Virus record (IMG/VR): IMGVR_UViG_3300022198_002230
Location: 1 to 25,619 of that record
DNA from: a virus
Length of the DNA stretch: 25,619 nt
Reading direction: 5' to 3' (one strand)
Positions within the stretch are counted from its first letter, which is position 1; each line of letters begins with the position of its first letter. The notes under the pieces are model-generated. The model saw only the letters and a list, made by a program, of their open reading frames with translations, had not been told where the DNA came from and did not search any database. Shown here piece by piece: positions 1 to 25,619 of this stretch. The position numbers were made by a program, and so were the translations under genes.

Positions 1-997
1 TGACAAACTCCTTCTTGTATCGGAAGTATTCGTCAAGTCGCGGGTCTCCCGTATCAAGACCGATGTCAATCTTGCCTTGGGAGTAGTCGTCAATCCACCT
101 GAAGTCCTCGTCGTCAGAGGAGATGAAAGACATGTCGCCATCATTAAGCAGCATCTCACGCTGTACAGACTTCTCTTGGTCGATGATTTCTCTGATTGGC
201 GTTTGCTTGCCTTTCTCGATACCAGCGACGATGGTCTGCTTAGCATGATCCTCGTTGTCTACTTCGCGCTTGCAGATCTCACGAAAAAGGACTCGGATAA
301 CCTCTTCCTCCTCCATACGTCCAGCAGCTACGTAGCCACCACATAGGATAGATGCTCTGTTGAGCGTAATCCACTTCTCACCATCCTGAGCCTGACGAAT
401 CATGCGAGCCGCCAGATTCAGCTTCATGTAGTCCGTGTAGTCATACGCCTCGTTAGTTGGCGTCTGAGCTTCAGCATGCTCGGTAGTAAAGTGACCGAAC
501 CGCTTGTACTCGTCTTTGATGATGATGTCTGGGTCGTAAGACTCGAAGCATGCACGAGACTCATTGATGCCAGACTCGTCGAGCTCTAGTCCGTGTGTTC
601 TCTCGAAATACTTGACAAGCGCTCTAAAGTGGTCTCTATGTCGTTCAGGGTTTGTAACTCTGACCAACGCCTTGACACCCGCTCCACTTGGCGAAGTCCA
701 GCATGAATAAACAAAATCGTCCGTGGCAAGAGCCCTTTTGGTCGAGTCAACATCAACGTGGTCAAAGTCGAGAATAATAAATCCCGAATGCTCAAAAAGC
801 GCATCATCCTTACGAGACGAAAACTCCCCGCTGAAACAGACAACGGGGAGCTCTTGCTTTTTTGTTTTATCACCTTGACGAACTTCAGATACCAGAGTAC
901 TCGACTTCCCATTCTGAATCCGATCCAACGCTTGTTGTAGCGGTATGTGATGTGGTGACGTCTTGTCGAATACGTTTTTGAATATCGTGACTTTCAT
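1..997 (-). CDS. VirE-N/BT4734-type primase fused to DnaB-like helicase (partial, C-terminus outside window)
   Basis: Reading the minus strand from the ATG at 997 gives 332 codons with no stop before the window edge. The N-terminus has the features of the VirE-N/BT4734-like domain found in Bacteroidota mobile elements and phages: MKVTIFKNVFDKT at residues 1-13, then LPVVCFSGEF (50-59), the acidic motif FIILDFDH (73-80), whose DxD resembles AEP-type primase catalytic acids, and WTSPSGAGVKALV (100-112). After a helical linker, TGDPRLDEYFRYKKEF at the end resembles the entry to a RecA-fold DnaB-like helicase, whose Walker motifs would lie outside. I infer a primase-helicase that primes and unwinds phage DNA. 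It is the last gene here of the SSB-like/Nmad1/primase run, and its first 113 nt overlap the Nmad1 gene in another frame. The start is set by the conserved N-terminal motif. Confidence 0.85.
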   Translation of the reverse strand, partial: MKVTIFKNVFDKTSPHHIPLQQALDRIQNGKSSTLVSEVRQGDKTKKQELPVVCFSGEFSSRKDDALFEHSGFIILDFDHVDVDSTKRALATDDFVYSCWTSPSGAGVKALVRVTNPERHRDHFRALVKYFERTHGLELDESGINESRACFESYDPDIIIKDEYKRFGHFTTEHAEAQTPTNEAYDYTDYMKLNLAARMIRQAQDGEKWITLNRASILCGGYVAAGRMEEEEVIRVLFREICKREVDNEDHAKQTIVAGIEKGKQTPIREIIDQEKSVQREMLLNDGDMSFISSDDEDFRWIDDYSQGKIDIGLDTGDPRLDEYFRYKKEFV

Positions 998-1250
998 TGT
1001 CCTTGGCGATCATAAGGAGGATAAAGTAACCTGCAAGATCCTGTAGCGTGTCCTCCGTAGCATCTACTAGGCCTGCGTTTTGAATGCGCTTCAGCTTGTC
1101 GTCGATACGCACCTTGATGCCAGTGACAGCGTTAGCTTTTGAGAAAATGTTTAGAGGTTCGAGGGCAGCATCACCATACCTAGCGTTCTTCATAAGAAGA
1201 AGGTCCTCAAGCTCCTTGCATTTTTTCTTGATTTTGTTTCTTGTGTTCAT
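885..1250 (-). CDS. Nmad1-type (DUF1599) nucleotide modification-associated protein
   Basis: 121 aa. Residues about 20-85 match the DUF1599/Nmad1 pattern I know: KNARYGDAALEP, then IFSKANA, the charged IRIDDKL-type segment (here VRIDDKLKRIQN) and ATEDTLQDLAGYFILLM. The family is linked by genome context to modified nucleotides or base modification in phages; its exact chemistry is not settled. The gene overlaps the upstream small gene by 44 nt and the downstream primase by 113 nt. The last 37 residues (after RIRQDV) lie in the primase overlap and look unconserved. No other base-modification enzyme is visible in the window, so involvement in DNA modification is inference. Confidence 0.8.
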   Translation of the reverse strand: MNTRNKIKKKCKELEDLLLMKNARYGDAALEPLNIFSKANAVTGIKVRIDDKLKRIQNAGLVDATEDTLQDLAGYFILLMIAKDNESHDIQKRIRQDVTTSHTATTSVGSDSEWEVEYSGI

Positions 1251-1473
1251 CTAATGTTAGACTTGAATGTGAAATGAATTTTTTTGATACGATTTCCCTG
1301 ATGACTATATGCTTCTCTGACTTAGCGTTCTTGCCGTATAGCTCTTCTCCGAGTCTGTGCATGGTTTTGGAATCATAGGAAGCTATGTCGTGAGGGTTGT
1401 CGAACACAGAAACTATCCACAAGACACGCTCGTGTACAACCTTCCGTTTCTTGAAGGCGACACGAGCGGTCAT
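1207..1473 (-). CDS. Small basic phage protein, unknown function
   Basis: 88 aa from ATG 1473 (MTARVAFKKRKVVHERVLWI...). I do not recognise the family. The first 30 residues alternate basic and hydrophobic residues and look like paired beta strands; the C-terminus is basic and polar. It lies between the SSB-like gene (ends 1493) and the Nmad1 gene (starts 1250, overlap 44 nt), so a role in replication is plausible by position only. An ATG at 1509 in the same frame would add 12 residues and overlap the SSB-like gene by 17 nt. I chose 1473 because it follows the upstream stop closely and begins at the start of the strand-forming region. Confidence 0.7.
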   Translation of the reverse strand: MTARVAFKKRKVVHERVLWIVSVFDNPHDIASYDSKTMHRLGEELYGKNAKSEKHIVIREIVSKKFISHSSLTLDEHKKQNQEKMQGA

Positions 1474-1492
1474 GTAGTAGATAGGCGCCCCC

Positions 1493-1795
1493 TTAGAATG
1501 GGAGGGCATCTTCTGTAGAGCTTTCTGCCTCCTTAGCGGCACGGCGCTCCTTGGCAGCTGCACTGTTCGGATCGAACACGCGGCAGCAAGCCTTACCGTT
1601 CTTGGACATGAACATTGTGACATACAAGTTGCCACCCTGTCCCTGTTCGTTACGCTTGGTAGCGTATTTCTCAATCATCTCTTGGAGTTCGGTGTCCTTA
1701 AAGCGGACGTTCCAAGACATCAACTCACCATCGTCATTGTAACGTGGTTCTTCGGCGTACCCTACGAGTACTGAATCATACTGCTTATCGCTCAT
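1493..1795 (-). CDS. SSB-like protein with acidic LPF tail
   Basis: 100 aa. The N-terminal 70 residues contain possible OB-fold-like strands (YDSVLVGYAEEP, NLYVTMFMSKNGKACCRVF). A charged helical stretch (KERRAAKEAE) follows, then the C-terminus STEDALPF. That tip matches the acidic, hydrophobic-ended tail by which bacterial and phage single-stranded DNA-binding proteins recruit partners. It is shorter than a usual SSB (about 150-180 aa), so I call it SSB-like and not SSB. It is the first gene behind the strong promoter at 1824-1855 and leads the run into Nmad1 and the primase-helicase, which fits a replication role. Confidence 0.6.
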   Translation of the reverse strand: MSDKQYDSVLVGYAEEPRYNDDGELMSWNVRFKDTELQEMIEKYATKRNEQGQGGNLYVTMFMSKNGKACCRVFDPNSAAAKERRAAKEAESSTEDALPF

Positions 1796-1823
1796 GATAG
1801 AATTAAATTGTAAAAAAGGTTGT

Positions 1824-1855
1824 CAAAAATAAAGAATGCTGTTCCGTAAATCAAA
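1824..1855 (-). promoter_or_regulatory. Bacteroidota-type promoter for the replication genes
   Basis: On the minus strand TTTG (1855-1852) is followed after exactly 20 nt by TATTTTTG (1831-1824), which matches the Bacteroidota -33/-7 consensus TTTG...TAnnTTTG. It starts 4 nt after the stop of the exonuclease gene and 29 nt before the ATG at 1795. This suggests that the SSB-like, Nmad1 and primase genes form their own transcription unit. Confidence 0.75.
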
Positions 1856-1858
1856 ATC

Positions 1859-2623
1859 TTACACCACAAATTCAGCGTAGTGCTTTTCTGTTTGCTTGTC
1901 TCCATTGAGATATGCTTGGATGTTTTCGAGTGCTTGGTGGAATTTCATCTCGCCTCGGAACAGAGTTTCCTCTGAACACTTCACATCAGCAGGGTAGAAG
2001 GGAAAGGCCTTCTCCTGCACCACCCAATAGAAATCAGGTATATCAAATACCTTTGTGTACACATAGGCTTGGATGTCATAGCTCCAGCTGTTGACGTCGT
2101 ACCTAAACTTGTCGATTGAACGTGACGACTTAGAGTCGATGATGCAGTCGTCCTGTAGGCAGTCGAGAAATCCTTTGAGCGGAACTCCGTCGATATCCAC
2201 GTTGAACTCCACCTGAAACTTACCGCCTGCAAAACGCTTGTCGTATAGGCCACAGTCCTTCAGGCGCTGGATCATCTCATGCGCTTTCTTCCAATCCTCT
2301 TGGCTTGCCAGCTCTTTGCCGACGTTCGCTGCTGTTTGTTCGGCTTTCCACTCCTTGTAGCGTTTCGTACTACGAGGATACTTGCCACCGATATCAGCAA
2401 CGATATCGTCATCACTAAGTACAAAGTAGGTGTCATGTGCTTTCTCTGGTTCAAACAGGAGCATATCGTACAAGCTCCCGAAGGTTAAGGCTTCAGACTC
2501 TTTCTTGAGTTGACCACGCATGTACATCTCCCAGAGACGCATGTCTCCAAGAGCGTACTTAAGTGAGGAATAAGAGAGGTGGGGCTTGCCCACGCTCTCC
2601 TGCAACCTGTCGCGCATGCTCAT
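1859..2623 (-). CDS. PD-(D/E)XK exonuclease, RecE/DUF3799-like
   Basis: 254 aa. Features typical of RecE/Cas4-like nucleases are visible in order: an N-terminal LSYSSLKYALGD motif (16-27), LTFGSLYDMLLFEP (46-59), the acidic strand VEFNVDIDGVPLKGFLDCL (138-156; likely metal ligands E139 and D154), IIDSKSS (161-167, the D-x-K of the catalytic core) and the trailing YDIQAYVY (182-189), whose Q and Y are conserved in this class. It probably degrades one strand of duplex ends to prepare recombination. Its start overlaps the stop of the annealing-protein candidate by 4 nt (ATGA), so the two are translationally linked, as in RecE/RecT and lambda Exo/Beta-type pairs. Confidence 0.85.
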   Translation of the reverse strand: MSMRDRLQESVGKPHLSYSSLKYALGDMRLWEMYMRGQLKKESEALTFGSLYDMLLFEPEKAHDTYFVLSDDDIVADIGGKYPRSTKRYKEWKAEQTAANVGKELASQEDWKKAHEMIQRLKDCGLYDKRFAGGKFQVEFNVDIDGVPLKGFLDCLQDDCIIDSKSSRSIDKFRYDVNSWSYDIQAYVYTKVFDIPDFYWVVQEKAFPFYPADVKCSEETLFRGEMKFHQALENIQAYLNGDKQTEKHYAEFVV

Positions 2624-3174
2624 CGCACAAACTTCTTCAGACCTTCAACTTGCTTCTCAGTGAGCTGAGTGCCGTACTTCTTAGTGATGGCATCGAATGC
2701 CTTCTTCTTGTCTGTCTGCGACTTGATGTAGCCAACAGCCTTGTCCATGATGTTTTCTACTGGCGCGTCGAGGGCTTTCGAAAGCTTTTGTACATGAGGA
2801 TTGTCGACCATTTCCTGTTGCTTGGCGATGGCGTCTTCGACTTCATTAGCTGACGCAATAGACGTGTCGATTCCGATTCCGAGCATGGCAAGAGCTCGTC
2901 CGACAGCGGATGTCTCGCAGTTTTCGACATAGCTTGTTTTGTTGATGTTAGATGAACCTCGCTCCTCGTGAGCGTGGCCTTGAGCAATGATGTCTCCGTC
3001 AGCATCAGTGATGGTGCACTTACACAGGCACTGCTCTGAGTCAATCAGAGGGAACTCTGTGCGGATACCCCACAGGTTGTACTTATCTTCCTGACGGAAG
3101 AACTTGATGCGTTCGTTGACTTCAACGTACTGCTTACCACGGATGTTTGTGGTCTTGAACTTGTAGTTCGACAT
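2620..3174 (-). CDS. Putative single-strand annealing protein
   Basis: 184 aa. The N-terminal 110 residues are strand-rich (YVEVNERIKFFRQ, WGIRTEFPLID, CLCKCTITDADGDIIAQGHA), followed by the conserved-looking block NKTSYVENCETSAVGRALAMLGIG (about 79-102) and ASANEVEDA. The TSAVGRALA block occurs in many phage proteins encoded beside exonucleases. I infer a Rad52/ERF-like annealing protein from that and from the coupled PD-(D/E)XK exonuclease downstream, not from a secure family match. The C-terminus (120-184) is helical and basic and ends in QVEGLKKFVR. Confidence 0.6.
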   Translation of the reverse strand: MSNYKFKTTNIRGKQYVEVNERIKFFRQEDKYNLWGIRTEFPLIDSEQCLCKCTITDADGDIIAQGHAHEERGSSNINKTSYVENCETSAVGRALAMLGIGIDTSIASANEVEDAIAKQQEMVDNPHVQKLSKALDAPVENIMDKAVGYIKSQTDKKKAFDAITKKYGTQLTEKQVEGLKKFVR

Positions 3175-3191
3175 GATGATAGTGAATTAAA

Positions 3192-3374
3192 TTATATTGT
3201 TAGATGACATTCGCATCTCTCTGACTCGATAAGGTTTCCACACCTAATGCACCTACCCTCTTTGAAGTATTTGTCTACTCGACGTGGCCAAAAGAACTGA
3301 TTATCAATCCATTGCAGAATATCTTCATACCAGATTACCTTCAACAACTGTGTAAATTTACGCAACTTCTCCAC
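3192..3374 (-). CDS. Small putative zinc-binding protein
   Basis: 60 aa from a GTG at 3374 (MEKLRKFTQLLKVIWYEDIL...). The C-terminus has CIRCGNLIESERCEC, four cysteines spaced C-x2-C-x8-C-x-C that could bind one zinc. The N-terminal half is helical with aromatic residues. No in-frame ATG is suitable. GTG 3374 overlaps the end of the DnaA-like gene (stop at 3358) by 17 nt; a TTG at 3383 would add three residues. Function unknown. Confidence 0.6.
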   Translation of the reverse strand: MEKLRKFTQLLKVIWYEDILQWIDNQFFWPRRVDKYFKEGRCIRCGNLIESERCECHLTI

Positions 3375-3798
3375 GGGATGCAAGCTTTAGTTCGATTTTT
3401 TTCTGGAATTGTTTCAGGTTCTTGATGGTGTTCTTGATGGTTTTTAGTTCGTCGTGTAGGTTACGCACATGCCCGTACTTGATCTTGGGGTGCACAGCCA
3501 TGCGTGATGCTACGCGATTGCTGATTTCTATTGCGTCGTTGAACTTGGCTACGTAGCTTGGGTAGCTGGACAGCATGGGCTCATGCTCTTTGCAGTAATG
3601 CACGACCGTGCTGTGGTCCTTGCCGAATACCTCGCCAATCTCTCGGTACGAAGTATAAGGCCTCCATGCGTTAGCCAGTGCTGTCCTGTCCTGCACGTAG
3701 TGCTGGAGCCTTGAATCGTTGTCAATGGGGTAGCCCATGCGATGCTCGTATTCGCGTCGTGCGTCGAGCATCATCTGCTTAATGTGTGTGTTCTCCAT
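3358..3798 (-). CDS. Protein with DnaA domain IV-like DNA-binding region
   Basis: 146 aa. Residues 49-72 (YTSYREIGEVFGKDHSTVVHY...) reproduce the signature of the C-terminal DnaA DNA-binding domain: a helix-turn-helix with IGxxFGxxDHSTV followed by a basic/aromatic helix. The ATPase domains of DnaA are absent. The C-terminal third is a basic, probably coiled helix (LHDELKTIKNTIKNLKQFQKKIELKLA). Possible roles are phage origin recognition, competition with host DnaA for DnaA boxes, or transcription control; the sequence cannot choose between them. It lies just upstream of the recombination genes in the minus-strand unit and overlaps the 126-aa gene by 20 nt. Confidence 0.8.
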   Translation of the reverse strand: MENTHIKQMMLDARREYEHRMGYPIDNDSRLQHYVQDRTALANAWRPYTSYREIGEVFGKDHSTVVHYCKEHEPMLSSYPSYVAKFNDAIEISNRVASRMAVHPKIKYGHVRNLHDELKTIKNTIKNLKQFQKKIELKLASRGEVA

Positions 3799-4159
3799 AG
3801 TATGCGTTTGCCATTTCTTGTGTGATTAGGTAGATGAGTAGTGACTTCATGATGTCCATGACCCCGTCCTTGAATCCACCCATAGCTGACACAGGGTCGA
3901 GTCTAAGGGATTGCTCGATGCCTAGCTCATCGAGCCCATCCTCGAAGCTAAGCATGCTCTTGAAGTCTTCGACAAGTTGAGCAGCAACTTCGTTGGTTGC
4001 ATCCATGTACCACTCTACGATAGGTATGGCGGGTAGGTCTAGCCAGTTCTCAAAGCCATGCTCATCTATGTCGTTGAGAATCATGCCGAGTGCTGTCTGC
4101 TCAGCCTTCGTCCCGTCCAGATGTTCCTTCATCCATTGGATTACTTCCTCCTGTGTCAT
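3779..4159 (-). CDS. Hypothetical acidic helical protein
   Basis: 126 aa, acidic, mostly helical by composition (MTQEEVIQWMKEHLDG at the N-terminus). A hydrophobic stretch near the C-terminus (MDIMKSLLIYLITQEMANAYY) could be a buried helix; it is too polar for a confident membrane call. No family recognised. It overlaps the following DnaA-like gene by 20 nt and the preceding 52-aa ORF by 59 nt, in keeping with the tight packing here. Confidence 0.7.
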   Translation of the reverse strand: MTQEEVIQWMKEHLDGTKAEQTALGMILNDIDEHGFENWLDLPAIPIVEWYMDATNEVAAQLVEDFKSMLSFEDGLDELGIEQSLRLDPVSAMGGFKDGVMDIMKSLLIYLITQEMANAYYGEHTH

Positions 4160-4259
4160 TGCCTAGTTTTTTGATTTCTCGTTCCATGAGTCGCCGCCGA
4201 CCCCGTGCTGTTGGTGGTTGCTTGGATATGTTACGAAGGAATCTTAGATACTTGTCCAT
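4101..4259 (-). CDS. Possible small basic protein (52 aa)
   Basis: ATG at 4259, stop at 4101. The N-terminal 35 residues are strongly basic (MDKYLRFLRNISKQPP, ARGRRRLMEREIKK) and could bind nucleic acid. The C-terminus (GGSNPMDEGTSGRDEG) lies in the overlap with the 126-aa gene and looks unconstrained. It fills the otherwise empty gap 4160-4230 and overlaps the preceding gene's end by 29 nt. Support is position and composition only. Confidence 0.45.
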   Translation of the reverse strand: MDKYLRFLRNISKQPPTARGRRRLMEREIKKLGNDTGGSNPMDEGTSGRDEG

Positions 4260-4677
4260 ATAGTGAGCGGTTGTTTGTCTGCATTTTGTATAAGTCTTTG
4301 TTGTCTACGTTTCGTTGTTTACTGGTGAACCAGTGCATGTTTTTCTTTGGGTTGTACTTGTACTTGCGAAGGTTCTTGGTGTCTACCTTCTTGAACGTTG
4401 GGGATTTCTTGTAGTGTACGTCGATCATGTCGCACTCCACCCATGCGCACACTGTCTTGGCTTGGCCGTTGTAAATCTTCATGGCCGTAGGTACGCTGTT
4501 CTTGAGCGTGCAGTTGGTGAGCTCAAGGGATACGTTGGACGGGGCGTAGTAGTCGATGTCTGCCTTGCCGTTGTTAGCGGCGGGGTTGAGTCCGTAGTCC
4601 TTTACTTGCCAGCACATGTAGTTCGGGCCTTTACCAAGGTGAAACCTCACCTGAAAACGCTTCTTCTTCTTTCTCAT
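4231..4677 (-). CDS. Hypothetical basic protein
   Basis: 148 aa, lysine- and asparagine-rich. It starts MRKKKKRFQVRFHLGKGPNYMCWQV, in which beta strands seem to begin after a basic head. SNVSLELTNCTLKN and TVCAWVECDMIDV look like further strands; the last 50 residues are basic and low in hydrophobics (NLRKYKYNPKKNMHWFTSKQ). No family recognised. The first 47 nt overlap the 63-aa gene upstream. I keep the ATG at 4677 because the strand FQVRFHL would be lost with a later start. Confidence 0.7.
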   Translation of the reverse strand: MRKKKKRFQVRFHLGKGPNYMCWQVKDYGLNPAANNGKADIDYYAPSNVSLELTNCTLKNSVPTAMKIYNGQAKTVCAWVECDMIDVHYKKSPTFKKVDTKNLRKYKYNPKKNMHWFTSKQRNVDNKDLYKMQTNNRSLYGQVSKIPS

Positions 4678-4822
4678 CTTGTAGTTTTAATTTCATTTTG
4701 GCTTCGTAGTCTTGGAGCATACACTCCAACATCATCTTGTCTTGTGGTCTGCGGTAGAGTTCATACGCCTGCATCTTGTTGTCGATGCGGCGCATGAGCT
4801 CATCCATATACTCGTCAGTCAT
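4631..4822 (-). CDS. Hypothetical small helical protein
   Basis: 63 aa from ATG 4822 (MTDEYMDELMRRIDNKM...). Continuous amphipathic helix pattern with many Met, Leu, Lys and Glu residues, possibly a short coiled coil. The stop of the HTH gene and this start share one base (TGATG), the usual translational-coupling arrangement here, which decides the start. Function unknown. Confidence 0.7.
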   Translation of the reverse strand: MTDEYMDELMRRIDNKMQAYELYRRPQDKMMLECMLQDYEAKMKLKLQDEKEEEAFSGEVSPW

Positions 4823-5250
4823 CAGCCTCGCTTGACGAACTTGAAAGCTCCCCAAAGGATGCTGTACTCCTTGACCATGCCTGTCTGAGCCTTGGTGCTC
4901 TGACGTACTTGCTTAGCTACTGAAGCCTTAGGCGCCGATGCTTTCTTTCGTGGCTTCTTAGACCAACGGACACCGAGGTCGCGCTGGACTGTGCTTAGCC
5001 CACACCCAAGCATCTCTGCGATGTTTGCCTGAGTGTACCCCTCAGCGTGCAACTTTTTAACTTCTGTCTTGCGACGCTTGCGGTCGGCTGCTGTTGTTGT
5101 TTTTCCTGCCATGTTGTTTGGATTGATAATGTTTTGAACTCTTTGTGTTGTGATGTTTAATCGTTGAGCCACCTCTTGTACGCTCACTCCTTGTACGTTA
5201 TGTAGCCTACGTACTCTCACCTCGATGGGTACGTTGACTTGCTTACTCAT
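4822..5250 (-). CDS. Double helix-turn-helix DNA-binding protein
   Basis: 142 aa. Two HTH-like segments are visible: residues 20-42 (GVSVQEVAQRLNITTQRVQN) and 64-92 (EGYTQANIAEMLGCGLSTVQ, then RDLG). The second has the resolvase/sigma-like pattern of a wHTH that reads DNA through the STVQRDL helix. A lysine/alanine-rich basic tail follows. Likely a transcription regulator or DNA-tethering protein of the phage. The start overlaps the stop of the coiled-coil gene (ATGAGTAA), which fixes ATG 5250. Internal Met47 (MAGKTTT) could start a shorter single-HTH form. Confidence 0.75.
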   Translation of the reverse strand: MSKQVNVPIEVRVRRLHNVQGVSVQEVAQRLNITTQRVQNIINPNNMAGKTTTAADRKRRKTEVKKLHAEGYTQANIAEMLGCGLSTVQRDLGVRWSKKPRKKASAPKASVAKQVRQSTKAQTGMVKEYSILWGAFKFVKRG

Positions 5251-5857
5251 TGTCGTCGATTCCGTGGATGCGGCACTCGAACTCTTTGGCAGAGCACAGA
5301 CCTTTGAGGGCTTCGATAGCTTTGTCGTCAGAGTAGTCACCAACTTTGTCTCGCATCCAGTCGAGGTCGAGGTGTTCTTCGATGTCAATCTCTCGTGAGA
5401 AGGACACTTCGAAGTCACCGACGTACTCGTTCTCTTCGATGTTGATGCGCTGTCCTTCGAGTTCCTCGCAAGCGGCATAAACCCCAGACAACACGCCTTC
5501 CTTGTAGATAGCAAGGGCTACGTCCTTGGGAATGACGGGCATAGTAGCTCGCTCTTCGAGGTCGCGGTATGCTTGGCATCCGCATGGTGCGCTTGATGCT
5601 TCTTTCTCTTTGCGTAGCTTCTCGACCTCACATTCGAGGTTGTAGTTATCAACCACGAGCTTTTCGTTTGCCTCTTCAAGCTCCTTGACGAGCTTGGTCA
5701 GTGACTCTTCGCGCCCCGTCTGTTCAGCATACTGCTTCTTGGCCATCTCTTGGCGGAACTCCATCGACTCGATAGTTCCCTGTGCTGAGGAGATAGCGTT
5801 CTCTGCGTAGCGGATAGCCGCTTCGAGTTCGTTCTTGGATTCTTGGAATGAGTTCAT
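5243..5857 (-). CDS. Coiled-coil protein, unknown function
   Basis: 204 aa, acidic. Residues 1-90 form a long coiled coil with heptad-like spacing (NELEAAIRYAENAISSAQ; LVKELEEANEKLVVDNYNLE). Then come CGCQAYRDLEERA, a Pro-rich joint, and a second acidic helical domain of about 90 residues rich in Glu and Asp. No family recognised. It is preceded by the 75-aa gene with only 2 nt between. Confidence 0.75.
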   Translation of the reverse strand: MNSFQESKNELEAAIRYAENAISSAQGTIESMEFRQEMAKKQYAEQTGREESLTKLVKELEEANEKLVVDNYNLECEVEKLRKEKEASSAPCGCQAYRDLEERATMPVIPKDVALAIYKEGVLSGVYAACEELEGQRINIEENEYVGDFEVSFSREIDIEEHLDLDWMRDKVGDYSDDKAIEALKGLCSAKEFECRIHGIDDNE

Positions 5858-5859
5858 GA

Positions 5860-6087
5860 TTAGTTGATTTGAGATTGGAATTCTTCGTAGGTAACGAAGC
5901 CACCCAAAGTTGGGTCGTTCTTATCTGCTTCGTGGCGTTGATTCGGTGATACCCAGCAGTATTGACCGCTGGACATTTGGGGGTTGGCGGAGCGAAGGAT
6001 TTTTCCGTCCTTCCACAGGCCGATAAGTGTGTCCTCAATCATGTTAAACATGTAGTTGTCCATTTTGGCTTTGTCGACTTTGCTCAT
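5860..6087 (-). CDS. Hypothetical small protein
   Basis: 75 aa. An N-terminal helix (DKAKMDNYMFNMIEDTLIGLWKDG) is followed by a short aromatic strand region (GQYCWVSPNQ) and TYEEFQSQIN. No family recognised. It starts 4 nt inside the preceding small gene (ATGA overlap at 6084-6087), so the start is well supported. Confidence 0.7.
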   Translation of the reverse strand: MSKVDKAKMDNYMFNMIEDTLIGLWKDGKILRSANPQMSSGQYCWVSPNQRHEADKNDPTLGGFVTYEEFQSQIN

Positions 6088-6272
6088 TGTAATGTTGCTT
6101 TGAAGATTGAATTGACGCAGTCAATGACTACGCTCTTGGGTTGTGGTGAAGTTTGTAAATGTTTTTGTAGTTGTCGTGTAGTTTCAGGTGCTTCCCGTTC
6201 AATGTGTTCTACTCGGATGCGGTAGTCCCCGTCGTATGGGTTGGCACTGATGATGTCGTGTACTCGTACCAT
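6084..6272 (-). CDS. Hypothetical small protein
   Basis: 62 aa: a strand-rich N-terminus (MVRVHDIISANPYDGDYRIRVEHIER), then a charged linker and SVVIDCVNSIFKATLQ. No family recognised. It is 2 nt from the preceding gene and overlaps the next by 4 nt, so it belongs to the same tightly packed unit. Confidence 0.65.
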   Translation of the reverse strand: MVRVHDIISANPYDGDYRIRVEHIEREAPETTRQLQKHLQTSPQPKSVVIDCVNSIFKATLQ

Positions 6273-6274
6273 CG

Positions 6275-6430
6275 TTAGAAGTTTTTGTGGAGGTAGCCCG
6301 AAAGCATAAGCTGTTGGTTTACGTCTGAGGTTGGTGTCTTGAGGATGGCCTTCACGCCCTCGTCTTCCGACGCGAGCACGGGATCGATGTTGTACTCTTC
6401 GCAGATGAAGATGAAGTCGTTAATATGCAT
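6275..6430 (-). CDS. Hypothetical small protein
   Basis: 51 aa from ATG 6430 (MHINDFIFICEEYNIDPVLASEDEG...). This start overlaps the end of the preceding gene by 11 nt; longer in-frame starts would run deep into it. Helical with acidic middle; the sequence ends LMLSGYLHKNF. Function unknown. Confidence 0.65.
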   Translation of the reverse strand: MHINDFIFICEEYNIDPVLASEDEGVKAILKTPTSDVNQQLMLSGYLHKNF

Positions 6431-6644
6431 CGTCTGTAAATTTTGGTGAGTTCTCCATGATAAACTTGGCGACAAGCTCTTCGATTTCGCTGACCACCTC
6501 GTCTACGTCGTTGTTGTCGAGGTCGTACTCTTCTTGCATCAGCTTGGAGAGTCTCATGTATCCGCTGTCTGCATGAGCAGCTTCGCGGTGGTTGAAGCAG
6601 TCGCTAACGTAGCACCGCAGGTCGTATAAGGTTTCTTTAATCAT
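6420..6644 (-). CDS. Hypothetical small acidic protein
   Basis: 74 aa. Helical, with Cys and His residues early (LRCYVSDCFNHREAAH) that might bind metal, and a very acidic second half (DLDNNDVDEVVSEIEELVAKF). ATG 6644 overlaps the stop of the 211-aa gene by 4 nt. Function unknown. Confidence 0.7.
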   Translation of the reverse strand: MIKETLYDLRCYVSDCFNHREAAHADSGYMRLSKLMQEEYDLDNNDVDEVVSEIEELVAKFIMENSPKFTDDAY

Positions 6645-7276
6645 GATTCAAATGAAATGTTATTGTCCATCCACTCTGACAAGGCGTCTTTGGGTTGGTC
6701 GTAGTTGTCTGAGTCTTTGGGTTTGGGGATTCGGAAAGCGTGCATCACGTAGTCGTCAACGTCGATGAAGGCGTGGTTGCGGTAGTACACAGCGGAGATG
6801 AACTCCGTCAGTTGTTCGAGGCCGTGCTCGTCGGGCTGATTGTCCATCACGTCACTTGATACACGAGCCACCAAGGACATACACAAGGGGAAGTAGTCCC
6901 ATGCAGGGGAGGTGTCCTGTTGGTCCCACGTCAACCAACATGACTCGGTGGAGTCAGAGCGATTGGACATATCGACCTCGATGATGCGGAAGACCTCGAC
7001 ACTTACGTCGTCCATGTTCTCTGCCACCCAGTCGTCGTGGTCCATGTCATGTGGTACACAAGCATGGTAGTCCATGTACTGACGGGTCATGGTGACGATG
7101 ACGTTCATAGGGTCAGAGTCGTCGATGTCTACGCACATCTCGTCCTTGCGATAGTCGCTGAGGATTTGGAGGATGTGCTTGTCTGCGAATCCCCGCTTGG
7201 GGAAGAACTCGCAAGTGGTGTCGGAGTACCCTTCGAAGAGTCCTGCGACAGCGTGGATTACTGCGTATTGTTTCAT
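6641..7276 (-). CDS. Hypothetical acidic protein
   Basis: 211 aa, strongly acidic and rich in Asp, Tyr and Met (DIDDSDPMNVIV, HDMDHDDWVAENMDDV, VDMSNRSDS). The acidity and many aromatics are reminiscent of DNA-mimic or host-inhibitor proteins of phages, but no motif supports that assignment. It starts 4 nt inside the preceding gene. Function unknown. Confidence 0.7.
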   Translation of the reverse strand: MKQYAVIHAVAGLFEGYSDTTCEFFPKRGFADKHILQILSDYRKDEMCVDIDDSDPMNVIVTMTRQYMDYHACVPHDMDHDDWVAENMDDVSVEVFRIIEVDMSNRSDSTESCWLTWDQQDTSPAWDYFPLCMSLVARVSSDVMDNQPDEHGLEQLTEFISAVYYRNHAFIDVDDYVMHAFRIPKPKDSDNYDQPKDALSEWMDNNISFES

Positions 7277-7512
7277 GATGAGAAAGGATTCTTGTAAGTT
7301 TTTTCGATGATGAGGTCAGCTGCCTCGTCGATGTTAGACAGGAGTGTGTACAATGGAGTGGTGCATGAGTGCTTGCCCTCCAAAGAGGCACATGACGCGG
7401 CCATTAGTGATGCCACATCCCTGCCACGGCTGAAGTTGAGGATGAGGTTGACCTTGCTCAGGTCTTCCTGAATTGCTTCGGCAAGTTGCCGTGTGTTCAT
7501 GTCTTGTAACAT
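7273..7512 (-). CDS. Hypothetical small protein behind a conserved leader
   Basis: 79 aa, helical (TRQLAEAIQEDLSKVNLILNFSRGRD...). ATG 7512 lies 10 nt after the shared leader motif CAAACTTCAA (minus strand 7532-7523), the spacing seen at other genes with this motif, so I prefer it to the ATG at 7500. It follows the hairpin at 7547-7606 and starts the downstream string of coupled genes. Function unknown. Confidence 0.65.
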   Translation of the reverse strand: MLQDMNTRQLAEAIQEDLSKVNLILNFSRGRDVASLMAASCASLEGKHSCTTPLYTLLSNIDEAADLIIEKTYKNPFSS

Positions 7513-7522
7513 GGTTATTGAA

Positions 7523-7532
7523 TTGAAGTTTG
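7523..7532 (-). promoter_or_regulatory. Shared 5' leader motif CAAACTTCAA (copy 1)
   Basis: The minus strand reads CAAACTTCAA 10 nt before the ATG at 7512. The same 10-mer precedes five other minus-strand genes at 10-12 nt. It does not resemble a Shine-Dalgarno sequence. Confidence 0.75.
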
Positions 7533-7546
7533 AAAATGATTGATAA

Positions 7547-7606
7547 GTATTGTGTGTATATATACTCTCTTCACTACGTTCAGAGAGAGTATATATACCA
7601 CACTAC
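7547..7606 (-). repeat. Long intergenic hairpin with shared loop (copy 1)
   Basis: Inverted repeat with a core stem of about 15 bp (GTATATATACTCTCT against its complement), extended by a mismatched outer stem of about 8 bp. On the minus strand the loop contains GAACGTAGTGA, which recurs in the hairpins at 8745-8803 and 10153-10211 although the stems differ. Neither side has a T-tract, so it is not an obvious intrinsic terminator. Strand is assigned by gene direction; the repeat itself is nearly symmetrical. Confidence 0.85.
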
Positions 7607-7612
7607 TAATAG

Positions 7613-7687
7613 AAGGGAGGTTGGGATTCGAACACAACTGCCATCAGCCTTTTACCACACTGATGTACGCACCGACTGCGCTCCCTT
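7613..7687 (-). ncRNA. tRNA-like cloverleaf element
   Basis: On the minus strand a perfect 7-bp acceptor-like stem (AAGGGAG with CTCCCTT) encloses three arms: a D-like arm (CGCA, loop GTCGG, TGCG), a middle arm of 6 bp (CATCAG with CTGATG) with an oversized 12-nt loop, and a T-like arm (GTTGTG with CCCAAC, one mismatch) carrying the canonical T-loop TTCGAAT. Total 75 nt. The U8/A9 linker is missing and the 12-nt anticodon loop gives no readable anticodon, so it is probably not a decoding tRNA. It sits in the gap between two minus-strand genes, as the ribozymes do, and could be a substrate for RNase P or RNase Z. A decayed tRNA gene is the alternative. Confidence 0.65.
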
Positions 7688-7696
7688 GATAAAGGT

Positions 7697-7730
7697 GAGG
7701 GAAAGGCGTGACGTTTCACGTCTCCCCCTC
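7697..7730 (-). repeat. Intergenic stem-loop after the 142-aa gene
   Basis: On the minus strand nested stems GAGGG/CCCTC and GACG/CGTC close a TGAAA loop. It lies 12 nt after the stop at 7743 and just before the tRNA-like element. No T-tract follows. Confidence 0.55.
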
Positions 7731-7742
7731 GATGGTCAAACT

Positions 7743-8171
7743 TCAATCAACCAATTCCTTTTCGAGAAGGCCATCTTCCACGATGCCTTCTATAATGTGG
7801 TCAATGATGCGGTCGATTACACCCGCTTGGTCGCTCCAATTCCCGTACCCTTTGGCGTCATGCAGGAACTCATTGAGTTGCTTGTACATATCGGAAGGGA
7901 TGTGGCGTCGAAGATACTCTACCATGTCTTCGTAGTATGAATCCATAGTGATGTCACCCTCATCCCACTCCCGCCACAGGTTGCAGAACCCGTTGTTGTA
8001 GTAGTCGTACCCGACACGAGAGATAGCACGGAGGGCTTCGGGCCACCCGTCTTCCGCTTCGCCTGATGCAGGGATAAGCTGTTCCCATGCCTTGCTGTAC
8101 TGCTCTTGGTACTTGCCTTCATTGTCCCAGTAAGTACCCCATGGTTGGTCTTTCACTTGTGTATCAGCCAT
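7743..8171 (-). CDS. Hypothetical acidic protein
   Basis: 142 aa, rich in Trp, Tyr, Asp and Glu (PWGTYWDNEGKYQEQYSKAWEQLIP; VGYDYYNNGFCNLWREWDEGD). Helical, no family recognised. Its start overlaps the stop of the 47-aa gene (AATGGCTGA), so it is coupled to it. Its stop is followed by the stem-loop, tRNA-like element and long hairpin, the largest non-coding gap (230 nt) in the early unit. Confidence 0.7.
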   Translation of the reverse strand: MADTQVKDQPWGTYWDNEGKYQEQYSKAWEQLIPASGEAEDGWPEALRAISRVGYDYYNNGFCNLWREWDEGDITMDSYYEDMVEYLRRHIPSDMYKQLNEFLHDAKGYGNWSDQAGVIDRIIDHIIEGIVEDGLLEKELVD

Positions 8172-8307
8172 TGTCTTGTTGTTTTTCGGTTTGCCACTTG
8201 TTGTAGCCTTTCTCTACGGCAGTGTTGAGAGCCTCTGCCTGCACTCGATCGATTGCCCGCCCTTGCATACGAGCAAGCTCGATGATTACGTTTACGATGT
8301 CAGTCAT
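8164..8307 (-). CDS. Small helical protein, paralogue of the 9137-9259 product
   Basis: 47 aa: MTDIVNVIIELARMQGRAID... and a polar C-terminus ending EKQQDNG. The first 15 residues match those of the 40-aa protein at 9137-9259 (IFNIIIDLAKMQ), which suggests duplication. Start overlaps the stop of the 52-aa gene (ATGGCATGA context at 8304-8307). Likely an amphipathic helix that packs against a partner; function unknown. Confidence 0.65.
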   Translation of the reverse strand: MTDIVNVIIELARMQGRAIDRVQAEALNTAVEKGYNKWQTEKQQDNG

Positions 8308-8462
8308 GCCATGTATGAGATTTCAGATGGGTTGTACCCAAGTTCGTATAGTGTTGATTCCAAGTCCTCGACGTCATCGAGGTTGACGATGGTAATGATT
8401 TCCACCTCTCGTGTAGAGTAGTCGAGGATGGCTACTTGATTGTCTTCGAGTGTTACTTTCAT
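8304..8462 (-). CDS. Small acidic protein
   Basis: 52 aa: MKVTLEDNQVAILDYSTREVEIITIVNLDDVEDLESTLYELG... A beta-strand-rich first half and an acidic helix. It has ATGA overlaps at both ends (stop of the 86-aa gene and start of the 47-aa gene), which strongly supports that it is translated. No family recognised. Confidence 0.65.
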   Translation of the reverse strand: MKVTLEDNQVAILDYSTREVEIITIVNLDDVEDLESTLYELGYNPSEISYMA

Positions 8463-8719
8463 GAGTATTTGTTTTCGATTCGTTGTTTGGTTTCTTCACA
8501 GCATGCAACCCATGCCTCCATGTTCACGAAGGAGAACTTGCCCGCTTCGCAGTTTGCTTTGTAGTCCGCAAGGATTGCATCCTTGTTCTCGATGTATTGG
8601 TCGAGTCCTTTTTGTAGGCAGTCAATCACCACCATTTGTACGAGTGCCCCGTACTTGGAGTAGCCCTCCGTCAGGTGAGTGAGGAACTCCGCATTTGTCA
8701 TTTGTTTGATGTTGTCCAT
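8459..8719 (-). CDS. Hypothetical helical protein behind a conserved leader
   Basis: 86 aa, all helical by pattern (MDNIKQMTNAEFLTHLTEGYSKYG...; LDQYIENKDAILADYKANCEAG). It has three Cys residues but no metal-site spacing. The ATG lies 10 nt after the shared leader motif. First gene of a coupled set of four. Function unknown. Confidence 0.7.
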   Translation of the reverse strand: MDNIKQMTNAEFLTHLTEGYSKYGALVQMVVIDCLQKGLDQYIENKDAILADYKANCEAGKFSFVNMEAWVACCEETKQRIENKYS

Positions 8720-8729
8720 CGTAATTGAT

Positions 8730-8739
8730 TTGAAGTTTG
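8730..8739 (-). promoter_or_regulatory. Shared 5' leader motif CAAACTTCAA (copy 2)
   Basis: CAAACTTCAA on the minus strand, 10 nt before the ATG at 8719 and just downstream of the hairpin at 8745-8803. Confidence 0.75.
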
Positions 8740-8744
8740 TTATT

Positions 8745-8803
8745 GAGAGGTGTTGTATATATCTCTCTTCACTACGTTCAGAGAGATATATACTAACACT
8801 CTC
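8745..8803 (-). repeat. Long intergenic hairpin with shared loop (copy 2)
   Basis: Inner stem of 14 bp (GTATATATCTCTCT with its complement) and an outer stem of about 9 bp (GTGTT/AACAC and GAGAG/CTCTC with a one-base bulge). The minus-strand loop is GAACGTAGTGA, identical to copies 1 and 3. It begins at the stop of the 48-aa gene and ends 5 nt before the leader motif. No T-tract. Confidence 0.85.
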
Positions 8804-8949
8804 TATTTGAGGCTGAACATCGTGTCCTTGAAGGCCTCTTCGAGAATCCTTTTGTTGATATTGTCTGCTTTGAAGTACGCCTCGATGAGTGCACGTTCGA
8901 AGCTCCCGCAGTTCTGCTGTCGCAGTTCAAGTCGTTCGTATTGTGTCAT
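8803..8949 (-). CDS. Hypothetical small helical protein
   Basis: 48 aa from ATG 8949 (MTQYERLELRQQNCGSFERALIEAY...), ending KDTMFSLK. The start overlaps the stop of the preceding gene by 4 nt; a longer frame would give an arginine-rich shadow of that gene. Helical, unknown function. Confidence 0.65.
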   Translation of the reverse strand: MTQYERLELRQQNCGSFERALIEAYFKADNINKRILEEAFKDTMFSLK

Positions 8950-9140
8950 GCTGGTTCGTTTGGGGTTTGCCACCACTCGATTTCTTCGTCGTGGAGGCGG
9001 AACTCGATGCATCCGCTGAGGTCTCCGTTCCACACCTCAATCCACACTCCGTGGTCGTCAGGAGCGCCCATTATGTGGGATGCGTAGTGACCCGCATCTT
9101 GCAGTGCTTTGACTGCACGTTCGCATTGTTCTTGTGTCAT
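8946..9140 (-). CDS. Hypothetical small protein
   Basis: 64 aa from ATG 9140 (MTQEQCERAVKALQDAGHYASHIMG...). Pattern: N-terminal helix, then strands GVWIEVWNG, GCIEFRLHDEEIEWWQT; a compact alpha-beta fold is likely. ATGA-type coupling to the 40-aa gene decides the start. No family recognised. Confidence 0.7.
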   Translation of the reverse strand: MTQEQCERAVKALQDAGHYASHIMGAPDDHGVWIEVWNGDLSGCIEFRLHDEEIEWWQTPNEPA

Positions 9141-9259
9141 TGTTCTTTCGGTTTGGTGTTGGACAACTGCTCCGCAAGGGACTTGTTGTGCTTGACAAGC
9201 TCGGCCTCCTGCATCTTGGCGAGGTCGATGATGATGTTGAAGATTTCTTTGCTGTTCAT
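9137..9259 (-). CDS. Small helical protein, paralogue of the 8164-8307 product
   Basis: 40 aa: MNSKEIFNIIIDLAKMQEAE..., ending SNTKPKEQ. The segment IFNIIIDLAKMQ corresponds to IVNVIIELARMQ in the 47-aa protein at 8164-8307. Overlaps with both neighbours (stop 9137/start 9140; start 9259/stop 9256) support translation. Function unknown. Confidence 0.6.
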   Translation of the reverse strand: MNSKEIFNIIIDLAKMQEAELVKHNKSLAEQLSNTKPKEQ

Positions 9260-9570
9260 AGGTCAATGATTACGCCCTTCTCTTCGAGGGCATCGGTGAT
9301 ATATTCAGGGAGTTCGAAGCATCCATCCCACCCAGTGAGGCGTACATCTCCGTTGTCATCCCAGCACACTTCGAGCACACCGCCTGCATAGAAGCGCTCC
9401 CCCCTTGACTCAACGTCATACGTCTTGTACCGTCCACCATACCTGTGGTTGGGGTCAATCTCGATGGTGGTGTCCATCTCTACGTTCCCTGCTCGGTCGT
9501 GGTCGCCGTACAGGGTGCTTGTCATAGCTACGTGTGGTAGCGTGGTCTTGAAGTTGAGTTTGAATTTCAT
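9256..9570 (-). CDS. Hypothetical beta-rich protein
   Basis: 104 aa. Strand-rich throughout: MKFKLNFKTTLPHVAMTSTLYG, VEMDTTIEIDP, GGVLEVCWDDNGDVRL, then a helix near the end (LPEYITDALEEKG). No family recognised. Overlaps both neighbours by 4 nt. Confidence 0.7.
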   Translation of the reverse strand: MKFKLNFKTTLPHVAMTSTLYGDHDRAGNVEMDTTIEIDPNHRYGGRYKTYDVESRGERFYAGGVLEVCWDDNGDVRLTGWDGCFELPEYITDALEEKGVIIDL

Positions 9571-9842
9571 TGGTCGATGTTTTCGGAGTCCACGATGATG
9601 TCGCAGAGCAACTTCTCTTGGAGTTGCTCGGCATCGTCAGCCCATGAAACGAGCGTGTCGATGGCAAGTTTTGCCGTGGATGTGCCAGCTTGTGGCACGT
9701 TTGAGAGGATGGAGGCCATCCCCTTCACGTCGTCAGGCACAAGCCGAGCGCACCGATTGAGTTCGTTGAGTCGCTTCCCGTGGTGGAAGTCGTTGAGGAA
9801 GAGCACCGCCGCACCGACGGGCTGAGAAAAGAAGTTGTCCAT
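9567..9842 (-). CDS. Hypothetical helical protein expressed behind a hammerhead ribozyme
   Basis: 91 aa, helical (MDNFFSQPVGAAVLFLNDFHHG...; DTLVSWADDAEQLQEKLLCDII). No family recognised. The ATG at 9842 lies 27 nt downstream of the predicted cut site of the hammerhead at 9864-9913 and 12 nt after the shared leader motif. It heads a coupled run that continues to 8803. Confidence 0.7.
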   Translation of the reverse strand: MDNFFSQPVGAAVLFLNDFHHGKRLNELNRCARLVPDDVKGMASILSNVPQAGTSTAKLAIDTLVSWADDAEQLQEKLLCDIIVDSENIDQ

Positions 9843-9854
9843 GAGATTGGAAAT

Positions 9855-9864
9855 TTGAAGTTTG
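9855..9864 (-). promoter_or_regulatory. Shared 5' leader motif CAAACTTCAA (copy 3)
   Basis: Minus-strand CAAACTTCAA, 12 nt before the ATG at 9842. Its first base is the last base of hammerhead stem I (strand 3' of the cut), so it stays on the mRNA after cleavage. Confidence 0.75.
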
Positions 9865-9913
9865 ATACAGACCCCGTAAGGGGTTTCGCCTATTCAAGGC
9901 TCATCAGTGTACC
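9864..9913 (-). ncRNA. Type-I hammerhead ribozyme 1
   Basis: All invariant hammerhead parts are present in order on the minus strand: stem I strand GGTACA, CTGATGA, stem II GCC-TTGAATA-GGC, GAAA, stem III ACCCC-TTAC-GGGGT, C, then stem I strand TGTATC. The cleavage triplet is GTC at 9872-9870, so the cut falls between 9870 and 9869. Stems II and III are closed by loops and stem I is open, which makes it type I. Stem I pairs over 6 bp with one G-U. It occupies the gap between the stop at 9921 and the ATG at 9842. Cleavage would leave a 27-nt leader on the downstream gene. Confidence 0.92.
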
Positions 9914-9920
9914 TGTGGTG

Positions 9921-10124
9921 TCAGTATGGGGGCTTGTCAGGTGATGATGAGAGAGCTGCATCAATCGCCTTGGACATTAAATACTCTTCGAGTTCTTCAT
10001 CCAAGTGGTAGTCGAGGATGTACTGCCTTGCCGCAGGGTCGTCGCCCAACACCCTGTATACATCTACACTTGTCATGTAGCCTGATTGGATGACGGAGTC
10101 GATGATGTCTGAAACGTTTGACAT
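9921..10124 (-). CDS. Hypothetical acidic helical protein
   Basis: 67 aa from ATG 10124 (MSNVSDIIDSVIQSGYMTSVDVYRVLG...), with acidic helix LDEELEEYLMSKAID. The shared leader motif ends 12 nt before this ATG, which supports the start. Its stop is 7 nt from hammerhead 1. No family recognised. Confidence 0.7.
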   Translation of the reverse strand: MSNVSDIIDSVIQSGYMTSVDVYRVLGDDPAARQYILDYHLDEELEEYLMSKAIDAALSSSPDKPPY

Positions 10125-10136
10125 GATGATTGAGTT

Positions 10137-10146
10137 TTGAAGTTTG
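10137..10146 (-). promoter_or_regulatory. Shared 5' leader motif CAAACTTCAA (copy 4)
   Basis: Minus-strand CAAACTTCAA, 12 nt before the ATG at 10124. Here it is part of ATGTCAAACTTCAA, the same 14-mer that starts the coding region of the histone-like gene at 12120. Confidence 0.75.
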
Positions 10147-10152
10147 ACATTT

Positions 10153-10211
10153 GAGAGGGTTCGTATATTACCTCTCTTCACTACGTTCAGAGAGTAATAT
10201 ACTCACCTCTC
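10153..10211 (-). repeat. Long intergenic hairpin with shared loop (copy 3)
   Basis: Inner stem GTATATTAC/GTAATATAC plus CTCTCT/AGAGAG (one-base bulge), outer stem GAGAGG/CCTCTC, minus-strand loop GAACGTAGTGA. The stem sequence differs from copies 1 and 2 on both sides at once, so pairing is kept. It lies between the small membrane-peptide ORF and the leader motif of the 10124 gene. Confidence 0.85.
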
Positions 10212-10213
10212 TA

Positions 10214-10297
10214 TTAGGATTGGAGGATTGCCACCACCAAAAGCGTGGCCATCCATGCAAGGAACGCGAGGAACGCGATGTTCAATCGTTTGTTCAT
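10214..10297 (-). CDS. Putative 27-aa single-pass membrane peptide
   Basis: ATG at 10297, stop at 10214. The basic head MNKRLN is followed by about 20 hydrophobic residues (IAFLAFLAWMATLLVVAILQ) and a short tail. That is the pattern of a small inner-membrane protein with its N-terminus inside. It fills the gap between the hairpin at 10153-10211 and the stop at 10313. Phages encode such peptides as lysis modulators, superinfection-exclusion factors or toxins; which applies is unknown. Confidence 0.6.
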   Translation of the reverse strand: MNKRLNIAFLAFLAWMATLLVVAILQS

Positions 10298-10312
10298 CTG
10301 AAAGCGTTTAAG

Positions 10313-10540
10313 TTATTGATTATCAACAGGTTCGATTGACTTGATGTTGTGTCCATTTGGCACAAGTTCGAGTGCTCTCTTACGCGCATGGTCGATCGAC
10401 CACGCCTTGAACGTGAGCGCATCCCAGTCATCTCGGTCGAAGCCGTAGTAGTAAACCATTCGGTACTCCTTAGAAGGAGTAGATTTGGGGAGCCAATCGC
10501 TCATCGTGCCCCGCTTGGGGTAGCGCTCCCATACGTTCAT
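10313..10540 (-). CDS. Hypothetical small protein
   Basis: 75 aa from ATG 10540 (MNVWERYPKRGTMSDWLPKSTPS...). YRMVYYYGFDRDDWDALTFKAWSIDHARKRALELV suggests strand-helix-strand-helix. ATGA coupling to the preceding gene decides the start. No family recognised. Confidence 0.65.
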   Translation of the reverse strand: MNVWERYPKRGTMSDWLPKSTPSKEYRMVYYYGFDRDDWDALTFKAWSIDHARKRALELVPNGHNIKSIEPVDNQ

Positions 10541-10908
10541 GTGAGCTTGATTTCGCAGTTGTTCTTGAAGTCCCAAATGGCTTCCTCACCACGCGCTTTC
10601 GCAAGTTCGAGAGCCACTTGCTTGGACTTGACTACGTCAGAGATTTCGATGAAGGCATAGTTGTCGTCGTTCACCCACGCACCGATTACCTGCATACCCG
10701 TGTCGGGCTGACGCTTCATGAACTCAACTTTGAGTTTCATGATTTCTCGGAACTTGTTGAAAGACAAGTCGTTGTTGTCCTCCATCTCGACGGAATCCGC
10801 CGCACCTCCAACGGCATAGCCGTCATTTCCTGCATAGGTGAGCAGGTCAGCGTTTACGCTGAAGCCCTCGCTCTCTTGAACGAGGAAGTATAAGGATTTA
10901 ATTGTCAT
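10537..10908 (-). CDS. Hypothetical protein expressed behind a hammerhead ribozyme
   Basis: 123 aa from ATG 10908 (MTIKSLYFLVQESEGFSVNADLLTY...). Mixed fold: two strands, a Gly-rich turn (GNDGYAVGGAAD), a helix (NKFREIMKLKVEFM), a strand (NYAFIEISDVV) and a C-terminal helix. No family recognised. The start lies 27 nt after the predicted cut of hammerhead 2 and 12 nt after the leader motif. Confidence 0.7.
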   Translation of the reverse strand: MTIKSLYFLVQESEGFSVNADLLTYAGNDGYAVGGAADSVEMEDNNDLSFNKFREIMKLKVEFMKRQPDTGMQVIGAWVNDDNYAFIEISDVVKSKQVALELAKARGEEAIWDFKNNCEIKLT

Positions 10909-10920
10909 CGTAGATGAATT

Positions 10921-10930
10921 TTGAAGTTTG
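10921..10930 (-). promoter_or_regulatory. Shared 5' leader motif CAAACTTCAA (copy 5)
   Basis: Minus-strand CAAACTTCAA, 12 nt before the ATG at 10908, overlapping the end of hammerhead 2 by one base exactly as copy 3 does for hammerhead 1. Confidence 0.75.
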
Positions 10931-10983
10931 ATACAGACACCACTTTCGTGGTGTTTCGTCCAATCAGGACTCATCAGTGTACC
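10930..10983 (-). ncRNA. Type-I hammerhead ribozyme 2
   Basis: Minus strand: stem I strand GGTACA, CTGATGA, stem II GTCC-TGATT-GGAC, GAAA, stem III ACACCAC with GAAA tetraloop and GTGGTGT, C, stem I strand TGTATC. The cleavage triplet GTC is at 10938-10936, so the cut falls between 10936 and 10935. The core and stem I equal hammerhead 1, whereas stems II and III differ in sequence and length but remain fully paired. It lies between the stop at 10996 and the ATG at 10908; cleavage would leave a 27-nt leader, the same length as at hammerhead 1. Confidence 0.93.
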
Positions 10984-10995
10984 TGTGAATTGAGA

Positions 10996-11142
10996 TTACA
11001 TCTCAATCAAGTCCTCCAAAGTCATCTGCTCAAGGCAGGTGAGTTCGTCCCACTCAGCGGTCGCACGGACCGCGTCGAAGGAAAGGTGAAGGTCGAGGAG
11101 GTCAGCGATGAGCTGACGGCGGATGTCTGCAAATGTCTGCAT
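10996..11142 (-). CDS. Hypothetical small helical protein
   Basis: 48 aa from ATG 11142 (MQTFADIRRQLIADLLDLHLSFD...), ending TLEDLIEM. The leader motif ends 12 nt before this ATG. Acidic, helical, no family recognised. Its stop lies 12 nt from hammerhead 2. Confidence 0.65.
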   Translation of the reverse strand: MQTFADIRRQLIADLLDLHLSFDAVRATAEWDELTCLEQMTLEDLIEM

Positions 11143-11154
11143 AGGGAAATTGAA

Positions 11155-11164
11155 TTGAAGTTTG
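11155..11164 (-). promoter_or_regulatory. Shared 5' leader motif CAAACTTCAA (copy 6)
   Basis: Minus-strand CAAACTTCAA, 12 nt before the ATG at 11142, downstream of the hairpin at 11182-11236. Confidence 0.75.
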
Positions 11165-11181
11165 AAAATTGAGTTCAAAGT

Positions 11182-11236
11182 GTATCTAAGATATATACAC
11201 TCTTCATAAATGAAGAGAGTGTATATATCAAGATAC
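11182..11236 (-). repeat. Long intergenic hairpin (copy 4, different loop)
   Basis: Stem of about 18 bp with one bulge (GATATATACACTCTTCAT against its complement), extended by GTATCT/AGATAC; the loop is only 2-4 nt. It occupies the same position as copies 1-3 (before the leader motif) but lacks the GAACGTAGTGA loop. No T-tract. Confidence 0.8.
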
Positions 11237-11245
11237 TCTAAGGGG

Positions 11246-11494
11246 TTATCGAATAAGCTCTCGGAAGATGGTAATCTTCACAGCGCCTGCTGTTGCGTCA
11301 TGCAGGAGGTCTTTCAGACCTTGCAAAGCCCAAATCATTCGTGGCTTGTCGCCATCTTCTTCGTTATCAACGAAGGTGTCAAGCCAATCGACAGCTTCGC
11401 TGAAAGCGGCAGAGTCGAGCGTCGCGTCCTTCGGGTAAGAGGAGCTGATGAATTTGATATCTTCGATATCAAGGTCGGAAACAAGGTAGTTCAT
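11246..11494 (-). CDS. Hypothetical acidic protein
   Basis: 82 aa from ATG 11494 (MNYLVSDLDIEDIKFISSSYPKD...). Acidic and helical (FSEAVDWLDTFVDNEEDG). No family recognised. It lacks the shared leader motif; instead the short hairpin 11524-11542 lies upstream. Its stop lies 10 nt from the long hairpin at 11182-11236. Confidence 0.7.
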   Translation of the reverse strand: MNYLVSDLDIEDIKFISSSYPKDATLDSAAFSEAVDWLDTFVDNEEDGDKPRMIWALQGLKDLLHDATAGAVKITIFRELIR

Positions 11495-11523
11495 TTTCAA
11501 TGAATTAAGGGTTATCGATTAAA

Positions 11524-11542
11524 CTAATCCTTTCAGGATTAG
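11524..11542 (-). repeat. Short stem-loop at the end of the histone-like gene
   Basis: Perfect 7-bp stem CTAATCC/GGATTAG with a 5-nt loop (TGAAA on the minus strand), overlapping the stop at 11539. It is followed by TTTAAT on the minus strand, a weak T-rich tail, so partial termination or processing is possible. Loops of this TGAAA/TTTCA kind recur at 7714-7718, 12312-12320 and 12433-12437. Confidence 0.6.
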
Positions 11543-12120
11543 AGTTGGAATGGAACATCTTCGAAGCTAACTTCGTTAGAAGGGGAGGAAGCAGGAGTCA
11601 TAGACTCCATCGCAATCGCAAGGCAGGCCGTGAGAGCCTCAATCTTTGCTTCCAAGGAAGCAATTCGAGAGTCATCAGCAGTCACTGCTTTAGCAGTGGA
11701 AGCTTCGGCCTCAGCCTTGCGAGCCTCTGCCTCTGCCCTGCGCTTTGCGGCAAGCTTGACTTTCGGTGAGTTGGCTTTAGCCAAAGACCGCTTCTCATCC
11801 ATCTCTGCAAGAGATGCTTTAGCTTCGGAGACCGAAGCTGTCTTAGCCTTCGGAGAAGGCTTGACTGGAGAGTCAGCCTTCCCATGGAAGGCTTTCTCTT
11901 GGCGGTCAGCAACTCGTTGCTGTGGAGTTGCCTTCTTCGTCGTCTTACGACGACGCTTCGTAGCCTTCTTCGAAGGCTTGTCGGCAACCTCTTCGAGGTT
12001 GTTGATGAAGTCCAAGGCCTCACTCAGCAGCTTCGCTGCTGCTGCTTTGCGGGCTGCTGTTGGACGGAAGGTGGCTTGGTTGACAGCCTTACGGCAGTCG
12101 GAGAAATTGAAGTTTGACAT
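11539..12120 (-). CDS. Histone H1-like basic Ala/Lys-rich protein
   Basis: 193 aa. Residues 15-40 are Ala-rich helix; 48-70 are strongly basic (KPSKKATKRRRKTTKKA), followed by Lys/Pro/Ala/Ser repeats and an Ala/Glu/Arg helix like histone H1 or Hc1-type proteins. The C-terminal part has a possible coiled coil (SRIASLEAKIEALTACLAI) and ends SFEDVPFQL, an acidic-hydrophobic tip recalling SSB tails. Likely a DNA-binding or nucleoid protein, acting on phage or host DNA. It is the first gene of the minus-strand unit, directly after the hairpin 12121-12175 and the structured region beyond. The shared leader motif lies inside the start of its coding sequence. Confidence 0.7.
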   Translation of the reverse strand: MSNFNFSDCRKAVNQATFRPTAARKAAAAKLLSEALDFINNLEEVADKPSKKATKRRRKTTKKATPQQRVADRQEKAFHGKADSPVKPSPKAKTASVSEAKASLAEMDEKRSLAKANSPKVKLAAKRRAEAEARKAEAEASTAKAVTADDSRIASLEAKIEALTACLAIAMESMTPASSPSNEVSFEDVPFQL

Positions 12121-12175
12121 GAGATAATGTATTAAATGAAACTCATAGAGTTTCGTTTCATTTAATACATATCTC
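12121..12175 (-). repeat. Long hairpin abutting the start codon of the histone-like gene
   Basis: Stem of about 21 bp (GTATTAAATGAAAC with its complement, plus GAGATA/TATCTC, one bulged base) with a small apical stem GAAACTC/GAGTTTC. On the minus strand its last base is next to the ATG at 12120-12118, so no free leader is left. That could restrain translation or mark a processing site. Confidence 0.8.
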
Positions 12176-12180
12176 TAGGG

Positions 12181-12487
12181 TTCGGTGTATTCACTACACT
12201 ATCGAAGATAGTAGTAGTGGAGATGAAAGCCGCTAACACATTGAGAGATAACTCGTTATCTCCGTATGTTAGCCATCACGAAGACCGACCAAAACGGCAC
12301 CGATTGTTTCCCCTGAAAGGGGAAGAGTCAAGGTCGAAGGATGGATTGGGGAGGGATTGTCCCACCGCTTAGGAGACGGCGCAAGCTTCGCAGGTCTCAT
12401 GCAGTGGTAGAGCTAACCTTACCTAACTGACTGAAAGTCAGTAGGTAAAAAGCTAAAAGTATTCCAGCAACTATCGAAGATAGTTGG
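12181..12487 (-). ncRNA. Structured RNA candidate leading the early transcript
   Basis: At least six nested stem-loops fill 300 nt without a credible ORF: CACTAC(A)CTATC/GATAG..GTAGTG (12191-12219); GCTAACA..GAGATAAC/GTTATCTC..TGTTAGC (12232-12273); CGACC..TTCCCC/GGGGAA..GGTCG (12285-12336); CCACTGC/GCGGTGG around GAGAC/GTCTC (12362-12407); AGCT..TTACCT-ACTGAC/GTCAGT..AGGTAA (12411-12454); CAACTATC/GATAGTTG (12468-12486). Several stems gain U-G pairs only when read on the minus strand (T opposite G in CCACTGC/GCGGTGG; TT opposite GG below TTACCT), where the plus strand has C-A mismatches. So the minus strand is the likelier RNA: a long 5' leader or a separate ncRNA ahead of the early genes. 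I could not match it to a known RNA class. Confidence 0.6.
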
Positions 12488-12501
12488 GGGGTGGGGTTGG
12501 G
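12484..12501 (+). other. G-rich tract with quadruplex potential
   Basis: Runs of six, four and four G separated by T and TT on the plus strand, next to the last stem-loop of the structured region. A two-layer quadruplex is possible; a three-layer one lacks a fourth separate run. Confidence 0.4.
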
Positions 12502-12551
12502 GAATCGGTTTCGGTTCACATGCGCAGTCGTGCGGAAGTATATATAATCCC

Positions 12552-12580
12552 CACCATCTACATTTCTGGTGCATTTTTTT
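12552..12580 (+). terminator. Weak intrinsic terminator-like hairpin
   Basis: CACCA (12552-12556) pairs with TGGTG (12567-12571), then CA and seven T. The stem is only 5 bp with a 10-nt loop. If real it would stop plus-strand transcription entering from the structured region. Confidence 0.3.
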
Positions 12581-12852
12581 GGATCATTGACTTCAGTATC
12601 AAGAAAAAACCACCAAAACTGATCTAACACCTTATCAACAACACATCAGAATCTACTACTTAATCCTTTCATTTATAGCCAGTTAGAGTCTTTTGTTTAA
12701 ACTTTTGCTTTAGGGTTGACTTTTAAGATTTTCCTTTATACCTTTACGGCATCGAAGCGATTCAGAAGTAAGAATAAGCATGCAAAGTTGGTTTTTGTGT
12801 GTACACAGAAGAATCCTTTTTCTTTATGGCGCGAGAATAGTTGTATCTAGAC
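12581..12852. other. A/T-rich part of the divergent control region
   Basis: No convincing ORF on either strand. It contains TTATCAACA at 12632-12640, one mismatch from the DnaA box TTATCCACA, and the late promoter candidate at 12716-12746. A minus-strand promoter for the early unit is expected here but I see only a weak one (CAGTTTTG at about 12612-12619 on the minus strand). Confidence 0.5.
12716..12746 (+). promoter_or_regulatory. Late-region promoter, Bacteroidota type
   Basis: TTG (12716-12718), 20 nt, then TACCTTTA (12739-12746), close to the TTTG/TAnnTTTG consensus. It is followed by CGGCAT; the string CTTTACGGCAT is repeated at the promoter before 17765. It would drive the first plus-strand genes from a start near 12755, leaving a leader of about 100 nt. 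Confidence 0.6.
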
Positions 12853-13458
12853 ATGAGAACAGCATATAGAGCCCAATCGGGCATGAAAGTACAGAAGGAT
12901 CCCCCCAAGGGTTATCGTTACAACGAGGCTGGGAACTTAGTTCCTGTGGATTTCAGTGAATTTCACAGTGAGGGGGACAATTATTTGAATCTTGCTGCTT
13001 TGGACAGCATTGTTCAGTCCCCTTACCGCAATGCTATGATTGATTTTGCGGAGTTTAGGGACCAAGTAAGAAGGGTTGAGGCTGGTCCTGACTCACCAGA
13101 CCCGTATAGGCAGCGTCAGATAGTTACTGTTGATGGTGTCGACATACCTGTAGGTGTTGGGAGGGGTGCTTACCAGTTTGACTACCCTACAGCACAGACA
13201 GCATACAACAGGTTGAAGTCTATTGCAGAGAAAAGGAATATGGAGTATCCTGAGTTGAGTGACGATGAGCTGAGGGATGTGAGCTCTTTGGATCCAGAGA
13301 TACAGGACATGTTGTTTACGGCTCACTTTGCCAAAGACCCTTCTACTTCGGTTGAAAAGGTTCTTTCTAGCAAAGAGAACTGGGCTGATCAGTATCAGGT
13401 TGGACACTTTAAGGGTGAGAAGGACAGAAGAGATCACTTCAGAAGCCTTATGCAATGA
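12853..13458 (+). CDS. Lysozyme-like virion protein (putative peptidoglycan hydrolase)
   Basis: 201 aa from ATG 12853. Residues about 75-190 have a lysozyme/transglycosylase-like arrangement: a helix ending in VRRVEAGPDSPD with a possible catalytic Glu, then GVGRGAYQFD, a pattern shared with phage tail lysozymes where an aromatic Q-F/D segment follows the active-site helix, then helices TAQTAYNRLKSIAEK and LDPEIQDMLFTAHFAK. The N-terminal 50 residues look like a separate, flexible piece. It may open the cell wall during DNA entry or help lysis. First late gene, overlapping the next by 4 nt. Assignment is by motif pattern, not a secure family match. Confidence 0.5.
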   Translation: MRTAYRAQSGMKVQKDPPKGYRYNEAGNLVPVDFSEFHSEGDNYLNLAALDSIVQSPYRNAMIDFAEFRDQVRRVEAGPDSPDPYRQRQIVTVDGVDIPVGVGRGAYQFDYPTAQTAYNRLKSIAEKRNMEYPELSDDELRDVSSLDPEIQDMLFTAHFAKDPSTSVEKVLSSKENWADQYQVGHFKGEKDRRDHFRSLMQ

Positions 13459-13583
13459 TTGTAAAGAAGAAAGACGGGTATTACGTCAAGAGCGAAAAAG
13501 GGAAGGCTTTAGGGGGTCCTTATGGGAGCAGGCTGGCTGCTATGAGGCGGCTTAAGCAGGTTGAATACTTTAAAAATAAGTAA
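13455..13583 (+). CDS. Small basic protein, 42 aa
   Basis: MIVKKKDGYYVKSEKGKALG... ending RLKQVEYFKNK. The pattern of a short beta hairpin (Gly-Tyr-Tyr-Val, Ser-Glu-Lys-Gly-Lys, Gly-Gly-Pro-Tyr) followed by a helix (RLAAMRRLKQVEYF) is one I have seen in many phage small proteins without an assigned function. ATGA overlap with the preceding gene. Confidence 0.7.
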   Translation: MIVKKKDGYYVKSEKGKALGGPYGSRLAAMRRLKQVEYFKNK

Positions 13584-13592
13584 TTATATTTG
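13561..13592 (+). promoter_or_regulatory. Bacteroidota-type promoter with very short leader
   Basis: TTG (13561-13563), 21 nt, then TATATTTG (13585-13592), an exact TAnnTTTG. The ATG at 13598 is only 5 nt further, so the transcript would be leaderless or nearly so. Confidence 0.6.
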
Positions 13593-13597
13593 CTGTC

Positions 13598-14191
13598 ATG
13601 AAGACAATGAAGAAATACAACAATGGGGGTAAAAAACCCCTTTCAAAGAAAGAGTATGAATCCATTATGGACAGGCTCAAAGCGTATATACCTCAGATGG
13701 GGGCAAACGCGGAGAGCTTTCCGTCGGATACGTACAGACCATATCAAGAGATGACCCCCAGGGAAAAGTTTCTTCAGAAAGAGAGAACGTTTGACCCCCA
13801 TGGGTATTACGTTGGTCAGATAGAAGAAAGCAACTTGCCAAGACTTGTGCGTGGCGTTGATCAGGTTGTAACTGGTATGGACTATCGTGGCGAACGCGGA
13901 AACCGCAGAAGAGAAGAGATGCTGGGGAATGGAAGGAACTTGGTTGCTGAGCATCTCAAGATGCTGGAGGGTGACCACGATCCAAGAGAGTATGGATACA
14001 GCAGAAGTGGTTTGAGACAGCAGATTGAGTCTCAGTATGATACTCCTCACGAGGGTCCTCTCTCAAGAAAAAGAGACGAGATACTTAATGAGTTTGACAA
14101 GGAGACAATGAGACTGATGCTCGAAGAAAACCGCAGACGCTTGAATCGTGGTGCCGAGGGCGGCATGAAGTACAGATTGCTCAAGAAGTAA
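13598..14191 (+). CDS. Hypothetical charged protein
   Basis: 197 aa, very rich in Arg, Glu, Gly and Tyr with almost no hydrophobic core (MKTMKKYNNGGKKPLSKKEYES; RGERGNRRREEMLGNGRN; ending EGGMKYRLLKK). Could be an extended virion or scaffold-type protein. It starts next to the promoter at 13561-13592. No family recognised. Confidence 0.65.
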   Translation: MKTMKKYNNGGKKPLSKKEYESIMDRLKAYIPQMGANAESFPSDTYRPYQEMTPREKFLQKERTFDPHGYYVGQIEESNLPRLVRGVDQVVTGMDYRGERGNRRREEMLGNGRNLVAEHLKMLEGDHDPREYGYSRSGLRQQIESQYDTPHEGPLSRKRDEILNEFDKETMRLMLEENRRRLNRGAEGGMKYRLLKK

Positions 14192-14323
14192 GTGAGGAAA
14201 CACTACTTCAACCCGAAGCAGAAGCGAAAGGACTCTGGAGTAGAGAATGAAAAAAGACGCCTAAACAATGAAGCTGTCAAAAAATCTGTCGCTCGCAGAA
14301 GTGACAAAAAGCACCACGGCTAA
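14192..14323 (+). CDS. Possible small basic protein (43 aa, GTG start)
   Basis: The GTG follows directly on the stop of the 197-aa gene (TAAGTGAGG). The product is very basic (RKHYFNPKQKRKD..., KSVARRSDKKHHG). It fills the 76-nt gap and overlaps the endolysin start by 56 nt. Supported by position and composition only. Confidence 0.35.
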   Translation: MRKHYFNPKQKRKDSGVENEKRRLNNEAVKKSVARRSDKKHHG

Positions 14324-14738
14324 GCGCTTAGGCATAGATAACACCCCCGATGACTGGACTACAGAAAATCTTCGACAAATTGCGCTCAACGTATTTCAAC
14401 CTCTTAGGGATGCTTTCGGGTGCCCTATATACGTGTCGAGCGGCTATCGCTCAGCTGAGCTCAACGCTGCTATCGGTGGCTCAGAGCGCAGTCAGCATGT
14501 GGAAGGAAGAGCACTCGATCTGGACGCAGACGTTTTTGGACGCTGCACAAACTCTCAAATCTTCCAGTATATACTCAACAACCTTACGTTTGATCAGCTT
14601 ATTTGGGAGTTTGGTGACGAAGACAATCCTGATTGGGTTCACGTCAGCTTCGTTTACGATGGGATTAATCGTGGTCGGTGCCTCAAAGCTTGTCGCGATG
14701 ATCAAGGGAAAACTTACTACAAAGTAATATTTGAATAA
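14268..14738 (+). CDS. Peptidase M15 endolysin (D-Ala-D-Ala carboxypeptidase-like)
   Basis: 156 aa. Catalytic features of the M15A peptidases are clear: SSGYRS (57-62), SQHVEGRALDLD (75-86) giving zinc ligands H77 and D84, the Glu in LIWEFG (E114) and the third ligand in WVHVSF (H125). It cleaves peptide cross-links of peptidoglycan. It has no signal peptide, so release would need a holin or other membrane factor; none is obvious next to it. Length is normal for this family. Start overlaps the small basic ORF; its stop overlaps the next ATG by 1 nt (TAATGG). Confidence 0.85.
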   Translation: MKLSKNLSLAEVTKSTTAKRLGIDNTPDDWTTENLRQIALNVFQPLRDAFGCPIYVSSGYRSAELNAAIGGSERSQHVEGRALDLDADVFGRCTNSQIFQYILNNLTFDQLIWEFGDEDNPDWVHVSFVYDGINRGRCLKACRDDQGKTYYKVIFE

Positions 14739-15223
14739 TGGCTACACTCACAGTAACAATAACAGAGAACGTCACCCTCAATGGAAAAGAAAGGGGTAGC
14801 GAAAACACCCTTGAGATAACGGGTGTCAATCAAACCATGGGCAGGATAGTAAGCACACCTGCTGATGGGGGTGGGGCAGCTACTCAAACCACCATAGCTA
14901 ACTTTAGAACTGCTGTCACCACGGCAGATAGCGCTATGGATGACGACGATGTAAAGTACGTGAGGGTAACGAACCTTGACGAAACCAACCAGATCATCTT
15001 GTCTTTGCAGATAGCTGCTAACGGTGATGCCGATGCAGACTCTTCAGCCAGCATACTCTTGGGGGCGAAACAGAGTTTTATAGTGCACAAAGGTGTTGGT
15101 GTAACTGCTGTCGACGATGACTCCGCCACAGCTGTAACTGTACTTAAAGATCTTGAGAGCATCATAGCTATCAACGACAACAATGTTGACGTAGACGTAG
15201 AAGTCTTTGTTGCTAGTGCTTAA
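14738..15223 (+). CDS. Putative structural protein
   Basis: 161 aa, rich in Thr, Val, Ala and Asp, no Cys, and strand-rich (MATLTVTITENVTLNGKE; VRVTNLDETNQIILSLQIAA; SFIVHKGVGVTAV), typical of virion decoration or tail proteins. No family recognised with confidence. It directly follows the endolysin and converges on the inverted gene at 15220. Confidence 0.6.
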   Translation: MATLTVTITENVTLNGKERGSENTLEITGVNQTMGRIVSTPADGGGAATQTTIANFRTAVTTADSAMDDDDVKYVRVTNLDETNQIILSLQIAANGDADADSSASILLGAKQSFIVHKGVGVTAVDDDSATAVTVLKDLESIIAINDNNVDVDVEVFVASA

Positions 15224-15642
15224 AGCTCTAGCTCTTTGTAAAACGACTGCACAAGAAGCCTTGCTCTCTGCGTGAGAGCATATCGTACTCTGTAGTTGTA
15301 TTTGGTCTCTTCTCTAAACAAGTGGTCCGCCATAGTCTGTGACGGGGTCATCTTGTCAAAGTGCTTGTATATATAGCCCTCGTTAAGCAGTGGGTATATA
15401 ATCCTTTCCCCTAGTTTCTTTTCTGAATAGTCGTACTCTTTAGATGCGTGCTTTAGAGTAAAGAATTCCAGATCGTAAGCCCAGAGCATAAACATCATCT
15501 CTCTCTCAAAGATGTCCTTCTTGTGGCAGAAATTCATCATAGTGCGCCTGTAGTTCTTTAGGTAGTTCTTTTTTACGTACCTTTGATTGAGGCGAGAAAA
15601 CTCTCTAAAGAGTTTCTTTTTTGAAACAACGCTTTTTGGCAT
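15220..15642 (-). CDS. Winged-helix-like DNA-binding protein, inverted in the late block
   Basis: 140 aa from ATG 15642 (MPKSVVSKKKLFREFSRLNQRYV...). Residues 50-130 resemble a MarR-like winged helix: MFMLWAYDLEFFTLKHASKEYDYSEKKLGERIIYPLLNEGYIYKHF has the helix / recognition helix / wing order, followed by a long C-terminal helix. Basic N-terminus. It is the only minus-strand gene right of 12.2 kb. Its start codon is 12 nt from the divergent ATG at 15655, and its stop overlaps the stop of the structural gene by 3 nt. A regulator of the late genes is a reasonable guess. Confidence 0.65.
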   Translation of the reverse strand: MPKSVVSKKKLFREFSRLNQRYVKKNYLKNYRRTMMNFCHKKDIFEREMMFMLWAYDLEFFTLKHASKEYDYSEKKLGERIIYPLLNEGYIYKHFDKMTPSQTMADHLFREETKYNYRVRYALTQRARLLVQSFYKELEL

Positions 15643-15654
15643 TAAACTAAAGAT

Positions 15655-15963
15655 ATGGATAAGTACAAAGGTATGGAACAAGAGGGATTTTGGTTCGAAA
15701 TGCAAGAGCTTGCACATTCTTTTTCTGATGTAATAAAGAAGTATGGGATGGAAGATCAAGTCATATCAGCTATAGTGGTAGGTGTGCTTGAACCCGTTGA
15801 CGAAGAAACAAGCAACATGAGAGCTTTCTTTTACTACAACCTCGAAACTCAAGAGGAGCTAGATGTTGTGAAAGACTTTATGACAAACTCTTACTCACCG
15901 TCAGACGATGATGACTTTGACATCGATGGATTACTCGACGGACTGGGTATATCACTTAATTAA
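15655..15963 (+). CDS. Hypothetical acidic protein
   Basis: 102 aa. N-terminal helix-strand domain (FWFEMQELAHSFSDVIKKYGMEDQVISAIVVGVLEP), strand MRAFFYYNL, then a very acidic tail (SPSDDDDFDIDGLLDGLG). Divergent from the winged-helix gene, with only 12 nt between start codons, so the two promoters must lie in each other's coding sequence or transcripts are leaderless. No family recognised. Confidence 0.65.
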   Translation: MDKYKGMEQEGFWFEMQELAHSFSDVIKKYGMEDQVISAIVVGVLEPVDEETSNMRAFFYYNLETQEELDVVKDFMTNSYSPSDDDDFDIDGLLDGLGISLN

Positions 15964-15964
15964 A

Positions 15965-16201
15965 ATGCAAGGACTTATTAGGAAAATTATTGTCGGCAGA
16001 GACCCGAAAGACGCGATGGCGTACTATGTAGGGATGAAGGCAGGCACAGGCAAGGTTAGCGCTATAGTGTTAGACGAAGAACACTTATACAGATACAGTA
16101 AGAAAAGATATCTTGTATATTTGCAGTCGGATGACGGTCAGGTGCTGTGGAAGTCTGTCGACGACATGCCATGTATGATAGAATTTGATTGCAACTTCTG
16201 A
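15965..16201 (+). CDS. Hypothetical small protein
   Basis: 78 aa from ATG 15965 (MQGLIRKIIVGRDPKDAMAYYVGMKAG...). Strand-rich C-terminal half (KVSAIVLDEEHLY, RYLVYLQSDDGQVLWKSV). The A/T-rich context TTAATTAAA just before the ATG is typical here. The stop overlaps the next ATG (TGATG). No family recognised. Confidence 0.65.
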   Translation: MQGLIRKIIVGRDPKDAMAYYVGMKAGTGKVSAIVLDEEHLYRYSKKRYLVYLQSDDGQVLWKSVDDMPCMIEFDCNF

Positions 16202-16458
16202 TGAATAAAGACAACCTATATACTGGTGGCAACGAGTTTGCTAGACCTAACGGAAAGCCGTATGTAGGGAGTTATCATATCCACGAAGGTAGAGGGGCTA
16301 TGTCTGGGGCCTCTCATACCTCAAGCAGTGTAAACCTTACCCCCATCACTGCAGCAGCCTCTAAAAAGGTTTCTCAGGTGGAGGCGGAAAGACAAAAGTC
16401 CTTTATAAGGACCTCTAGACAAAACCCACGACCAGGGTCACGGTCAACTTTATATTAA
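16201..16458 (+). CDS. Small virion-associated protein candidate
   Basis: 85 aa from ATG 16201. NLYTGGNEFARPNGKPYVGSYHIHEGRGAMSGASH is a pattern I know from structural-region proteins of marine tailed phages (Gly/Tyr/His-rich head, then a low-complexity basic tail). Function unknown; the His-rich segment YHIHEG could bind metal. TGATG coupling to the preceding gene decides the start. Confidence 0.6.
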   Translation: MNKDNLYTGGNEFARPNGKPYVGSYHIHEGRGAMSGASHTSSSVNLTPITAAASKKVSQVEAERQKSFIRTSRQNPRPGSRSTLY

Positions 16459-16462
16459 TTAA

Positions 16463-17071
16463 ATGAAGACTTTACATGTGTTCGTCGTTGAGCTTGAAAA
16501 ACAGATCAACGACACGATTACCACGAAGAGTGGTTTGGAGCTGTATATCGACACACGTTTCGAAGGCAGCGAGTTTAAGCACAGGGTGACTCAGGGCCCC
16601 GTAGTTTCTCCACCGCTAAAGCATAATACTGGCGTAAAAGTTGGAGATACGCTTTATTTTCACCATCTTGTGGTCATGAATAAAGGACAGGCACTTACTG
16701 GTGACGACAACCACTTTATCGTAATGTACGACCCAAGAAGCACGATCAACAATCAAGCTATAGCGTACAAGTGCAAAGAGAGCGGGGAGATACAGCCTTT
16801 GGCTGGGTGGACGCTACTGGAGGAAGTTGAGCAGGAAGAGCTCCACCTAAAGTCAGATGTTATTGATATCGTAGAACTCAAAGACAAGCTACCGACAAAA
16901 GGTAGAGTGGCTTTTAACGCTCCCTGGATAGAAGAAAGCGGGCTTAAGGTTGGCGACATAGTCGGGTTCAAAGAGAACAGAGACTACCGAATTAACATCG
17001 AAGGCAAGGAGTACTACAGAACTAGATTAGAAGATTTGTTGTATGTCGAAGAAGAAGTTCACAACGATTGA
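16463..17071 (+). CDS. GroES-like co-chaperonin, duplicated domain
   Basis: 202 aa. Two GroES-type segments are visible. The first (45-118) has VSPPLKHNTGVKVGDTLYFHHLVVMNKGQ and a strand YKCKESGEIQPLAGWTLLE. The second (about 140-200) has RVAFNAPWIEESGLKVGDIVGFKENRDY and KEYYRTRLEDLLYVEEE. The motif GlkVGDxVxF plus a final DLLxVEE matches Cpn10 and the co-chaperonins phages use to redirect host GroEL for capsid folding. An unusual point is two copies in one chain. Located among virion genes, fitting a morphogenesis role. Confidence 0.65.
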   Translation: MKTLHVFVVELEKQINDTITTKSGLELYIDTRFEGSEFKHRVTQGPVVSPPLKHNTGVKVGDTLYFHHLVVMNKGQALTGDDNHFIVMYDPRSTINNQAIAYKCKESGEIQPLAGWTLLEEVEQEELHLKSDVIDIVELKDKLPTKGRVAFNAPWIEESGLKVGDIVGFKENRDYRINIEGKEYYRTRLEDLLYVEEEVHND

Positions 17072-17333
17072 TGCAGCTCAGCGCCTTATGGCGAGCATGG
17101 AGGCGGCAATCGACAACATGATCGACGAAGTGAGGAAACCTGTTGATCCTGAGATCAACGGAAGCGCACGTAAGGCCGAGCTTCAGTCCATCAAGCAAAC
17201 AGCTACAGACTGTAAAGAACTAATCGTTGAAAGACAACGGTTAGAACAAATGATAAAAGACCTATCTACAAATGGAGGCATCGAAGAAGCCAGAGACTAC
17301 AGCGGAGGTTTCGCTGAAAAGTTCTCTAAATGA
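17043..17333 (+). CDS. Hypothetical helical protein near terminase
   Basis: 96 aa, almost wholly helical (IDAAQRLMASMEAAIDNMIDEV; SARKAELQSIKQTATDCKELIVERQRLEQMI). Size, fold and location upstream of TerL would allow a small terminase subunit, but no DNA-binding motif is visible, so I leave it unassigned. It overlaps the GroES-like gene by 29 nt. Confidence 0.65.
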   Translation: MSKKKFTTIDAAQRLMASMEAAIDNMIDEVRKPVDPEINGSARKAELQSIKQTATDCKELIVERQRLEQMIKDLSTNGGIEEARDYSGGFAEKFSK

Positions 17334-17415
17334 TTGGAAAGAAGTTGTATATCAAATGAACAAAACAGACTTTAGGTTCTGGGAGGAATCCTGGAACGAC
17401 GAATTCGAAGATTAA
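17272..17415 (+). CDS. Small acidic protein (47 aa)
   Basis: ATG 17272 (MEASKKPETTAEVSLKSS..., then DWKEVVYQMNKTDFRFWEES, ending EFED). The part outside the overlap has a clean helix with aromatic residues and acidic end, which argues for a real gene. It overlaps the 96-aa gene by 62 nt. Function unknown. Confidence 0.5.
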   Translation: MEASKKPETTAEVSLKSSLNDWKEVVYQMNKTDFRFWEESWNDEFED

Positions 17416-17469
17416 GCGGCATCCTCCTTTCGCCAGGCGGCCCCCTACGCAAACAAGGGGTAATCAAAC

Positions 17470-17543
17470 TGGGGCGTAGTTCAGTTGGTTAGAGCGTCTG
17501 TCTTATACACAGGAAGTCGTGGGTTCAAGTCCCACCGCCCCAA
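17470..17543 (+). tRNA. tRNA-Ile (anticodon UAU)
   Basis: Canonical cloverleaf, 74 nt: acceptor TGGGGCG/CGCCCCA, TA at 8-9, D-arm GTTC/GAGC, anticodon arm TCTGT-CTTATAC-ACAGG giving anticodon UAU, T-arm GTGGG-TTCAAGT-CCCAC. It reads AUA. CCA is not encoded. Confidence 0.93.
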
Positions 17544-17560
17544 CAAATAAAATTTAAACC

Positions 17561-17698
17561 ATGGCAAAGAAACAAGGAGTAGGTGAAACCTACACGAAAA
17601 CGACCGTTCGGCGTAAGGGGGTGCACGCGAAAACCAAGCAGTCCAAAAACAAAAACTCTAAAAACTACAAGAAGGTATACAGGGCTCAAGGGCGTTGA
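17561..17698 (+). CDS. Small very basic protein (45 aa)
   Basis: MAKKQGVGETYTKTTVRRKG..., with Lys, Ser and Asn repeats to the end (AKTKQSKNKNSKNYKKVYRAQGR). Small Lys-rich proteins of this pattern are common near terminase genes of marine phages. It could be a DNA- or RNA-binding virion protein; function unknown. The A/T-rich sequence before the ATG (AATTTAAACC) is the usual local context. Placed directly after tRNA-Ile. Confidence 0.65.
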   Translation: MAKKQGVGETYTKTTVRRKGVHAKTKQSKNKNSKNYKKVYRAQGR

Positions 17699-17751
17699 GG
17701 GTATATATGTGTCCACTTTTTGTGCATGGGGGTATATATGTGTCCACTTTT
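17699..17751 (+). repeat. Tandem 22-bp direct repeat upstream of the 17765 gene
   Basis: GGGTATATATGTGTCCACTTTT occurs at 17699-17720 and 17730-17751 without mismatch (split here as GGGTATATATG and TGTCCACTTTT). The 31-bp period is about three helical turns, so both copies face the same side of the DNA. The second copy runs into the promoter-like element TATCTTTA (17753-17760), which suggests an operator. Confidence 0.8.
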
Positions 17752-17752
17752 G

Positions 17753-17760
17753 TATCTTTA
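17753..17760 (+). promoter_or_regulatory. Promoter-like -7 element
   Basis: TATCTTTA followed by CGGCATG; the 11-mer CTTTACGGCAT is shared with the late promoter at 12716-12746. No TTG is found at the expected -33 place; the direct repeat lies there instead. The ATG at 17765 is 4 nt downstream, so mRNA would be leaderless. Confidence 0.5.
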
Positions 17761-17764
17761 CGGC

Positions 17765-17992
17765 ATGAGGCTCAAGAAGCGCAACTACAAAGAAGAGTAT
17801 CGTAAGTACGGTAAGGGCGGGAAAGCCAAGAGGTACCGCGCGGCCTTGAACAGGATAAACAGAAGAAAGGGCACGTATGGCAATGGGGACGGACTTGATG
17901 AAGCTCACGTTGGGTCTTCAAAGAGAACGACTCCTATGCCAGCATCCAGAAACAGGGCTAACAACAGGCCTAGGATAAGACGCAGCAGGTAA
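17765..17992 (+). CDS. Small basic protein with HNH-like remnants
   Basis: 75 aa from ATG 17765 (MRLKKRNYKEEYRKYGKGGK...). The order AKRYRAALNRINRRKGTYGNGDGLDEAHV, then SKRTTPMPASRNRANN, resembles the N-terminal half and NxxN part of small phage HNH-type proteins, where D-x-x-H sits in the metal site (DEAH here). A complete HNH motif is not visible, so nuclease activity is uncertain. Behind the operator-like repeat and followed 6 nt later by tRNA-Arg. Confidence 0.6.
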   Translation: MRLKKRNYKEEYRKYGKGGKAKRYRAALNRINRRKGTYGNGDGLDEAHVGSSKRTTPMPASRNRANNRPRIRRSR

Positions 17993-17998
17993 CTGTAT

Positions 17999-18072
17999 GC
18001 GCCCGTAGCTCAGCTGGACAGAGCATTTGCCTTCTAAGCAAACGGTCACAGGTTCGAATCCTGTCGGGCGTA
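17999..18072 (+). tRNA. tRNA-Arg (anticodon UCU)
   Basis: Canonical cloverleaf, 74 nt: acceptor GCGCCCG/CGGGCGT (one G-U), TA at 8-9, D-arm GCTC/GAGC, anticodon arm TTTGC-CTTCTAA-GCAAA with anticodon UCU, T-arm ACAGG-TTCGAAT-CCTGT. It reads AGA, a codon common in the downstream late genes. CCA not encoded. Confidence 0.94.
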
Positions 18073-18087
18073 CTAAATTGAATTAAA

Positions 18088-18273
18088 ATGGCTGATTACA
18101 TCTGCAACTGCAAAGAGAAACACGAAGAGTCAAAAAGCGGCGTATCCATTAAGTTTGGATCTGACGGAGCTTACCACGACATAAAGTGTCCATGCGGTAA
18201 GTACATGGAGCTCAAGAACCCAAAGTCTGGGGCACCAAGTTTTAGAAGCAACCGTTATGGTCAGGTATTCTGA
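18088..18273 (+). CDS. Small zinc-ribbon-like protein
   Basis: 61 aa: MADYICNCKEKHEESKSGVS..., then HDIKCPCGKYMELK and SGAPSFRSNRYGQVF. Cysteines in two C-x-C pairs (CNC and CPC) could hold one zinc. Such small proteins often lie just before terminase genes in marine phages; function unknown. The A/T-rich context before the ATG (TTGAATTAAA) fits the local start style. Overlaps TerL by 17 nt. Confidence 0.7.
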   Translation: MADYICNCKEKHEESKSGVSIKFGSDGAYHDIKCPCGKYMELKNPKSGAPSFRSNRYGQVF

Positions 18274-20365
18274 TGAGGATCCTATCCGAATTTGCCCCAA
18301 GGGTACGGAAGGTGAAAGTATTGAACTTGGTGGGCTGGTCATTGTTCTTCCCGCTACACCTCCCAAGGAGGAAATTGCTGGACATGGAGCCACAAAGCAT
18401 ATGCAGCTGTGGCAGAGAATTCCTATGCCCCAGGAGCTGTCTAGGATTAAGTCTATGGATGAGTGGGGGGAGATGCCAAGGGAGTTTCGACAAAAGTTTT
18501 CTCCGTATATCGAAGAAGAGTTTCGCCGTCGGCGTGAGGGCTTTTGGTTTTATAATAACGGTGAGCCTACATATATTACGGGTAGGCACTACATGATGCT
18601 ACAGTGGACTCGGATGGATATAGGTTATCCGAGCTTCCTAAACTTCCAAAGAGAAATTTTCTTACATTTGGCAGCGTGTGAGGCGGACCCGCGCTGTATA
18701 GGCCAGCTGTATACTAAGTGCAGGCGGAGTGGGTATACGAATATCTGCTCCGCCGTCCTTCTTGATGAAGCGACGCAGGTCAAAGACAAACTCCTTGGAA
18801 TCCAGTCAAAGACTGGTAAGGACGCTCAGGAAAATATATTCATGAAGAAGGTGGTGCAGATGTTCCGCCACTACCCCTTCTTCTTTAAACCCATTCAAGA
18901 TGGTACCACTAACCCACGCATGGAGCTGGCTTTTCGCGAGCCGAGTAAGAGAATCACGAAGAAGAATAAGACTTCGCAGACGGGCGAAGCTCTTAATACG
19001 GTAATTAACTGGAAGAACACCACTAACAATGCGTATGATGGAGAGAAGCTCCACATACTGTATCTAGATGAGGCTGGAAAATGGGAAAAACCTACAGACA
19101 TAAGGGACGCCTGGAGGATTCAACGGACGTGTTTGATCGTCGGTCGAAAAATAATCGGAAAGGCCCTGGTCGGAAGCACCGTAAATCCAATGGACAAGGG
19201 TGGAAAGGAATACAAGGACCTTTGGAAGGATTCGGACCCGAACGAGAGGAACAAGAATGGCAGGACTAGAAGCGGCCTGTATAGGCTGTTTATACCAGCA
19301 TATGATTCCTTAGAGGGGTTTTTTGACAAGTACGGTAATCCAGTCGTATCCGATCCAGAGGAAGTTGTAGAAGGGTTAGACGGTGAAGACATTGTATTTG
19401 GAGCCAAGACGTATCTCAAGAACGAAAGAGAGAACTTGAAGAACGATGCGTCAGAGCTTAATGAGGTTATTCGTCAGTTTCCTTTTACAGAAGACGAGGC
19501 CTTTAGAGATAGCATTGATGGGAGCGTTTTTAATGTTGGCCACATATATGAACAAATACAATACAACGACGACCTTTTTCCAAATCCAGTAGTAAAAGGC
19601 AACTTTGTCTGGAAGGACGGGGTTCAAGATTCGGAGGTTGTATTCAAGCCAGACGCAAAAGGAAGGTTTAGAGTTTCTTGGATGCCCCCAGAGAATATGA
19701 GAAACCAAAAGAAGTTTGAAAGAAGTAAACGCATTGCACCTAATGCAGAGCTGGGGGTAGGCGGGGTTGACTCTTATGACCTTGATGCCACCGTCGACGG
19801 ACGCGGGTCTAAGGGTGCGCTACACTTGTACAACAAGTTCCACATGGAGTACCCATCGAACATGTTTGTGCTTGAGTATGCGTCCCGTCCGCCTCTAGCT
19901 AAAATCTTCTATGAGGACTGCCTTATGGCAGCTGTGTTTTATGGGTACCCATTGTTAATTGAAAACAATAAGTACGGTATCGCAAGGTACTTTGAATCAA
20001 GGGGTTACGATGGATACTTAATGGAAAGACCTAAACACCTTGTTGCGCCAAACAGCTCTATAAAAACTAAAACCAAGGGTATACCGTCTAACTCTCAAGA
20101 TGTCATTCAGGCTCACGCTCACGCTATTGAAGCATACATACATGACCACGTTGGAATAAATAGAGAGACTGGTGACTATGGGAAGATGTATTTCAACAGG
20201 ACCCTTGAGGACTGGATTGGATTTAAGATCAACGACAGAACAAAATTTGACCTTACCATAAGTTCTGGATTGTGTCTTTTGGCCGCGCAAAAAGTGAAGC
20301 CAAAAGAGAAGACATCTAGCTTCGATGAGCGCAAATTTTTTAGGCGATATGAGGTGCGCGGATGA
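18257..20365 (+). CDS. terL: Terminase large subunit
   Basis: 702 aa. The ATPase half shows a degenerate Walker A (YTKCRRSGYTN, 152-162), a Walker B strand with catalytic acids (KLHILYLDEAGKW, 264-276) and a coupling-type segment around ALVGSTVNP (303-311). The nuclease half begins near LGVGGVDSYDLDA (499-511; D505 and D508/D510 as likely metal ligands), then PLAKIFYED and LIENNKYGIARYFESRGYDG further on, typical of RNase H-fold terminases. The protein cuts and pumps DNA into the capsid. The usual GKT/GKS lysine of Walker A is replaced by Gly-Tyr-Thr after the Arg pair; the Arg pair or a nearby Lys (K154) may take its role. The portal gene follows. Confidence 0.92.
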   Translation: MVRYSDEDPIRICPKGTEGESIELGGLVIVLPATPPKEEIAGHGATKHMQLWQRIPMPQELSRIKSMDEWGEMPREFRQKFSPYIEEEFRRRREGFWFYNNGEPTYITGRHYMMLQWTRMDIGYPSFLNFQREIFLHLAACEADPRCIGQLYTKCRRSGYTNICSAVLLDEATQVKDKLLGIQSKTGKDAQENIFMKKVVQMFRHYPFFFKPIQDGTTNPRMELAFREPSKRITKKNKTSQTGEALNTVINWKNTTNNAYDGEKLHILYLDEAGKWEKPTDIRDAWRIQRTCLIVGRKIIGKALVGSTVNPMDKGGKEYKDLWKDSDPNERNKNGRTRSGLYRLFIPAYDSLEGFFDKYGNPVVSDPEEVVEGLDGEDIVFGAKTYLKNERENLKNDASELNEVIRQFPFTEDEAFRDSIDGSVFNVGHIYEQIQYNDDLFPNPVVKGNFVWKDGVQDSEVVFKPDAKGRFRVSWMPPENMRNQKKFERSKRIAPNAELGVGGVDSYDLDATVDGRGSKGALHLYNKFHMEYPSNMFVLEYASRPPLAKIFYEDCLMAAVFYGYPLLIENNKYGIARYFESRGYDGYLMERPKHLVAPNSSIKTKTKGIPSNSQDVIQAHAHAIEAYIHDHVGINRETGDYGKMYFNRTLEDWIGFKINDRTKFDLTISSGLCLLAAQKVKPKEKTSSFDERKFFRRYEVRG

Positions 20366-20370
20366 TTTGT

Positions 20371-20378
20371 TATATTTG
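20371..20378 (+). promoter_or_regulatory. -7 element upstream of the portal gene
   Basis: TATATTTG, an exact TAnnTTTG, 17 nt before the portal ATG. No TTG at about -33. It suggests a separate start for portal and tail genes with a leader of roughly 12 nt. Confidence 0.45.
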
Positions 20379-20395
20379 CCCTAAATAATGTATAA

Positions 20396-22822
20396 ATGTA
20401 TAATAGGGACAAATCGTCTTCTGGCTTCCCCAACCCCCTTGCTAGCGAACAAGAAAAGCGTGACAAGAGCTATGGGTTGCGGTATGCAAAAGCTATAGAA
20501 AGCCAGTGGGGTAAGATGGCAGATAAAAGTTCTCTCTACGGAAGTAGAAATGAGATCTTTAGTAGAAACAGGAATTATGCCAACGGAACCCAGGACACCA
20601 GTATATACAAACAACTGCTTACTTCTCTTGCGCCAAACAATGGCGAGGGGAGCTTGCTTAACTTGGACTTTACTCCTGTCCCAGTGCTTCCTAAATTTGT
20701 TAGGGTTGTTGTAAACAAAATACTGTCAAGAAACCCCTATCCAAACCTTGAGGCTGTAGACCCTCTCTCCTCTTCAGAAAAAAACAAGGAGAAGAACAGA
20801 ATCAGAACACAAGTAGCCGTAAGAAAGCAGCTTGAAGAACTTAAAGAACAGACAGGTGGTCTTGTTCTTGACGAGGATCCAGCAAACCTTCCAGAGACGC
20901 TAGAAGAAGCTGAAATCTTCTTGGATACAAACATCAAGACAGACGCAGAGATAGCAGCTCAAGTTGCCACTAACCTCACCCTCTCTTGGAACAACTTTAA
21001 TGATGGGACATACAGGAGATGTGTAAACGACTTGACGGCCCTTGGATTGGCGGTTGTAAAAAGAACTAACGATCCCAACTACGGTATTAAGGTCGAGTAC
21101 GTAGACCCAAAGAACTTTGTCCACAGCTACACCGAAGACCCATTTTTTGAGGACATAGTGTACGCTGGACACATAAAGGAAGTTACTGTAAGTGAGCTTA
21201 AGAGAATGGCTGGTGGCGAGCTCACAGAAGATGACTTGAAAGAGATACTTAAGGTAGCTTCCAAGAAGTCAAGCAAGTACGGTGCGTCTCCATCTGACTA
21301 CAGAGCATACAACGCAGATAAAGACTACAGCGAGTACATGGTGCAGATCATGGACTTTGAGTTTATATCTGTCGATTGCATGTACTTTGAAGAGAAGTCA
21401 AACAGATACGGGAACACTGGTTTTTACTACGAAGGATTCGAGTACAAAGAAAGAGCTGGCTCTGTATATGAAAGAAAGCCTTACAAGCTCGAAACAGAGA
21501 TGGTGTATGGTGGAACCTACATACTTGGAACAAAGCACGTTATCAAGTACGGTAAGGTAGCCAACGTACCTAAAAACATCCACGATCTTTCAAGATGCAA
21601 GATGTCTTTCTCTCCAGTTGCAACCAACCTTAAAGACAATATGCCTAAGTCTATGGTTGACAGCTGTGTAGGTTTTGCAGACATGCTTCAGATAACGCAC
21701 TTGAAGCTTCAGCAAGCTATCGCCAAGGCTAAGCCAGATGGATTGATTATTGACATTGAGGGGTTGGAAAATGTGCAGCTCGGTAAGGGCGGTGAGCTTC
21801 AGCCACTAGAGCTTCACGACATCTACGAGCAGACTGGCGTATTCTACTACAGAAGTAAAAACCCAGAAGGAGGATTCCAGAATCCACCAGTTCGTGAGAT
21901 AGGTAATAGCATCCGAAATATTAACGAGCTTATCGGATTGTATAACCACTACTTGCGACTCATTAGAGATACTACTGGCATCAACGAAGCGATGGATGCC
22001 TCTTCTCCTAAGGGGGATGCCTTGGTGGGTGTTAGACAGCAAGCTATTGCGGCTGGAAATAACGCCATATACGATATAACAAACTCTTCTATGATGCTCT
22101 TCAAGAAGGTTTGTCAAGATGTTGTAAAGTGCATTCAAATCATCCCGCCAGAGTCTGTGCTTATGACGGCATACAAGAATGCTATAGGCGAAGAGAACAT
22201 GAAGGTTCTTAGCTCATTTAGCGACTTGCCTATGTACAACTTTGGAGTTCAAGTCCAAAAAGAAATGGAGGATGAAGAGCGTCAGTTCTTGGAGCAAAAC
22301 ATACAGGTGGCTTTGGCTCAGAAAGAGATAGATCTTGAAGACGCTATGGCTGTTAGAGATTTAAAAGACATAAACCAAGCGGAGAGACTTCTTGTTGTTC
22401 GACGTCAGAAGCGCATGAAGAAGCAGCAAGAGATAGCTCAACAGAACTCTCAGATGCAGGCTCAACAGCAGGCTGCTGCTGCTCAGGCTGCCAGTCAGTC
22501 AAGAATGCAAGAGATGCAGATGCAAGCTCAGATTACAGCTCAGGAACTGCAGCTTAAAAACCAGCTGGAAGCTCAGCTTGAACAAGTGAAGCATCAGTTT
22601 AGAAAAGAAATTGAACTCATCAGAGCTCAAGCAACGCTTGGATTTAGAACCGAAGAGCAAGAGTTTAAGGAAAAGCTTGAGGTTCTTAAGGAAGACAGAA
22701 AAGACGATCGTGTAGATAAACAAGCTGTGGCTCAGTCCAAACTTTTGAGTCAAAGAAAAGACCAGCGCGGCGAGCTTCCAGAAACTAAGCAAGAAACAAA
22801 TATTAGCGAACTTCTTCAATAA
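20396..22822 (+). CDS. Portal protein
   Basis: 808 aa. Large portal of the marine-phage type: the N-terminal region contains SLLNLDFTPVPVLPKFVRVVVNKI (about 82-110), where the fold begins; a central region (200-450) has Tyr-rich strands and YVDPKNFVHSYTEDPFFED; then KLQQAIAKAKPDGLIIDIEG and the long stem-like helix INELIGLYNHYLRLIRDTTGINEAMDAS. The C-terminal 200 residues are a Gln/Ala/Met-rich coiled coil (QQEIAQQNSQMQAQQQAAAAQ...), the barrel extension seen in many large portals. It forms the dodecameric DNA gate at the capsid vertex. It follows TerL, as is usual, and overlaps the next start by 1 nt. Confidence 0.85.
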   Translation: MYNRDKSSSGFPNPLASEQEKRDKSYGLRYAKAIESQWGKMADKSSLYGSRNEIFSRNRNYANGTQDTSIYKQLLTSLAPNNGEGSLLNLDFTPVPVLPKFVRVVVNKILSRNPYPNLEAVDPLSSSEKNKEKNRIRTQVAVRKQLEELKEQTGGLVLDEDPANLPETLEEAEIFLDTNIKTDAEIAAQVATNLTLSWNNFNDGTYRRCVNDLTALGLAVVKRTNDPNYGIKVEYVDPKNFVHSYTEDPFFEDIVYAGHIKEVTVSELKRMAGGELTEDDLKEILKVASKKSSKYGASPSDYRAYNADKDYSEYMVQIMDFEFISVDCMYFEEKSNRYGNTGFYYEGFEYKERAGSVYERKPYKLETEMVYGGTYILGTKHVIKYGKVANVPKNIHDLSRCKMSFSPVATNLKDNMPKSMVDSCVGFADMLQITHLKLQQAIAKAKPDGLIIDIEGLENVQLGKGGELQPLELHDIYEQTGVFYYRSKNPEGGFQNPPVREIGNSIRNINELIGLYNHYLRLIRDTTGINEAMDASSPKGDALVGVRQQAIAAGNNAIYDITNSSMMLFKKVCQDVVKCIQIIPPESVLMTAYKNAIGEENMKVLSSFSDLPMYNFGVQVQKEMEDEERQFLEQNIQVALAQKEIDLEDAMAVRDLKDINQAERLLVVRRQKRMKKQQEIAQQNSQMQAQQQAAAAQAASQSRMQEMQMQAQITAQELQLKNQLEAQLEQVKHQFRKEIELIRAQATLGFRTEEQEFKEKLEVLKEDRKDDRVDKQAVAQSKLLSQRKDQRGELPETKQETNISELLQ

Positions 22823-23247
22823 TGGCTAACAAGGTAAATTTAGATATAGCTGAAAAGCTAAACATCACGTGTAGAAAGGGCGACACCTTCACGCTCACCC
22901 TGACACTAAAGGATTCGTCTGGCACGGCCTTGACGCTGGCCACAAGTGGTTACGAATTTCTCATGCAAGTTCGCGGACCTAAAAACCCAAGGACTCAGCA
23001 AAGGCCTTTGATTATGGGTACGTCTACAAAAGGAAGGCTTGCTGAAAAAGATGGTTTTTCTACAAACTTTACTTTCACCACTGACGACAGCGGAAACGTA
23101 ACCATAACTGCCTCTAACGAAGTCATGGAGAAGGTTGATGCAGGCAAGTACTACTATGACTTGCAACAAATTGTAGACAACGTAAATACTACTATATTAG
23201 AGGGTTTGTTTATTGTCAACGACGACATCTCTAAAACAACTCTGTAA
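22822..23247 (+). CDS. BppU-like N-terminal domain baseplate/fibre protein
   Basis: 141 aa. The pattern NITCRKGDTFTLTLTLKDSSGTALTL followed by YEFLMQVR and GNVTITASNEVMEKVDAGKYYYDLQ is that of the BppU N-terminal family: a beta sandwich found in upper baseplate proteins and fibre anchors. Here it stands alone and sits directly before the tail fibre (stop and start share one base, TAATGG), so it probably anchors or precedes that fibre on the tail. Confidence 0.7.
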   Translation: MANKVNLDIAEKLNITCRKGDTFTLTLTLKDSSGTALTLATSGYEFLMQVRGPKNPRTQQRPLIMGTSTKGRLAEKDGFSTNFTFTTDDSGNVTITASNEVMEKVDAGKYYYDLQQIVDNVNTTILEGLFIVNDDISKTTL

Positions 23248-25340
23248 TGGCAATTACTGTAACAGACTCTGCTGGTAACACAATATCTGTATCTGTATCT
23301 GGAGGCACTTCAACCTCCTTTACGACTACTAGCACAGCTGTATCGGTATCTTCACCCACTGAGTCTAGTGTAGAGGTTAAGGCTCAAGGGCCTAAGGGGG
23401 ATACAGGTGAGACTGGACCTCAGGGCATACAAGGCATACAGGGCATACAAGGCGAGACGGGCCCAGCTGGTGCCGATGGACAGGGTGTACCCGTGGGAGG
23501 GGATCAGTATCAACTGCTTAGAAAAGTAAGCGGAACTGACTACGACACAGAATGGGATTACGCAGACAGGATTAATATCGAAGTAAGATTTGATGAGGCG
23601 GTGTCAAAGGGAGACCCTCTTTATGTGACTGGATACAACAACGGTCAAAACAAGATCACCGTCGCAAAGGCAGATGCTTCTGACTCATCTAAGATGCCGT
23701 CGATTGGGTTGGCGTTTGCAGATTACTCTCAAAACGACAATGGTCAGGTTACGTGCATAGGAAGTCTTGAGGATATTGACACTCAGGTGGATAATGACTT
23801 TCAAGAGGGGGATGTGATTTACGTGGCTTCTGGAGGTGGGCTAACCAATGTCAAGCCCACTGGCACCAACCTCATTCAGAACGTAGGCAAGGTAGGTAGG
23901 CGTCAGCAAAACAACGGCGAGATTGTTGTGATGGCTATCGGTCGTTCTAACGACGTGCCTAACATTCCCGAGGGACAGACTTGGATTGGTAATGCAAGTG
24001 GTGTAGCCACACCAACTACTCTTGCTGATGTAGCCACTAGCGGGGCTTACTCTGACTTGAGCGGAACCCCATCCATCCCAGTGTCAGGCGTTGACTTTGA
24101 TCCCGTTGGCACCGACAACAGTACAGACGTTACACTCGCTGGCGCTTACAACTACCTCACGCTTGCTGGTCAGGAAATCACGTTGGGTCAAGTAGATTAC
24201 ACTACGGATGTATCCAACACACCTACGATTCCTACTTCAGGCGTAGACTTCGATCCCGTTGGTACAGACAACAGTACTGACGTCACGCTTGCTGGCGCGT
24301 ACAACTACCTTACGCTTGCTGGACAACAGATTACGCTTGGCCAAGTAGATTACACAACAGACATATCTAACACGCCGACTATACCTACTTCTGGCGTAGA
24401 CTTTGACCCTGTCGGTACAGACAACTCCACTGATGTAACTCTTGCAGGAGCCTATAACTACTTGACGCTTTCTGGACAACAGATTACTCTCGGACAGGTA
24501 GACTACACGACAGACATATCTAACACCCCTACAATCCCAACCTCAGGGGTTGATTTCGATCCTGTAGGTACGGACAACAGTACGGACGTTTCAATCAACG
24601 CGAACGCGGGCGACGTTTTGAGTATGGGTGCGGGTCAAGTGCTTGGCTCACAAGATGCAGGAGCCGACAAGCTCGTCTTCTGGGATGACTCTGAGGGCAA
24701 GCTTACTTACGCTACGATTGGAACTAACCTGACTATGACGGCTGACACTCTCAGTGCGTCAGGAGGAGGTAGCGGAACAATCACAGCTCTTAACAATCAG
24801 GCAGAAAATAGATTAACCACTATTGGCGCGACAACCACAGAGTTGGATGGTGAGGCAAACCTGACTTTTGATGGTACGACGCTCACCGTGTCTGGCGAAG
24901 TAAGAGCCGAGCAGATATATGTTGATGCTATATTCCCAGCCTCCCCGTCAAACGGGCACTTTACAGATGGAGCTAGAATAGGTAGAGGATTCTTTACTTC
25001 TGGAGCGATTACTGCTGGCTCTCTTTACATACTCGGAGCCTCTTCATGGACACTTGCCGATGCTGACGCTGCTAGTACTGGTTCTGGACTTTTGGCTGTA
25101 GCTACAGACGCAGGAAGTGCTGCCGAAGTTGTTCTAGAGGGAGCCGTAAAGCTTGGGTCTAACACTGGCTTTAGTGGGGCTTCTAAAGGCGACGTTCTAT
25201 ATCTGTCCACGACAGGAGGCGAGGTCACAACAACCGCTCCTTCAGGTACTGGAGATATAGTTCGTGTCGTTGGGTACGTAATTGATGCCACTAACGGGGA
25301 AATTTATTTTAATCCTGACAATACTTGGCTTGAGTTATGA
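23247..25340 (+). CDS. Collagen-like tail fibre with internal 51-residue repeats
   Basis: 697 aa. Domains in order: an N-terminal Ser/Thr-rich strand region (1-45); collagen-like Gly-X-Y triplets (GPKGDTGETGPQGIQG..., 48-80); a beta domain (about 90-250) with DTEWDYADRINIEVRF and NGEIVVMAIGRSNDVP; four tandem copies of a 51-residue unit beginning SGVDFDPVGTDNSTDV (about 280-450; the fourth is truncated); a low-complexity spacer; and a C-terminal domain rich in Gly and Ala (RAEQIYVDAIFPASPSNG..., LEGAVKLGSNTGFSGASKGDVLYL). No chaperone-type IMC cleavage motif was seen. Probably the receptor-binding fibre. Confidence 0.8.
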   Translation: MAITVTDSAGNTISVSVSGGTSTSFTTTSTAVSVSSPTESSVEVKAQGPKGDTGETGPQGIQGIQGIQGETGPAGADGQGVPVGGDQYQLLRKVSGTDYDTEWDYADRINIEVRFDEAVSKGDPLYVTGYNNGQNKITVAKADASDSSKMPSIGLAFADYSQNDNGQVTCIGSLEDIDTQVDNDFQEGDVIYVASGGGLTNVKPTGTNLIQNVGKVGRRQQNNGEIVVMAIGRSNDVPNIPEGQTWIGNASGVATPTTLADVATSGAYSDLSGTPSIPVSGVDFDPVGTDNSTDVTLAGAYNYLTLAGQEITLGQVDYTTDVSNTPTIPTSGVDFDPVGTDNSTDVTLAGAYNYLTLAGQQITLGQVDYTTDISNTPTIPTSGVDFDPVGTDNSTDVTLAGAYNYLTLSGQQITLGQVDYTTDISNTPTIPTSGVDFDPVGTDNSTDVSINANAGDVLSMGAGQVLGSQDAGADKLVFWDDSEGKLTYATIGTNLTMTADTLSASGGGSGTITALNNQAENRLTTIGATTTELDGEANLTFDGTTLTVSGEVRAEQIYVDAIFPASPSNGHFTDGARIGRGFFTSGAITAGSLYILGASSWTLADADAASTGSGLLAVATDAGSAAEVVLEGAVKLGSNTGFSGASKGDVLYLSTTGGEVTTTAPSGTGDIVRVVGYVIDATNGEIYFNPDNTWLEL
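24087..24596 (+). repeat. Tandem 153-bp repeats in the tail fibre gene
   Basis: Units start at 24087, 24240, 24393 and 24546 (period exactly 153 bp, 51 codons); the fourth breaks off after about 17 residues. Protein copies are nearly identical (e.g. GAYNYLTLAGQ, TTDISNTPTIPTS) but the DNA differs at many third positions. Confidence 0.9.
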
Positions 25341-25619
25341 GTAAGATTATCGGTGTTGATGCAGCTAACATTGATGGTATCTCAGGTATTGGTACTGGGT
25401 CTGAGGCTCACGTACTAACCTATCCGTCAACTGGGACAATCGCTTACGGAGGACTTTCGCTTACTAGCTTTCCATTTGATTGGGCCACGTTCTTCAGCGA
25501 TATCCCAGCTTACGCCTATGAGCTGTCAACCAATCAGTTTACCAAGATACAGCAGAATAGTGGCCACATACTCGCGCTAGATTCTAGTAACAATCTTTAC
25601 CACAAGACTAGCGATGACA
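25337..25619 (+). CDS. Tail protein, partial (C-terminus outside window)
   Basis: 94 codons to the edge: MSKIIGVDAANIDGISGIGT..., then PFDWATFFSDIPAYAYELST and IQQNSGHILALDSSNNLYHK. The last piece (GHxLALxSxxNLYxK) recalls the RCC1-type beta-propeller repeat used in some phage and bacterial surface proteins; with a single copy in view this is tentative. ATGA overlap with the fibre gene shows it belongs to the same tail operon. Confidence 0.7.
   Translation, partial: MSKIIGVDAANIDGISGIGTGSEAHVLTYPSTGTIAYGGLSLTSFPFDWATFFSDIPAYAYELSTNQFTKIQQNSGHILALDSSNNLYHKTSDD

Follow-up and report, generated by a model that had tools for sequence, protein, structure and literature searches.

An anticodon-less tRNA-like element in a phage operon gap belongs to a conserved family of tRNA mimics

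What does a tRNA-like cloverleaf do in the gap between two phage genes when it has no anticodon to be read? The question is raised by a virus record of 25,619 bases, analyzed here over its whole length and referred to as the window. A cloverleaf without a usable anticodon was originally predicted in it from sequence, and a processing mark, a tRNA mimic, and a decaying tRNA gene were offered as readings. The host is probably a Bacteroidetes bacterium, because the nearest relatives of the window's terminase (at most 49% identity) belong to the environmental podophage ctfjg026, Flavobacterium elemo phages, and Cellulophaga phages.

Results

Most window genes to the left of ~12.1 kb are carried on the minus strand, and the element sits in that part, on the strand of the surrounding operon. 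As predicted, it occupies a gap between same-strand genes, running from a stop codon at 7743 to a start at 7512. The upstream gene (7743..8171, minus strand, 142 aa) has syntenic homologues in several relatives, and a family search returned no family for it. Downstream are a small gene (7273..7512, minus strand, 79 aa) and a conserved gene of unknown function (6641..7276, minus strand, 211 aa), which served as the synteny anchor. Elsewhere, the window contains ordinary genes for tRNA-Ile(tat) (17470-17544) and tRNA-Arg(tct) (17999-18073), both on the plus strand and with similar tRNAs in some relatives. Positions 3358-3798 (minus strand) encode a protein with a DnaA C-terminal-like helix-turn-helix that scores slightly below the Pfam cut-off.

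Sequence, folds, a covariance model (R1), and covariation define an anticodon-less tRNA-like element, here termed class A, at 7613..7687 on the minus strand, and the predicted coordinates were correct. The perfect acceptor-like stem is 7 bp long (AAGGGAG/CTCCCTT, 7687-7681/7619-7613) and adjoins, with no bases between them, a 3-bp D-like stem (CGC/GCG, 7680-7678/7670-7668), whose loop (AGTCGGT) carries the GG of the tRNA elbow at 7673-7672. The middle arm (CATCAG/CTGATG, 6 bp, 7665-7660/7647-7642) closes a 12-nt loop (7659-7648), and an anticodon loop is absent; the perfect acceptor-like stem, the D-like arm, and the 12-nt loop of the middle arm are as originally predicted. The T-arm stood in part: the loop is TTCGAAT (7632-7626) as described, but the stem (GTTGTG/CCCAAC, 7638-7633/7625-7620) is imperfect, with one U.C mismatch at a pair that is also unpaired in 30 of 31 aligned members. 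With this conserved mismatch included, the T-arm and acceptor helix of class A measures 13 bp, compared to 12 in tRNA; across the classes described below the length is 12-13 bp, a range partly imposed by the descriptor. In three dimensions, the D-loop GG would be expected to dock on the T-loop and form an elbow. Folding of the 75-nt element alone gave a modest minimum free energy (z -1.83). The whole intercistronic stretch (7760..7505) reached z -7.40 against shuffled sequences, with none of 200 shuffles as good.

Relatives were collected using an exact 23-mer from the 3' side of the element, which identified 29 viral stretches; together with two patterns, this gave 36 records beside the window's. 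Model R1, built from 24 sequences, finds the element in 37 of 37 records, all of which were chosen for carrying it, and scores 91.8 bits at the window copy, itself among the training sequences. Class A is single in 34 of the 37 records; G005 has two identical copies at its ends, and G009 and G019 each give a weak second match. The L005 contig has identical inverted ends with an element on each, by appearance an assembly artefact. A synteny test, with the protein of gene 6641-7276 as the query, returned 43 loci (partly the same contigs as the 23-mer matches), 35 of which extend 500 nt or more beyond the gene on its upstream side. The AAGGGAG element lies no more than 1 kb upstream of the anchor gene in 31 of these 35 informative loci, and antisense matches were found in none of the 43. 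In L081, a variant form (AAAGACG) is located 2 kb upstream of this gene, and L074 has the element 2.4 kb downstream; none is visible in the short locus L075, and L056 contains the anchor gene without element, up-arm, or leader (see below). In L015, L031, L034, L080, and L081, the element apparently follows a stop codon by no more than ~20 nt.

Presence in relatives with the same odd loop was one of the checks originally proposed: the element is present at the site, but its middle arm ranges from absent, via CATC-TACG-GATG, to more than 70 nt, while the acceptor, D, and T parts are near-constant. Members in L079 and L080 are 49 nt long and consist of only the acceptor, D, and T arms. Long D-loop inserts occur in L050, L063, and L006/L065, with the GG retained there and wherever else it was examined; the T-loop TTCRANY is likewise retained, and a different T-stem is found in L062 and L078 to L081. 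In an alignment of 31 members, ten pairs are changed on both sides (four in the acceptor, one in the D stem, three in the middle arm, and two in the T-stem). The covariation score was 0.176; shuffled alignments averaged 0.068, none of 500 reached the observed value, and slid controls scored far lower. The scaffolds of the window and L003 are identical at 52 of 52 positions, compared to 50% identity at third codon positions of the neighboring gene. Identity was 52/52 in 14 of 20 comparisons and 50/52 in four, with lower values for L006 and L007 due to their D-loop insertions.

The element does not qualify as a canonical tRNA. The tRNA-finder and Infernal-type check proposed with the prediction called none: ARAGORN reported no tRNA at the element, though it called the two ordinary tRNA genes of the window (at 17470 and 17999), and Rfam gave no tRNA match there at the gathering score, nor at E<=10 over 7500-7800. 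In place of a readable 7-nt anticodon loop there is a 12-nt loop in the window and a 4-nt loop or no arm in relatives, but the family does possess the TTCRANY T-loop and D-loop GG of canonical tRNA. This combination resembles mascRNA and t-elements, in which the top half of tRNA with its elbow (here predicted) exists without a functional anticodon; its DNA position also places the element at the end of a different transcript unit on the same strand. No tmRNA, in which tRNA-like ends accompany a tag reading frame, was called by ARAGORN in the window, and the elements span 49-130 nt. Rejection by ARAGORN and Rfam is what a decaying tRNA gene or a chance fold would also give, but either origin is now hardly credible. 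A normal tRNA occupies the site in none of the relatives examined, the scaffold is more conserved than adjacent third codon positions, and the 49-nt members without a middle arm still have the acceptor, D-loop GG, and T-loop. Relatives share the scaffold with compensatory changes and synteny, and no shuffle reached the covariation score. Searches with blastn, using the element and 7500-7800 against phage records, returned short chance matches and no homologue. A host origin was considered and rejected, as a degenerate T-arm/acceptor pattern, representing one T-stem type only, had no matches in genome contigs. The element represents a family of RNAs in marine phages and results from neither tRNA decay nor chance.

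Further anticodon-less classes were identified using a descriptor comprising the T-loop, T-stem, and acceptor, which ordinary tRNAs also match. It gave 114 matches (63 distinct) in 671,402 real bases (loci plus window) and none in 342,550 block-shuffled bases; the class A share of this count is not independent evidence because an extra T-stem pair was allowed once the family was known. Class B was found in L002 and L004, class C in L007, L055, and L062, class D (56 nt minimum) in L050, L062, and L063, and class E in L014. Most of these follow class A immediately within the shared gap, as tandem elements that separate other stretches. Class G (L007:7528-7597, minus strand; L023:681-747, plus strand; L090) has the look of a normal tRNA with GAAA or TAT replacing the anticodon loop; the L007 copy is a tRNA by Rfam (38.8 bits) and is assigned a two-base anticodon by ARAGORN.

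Sequenced phages contain similar uncalled elements: one in Cellulophaga phage phi13:2 (27796-27875) between gp072 and mazG; one in Cellulophaga phage phi38:1 (20817-20679, equivalent to L134:880-1018 on the minus strand) between gp031 and rtcB; and one in ctfjg026 (523-629) resembling tRNA-Leu with an enlarged anticodon loop. The phi38:1 element has a long middle arm, lies immediately 5' to rtcB, the RNA ligase gene of this phage, and scores 28.9 bits with the Rfam tRNA model, against a cut-off of 29. R1 gave no match in elemoA, phi38:1, or ctfjg026; the descriptor detected non-class-A tRNA-like elements in phi38:1 and ctfjg026 and none uncalled in elemoA, and it also flagged spurious-looking long spans and odd real tRNAs in phi38:1, phi13:2, and Gundel_1. 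Separately, an odd 76-nt tRNA-like RNA (CCTCAAGCTTATACCTTGTAGAAAG) recurs, often close to tRNA-Arg(tct) (L029:13251-13326, plus strand; L020:5529-5604, minus strand; G008 10218-10293; G027 13231-13306; G028 16062-16137), and was not called by ARAGORN in L020, L029, or G008. Two other stretches recur around class A. The first, CCTTGTCAGGTGTGGTGGGG ... AATGACTGACGGCTCGGAAAGACGAGC, is near the element in L001, L002, L003, L004, L014, and L080; it looks like another structured RNA and had no Rfam match in the loci scanned. The second, AGTCGGCGGACGTTAAACGC ... GACGTTCAGGC, is downstream of the element in L002, L006, L025, and L047 and is probably a structured RNA.

The element is flanked by hairpins on the minus strand. 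About 30 nt on its 5' side is a GC-rich hairpin (7697..7730) followed by a U-rich stretch; on its 3' side is an AU-rich hairpin with perfect 15-bp arms (7556..7598). The loop motif of the GC hairpin, TGAAACGTCA (7718-7709), occurs once in the window; most relatives conserve it on the upstream side of the element at a distance of 29-32 nt (~110 nt for L021 and L037), while L014, L015, L031, L034, L080, and L081 have the element without this hairpin. A terminator scan did not call the GC hairpin, and across 7400-7900 of the window neither a terminator nor a sigma-70-like promoter was reported. The sequence TAnnTTTG is a Bacteroidetes-type promoter box, and promoter-like boxes of this form occur downstream in L003, L027, L028, and L036.

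Two further segments bracket these structures. An up-arm, TTGGTTGATTGAAGTTTGACCA (7733..7754, minus strand), overlaps the stop codon of the upstream gene and is complementary to a leader motif, TCAAACTTCAAT (7522..7533, minus strand), located upstream of the ATG of gene 7273-7512. In the predicted fold of 7760..7505, the up-arm and leader form a helix closed over the GC hairpin, tRNA-like element, and AU hairpin. The leader motif recurs on the minus strand before other operon genes, at 11154..11165 and, with one mismatch to TCAAACTTCAAT, at 9854..9865, 10136..10147, and 10920..10931; the up-arm, written as TTGAAGTTTGA, is complementary to TCAAACTTCAA, a sequence that immediately precedes the start codon in five minus-strand window genes. 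Near-matches to the 12-mer number seven in the window (one being the up-arm itself), against 0.23 expected. Among 42 sequence groups, several of them closely related and not independent (L037 and L060 are the same contig), 34 have both up-arm and leader and eight have neither. The two segments also covary: T replaces A in the up-arms of G028 and G023, and A replaces T in every one of their six leaders; with two A-type records, this may amount to one or two events. Elsewhere T-type leaders dominate, with exceptions of one C in G027, one A in G011, and two C in L005, and predicted duplexes are 3-4.3 kcal/mol better when the up-arm and leader types match. The element was found without up-arm or leader in L003, L014, L015, L031 to L033, and L081, all fragment loci. 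This pattern suggests a regulatory RNA, whose 3' end is perhaps set by the mimic. An sRNA regulon of the phage is one possible explanation; an inverted-orientation DNA site bound by a protein is another that could generate the same covariation.

Discussion

Covariation and conservation strongly support the identification of the element as a tRNA mimic in structure, one of the readings first offered. The original account is supported only in part overall, as it missed that the element belongs to a family, that one arm is hypervariable, and that an upstream segment covaries with a leader. Processing punctuation is the best-supported function, given stop-codon adjacency, the exclusively sense orientation, the use of tandem copies as separators, and the elbow with its coaxial helix. 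We propose, with moderate confidence, that the element is an anticodon-less mimic of the tRNA elbow that punctuates the transcript via host RNase P and RNase Z. It probably marks a cut site in a viral message rather than aiding protein synthesis, because the features read by trimming enzymes are kept and the anticodon is absent; the parallels with mascRNA and t-elements, which also keep the elbow and acceptor/T helix, lead to the same reading. The element sits within the 3' UTR of an operon gene and is probably transcribed through with the operon. The features that end-processing enzymes measure (the acceptor stacked on the T-stem and the D-loop GG docked on the T-loop) appear to be kept, and the decoding arm given up. 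Host RNase P would then cut at the 5' end of the element and RNase Z at or near its 3' end; the upstream RNA (up-arm, GC hairpin, and U-rich tail) would gain a 3' end from the cut and be separated from the downstream gene, and its up-arm could pair with the downstream gene's leader in cis or, once released, in trans. Expression, abundance, cleavage, and regulation of the element are what we infer in proposing this scheme. A more tentative extension is that the tandem mimics are cut-marks releasing a trans-acting sRNA, whose seed UUGAAGUUUGACC pairs with the leader before several phage starts, making an RNA-run regulon matured by host tRNA enzymes.

Some observations fit punctuation less well. 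The letters of the scaffold, not just its pairs, are near-invariant, which exceeds the need of a purely structure-reading nuclease and may therefore mean a sequence-reading partner. One class A copy per genome is unusual for a general punctuation mark, and, at 13 bp, the T-arm and acceptor helix is longer than the 12 bp of tRNA and includes a conserved mismatch. In relatives with a longer U run, the upstream GC hairpin and U-rich stretch could stop transcription before the element is reached.

The letter-level conservation of a scaffold whose middle arm is free, together with the existence of several classes, would also suit a stand-alone decoy, a stable small RNA titrating a host protein that reads the tRNA body, such as a tRNA-targeting defense nuclease, a tRNA-modifying enzyme, EF-Tu, or the CCA enzyme. 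Lacking an anticodon, such an RNA would be immune to anticodon nucleases and excluded from the ribosome. Class G, an otherwise normal-looking tRNA with a swapped anticodon loop, is in keeping with this idea, and an excerpt of PMC7790460 proposes that the tRNA-like domain of YrlA inhibits an anticodon nuclease competitively. We nevertheless regard the decoy as rather unlikely: no link to defense was found, no promoter of its own was seen, and a free sRNA gene would have no need to occupy the one operon gap, in sense and adjacent to a stop codon, in nearly every case. Less probable still is an RNA switch acting in cis, in which the start region of gene 7273-7512 is masked by the up-arm/leader helix, which a protein binding or cutting at the tRNA-like element opens. 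The minimum free energy and centroid structures of 7760..7505 both close a helix near the start codon, and its two strands covary. However, the leader precedes several genes, so the pairing cannot be in cis alone, and the fragment loci noted above have the element with neither strand found.

A phage Y RNA of the YrlA type, a tRNA-mimic partner of Ro60, was a further candidate, and a very improbable one. Chen reportedly described the tRNA-like domain of YrlA in 2014. Rfam 15 holds a Y RNA model, and the element has no match to Y RNA. Its own ends form the acceptor stem, unlike YrlA, and Ro60 (TROVE) was found in 0 of 21 and 0 of 2 phage records searched, many of them fragments. The position of the phi38:1 element directly 5' of rtcB spoke for a Y RNA, but phi38:1 is the sole carrier of RtcB among 25, and this link was rejected. 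The likeness to YrlA is that of a noncoding RNA with a tRNA-like domain, as an available section of PMC7790460 has it.

The processing mark favored here has parallels elsewhere. Searches of open-licence papers on tRNA-like phage RNAs, Y RNAs, anticodon-less tRNAs, and related subjects returned no description of this family. The T4 stable RNAs C and D are stable phage RNAs made beside tRNAs; a literature search on them returned nothing. A close likeness is to mascRNA and menRNA, described in the accessible portion of PMC11693755 as missing the tRNA junction linkers and having a reduced D arm, from which two Gs dock on the T-loop; it calls these elbow Gs crucial for RNase P and RNase Z. These RNAs share with the element the acceptor and T arms, a compact nondecoding middle arm, and a location at the 3' end of another RNA. 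They are human nuclear lncRNAs, from the 3' ends of MALAT1 and MEN-beta, and a sequence relation is not claimed; the phage elements, in contrast, are often tandem, have a middle arm that varies from absent to more than 70 nt, and are putatively cleaved. The t-elements of plant mitochondria are tRNA-like structures at the ends of mRNAs; RNase P and RNase Z cut them, and they are CCA-tailed and unaminoacylated, according to part of PMC11658184. They are homologous to tRNA genes, whereas class A has no anticodon arm proper and a tRNA ancestor was not found. The Bacillus cereus pseudo-tRNA tRNA-Other likewise acts as a tRNA-like RNA outside translation but has a Trp anticodon and a chromosomal gene, as stated in an extract of PMC3399842. 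A precedent among phage small RNAs cut by RNase P is provided by phi80 M3 RNA and C4 antisense RNA, and the available text of PMC11143913 does not describe a tRNA-elbow family or tandem array for them.

This natural family would show what a minimal tRNA looks like once decoding is dropped, a 49-nt molecule with acceptor, D, and T arms, and adds a class of phage noncoding RNA that tRNA finders and Rfam miss. The element is open to experiment because similar elements exist in phages isolated on Cellulophaga baltica. If the upstream seed and leader do act in trans, they would represent RNA-based control inside Bacteroidetes phages.

Follow-up and report, generated by a model that had tools for sequence, protein, structure and literature searches.

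A compact family of type I hammerhead ribozymes, predicted to be self-cutting, at gene junctions of environmental phages

Is a hammerhead-like sequence in a short gap between two phage genes a genuine ribozyme motif, and what would it do for the transcript? The question is raised by the window, i.e. the whole 25,619-nt stretch of DNA from a marine phage analysed here. The first-pass annotation had placed a type I hammerhead with a complete core and three stems on the minus strand at 9864–9913; sequence, pattern, fold and covariation in relatives bear out this assignment (hammerhead A). Its minus-strand RNA reads GGUACA-CUGAUGA-GCCU(UGAAU)AGGC-GAA-ACCCC(UUAC)GGGGU-C|UGUAUC. Stem I (GGUACA, 9913–9908, with UGUAUC, 9869–9864) has 6 bp including one G-U; the other elements are CUGAUGA (9907–9901), stem II (GCCU/AGGC, 9900–9897/9891–9888, loop UGAAU at 9896–9892), GAA (9887–9885) and stem III (ACCCC/GGGGU, 9884–9880/9875–9871, loop UUAC). 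The cleavage triplet is GUC, with C17 at 9870, and an A at 9914 and at 9863 flanks the element. The three stems are exactly those of the minimum-energy fold. The fold energy is unremarkable (z −1.0), and stem I is lost from the centroid structure, which consists of stems II and III and one further small helix.

The intergenic gap around hammerhead A is 78 nt long, from the stop codon at 9923–9921 to the ATG at 9842–9840, in agreement with the phage gene junction reported in the first-pass annotation. Upstream lies a minus-strand gene for an unknown 67-aa protein (9921–10124); downstream is gene A (91 aa; 9567–9842, minus strand), which has homologues and gave no PHROGs match and no Pfam match. 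Hammerhead chemistry predicts cleavage after 9870 on the minus strand; this is the 9870/9869 point already proposed. The predicted cut would be followed by a 27-nt leader, UGUAUCAAACUUCAAAUUUCCAAUCUC (9843–9869, minus strand), and then AUG; leaders of this type recur at other junctions.

A second copy, overlooked at first, was recognized by the pattern scan and by covariation at 10930–10983 on the minus strand (hammerhead B). The loose core pattern has only two sites in the window, both of them these minus-strand hammerheads (17 overlapping matches; shuffles gave a mean of 2.1 and a maximum of 12). Hammerhead B consists of stem I (10983–10978/10935–10930), CUGAUGA (10977–10971), stem II (10970–10967/10961–10958), GAA (10957–10955) and stem III (10954–10948/10943–10937), with C17 at 10936. 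It is situated 1.07 kb upstream of A in the transcript; stem I is identical in the two copies, while stems II and III are different yet complementary. A 27-nt leader (10909–10935, minus strand) again precedes a gene, gene B (10537–10908, minus strand), whose 123-aa product has a weak match to phrog_17808 of unknown function. Both copies carry the conserved CUGANGA and GAAA core and have GUC as the NUH triplet.

The Rfam 15 scan of the window reported no hammerhead family at gathering score. The first-pass annotation had regarded a non-significant covariance-model score as evidence against its hammerhead; with Hammerhead_1, whose gathering score is 34, A reached 13.0 and B 19.4 bits, so that, taken literally, its own test speaks against the element. 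The same check turned out to be uninformative for this subclass: the Rfam library produced no gathering-score match in 20 other loci of the family either (122 kb; 19 picked by the family core pattern and one by a match to the R1 model described below), which indicates that Rfam is blind to the compact subclass. With none reported in 20 loci that have the family, Rfam was rejected as an arbiter for insensitivity. The best Rfam match was RAGATH-1 (RF03152), with 21.7 and 24.9 bits, below the gathering score of 56.3. Hammerhead_1 matches of 12.7 bits in the elemo phages were taken as chance.

Evidence independent of Rfam came from relatives in viral contigs. The first scan of these contigs yielded 16 stretches, two of which (L003 and L015) had no stems and were discarded as chance. 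In an alignment of 20 copies, none of the 15 pairs is broken in any sequence, the A15.1-U16.1 pair is A-U in all rows, and double changes occur at seven pairs; cells with double changes number 35, compared with 9.3 in shuffles. All four Watson–Crick pairs were seen at stem I pairs 2–5 and at stem II pair 2. The type I stem order with an open stem I is thus supported by the fold (for A) and by covariation (in the 20 relatives). As the aligned copies had been picked by a stem-requiring scan, a control with shuffled flanks (mononucleotide shuffle) is the cleaner test. For this control we used a broader pattern, restricted to the core, to parts of stem II and to the outer U's of loop II; its matches comprised at least 120 stretches in viral contigs and 24 in bacterial genomes. 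Among the matches listed, stem I has its full 6 bp and stem III is 4 bp or longer in 125 of 130 distinct viral sites, a combination reached by 0.04% of shuffled flanks. Covariation and the shuffled-flank control together establish that the motif is real. For contigs of bacterial genomes, 8 of 25 pattern matches are complete hammerheads; the majority are incomplete and were rejected.

The architecture of the family is uniform in features that the search pattern did not require. Stem I ends at 6 bp in the 127 viral copies among the matches listed; an A stands on its two sides in 126 and 127 of these 127, and G-C closes it in 122. Position 17 is C or A, with U in none of the same 127 copies (G is barred by the pattern rule). 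Position N7 varies: it is T or C, plus A in two contigs (L320 and L327). N7 is the single position of the hammerhead core known to tolerate any base; since the pattern fixes the other core positions, this variation is only supportive. Conservation of the A flanks and of the loop II U's would fit a tertiary contact of stem I with loop II, on which rapid cleavage at low magnesium depends. No Watson–Crick covariation was found between loop II and the stem I flanks, and a Watson–Crick pseudoknot between them was rejected for this reason.

Several copies depart from the simple form. Some seemingly broken hammerheads contain long inserts of 70–150 nt in loop III (L319, ∼830–1000; L320, ∼1090–1275; L246, 11408–11560; L287, minus strand from 5227). 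Stems I and III are intact in these copies; the inserts of L319 and L320 are apparently structured, and an Rfam search recognized no family in those two. In L004 (4219–4310) and L018, a second hammerhead directly behind the first has lost the A15.1-U16.1 pair and is probably a decayed duplicate. Contig L239 (minus strand) has five compact hammerheads in a row within about 1.9 kb, most of them 25–35 nt before an ATG.

A model, R1, built from the 20 aligned copies recovers further members in contigs retrieved solely through their terminase. The family is unevenly distributed: among 48 terminase-related contigs, many of which are fragments, 8 have it. The R1 model also finds members in cultured Flavobacterium phages, with 52 bits in elemoA and elemoE and 39.6 bits in elemoD and elemoF; the elemoA RNA, whose predicted cut falls within NC_055852 17286–17351, reads GGCAAA-CUGAUGA-...-GGUC|UUUGUC-AAACUUUAAAA-...-AUG. 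At NC_055852 17275–17382 (plus strand), the annotated hypothetical gene elemoA gp68 runs antisense to the hammerhead and is probably not a real gene. Copies are present in Pelagibacter phage Jormungand EXVC012P and in a fosmid pelagivirus as well; at MT375528 38083–38265, the 3′ end of the annotated hypothetical gene Jormungand gp49 overlaps the hammerhead. Records of Cellulophaga, Maribacter, Tenacibaculum, Azobacteroides and crAss-like phages had no convincing match to R1, and matches of 14–17 bits (Calle_1, Gundel_1 and one inside the window's terminase gene) were taken as chance. The window's terminase is 31–41% identical to terminases of Flavobacterium, Maribacter, Cellulophaga and Tenacibaculum phages and 49% identical to that of an uncultured spring podovirus; judged by this terminase, the host of the window phage is probably a flavobacterium. 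A 1.6-kb stretch of window DNA had no match in named phages.

The position relative to genes is equally regular. Among the matches listed, the median distance from the predicted cut to the ATG of an ORF is 26 nt, and 81% of the distances are within 10–45 nt, compared with 21% for random positions. A purine-rich, Shine–Dalgarno-like stretch between cut and ATG was seen (uncounted) in many copies, for which reason the hosts are probably diverse. Separately, type II-like candidates stand before small genes in Streptomyces phages Hank144 and Tefunt (L325 and L326) and Rhodobacter phage RcRudolph (L328); they were read by eye only, as GGCGAAACCCC...GGGGUC...CUGAYGAGCC.

In the phage group of the window, a leader like UCAAACUUCAA...AUG precedes many genes, and the slot directly upstream of it is taken by one of two elements, a hammerhead or a long hairpin whose apex is often GAACGnAGUGA. 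When 92 junctions were surveyed, 60 fell into the stable-hairpin class (defined by an energy cut-off), 23 into the hammerhead class and nine into neither; among these nine, some look like spurious leader matches, and the L320 junction has a hammerhead whose loop III carries a long insert. Long hairpins with the conserved apex were observed in contigs L307–L323 and on the minus strand of the window at 10153–10211 and 8745–8803 (both with apical GAACGUAGUGA) and at 7552–7603, each at another junction with the same leader downstream. A perfect hairpin at 11190–11229 (minus strand) marks one more junction, with a similar leader. Near the last of the three long hairpins, at 7613–7687 (minus strand), a sequence resembles a tRNA: it has a 7-bp stem like that of an acceptor arm and a T-arm-like GUUCGAAUCCCAAC; ARAGORN and Rfam both failed to report it.

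The two elements exchange at the same junction. Homologues of gene A (L320–L323) have a hairpin there, and L321 continues past its hairpin with TCAAACTTCAAATTTCCAATCTCATGGACAACTTC, exactly like the window. Homologues of gene B mostly have a hammerhead (L307, L309–L311, L313, L314, L316 and L317); one, in L312, has a hairpin instead, with the same leader as L311. The best clue to function comes from this swap: whatever the ribozyme does, a long hairpin can replace it. The loci of this clade contain 42 such hairpins, 40 of them with the leader. No T run follows them, and a role as terminators was rejected on that ground; they are candidates for processing sites of the RNase III type or for an RNA element not described before. 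In T7-like phages, RNase III sites between early genes split the polycistronic transcript by means of hairpins and a host enzyme. By analogy, the elements of the window and these sites would share their location at cistron junctions, and the alternative hairpins would be alike in form.

Taken together, we think it probable that the compact type I hammerhead, present in two copies, cuts itself between cistrons and thereby gives neighbouring phage genes separate messages whose ends are defined; most likely, a polycistronic phage mRNA is cut and each downstream gene is given a short leader. While the polymerase moves through, the RNA would fold and cut itself after C17 (9870 in A; 10936 in B). 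Established hammerhead chemistry implies this cut and its end groups: the downstream message would begin with a 5′-hydroxyl and a 27-nt weakly structured leader before the AUG, and the upstream one would end in a 2′,3′-cyclic phosphate after the hairpins of stems II and III. The cut would separate neighbouring phage genes and free the start site, and a hairpin in the same slot of relatives may be a processing or insulating element with an equivalent role. Cleavage during infection, and its usefulness for cistron separation and start-site exposure, are what we infer from these features. A precedent makes cistron separation plausible: haloviruses HF1/HF2 have an mRNA whose 5′ end was mapped to within 3 nt of a hammerhead site that lies 13 nt before a start codon (PMC3088659). 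A wider reading is possible, if speculative: phages would hold two interchangeable kits for the same junctions, a host-independent self-cutting ribozyme or a hairpin for a host nuclease (RNase III-like), with the ribozyme a general mRNA-maturation module across unrelated phages and the few copies with loop III inserts possibly signal-responsive.

An unlikely alternative is that the element no longer cuts and is only a structural leader or 3′-end hairpin acting on stability or translation. A plain hairpin can indeed replace it at the same junction, and its fold is not exceptionally stable; however, the core, the GUC/GUA triplet and the A flanks are fixed while the stems change freely, and the core position that varies, the tolerant N7, gives further (only supportive) weight against this reading. 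Improbable, too, is excision by A and B of the 1,066-nt segment between them (10935–9870) as one, possibly circularized, RNA, in the manner of retrozymes and other elements flanked by ribozymes. The window and several related contigs do contain two copies that point the same way, but several records have one copy only, spacing and enclosed genes differ, and the distance of each copy to the start codon that follows it is fixed. We consider it very improbable that the elements chiefly mark DNA recombination boundaries between gene modules, with RNA cutting secondary. Conserved leaders at many junctions and elements swapped at a sharp boundary would fit this idea, yet stem sequences vary with pairing kept, which means selection on RNA structure and not on DNA homology, and the architecture recurs in phages without the leader. 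Chance resemblance, suggested by the shortness of hammerhead cores and the low Rfam scores, is rejected by covariation and by the shuffled-flank control, whose rate compares with 96% of real sites among the matches listed.

The family has known systems beside it, from which it differs in detail. As in canonical type I hammerheads (RF00163), stem I is open, stems II and III are closed, the core is CUGANGA plus GAAA and the cleavage triplet is NUH; the canonical stem I, however, has an internal loop or bulge, where that of the family ends after 6 bp and is flanked by two A's, and stem II of the family is short (4 bp) with a U-N-A-N-U loop. RAGATH-1 resembles the family in that stem I is open and stem II is short; in the RAGATH-1 model (RF03152), by contrast, stem I has 5 pairs, a single stem II pair is annotated, and there is an upstream hairpin, which is not evident in the window copies. 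Phage and prophage hammerheads of all three types, sometimes clustered, have been described, and transcript processing was proposed for them (PMC3088659, PMC6155905, PMC7761336). Those of Perreault et al. 2011 (PMC3088659) are likewise intergenic in phages and sometimes clustered around single genes; HHphage of HF1/HF2, 13 nt before a start codon and with transcript processing proposed, has core insertions near C3, and Bcep176 and PaP3 have core variations (PMC3088659), whereas the window copies have a standard core. In the open-access literature searched, which did not extend to the 2011 supplementary alignments, we found no description of the compact subclass or of the ribozyme/hairpin exchange, and both appear to be new; the literature search found no transcript-data paper on the elemo phages.

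Routine Rfam annotation thus overlooks a family found in >100 viral contigs. It constitutes a large set with a fixed architecture, a fixed distance to the start codon and a natural replacement of ribozyme by hairpin at the same junction. Given this architecture, the swap and the members in cultured Flavobacterium and Pelagibacter phages, its role is directly testable. The compact family, for which self-cutting is predicted from sequence, is common in environmental phages.

Follow-up and report, generated by a model that had tools for sequence, protein, structure and literature searches.

Hammerhead ribozymes with covarying stems at gene junctions of a putative Bacteroidota phage: probable self-cleaving punctuation of polycistronic mRNA

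The window, that is, the whole stretch of DNA that was analyzed, comprises 25,619 nucleotides of an IMG/VR virus record. Its minus-strand block contains primase/helicase, DUF3799 (PDDEXK-like) and DnaA-C-like genes, and its plus-strand block contains the terminase and portal genes. The large terminase shares 41-49% identity with its counterparts in Flavobacterium phages and an uncultured podovirus; phages of Cellulophaga and of other Bacteroidota gave further matches, and the window virus is probably a Bacteroidota phage. Two tRNA genes are located just upstream of the terminase gene (17470-17543 and 17999-18072, plus strand). The minus-strand block harbors two hammerheads, HHR2 and HHR1, with the following features:

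10930-10983, minus strand: HHR2, type I hammerhead ribozyme, assigned from core, helices, descriptor, covariation and fold
10983-10978/10935-10930, minus strand: HHR2 stem I, followed by the core CUGAUGA (10977-10971) and stem II (10970-10958)
10957-10955, minus strand: HHR2 GAA, followed by stem III (10954-10937) and C17 (10936)
10936/10935, minus strand: predicted cleavage site of HHR2
10909-10935, minus strand: 27-nt 5' leader after HHR2 cleavage (UGUAUCAAACUUCAAAAUUCAUCUACG), by inspection
10537-10908, minus strand: g10908, the gene downstream of HHR2, 123 aa, with a weak phrog_17808 match
10996-11142, minus strand: upstream neighbor of HHR2, a gene whose stop codon ends 12 nt ahead of the ribozyme
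9864-9913, minus strand: HHR1, second type I hammerhead, with predicted cleavage between 9870 and 9869 and with stem I and leader as in HHR2
9843-9869, minus strand: 27-nt 5' leader after HHR1 cleavage, by inspection
9567-9842, minus strand: gene downstream of HHR1, 91 aa
9921-10124, minus strand: upstream neighbor of HHR1, a gene whose stop codon ends 7 nt ahead of the ribozyme

HHR2 reads GGUACA-CUGAUGA-GUCC(UGAUU)GGAC-GAA-ACACCAC(GAAA)GUGGUGU-C-UGUAUC from 10983 to 10930 on the minus strand, with a stem I of 6 bp, a stem II of 4 bp and a stem III of 7 bp that includes the A15.1-U16.1 pair and carries a GAAA loop. HHR1 (9913 to 9864, minus strand) reads GGUACA-CUGAUGA-GCCU(UGAAU)AGGC-GAA-ACCCC(UUAC)GGGGU-C-UGUAUC, its stems I, II and III being 6, 4 and 5 bp long and its stem III loop being UUAC. 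Both copies possess the CUGANGA core and the G10.1-C11.1 pair (CUGAUGA-G...C-GAAA), and both show the type I layout, in which loops close helices II and III and helix I is open-ended. The cleavage triplet of HHR2 is GUC at 10938-10936 (minus strand), in agreement with the NUH rule. All structural criteria open to a check from sequence thus identify the element at 10930-10983 as a hammerhead, and site-specific self-cleavage after C10936 is predicted. A first-pass annotation had already described it as a second hammerhead that shares stem I and the core with the first one; indeed, the ribozyme is complete, with an intact core and three paired helices, and GGUACA/UGUAUC as well as CUGAUGA are identical in the two copies. 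It had also stated that stems II and III differ in sequence and length. This holds in full for stem III, whereas stem II differs in sequence only, comprising 4 bp and a 5-nt loop in both copies. The perfect pairing of both stems despite these changes and the GAAA loop of HHR2, which it had reported as well, were found again when the two sequences were read.

A strict descriptor matched the window exactly twice, at HHR1 and HHR2, and none of 1,500 dinucleotide-preserving shuffles. When the element is folded with flanks of 0 or 4 bases, the minimum free energy structure is the native hammerhead. Extending the flanks to 20 nt gives HHR2 an alternative fold as its predicted minimum, 3.8 kcal/mol below the native one, in a model that leaves out tertiary contacts; for HHR1 no competing fold was predicted at this length. 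A plus-strand match at 18260 (12.3 bits) lies inside the terminase gene and was rejected as a chance match. Also rejected were sub-threshold Rfam matches to plastid UTRs, G-CSF, sR20 and ZEB2, which represent chance, hairpin look-alikes or tRNA antisense.

Homologues were collected from IMG/VR with two patterns. The first held the core constant together with four pairs of stem I and left stems II and III free beyond the core-proximal base; it retrieved 49 matches (32 unique) on 45 contigs, and stems II and III were both paired in 49/49. The second used a stem II pattern with stems I and III unconstrained and yielded at least 120 stretches plus 18 genome-assembly matches. Among the 133 unique matches of this pattern that were listed, 120 were full hammerheads, and the inner stem II pairs were complementary at 3/3 positions in 127, with about 5% expected by chance. 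In an alignment of 30 sequences, 100% of the cells pair, a value that is partly due to construction because the selecting descriptor requires pairing; the figures of 49/49 and 127/133 are free of this bias. Changes on both sides were observed for 12 of the 15 pairs, compared with a mean of 6.7 in shuffled controls and 1-5 in slid controls. None of 500 shuffles reached 12/15, and the covariation score of every slid or shuffled control was far below that of the alignment. The A15.1-U16.1 pair is invariant in 29 distinct sequences. On this comparative evidence, the hammerhead fold is under selection, while catalysis is a prediction. The earlier annotation had drawn the same conclusion about selection from the two paralogues, which by themselves are thin evidence; the homologues answer the question clearly.

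The 215 unique copies collected are highly regular. Stem I is exactly 6 bp long in 205 of them, with an A on its 5' side in 202 and on its 3' side in 206, and position 17 is a C in 202 copies and an A in 13, the scan having demanded an H. Loop II resembles U-N-A-A-U with a conserved U..U, its composition being biased by the second pattern. The regularity of stem I and loop II suggests a shared tertiary contact; natural hammerheads that cleave fast have one between stem I and loop II. Records with a match contain one to six copies, mostly near one another, and the sequences were mostly gathered by ribozyme patterns, so that the counts give no prevalence in phages. Two cultured phages carry unannotated copies: Flavobacterium phage elemoA (NC_055852, L193) at 17351-17286 on the minus strand (52.4 bits), 19 nt ahead of gp69, and Agrobacterium phage OLIVR1 (NC_055840, L199), placed at 3956-4013 (52.6 bits) or at 3891-3948. 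A search of MW202828, the phage isolate whose terminase comes closest, gave no hammerhead match. In L006 (4209-4420) and L044, two hammerheads lie in direct tandem ahead of one gene, and the second L006 copy has a stem III insert of 96 nt.

The junction upstream of g10908 was read by hand in 24 distinct orthologues from IMG/VR (the window counts as one) whose upstream sequence was long enough. The gene likely starts at the ATG at 10908, and the called 145-aa ORF from 10974 would open inside the ribozyme. Hammerheads were present at 19 of the 24 junctions, 17 of them compact and two with large stem III inserts. The compact copies contain 5 distinct stem I, 8 stem II and 11 stem III sequences around an intact core, and in nearly all of them the leader AAACUUCAA...AUG follows. 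The first-pass annotation had proposed an alignment of homologues as a check and had named random drift of the stems or loss of the core as outcomes that would speak against the fold. All 17 of these orthologous copies have an intact core and stems that all pair; drift and core loss were looked for in the homologues and were not seen. At two junctions (L196 and L206) a long hairpin replaces the hammerhead while the leader is unchanged, and three of the 24 (L197, L210 and L170) lack an adjoining element. The hammerhead is dispensable, because of these three orthologous junctions and because of MW202828 with its lack of a match. In L173 and L197 a hammerhead sits one gene further upstream.

Two relatives had at first been taken for losses, L195 as a decayed ribozyme of which only the 3' half is visible and L194 as a junction that has lost it. 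Both interpretations were rejected, as each contains an intact hammerhead with a structured stem III insert of more than 100 nt. Structured inserts of 42-112 nt were observed in stem III of several copies (L194:4826-5000, L195:5093-5262, L006:4272-4420, L027, L064, L144 and L175). They are mutually dissimilar, match no Rfam family where searched, and are missing from most copies, including both copies of the window. No Rfam ligand-binding domain was found on the window elements at E<=1 or in L194 and L195 at gathering level. Between the hammerhead and the leader of L194 (5030-5130) lies a tRNA-like sequence with an AGCCGCA...TGCGGCT acceptor, the T-arm GGTTCGAATCC and an unusual middle; ARAGORN called no canonical tRNA at this junction.

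The position of the hammerheads relative to genes is also regular. The distance from the predicted cut to the ATG is exactly 27 nt for both HHR1 and HHR2. In 176 of 194 unique hammerheads from all loci, an ORF that opens with ATG and spans 40 aa or more begins no further than 120 nt from the cut, compared with 94/194 for random positions, which showed a broad spread, and 35/188 for the opposite strand. The median distance from cleavage to ATG is 26 nt (interquartile range 23-29 nt). An upstream stop codon lies no more than 150 nt from the hammerhead in 149 of the 215 copies, at a median of 12 nt. Scans of these junctions gave no sigma-70-like promoters beyond chance, no Bacteroidetes TAnnTTTG box and, on the minus strand, no terminator-like site. 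The proteins linked to the hammerheads had no Pfam match.

At other junctions of the minus-strand operon, long hairpins precede the same leader, and many of them share an internal mismatch and, at the tip, the conserved loop GAACGNAGUGA. Those located in the window include:

10145-10215, minus strand: long hairpin occupying the corresponding slot ahead of gene 10124; its loop, GAACGUAGUGA, is conserved
8735-8806, minus strand: hairpin of the same family, upstream of gene 8719
7545-7608, minus strand: hairpin of the same family, upstream of gene 7512
11180-11240, minus strand: related long hairpin with another loop, upstream of gene 11142

Compared with shuffles, the long hairpins fold with z values of -5 to -9, and they covary to some extent, at 5 of 14 pairs. 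They lack a T-run. One strict form was found in 30 IMG/VR stretches, many of them on hammerhead-bearing contigs, and the family with the GAACGNAGUGA loop has no Rfam family. At the junction of HHR1 the hammerhead is the minority form, present in two cases (the window and L164), and automatic calls placed hairpins at about 22 of 27. Their form suggests that the long hairpins are RNase III processing sites; a search for RNase III genes in the phages found none. Another very strong hairpin (z -9) at 12120-12190 on the minus strand ends right where gene 12120 has its start codon and is kept in several relatives; it could occlude the start of this gene.

Structure, conservation, covariation, position, spacing and exchange of the hammerheads are established. 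The best explanation, to which we assign a probability of roughly 0.78, is that they are self-cleaving punctuation that cuts polycistronic phage mRNA and defines the 5' end of the next cistron, and that they are exchangeable with hairpins. A hammerhead located between two co-directional minus-strand genes on the replication-gene side of the genome, as in the window, would be transcribed as part of a polycistronic RNA, fold, and cut itself after C10936. The layout points to co-transcription of the flanking genes, and cleavage would be expected in the infected cell. The body of the ribozyme would stay with the upstream cistron and give it a structured 3' terminus with a 2',3'-cyclic phosphate, and the downstream cistron would receive a 27-nt leader with a 5'-OH (UGUAUCAAACUUCAA...AUG), which would place its start codon at a fixed distance. 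The benefit would probably be the separation of cistrons together with a 5' end that is set for translation, mRNA stability, or both. The hammerhead would be one of several swappable operon elements, with a hairpin resembling an RNase III site preceding the same leader elsewhere. A stronger version, which we advance tentatively and at somewhat short of even odds, is that the hammerhead and the hairpin cut by a host nuclease, each of which directly follows a stop codon and precedes the same leader, are interchangeable punctuation and equivalent to selection.

Several other explanations were weighed against the punctuation reading. The hammerhead might be a switch for the downstream gene in place of a constitutive cutter, with cleavage responding to Mg2+, a protein or a stem III ligand; the structured inserts of several relatives and the competing fold of HHR2 with longer flanks are in line with such a regulated ribozyme. 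However, the inserts are unlike one another and mostly absent, the window copies have the minimal loops GAAA and UUAC, the downstream genes are not conserved across hammerhead families, and no known aptamer was matched, so that we regard regulation as unlikely. A less likely extension of the interchangeable-punctuation version, and a rather improbable one, is that the insert-bearing hammerheads in particular are natural ligand- or protein-responsive ribozymes. Hammerhead cleavage chemistry generates 5'-OH ends, and together with the fixed short leaders this could mean that the main benefit is a disguised 5' end, the mRNA resisting host decay that depends on a 5'-monophosphate or a host RNA-targeting defence, and not the separation of cistrons itself. 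Yet processing at the RNase III-like hairpins that share this slot would give 5'-monophosphates, and we consider this quite improbable.

Pairs of hammerheads 200-1,100 nt apart, as seen in the window and in several relatives, would also fit the release of a segment (about 1.07 kb in the window) that is circularized or handled as RNA with 5'-OH and 2',3'-cyclic-phosphate ends, as in retrozymes. Against this release stand the single hammerheads of many records, the lack of an RtcB ligase in the 20 records searched, and the spacing rule, which ties each hammerhead to a start codon and not to another hammerhead; it is very improbable. Finally, conservation could act on the DNA, as a site for protein binding or recombination, with only an incidental likeness to a hammerhead. 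The leader motif TCAAACTTCAA, which is common to junctions without ribozymes, would agree with this, but compensatory changes in all three stems, invariant catalytic core positions and the strand-specific placement ahead of start codons make it barely credible. The spacing, the hairpin exchange and the stem III inserts make the purpose of phage hammerheads testable. An earlier suggestion of 2011 becomes specific predictions: 5' ends at 10935 for HHR2 and at 9869 for HHR1, each 27 nt ahead of the ATG. The relatives provide natural experiments, in which one junction has a hammerhead, an insert-bearing hammerhead, a hairpin or nothing adjacent, mostly with the same leader.

Phage T7 has RNase III processing sites between its early genes. 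They are likewise structured intercistronic elements at which polycistronic phage mRNA is cut, and the hairpins described here look similar. Unlike the T7 sites, the hammerhead is protein-free, and it is for the hairpins that we infer cutting by RNase III. HHR2 belongs to the same structural class as RF00163 (Hammerhead_1, Rfam), with E = 7e-4 against the full model within the window record. Rfam misses both window copies because the 19.4 bits of HHR2 fall short of the gathering score (34), which is a detection threshold and not a biochemical criterion, and because HHR1 is not reported. The Rfam hammerhead model thus overlooks these compact copies, and cultured Flavobacterium and Agrobacterium phages hold unannotated ones.

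In the literature searched, no description was found of the start-codon spacing, the hairpin exchange or the phage stem III inserts; this absence carries little weight, since the majority of subscription papers lay outside the search. Phage hammerheads are known to flank genes, and in 2011 it was proposed that clustered copies process the long transcripts of phages (PMC3088659). Example hammerheads cleaved in vitro and in E. coli, and a 5' end was mapped in haloviruses (PMC3088659). A review of 2017 regarded the role of prokaryotic (bacterial and phage) hammerheads as an open question (PMC6155905). The hammerhead class and the idea of transcript processing are already known, and the spacing, the hairpin swap and the inserts are the more interesting part. 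HHphage of HF1/HF2 (PMC3088659) belongs to an archaeal virus and has a variant core, whereas the present copies have the canonical core in what is probably a Bacteroidota phage. The copies are like the type I phage, prophage and bacterial hammerheads of Perreault et al. 2011 (PMC3088659) in their core, three helices and open helix I, and also in being clustered and flanking short phage gene blocks, an arrangement for which processing into single-gene mRNAs was proposed there. They differ from them in the compact 6-bp stem I between A and A and the UNAAU-like loop II, across 215 unique copies, in the cut about 26 nt ahead of the start codon, and in the swap with hairpins at the same junction.
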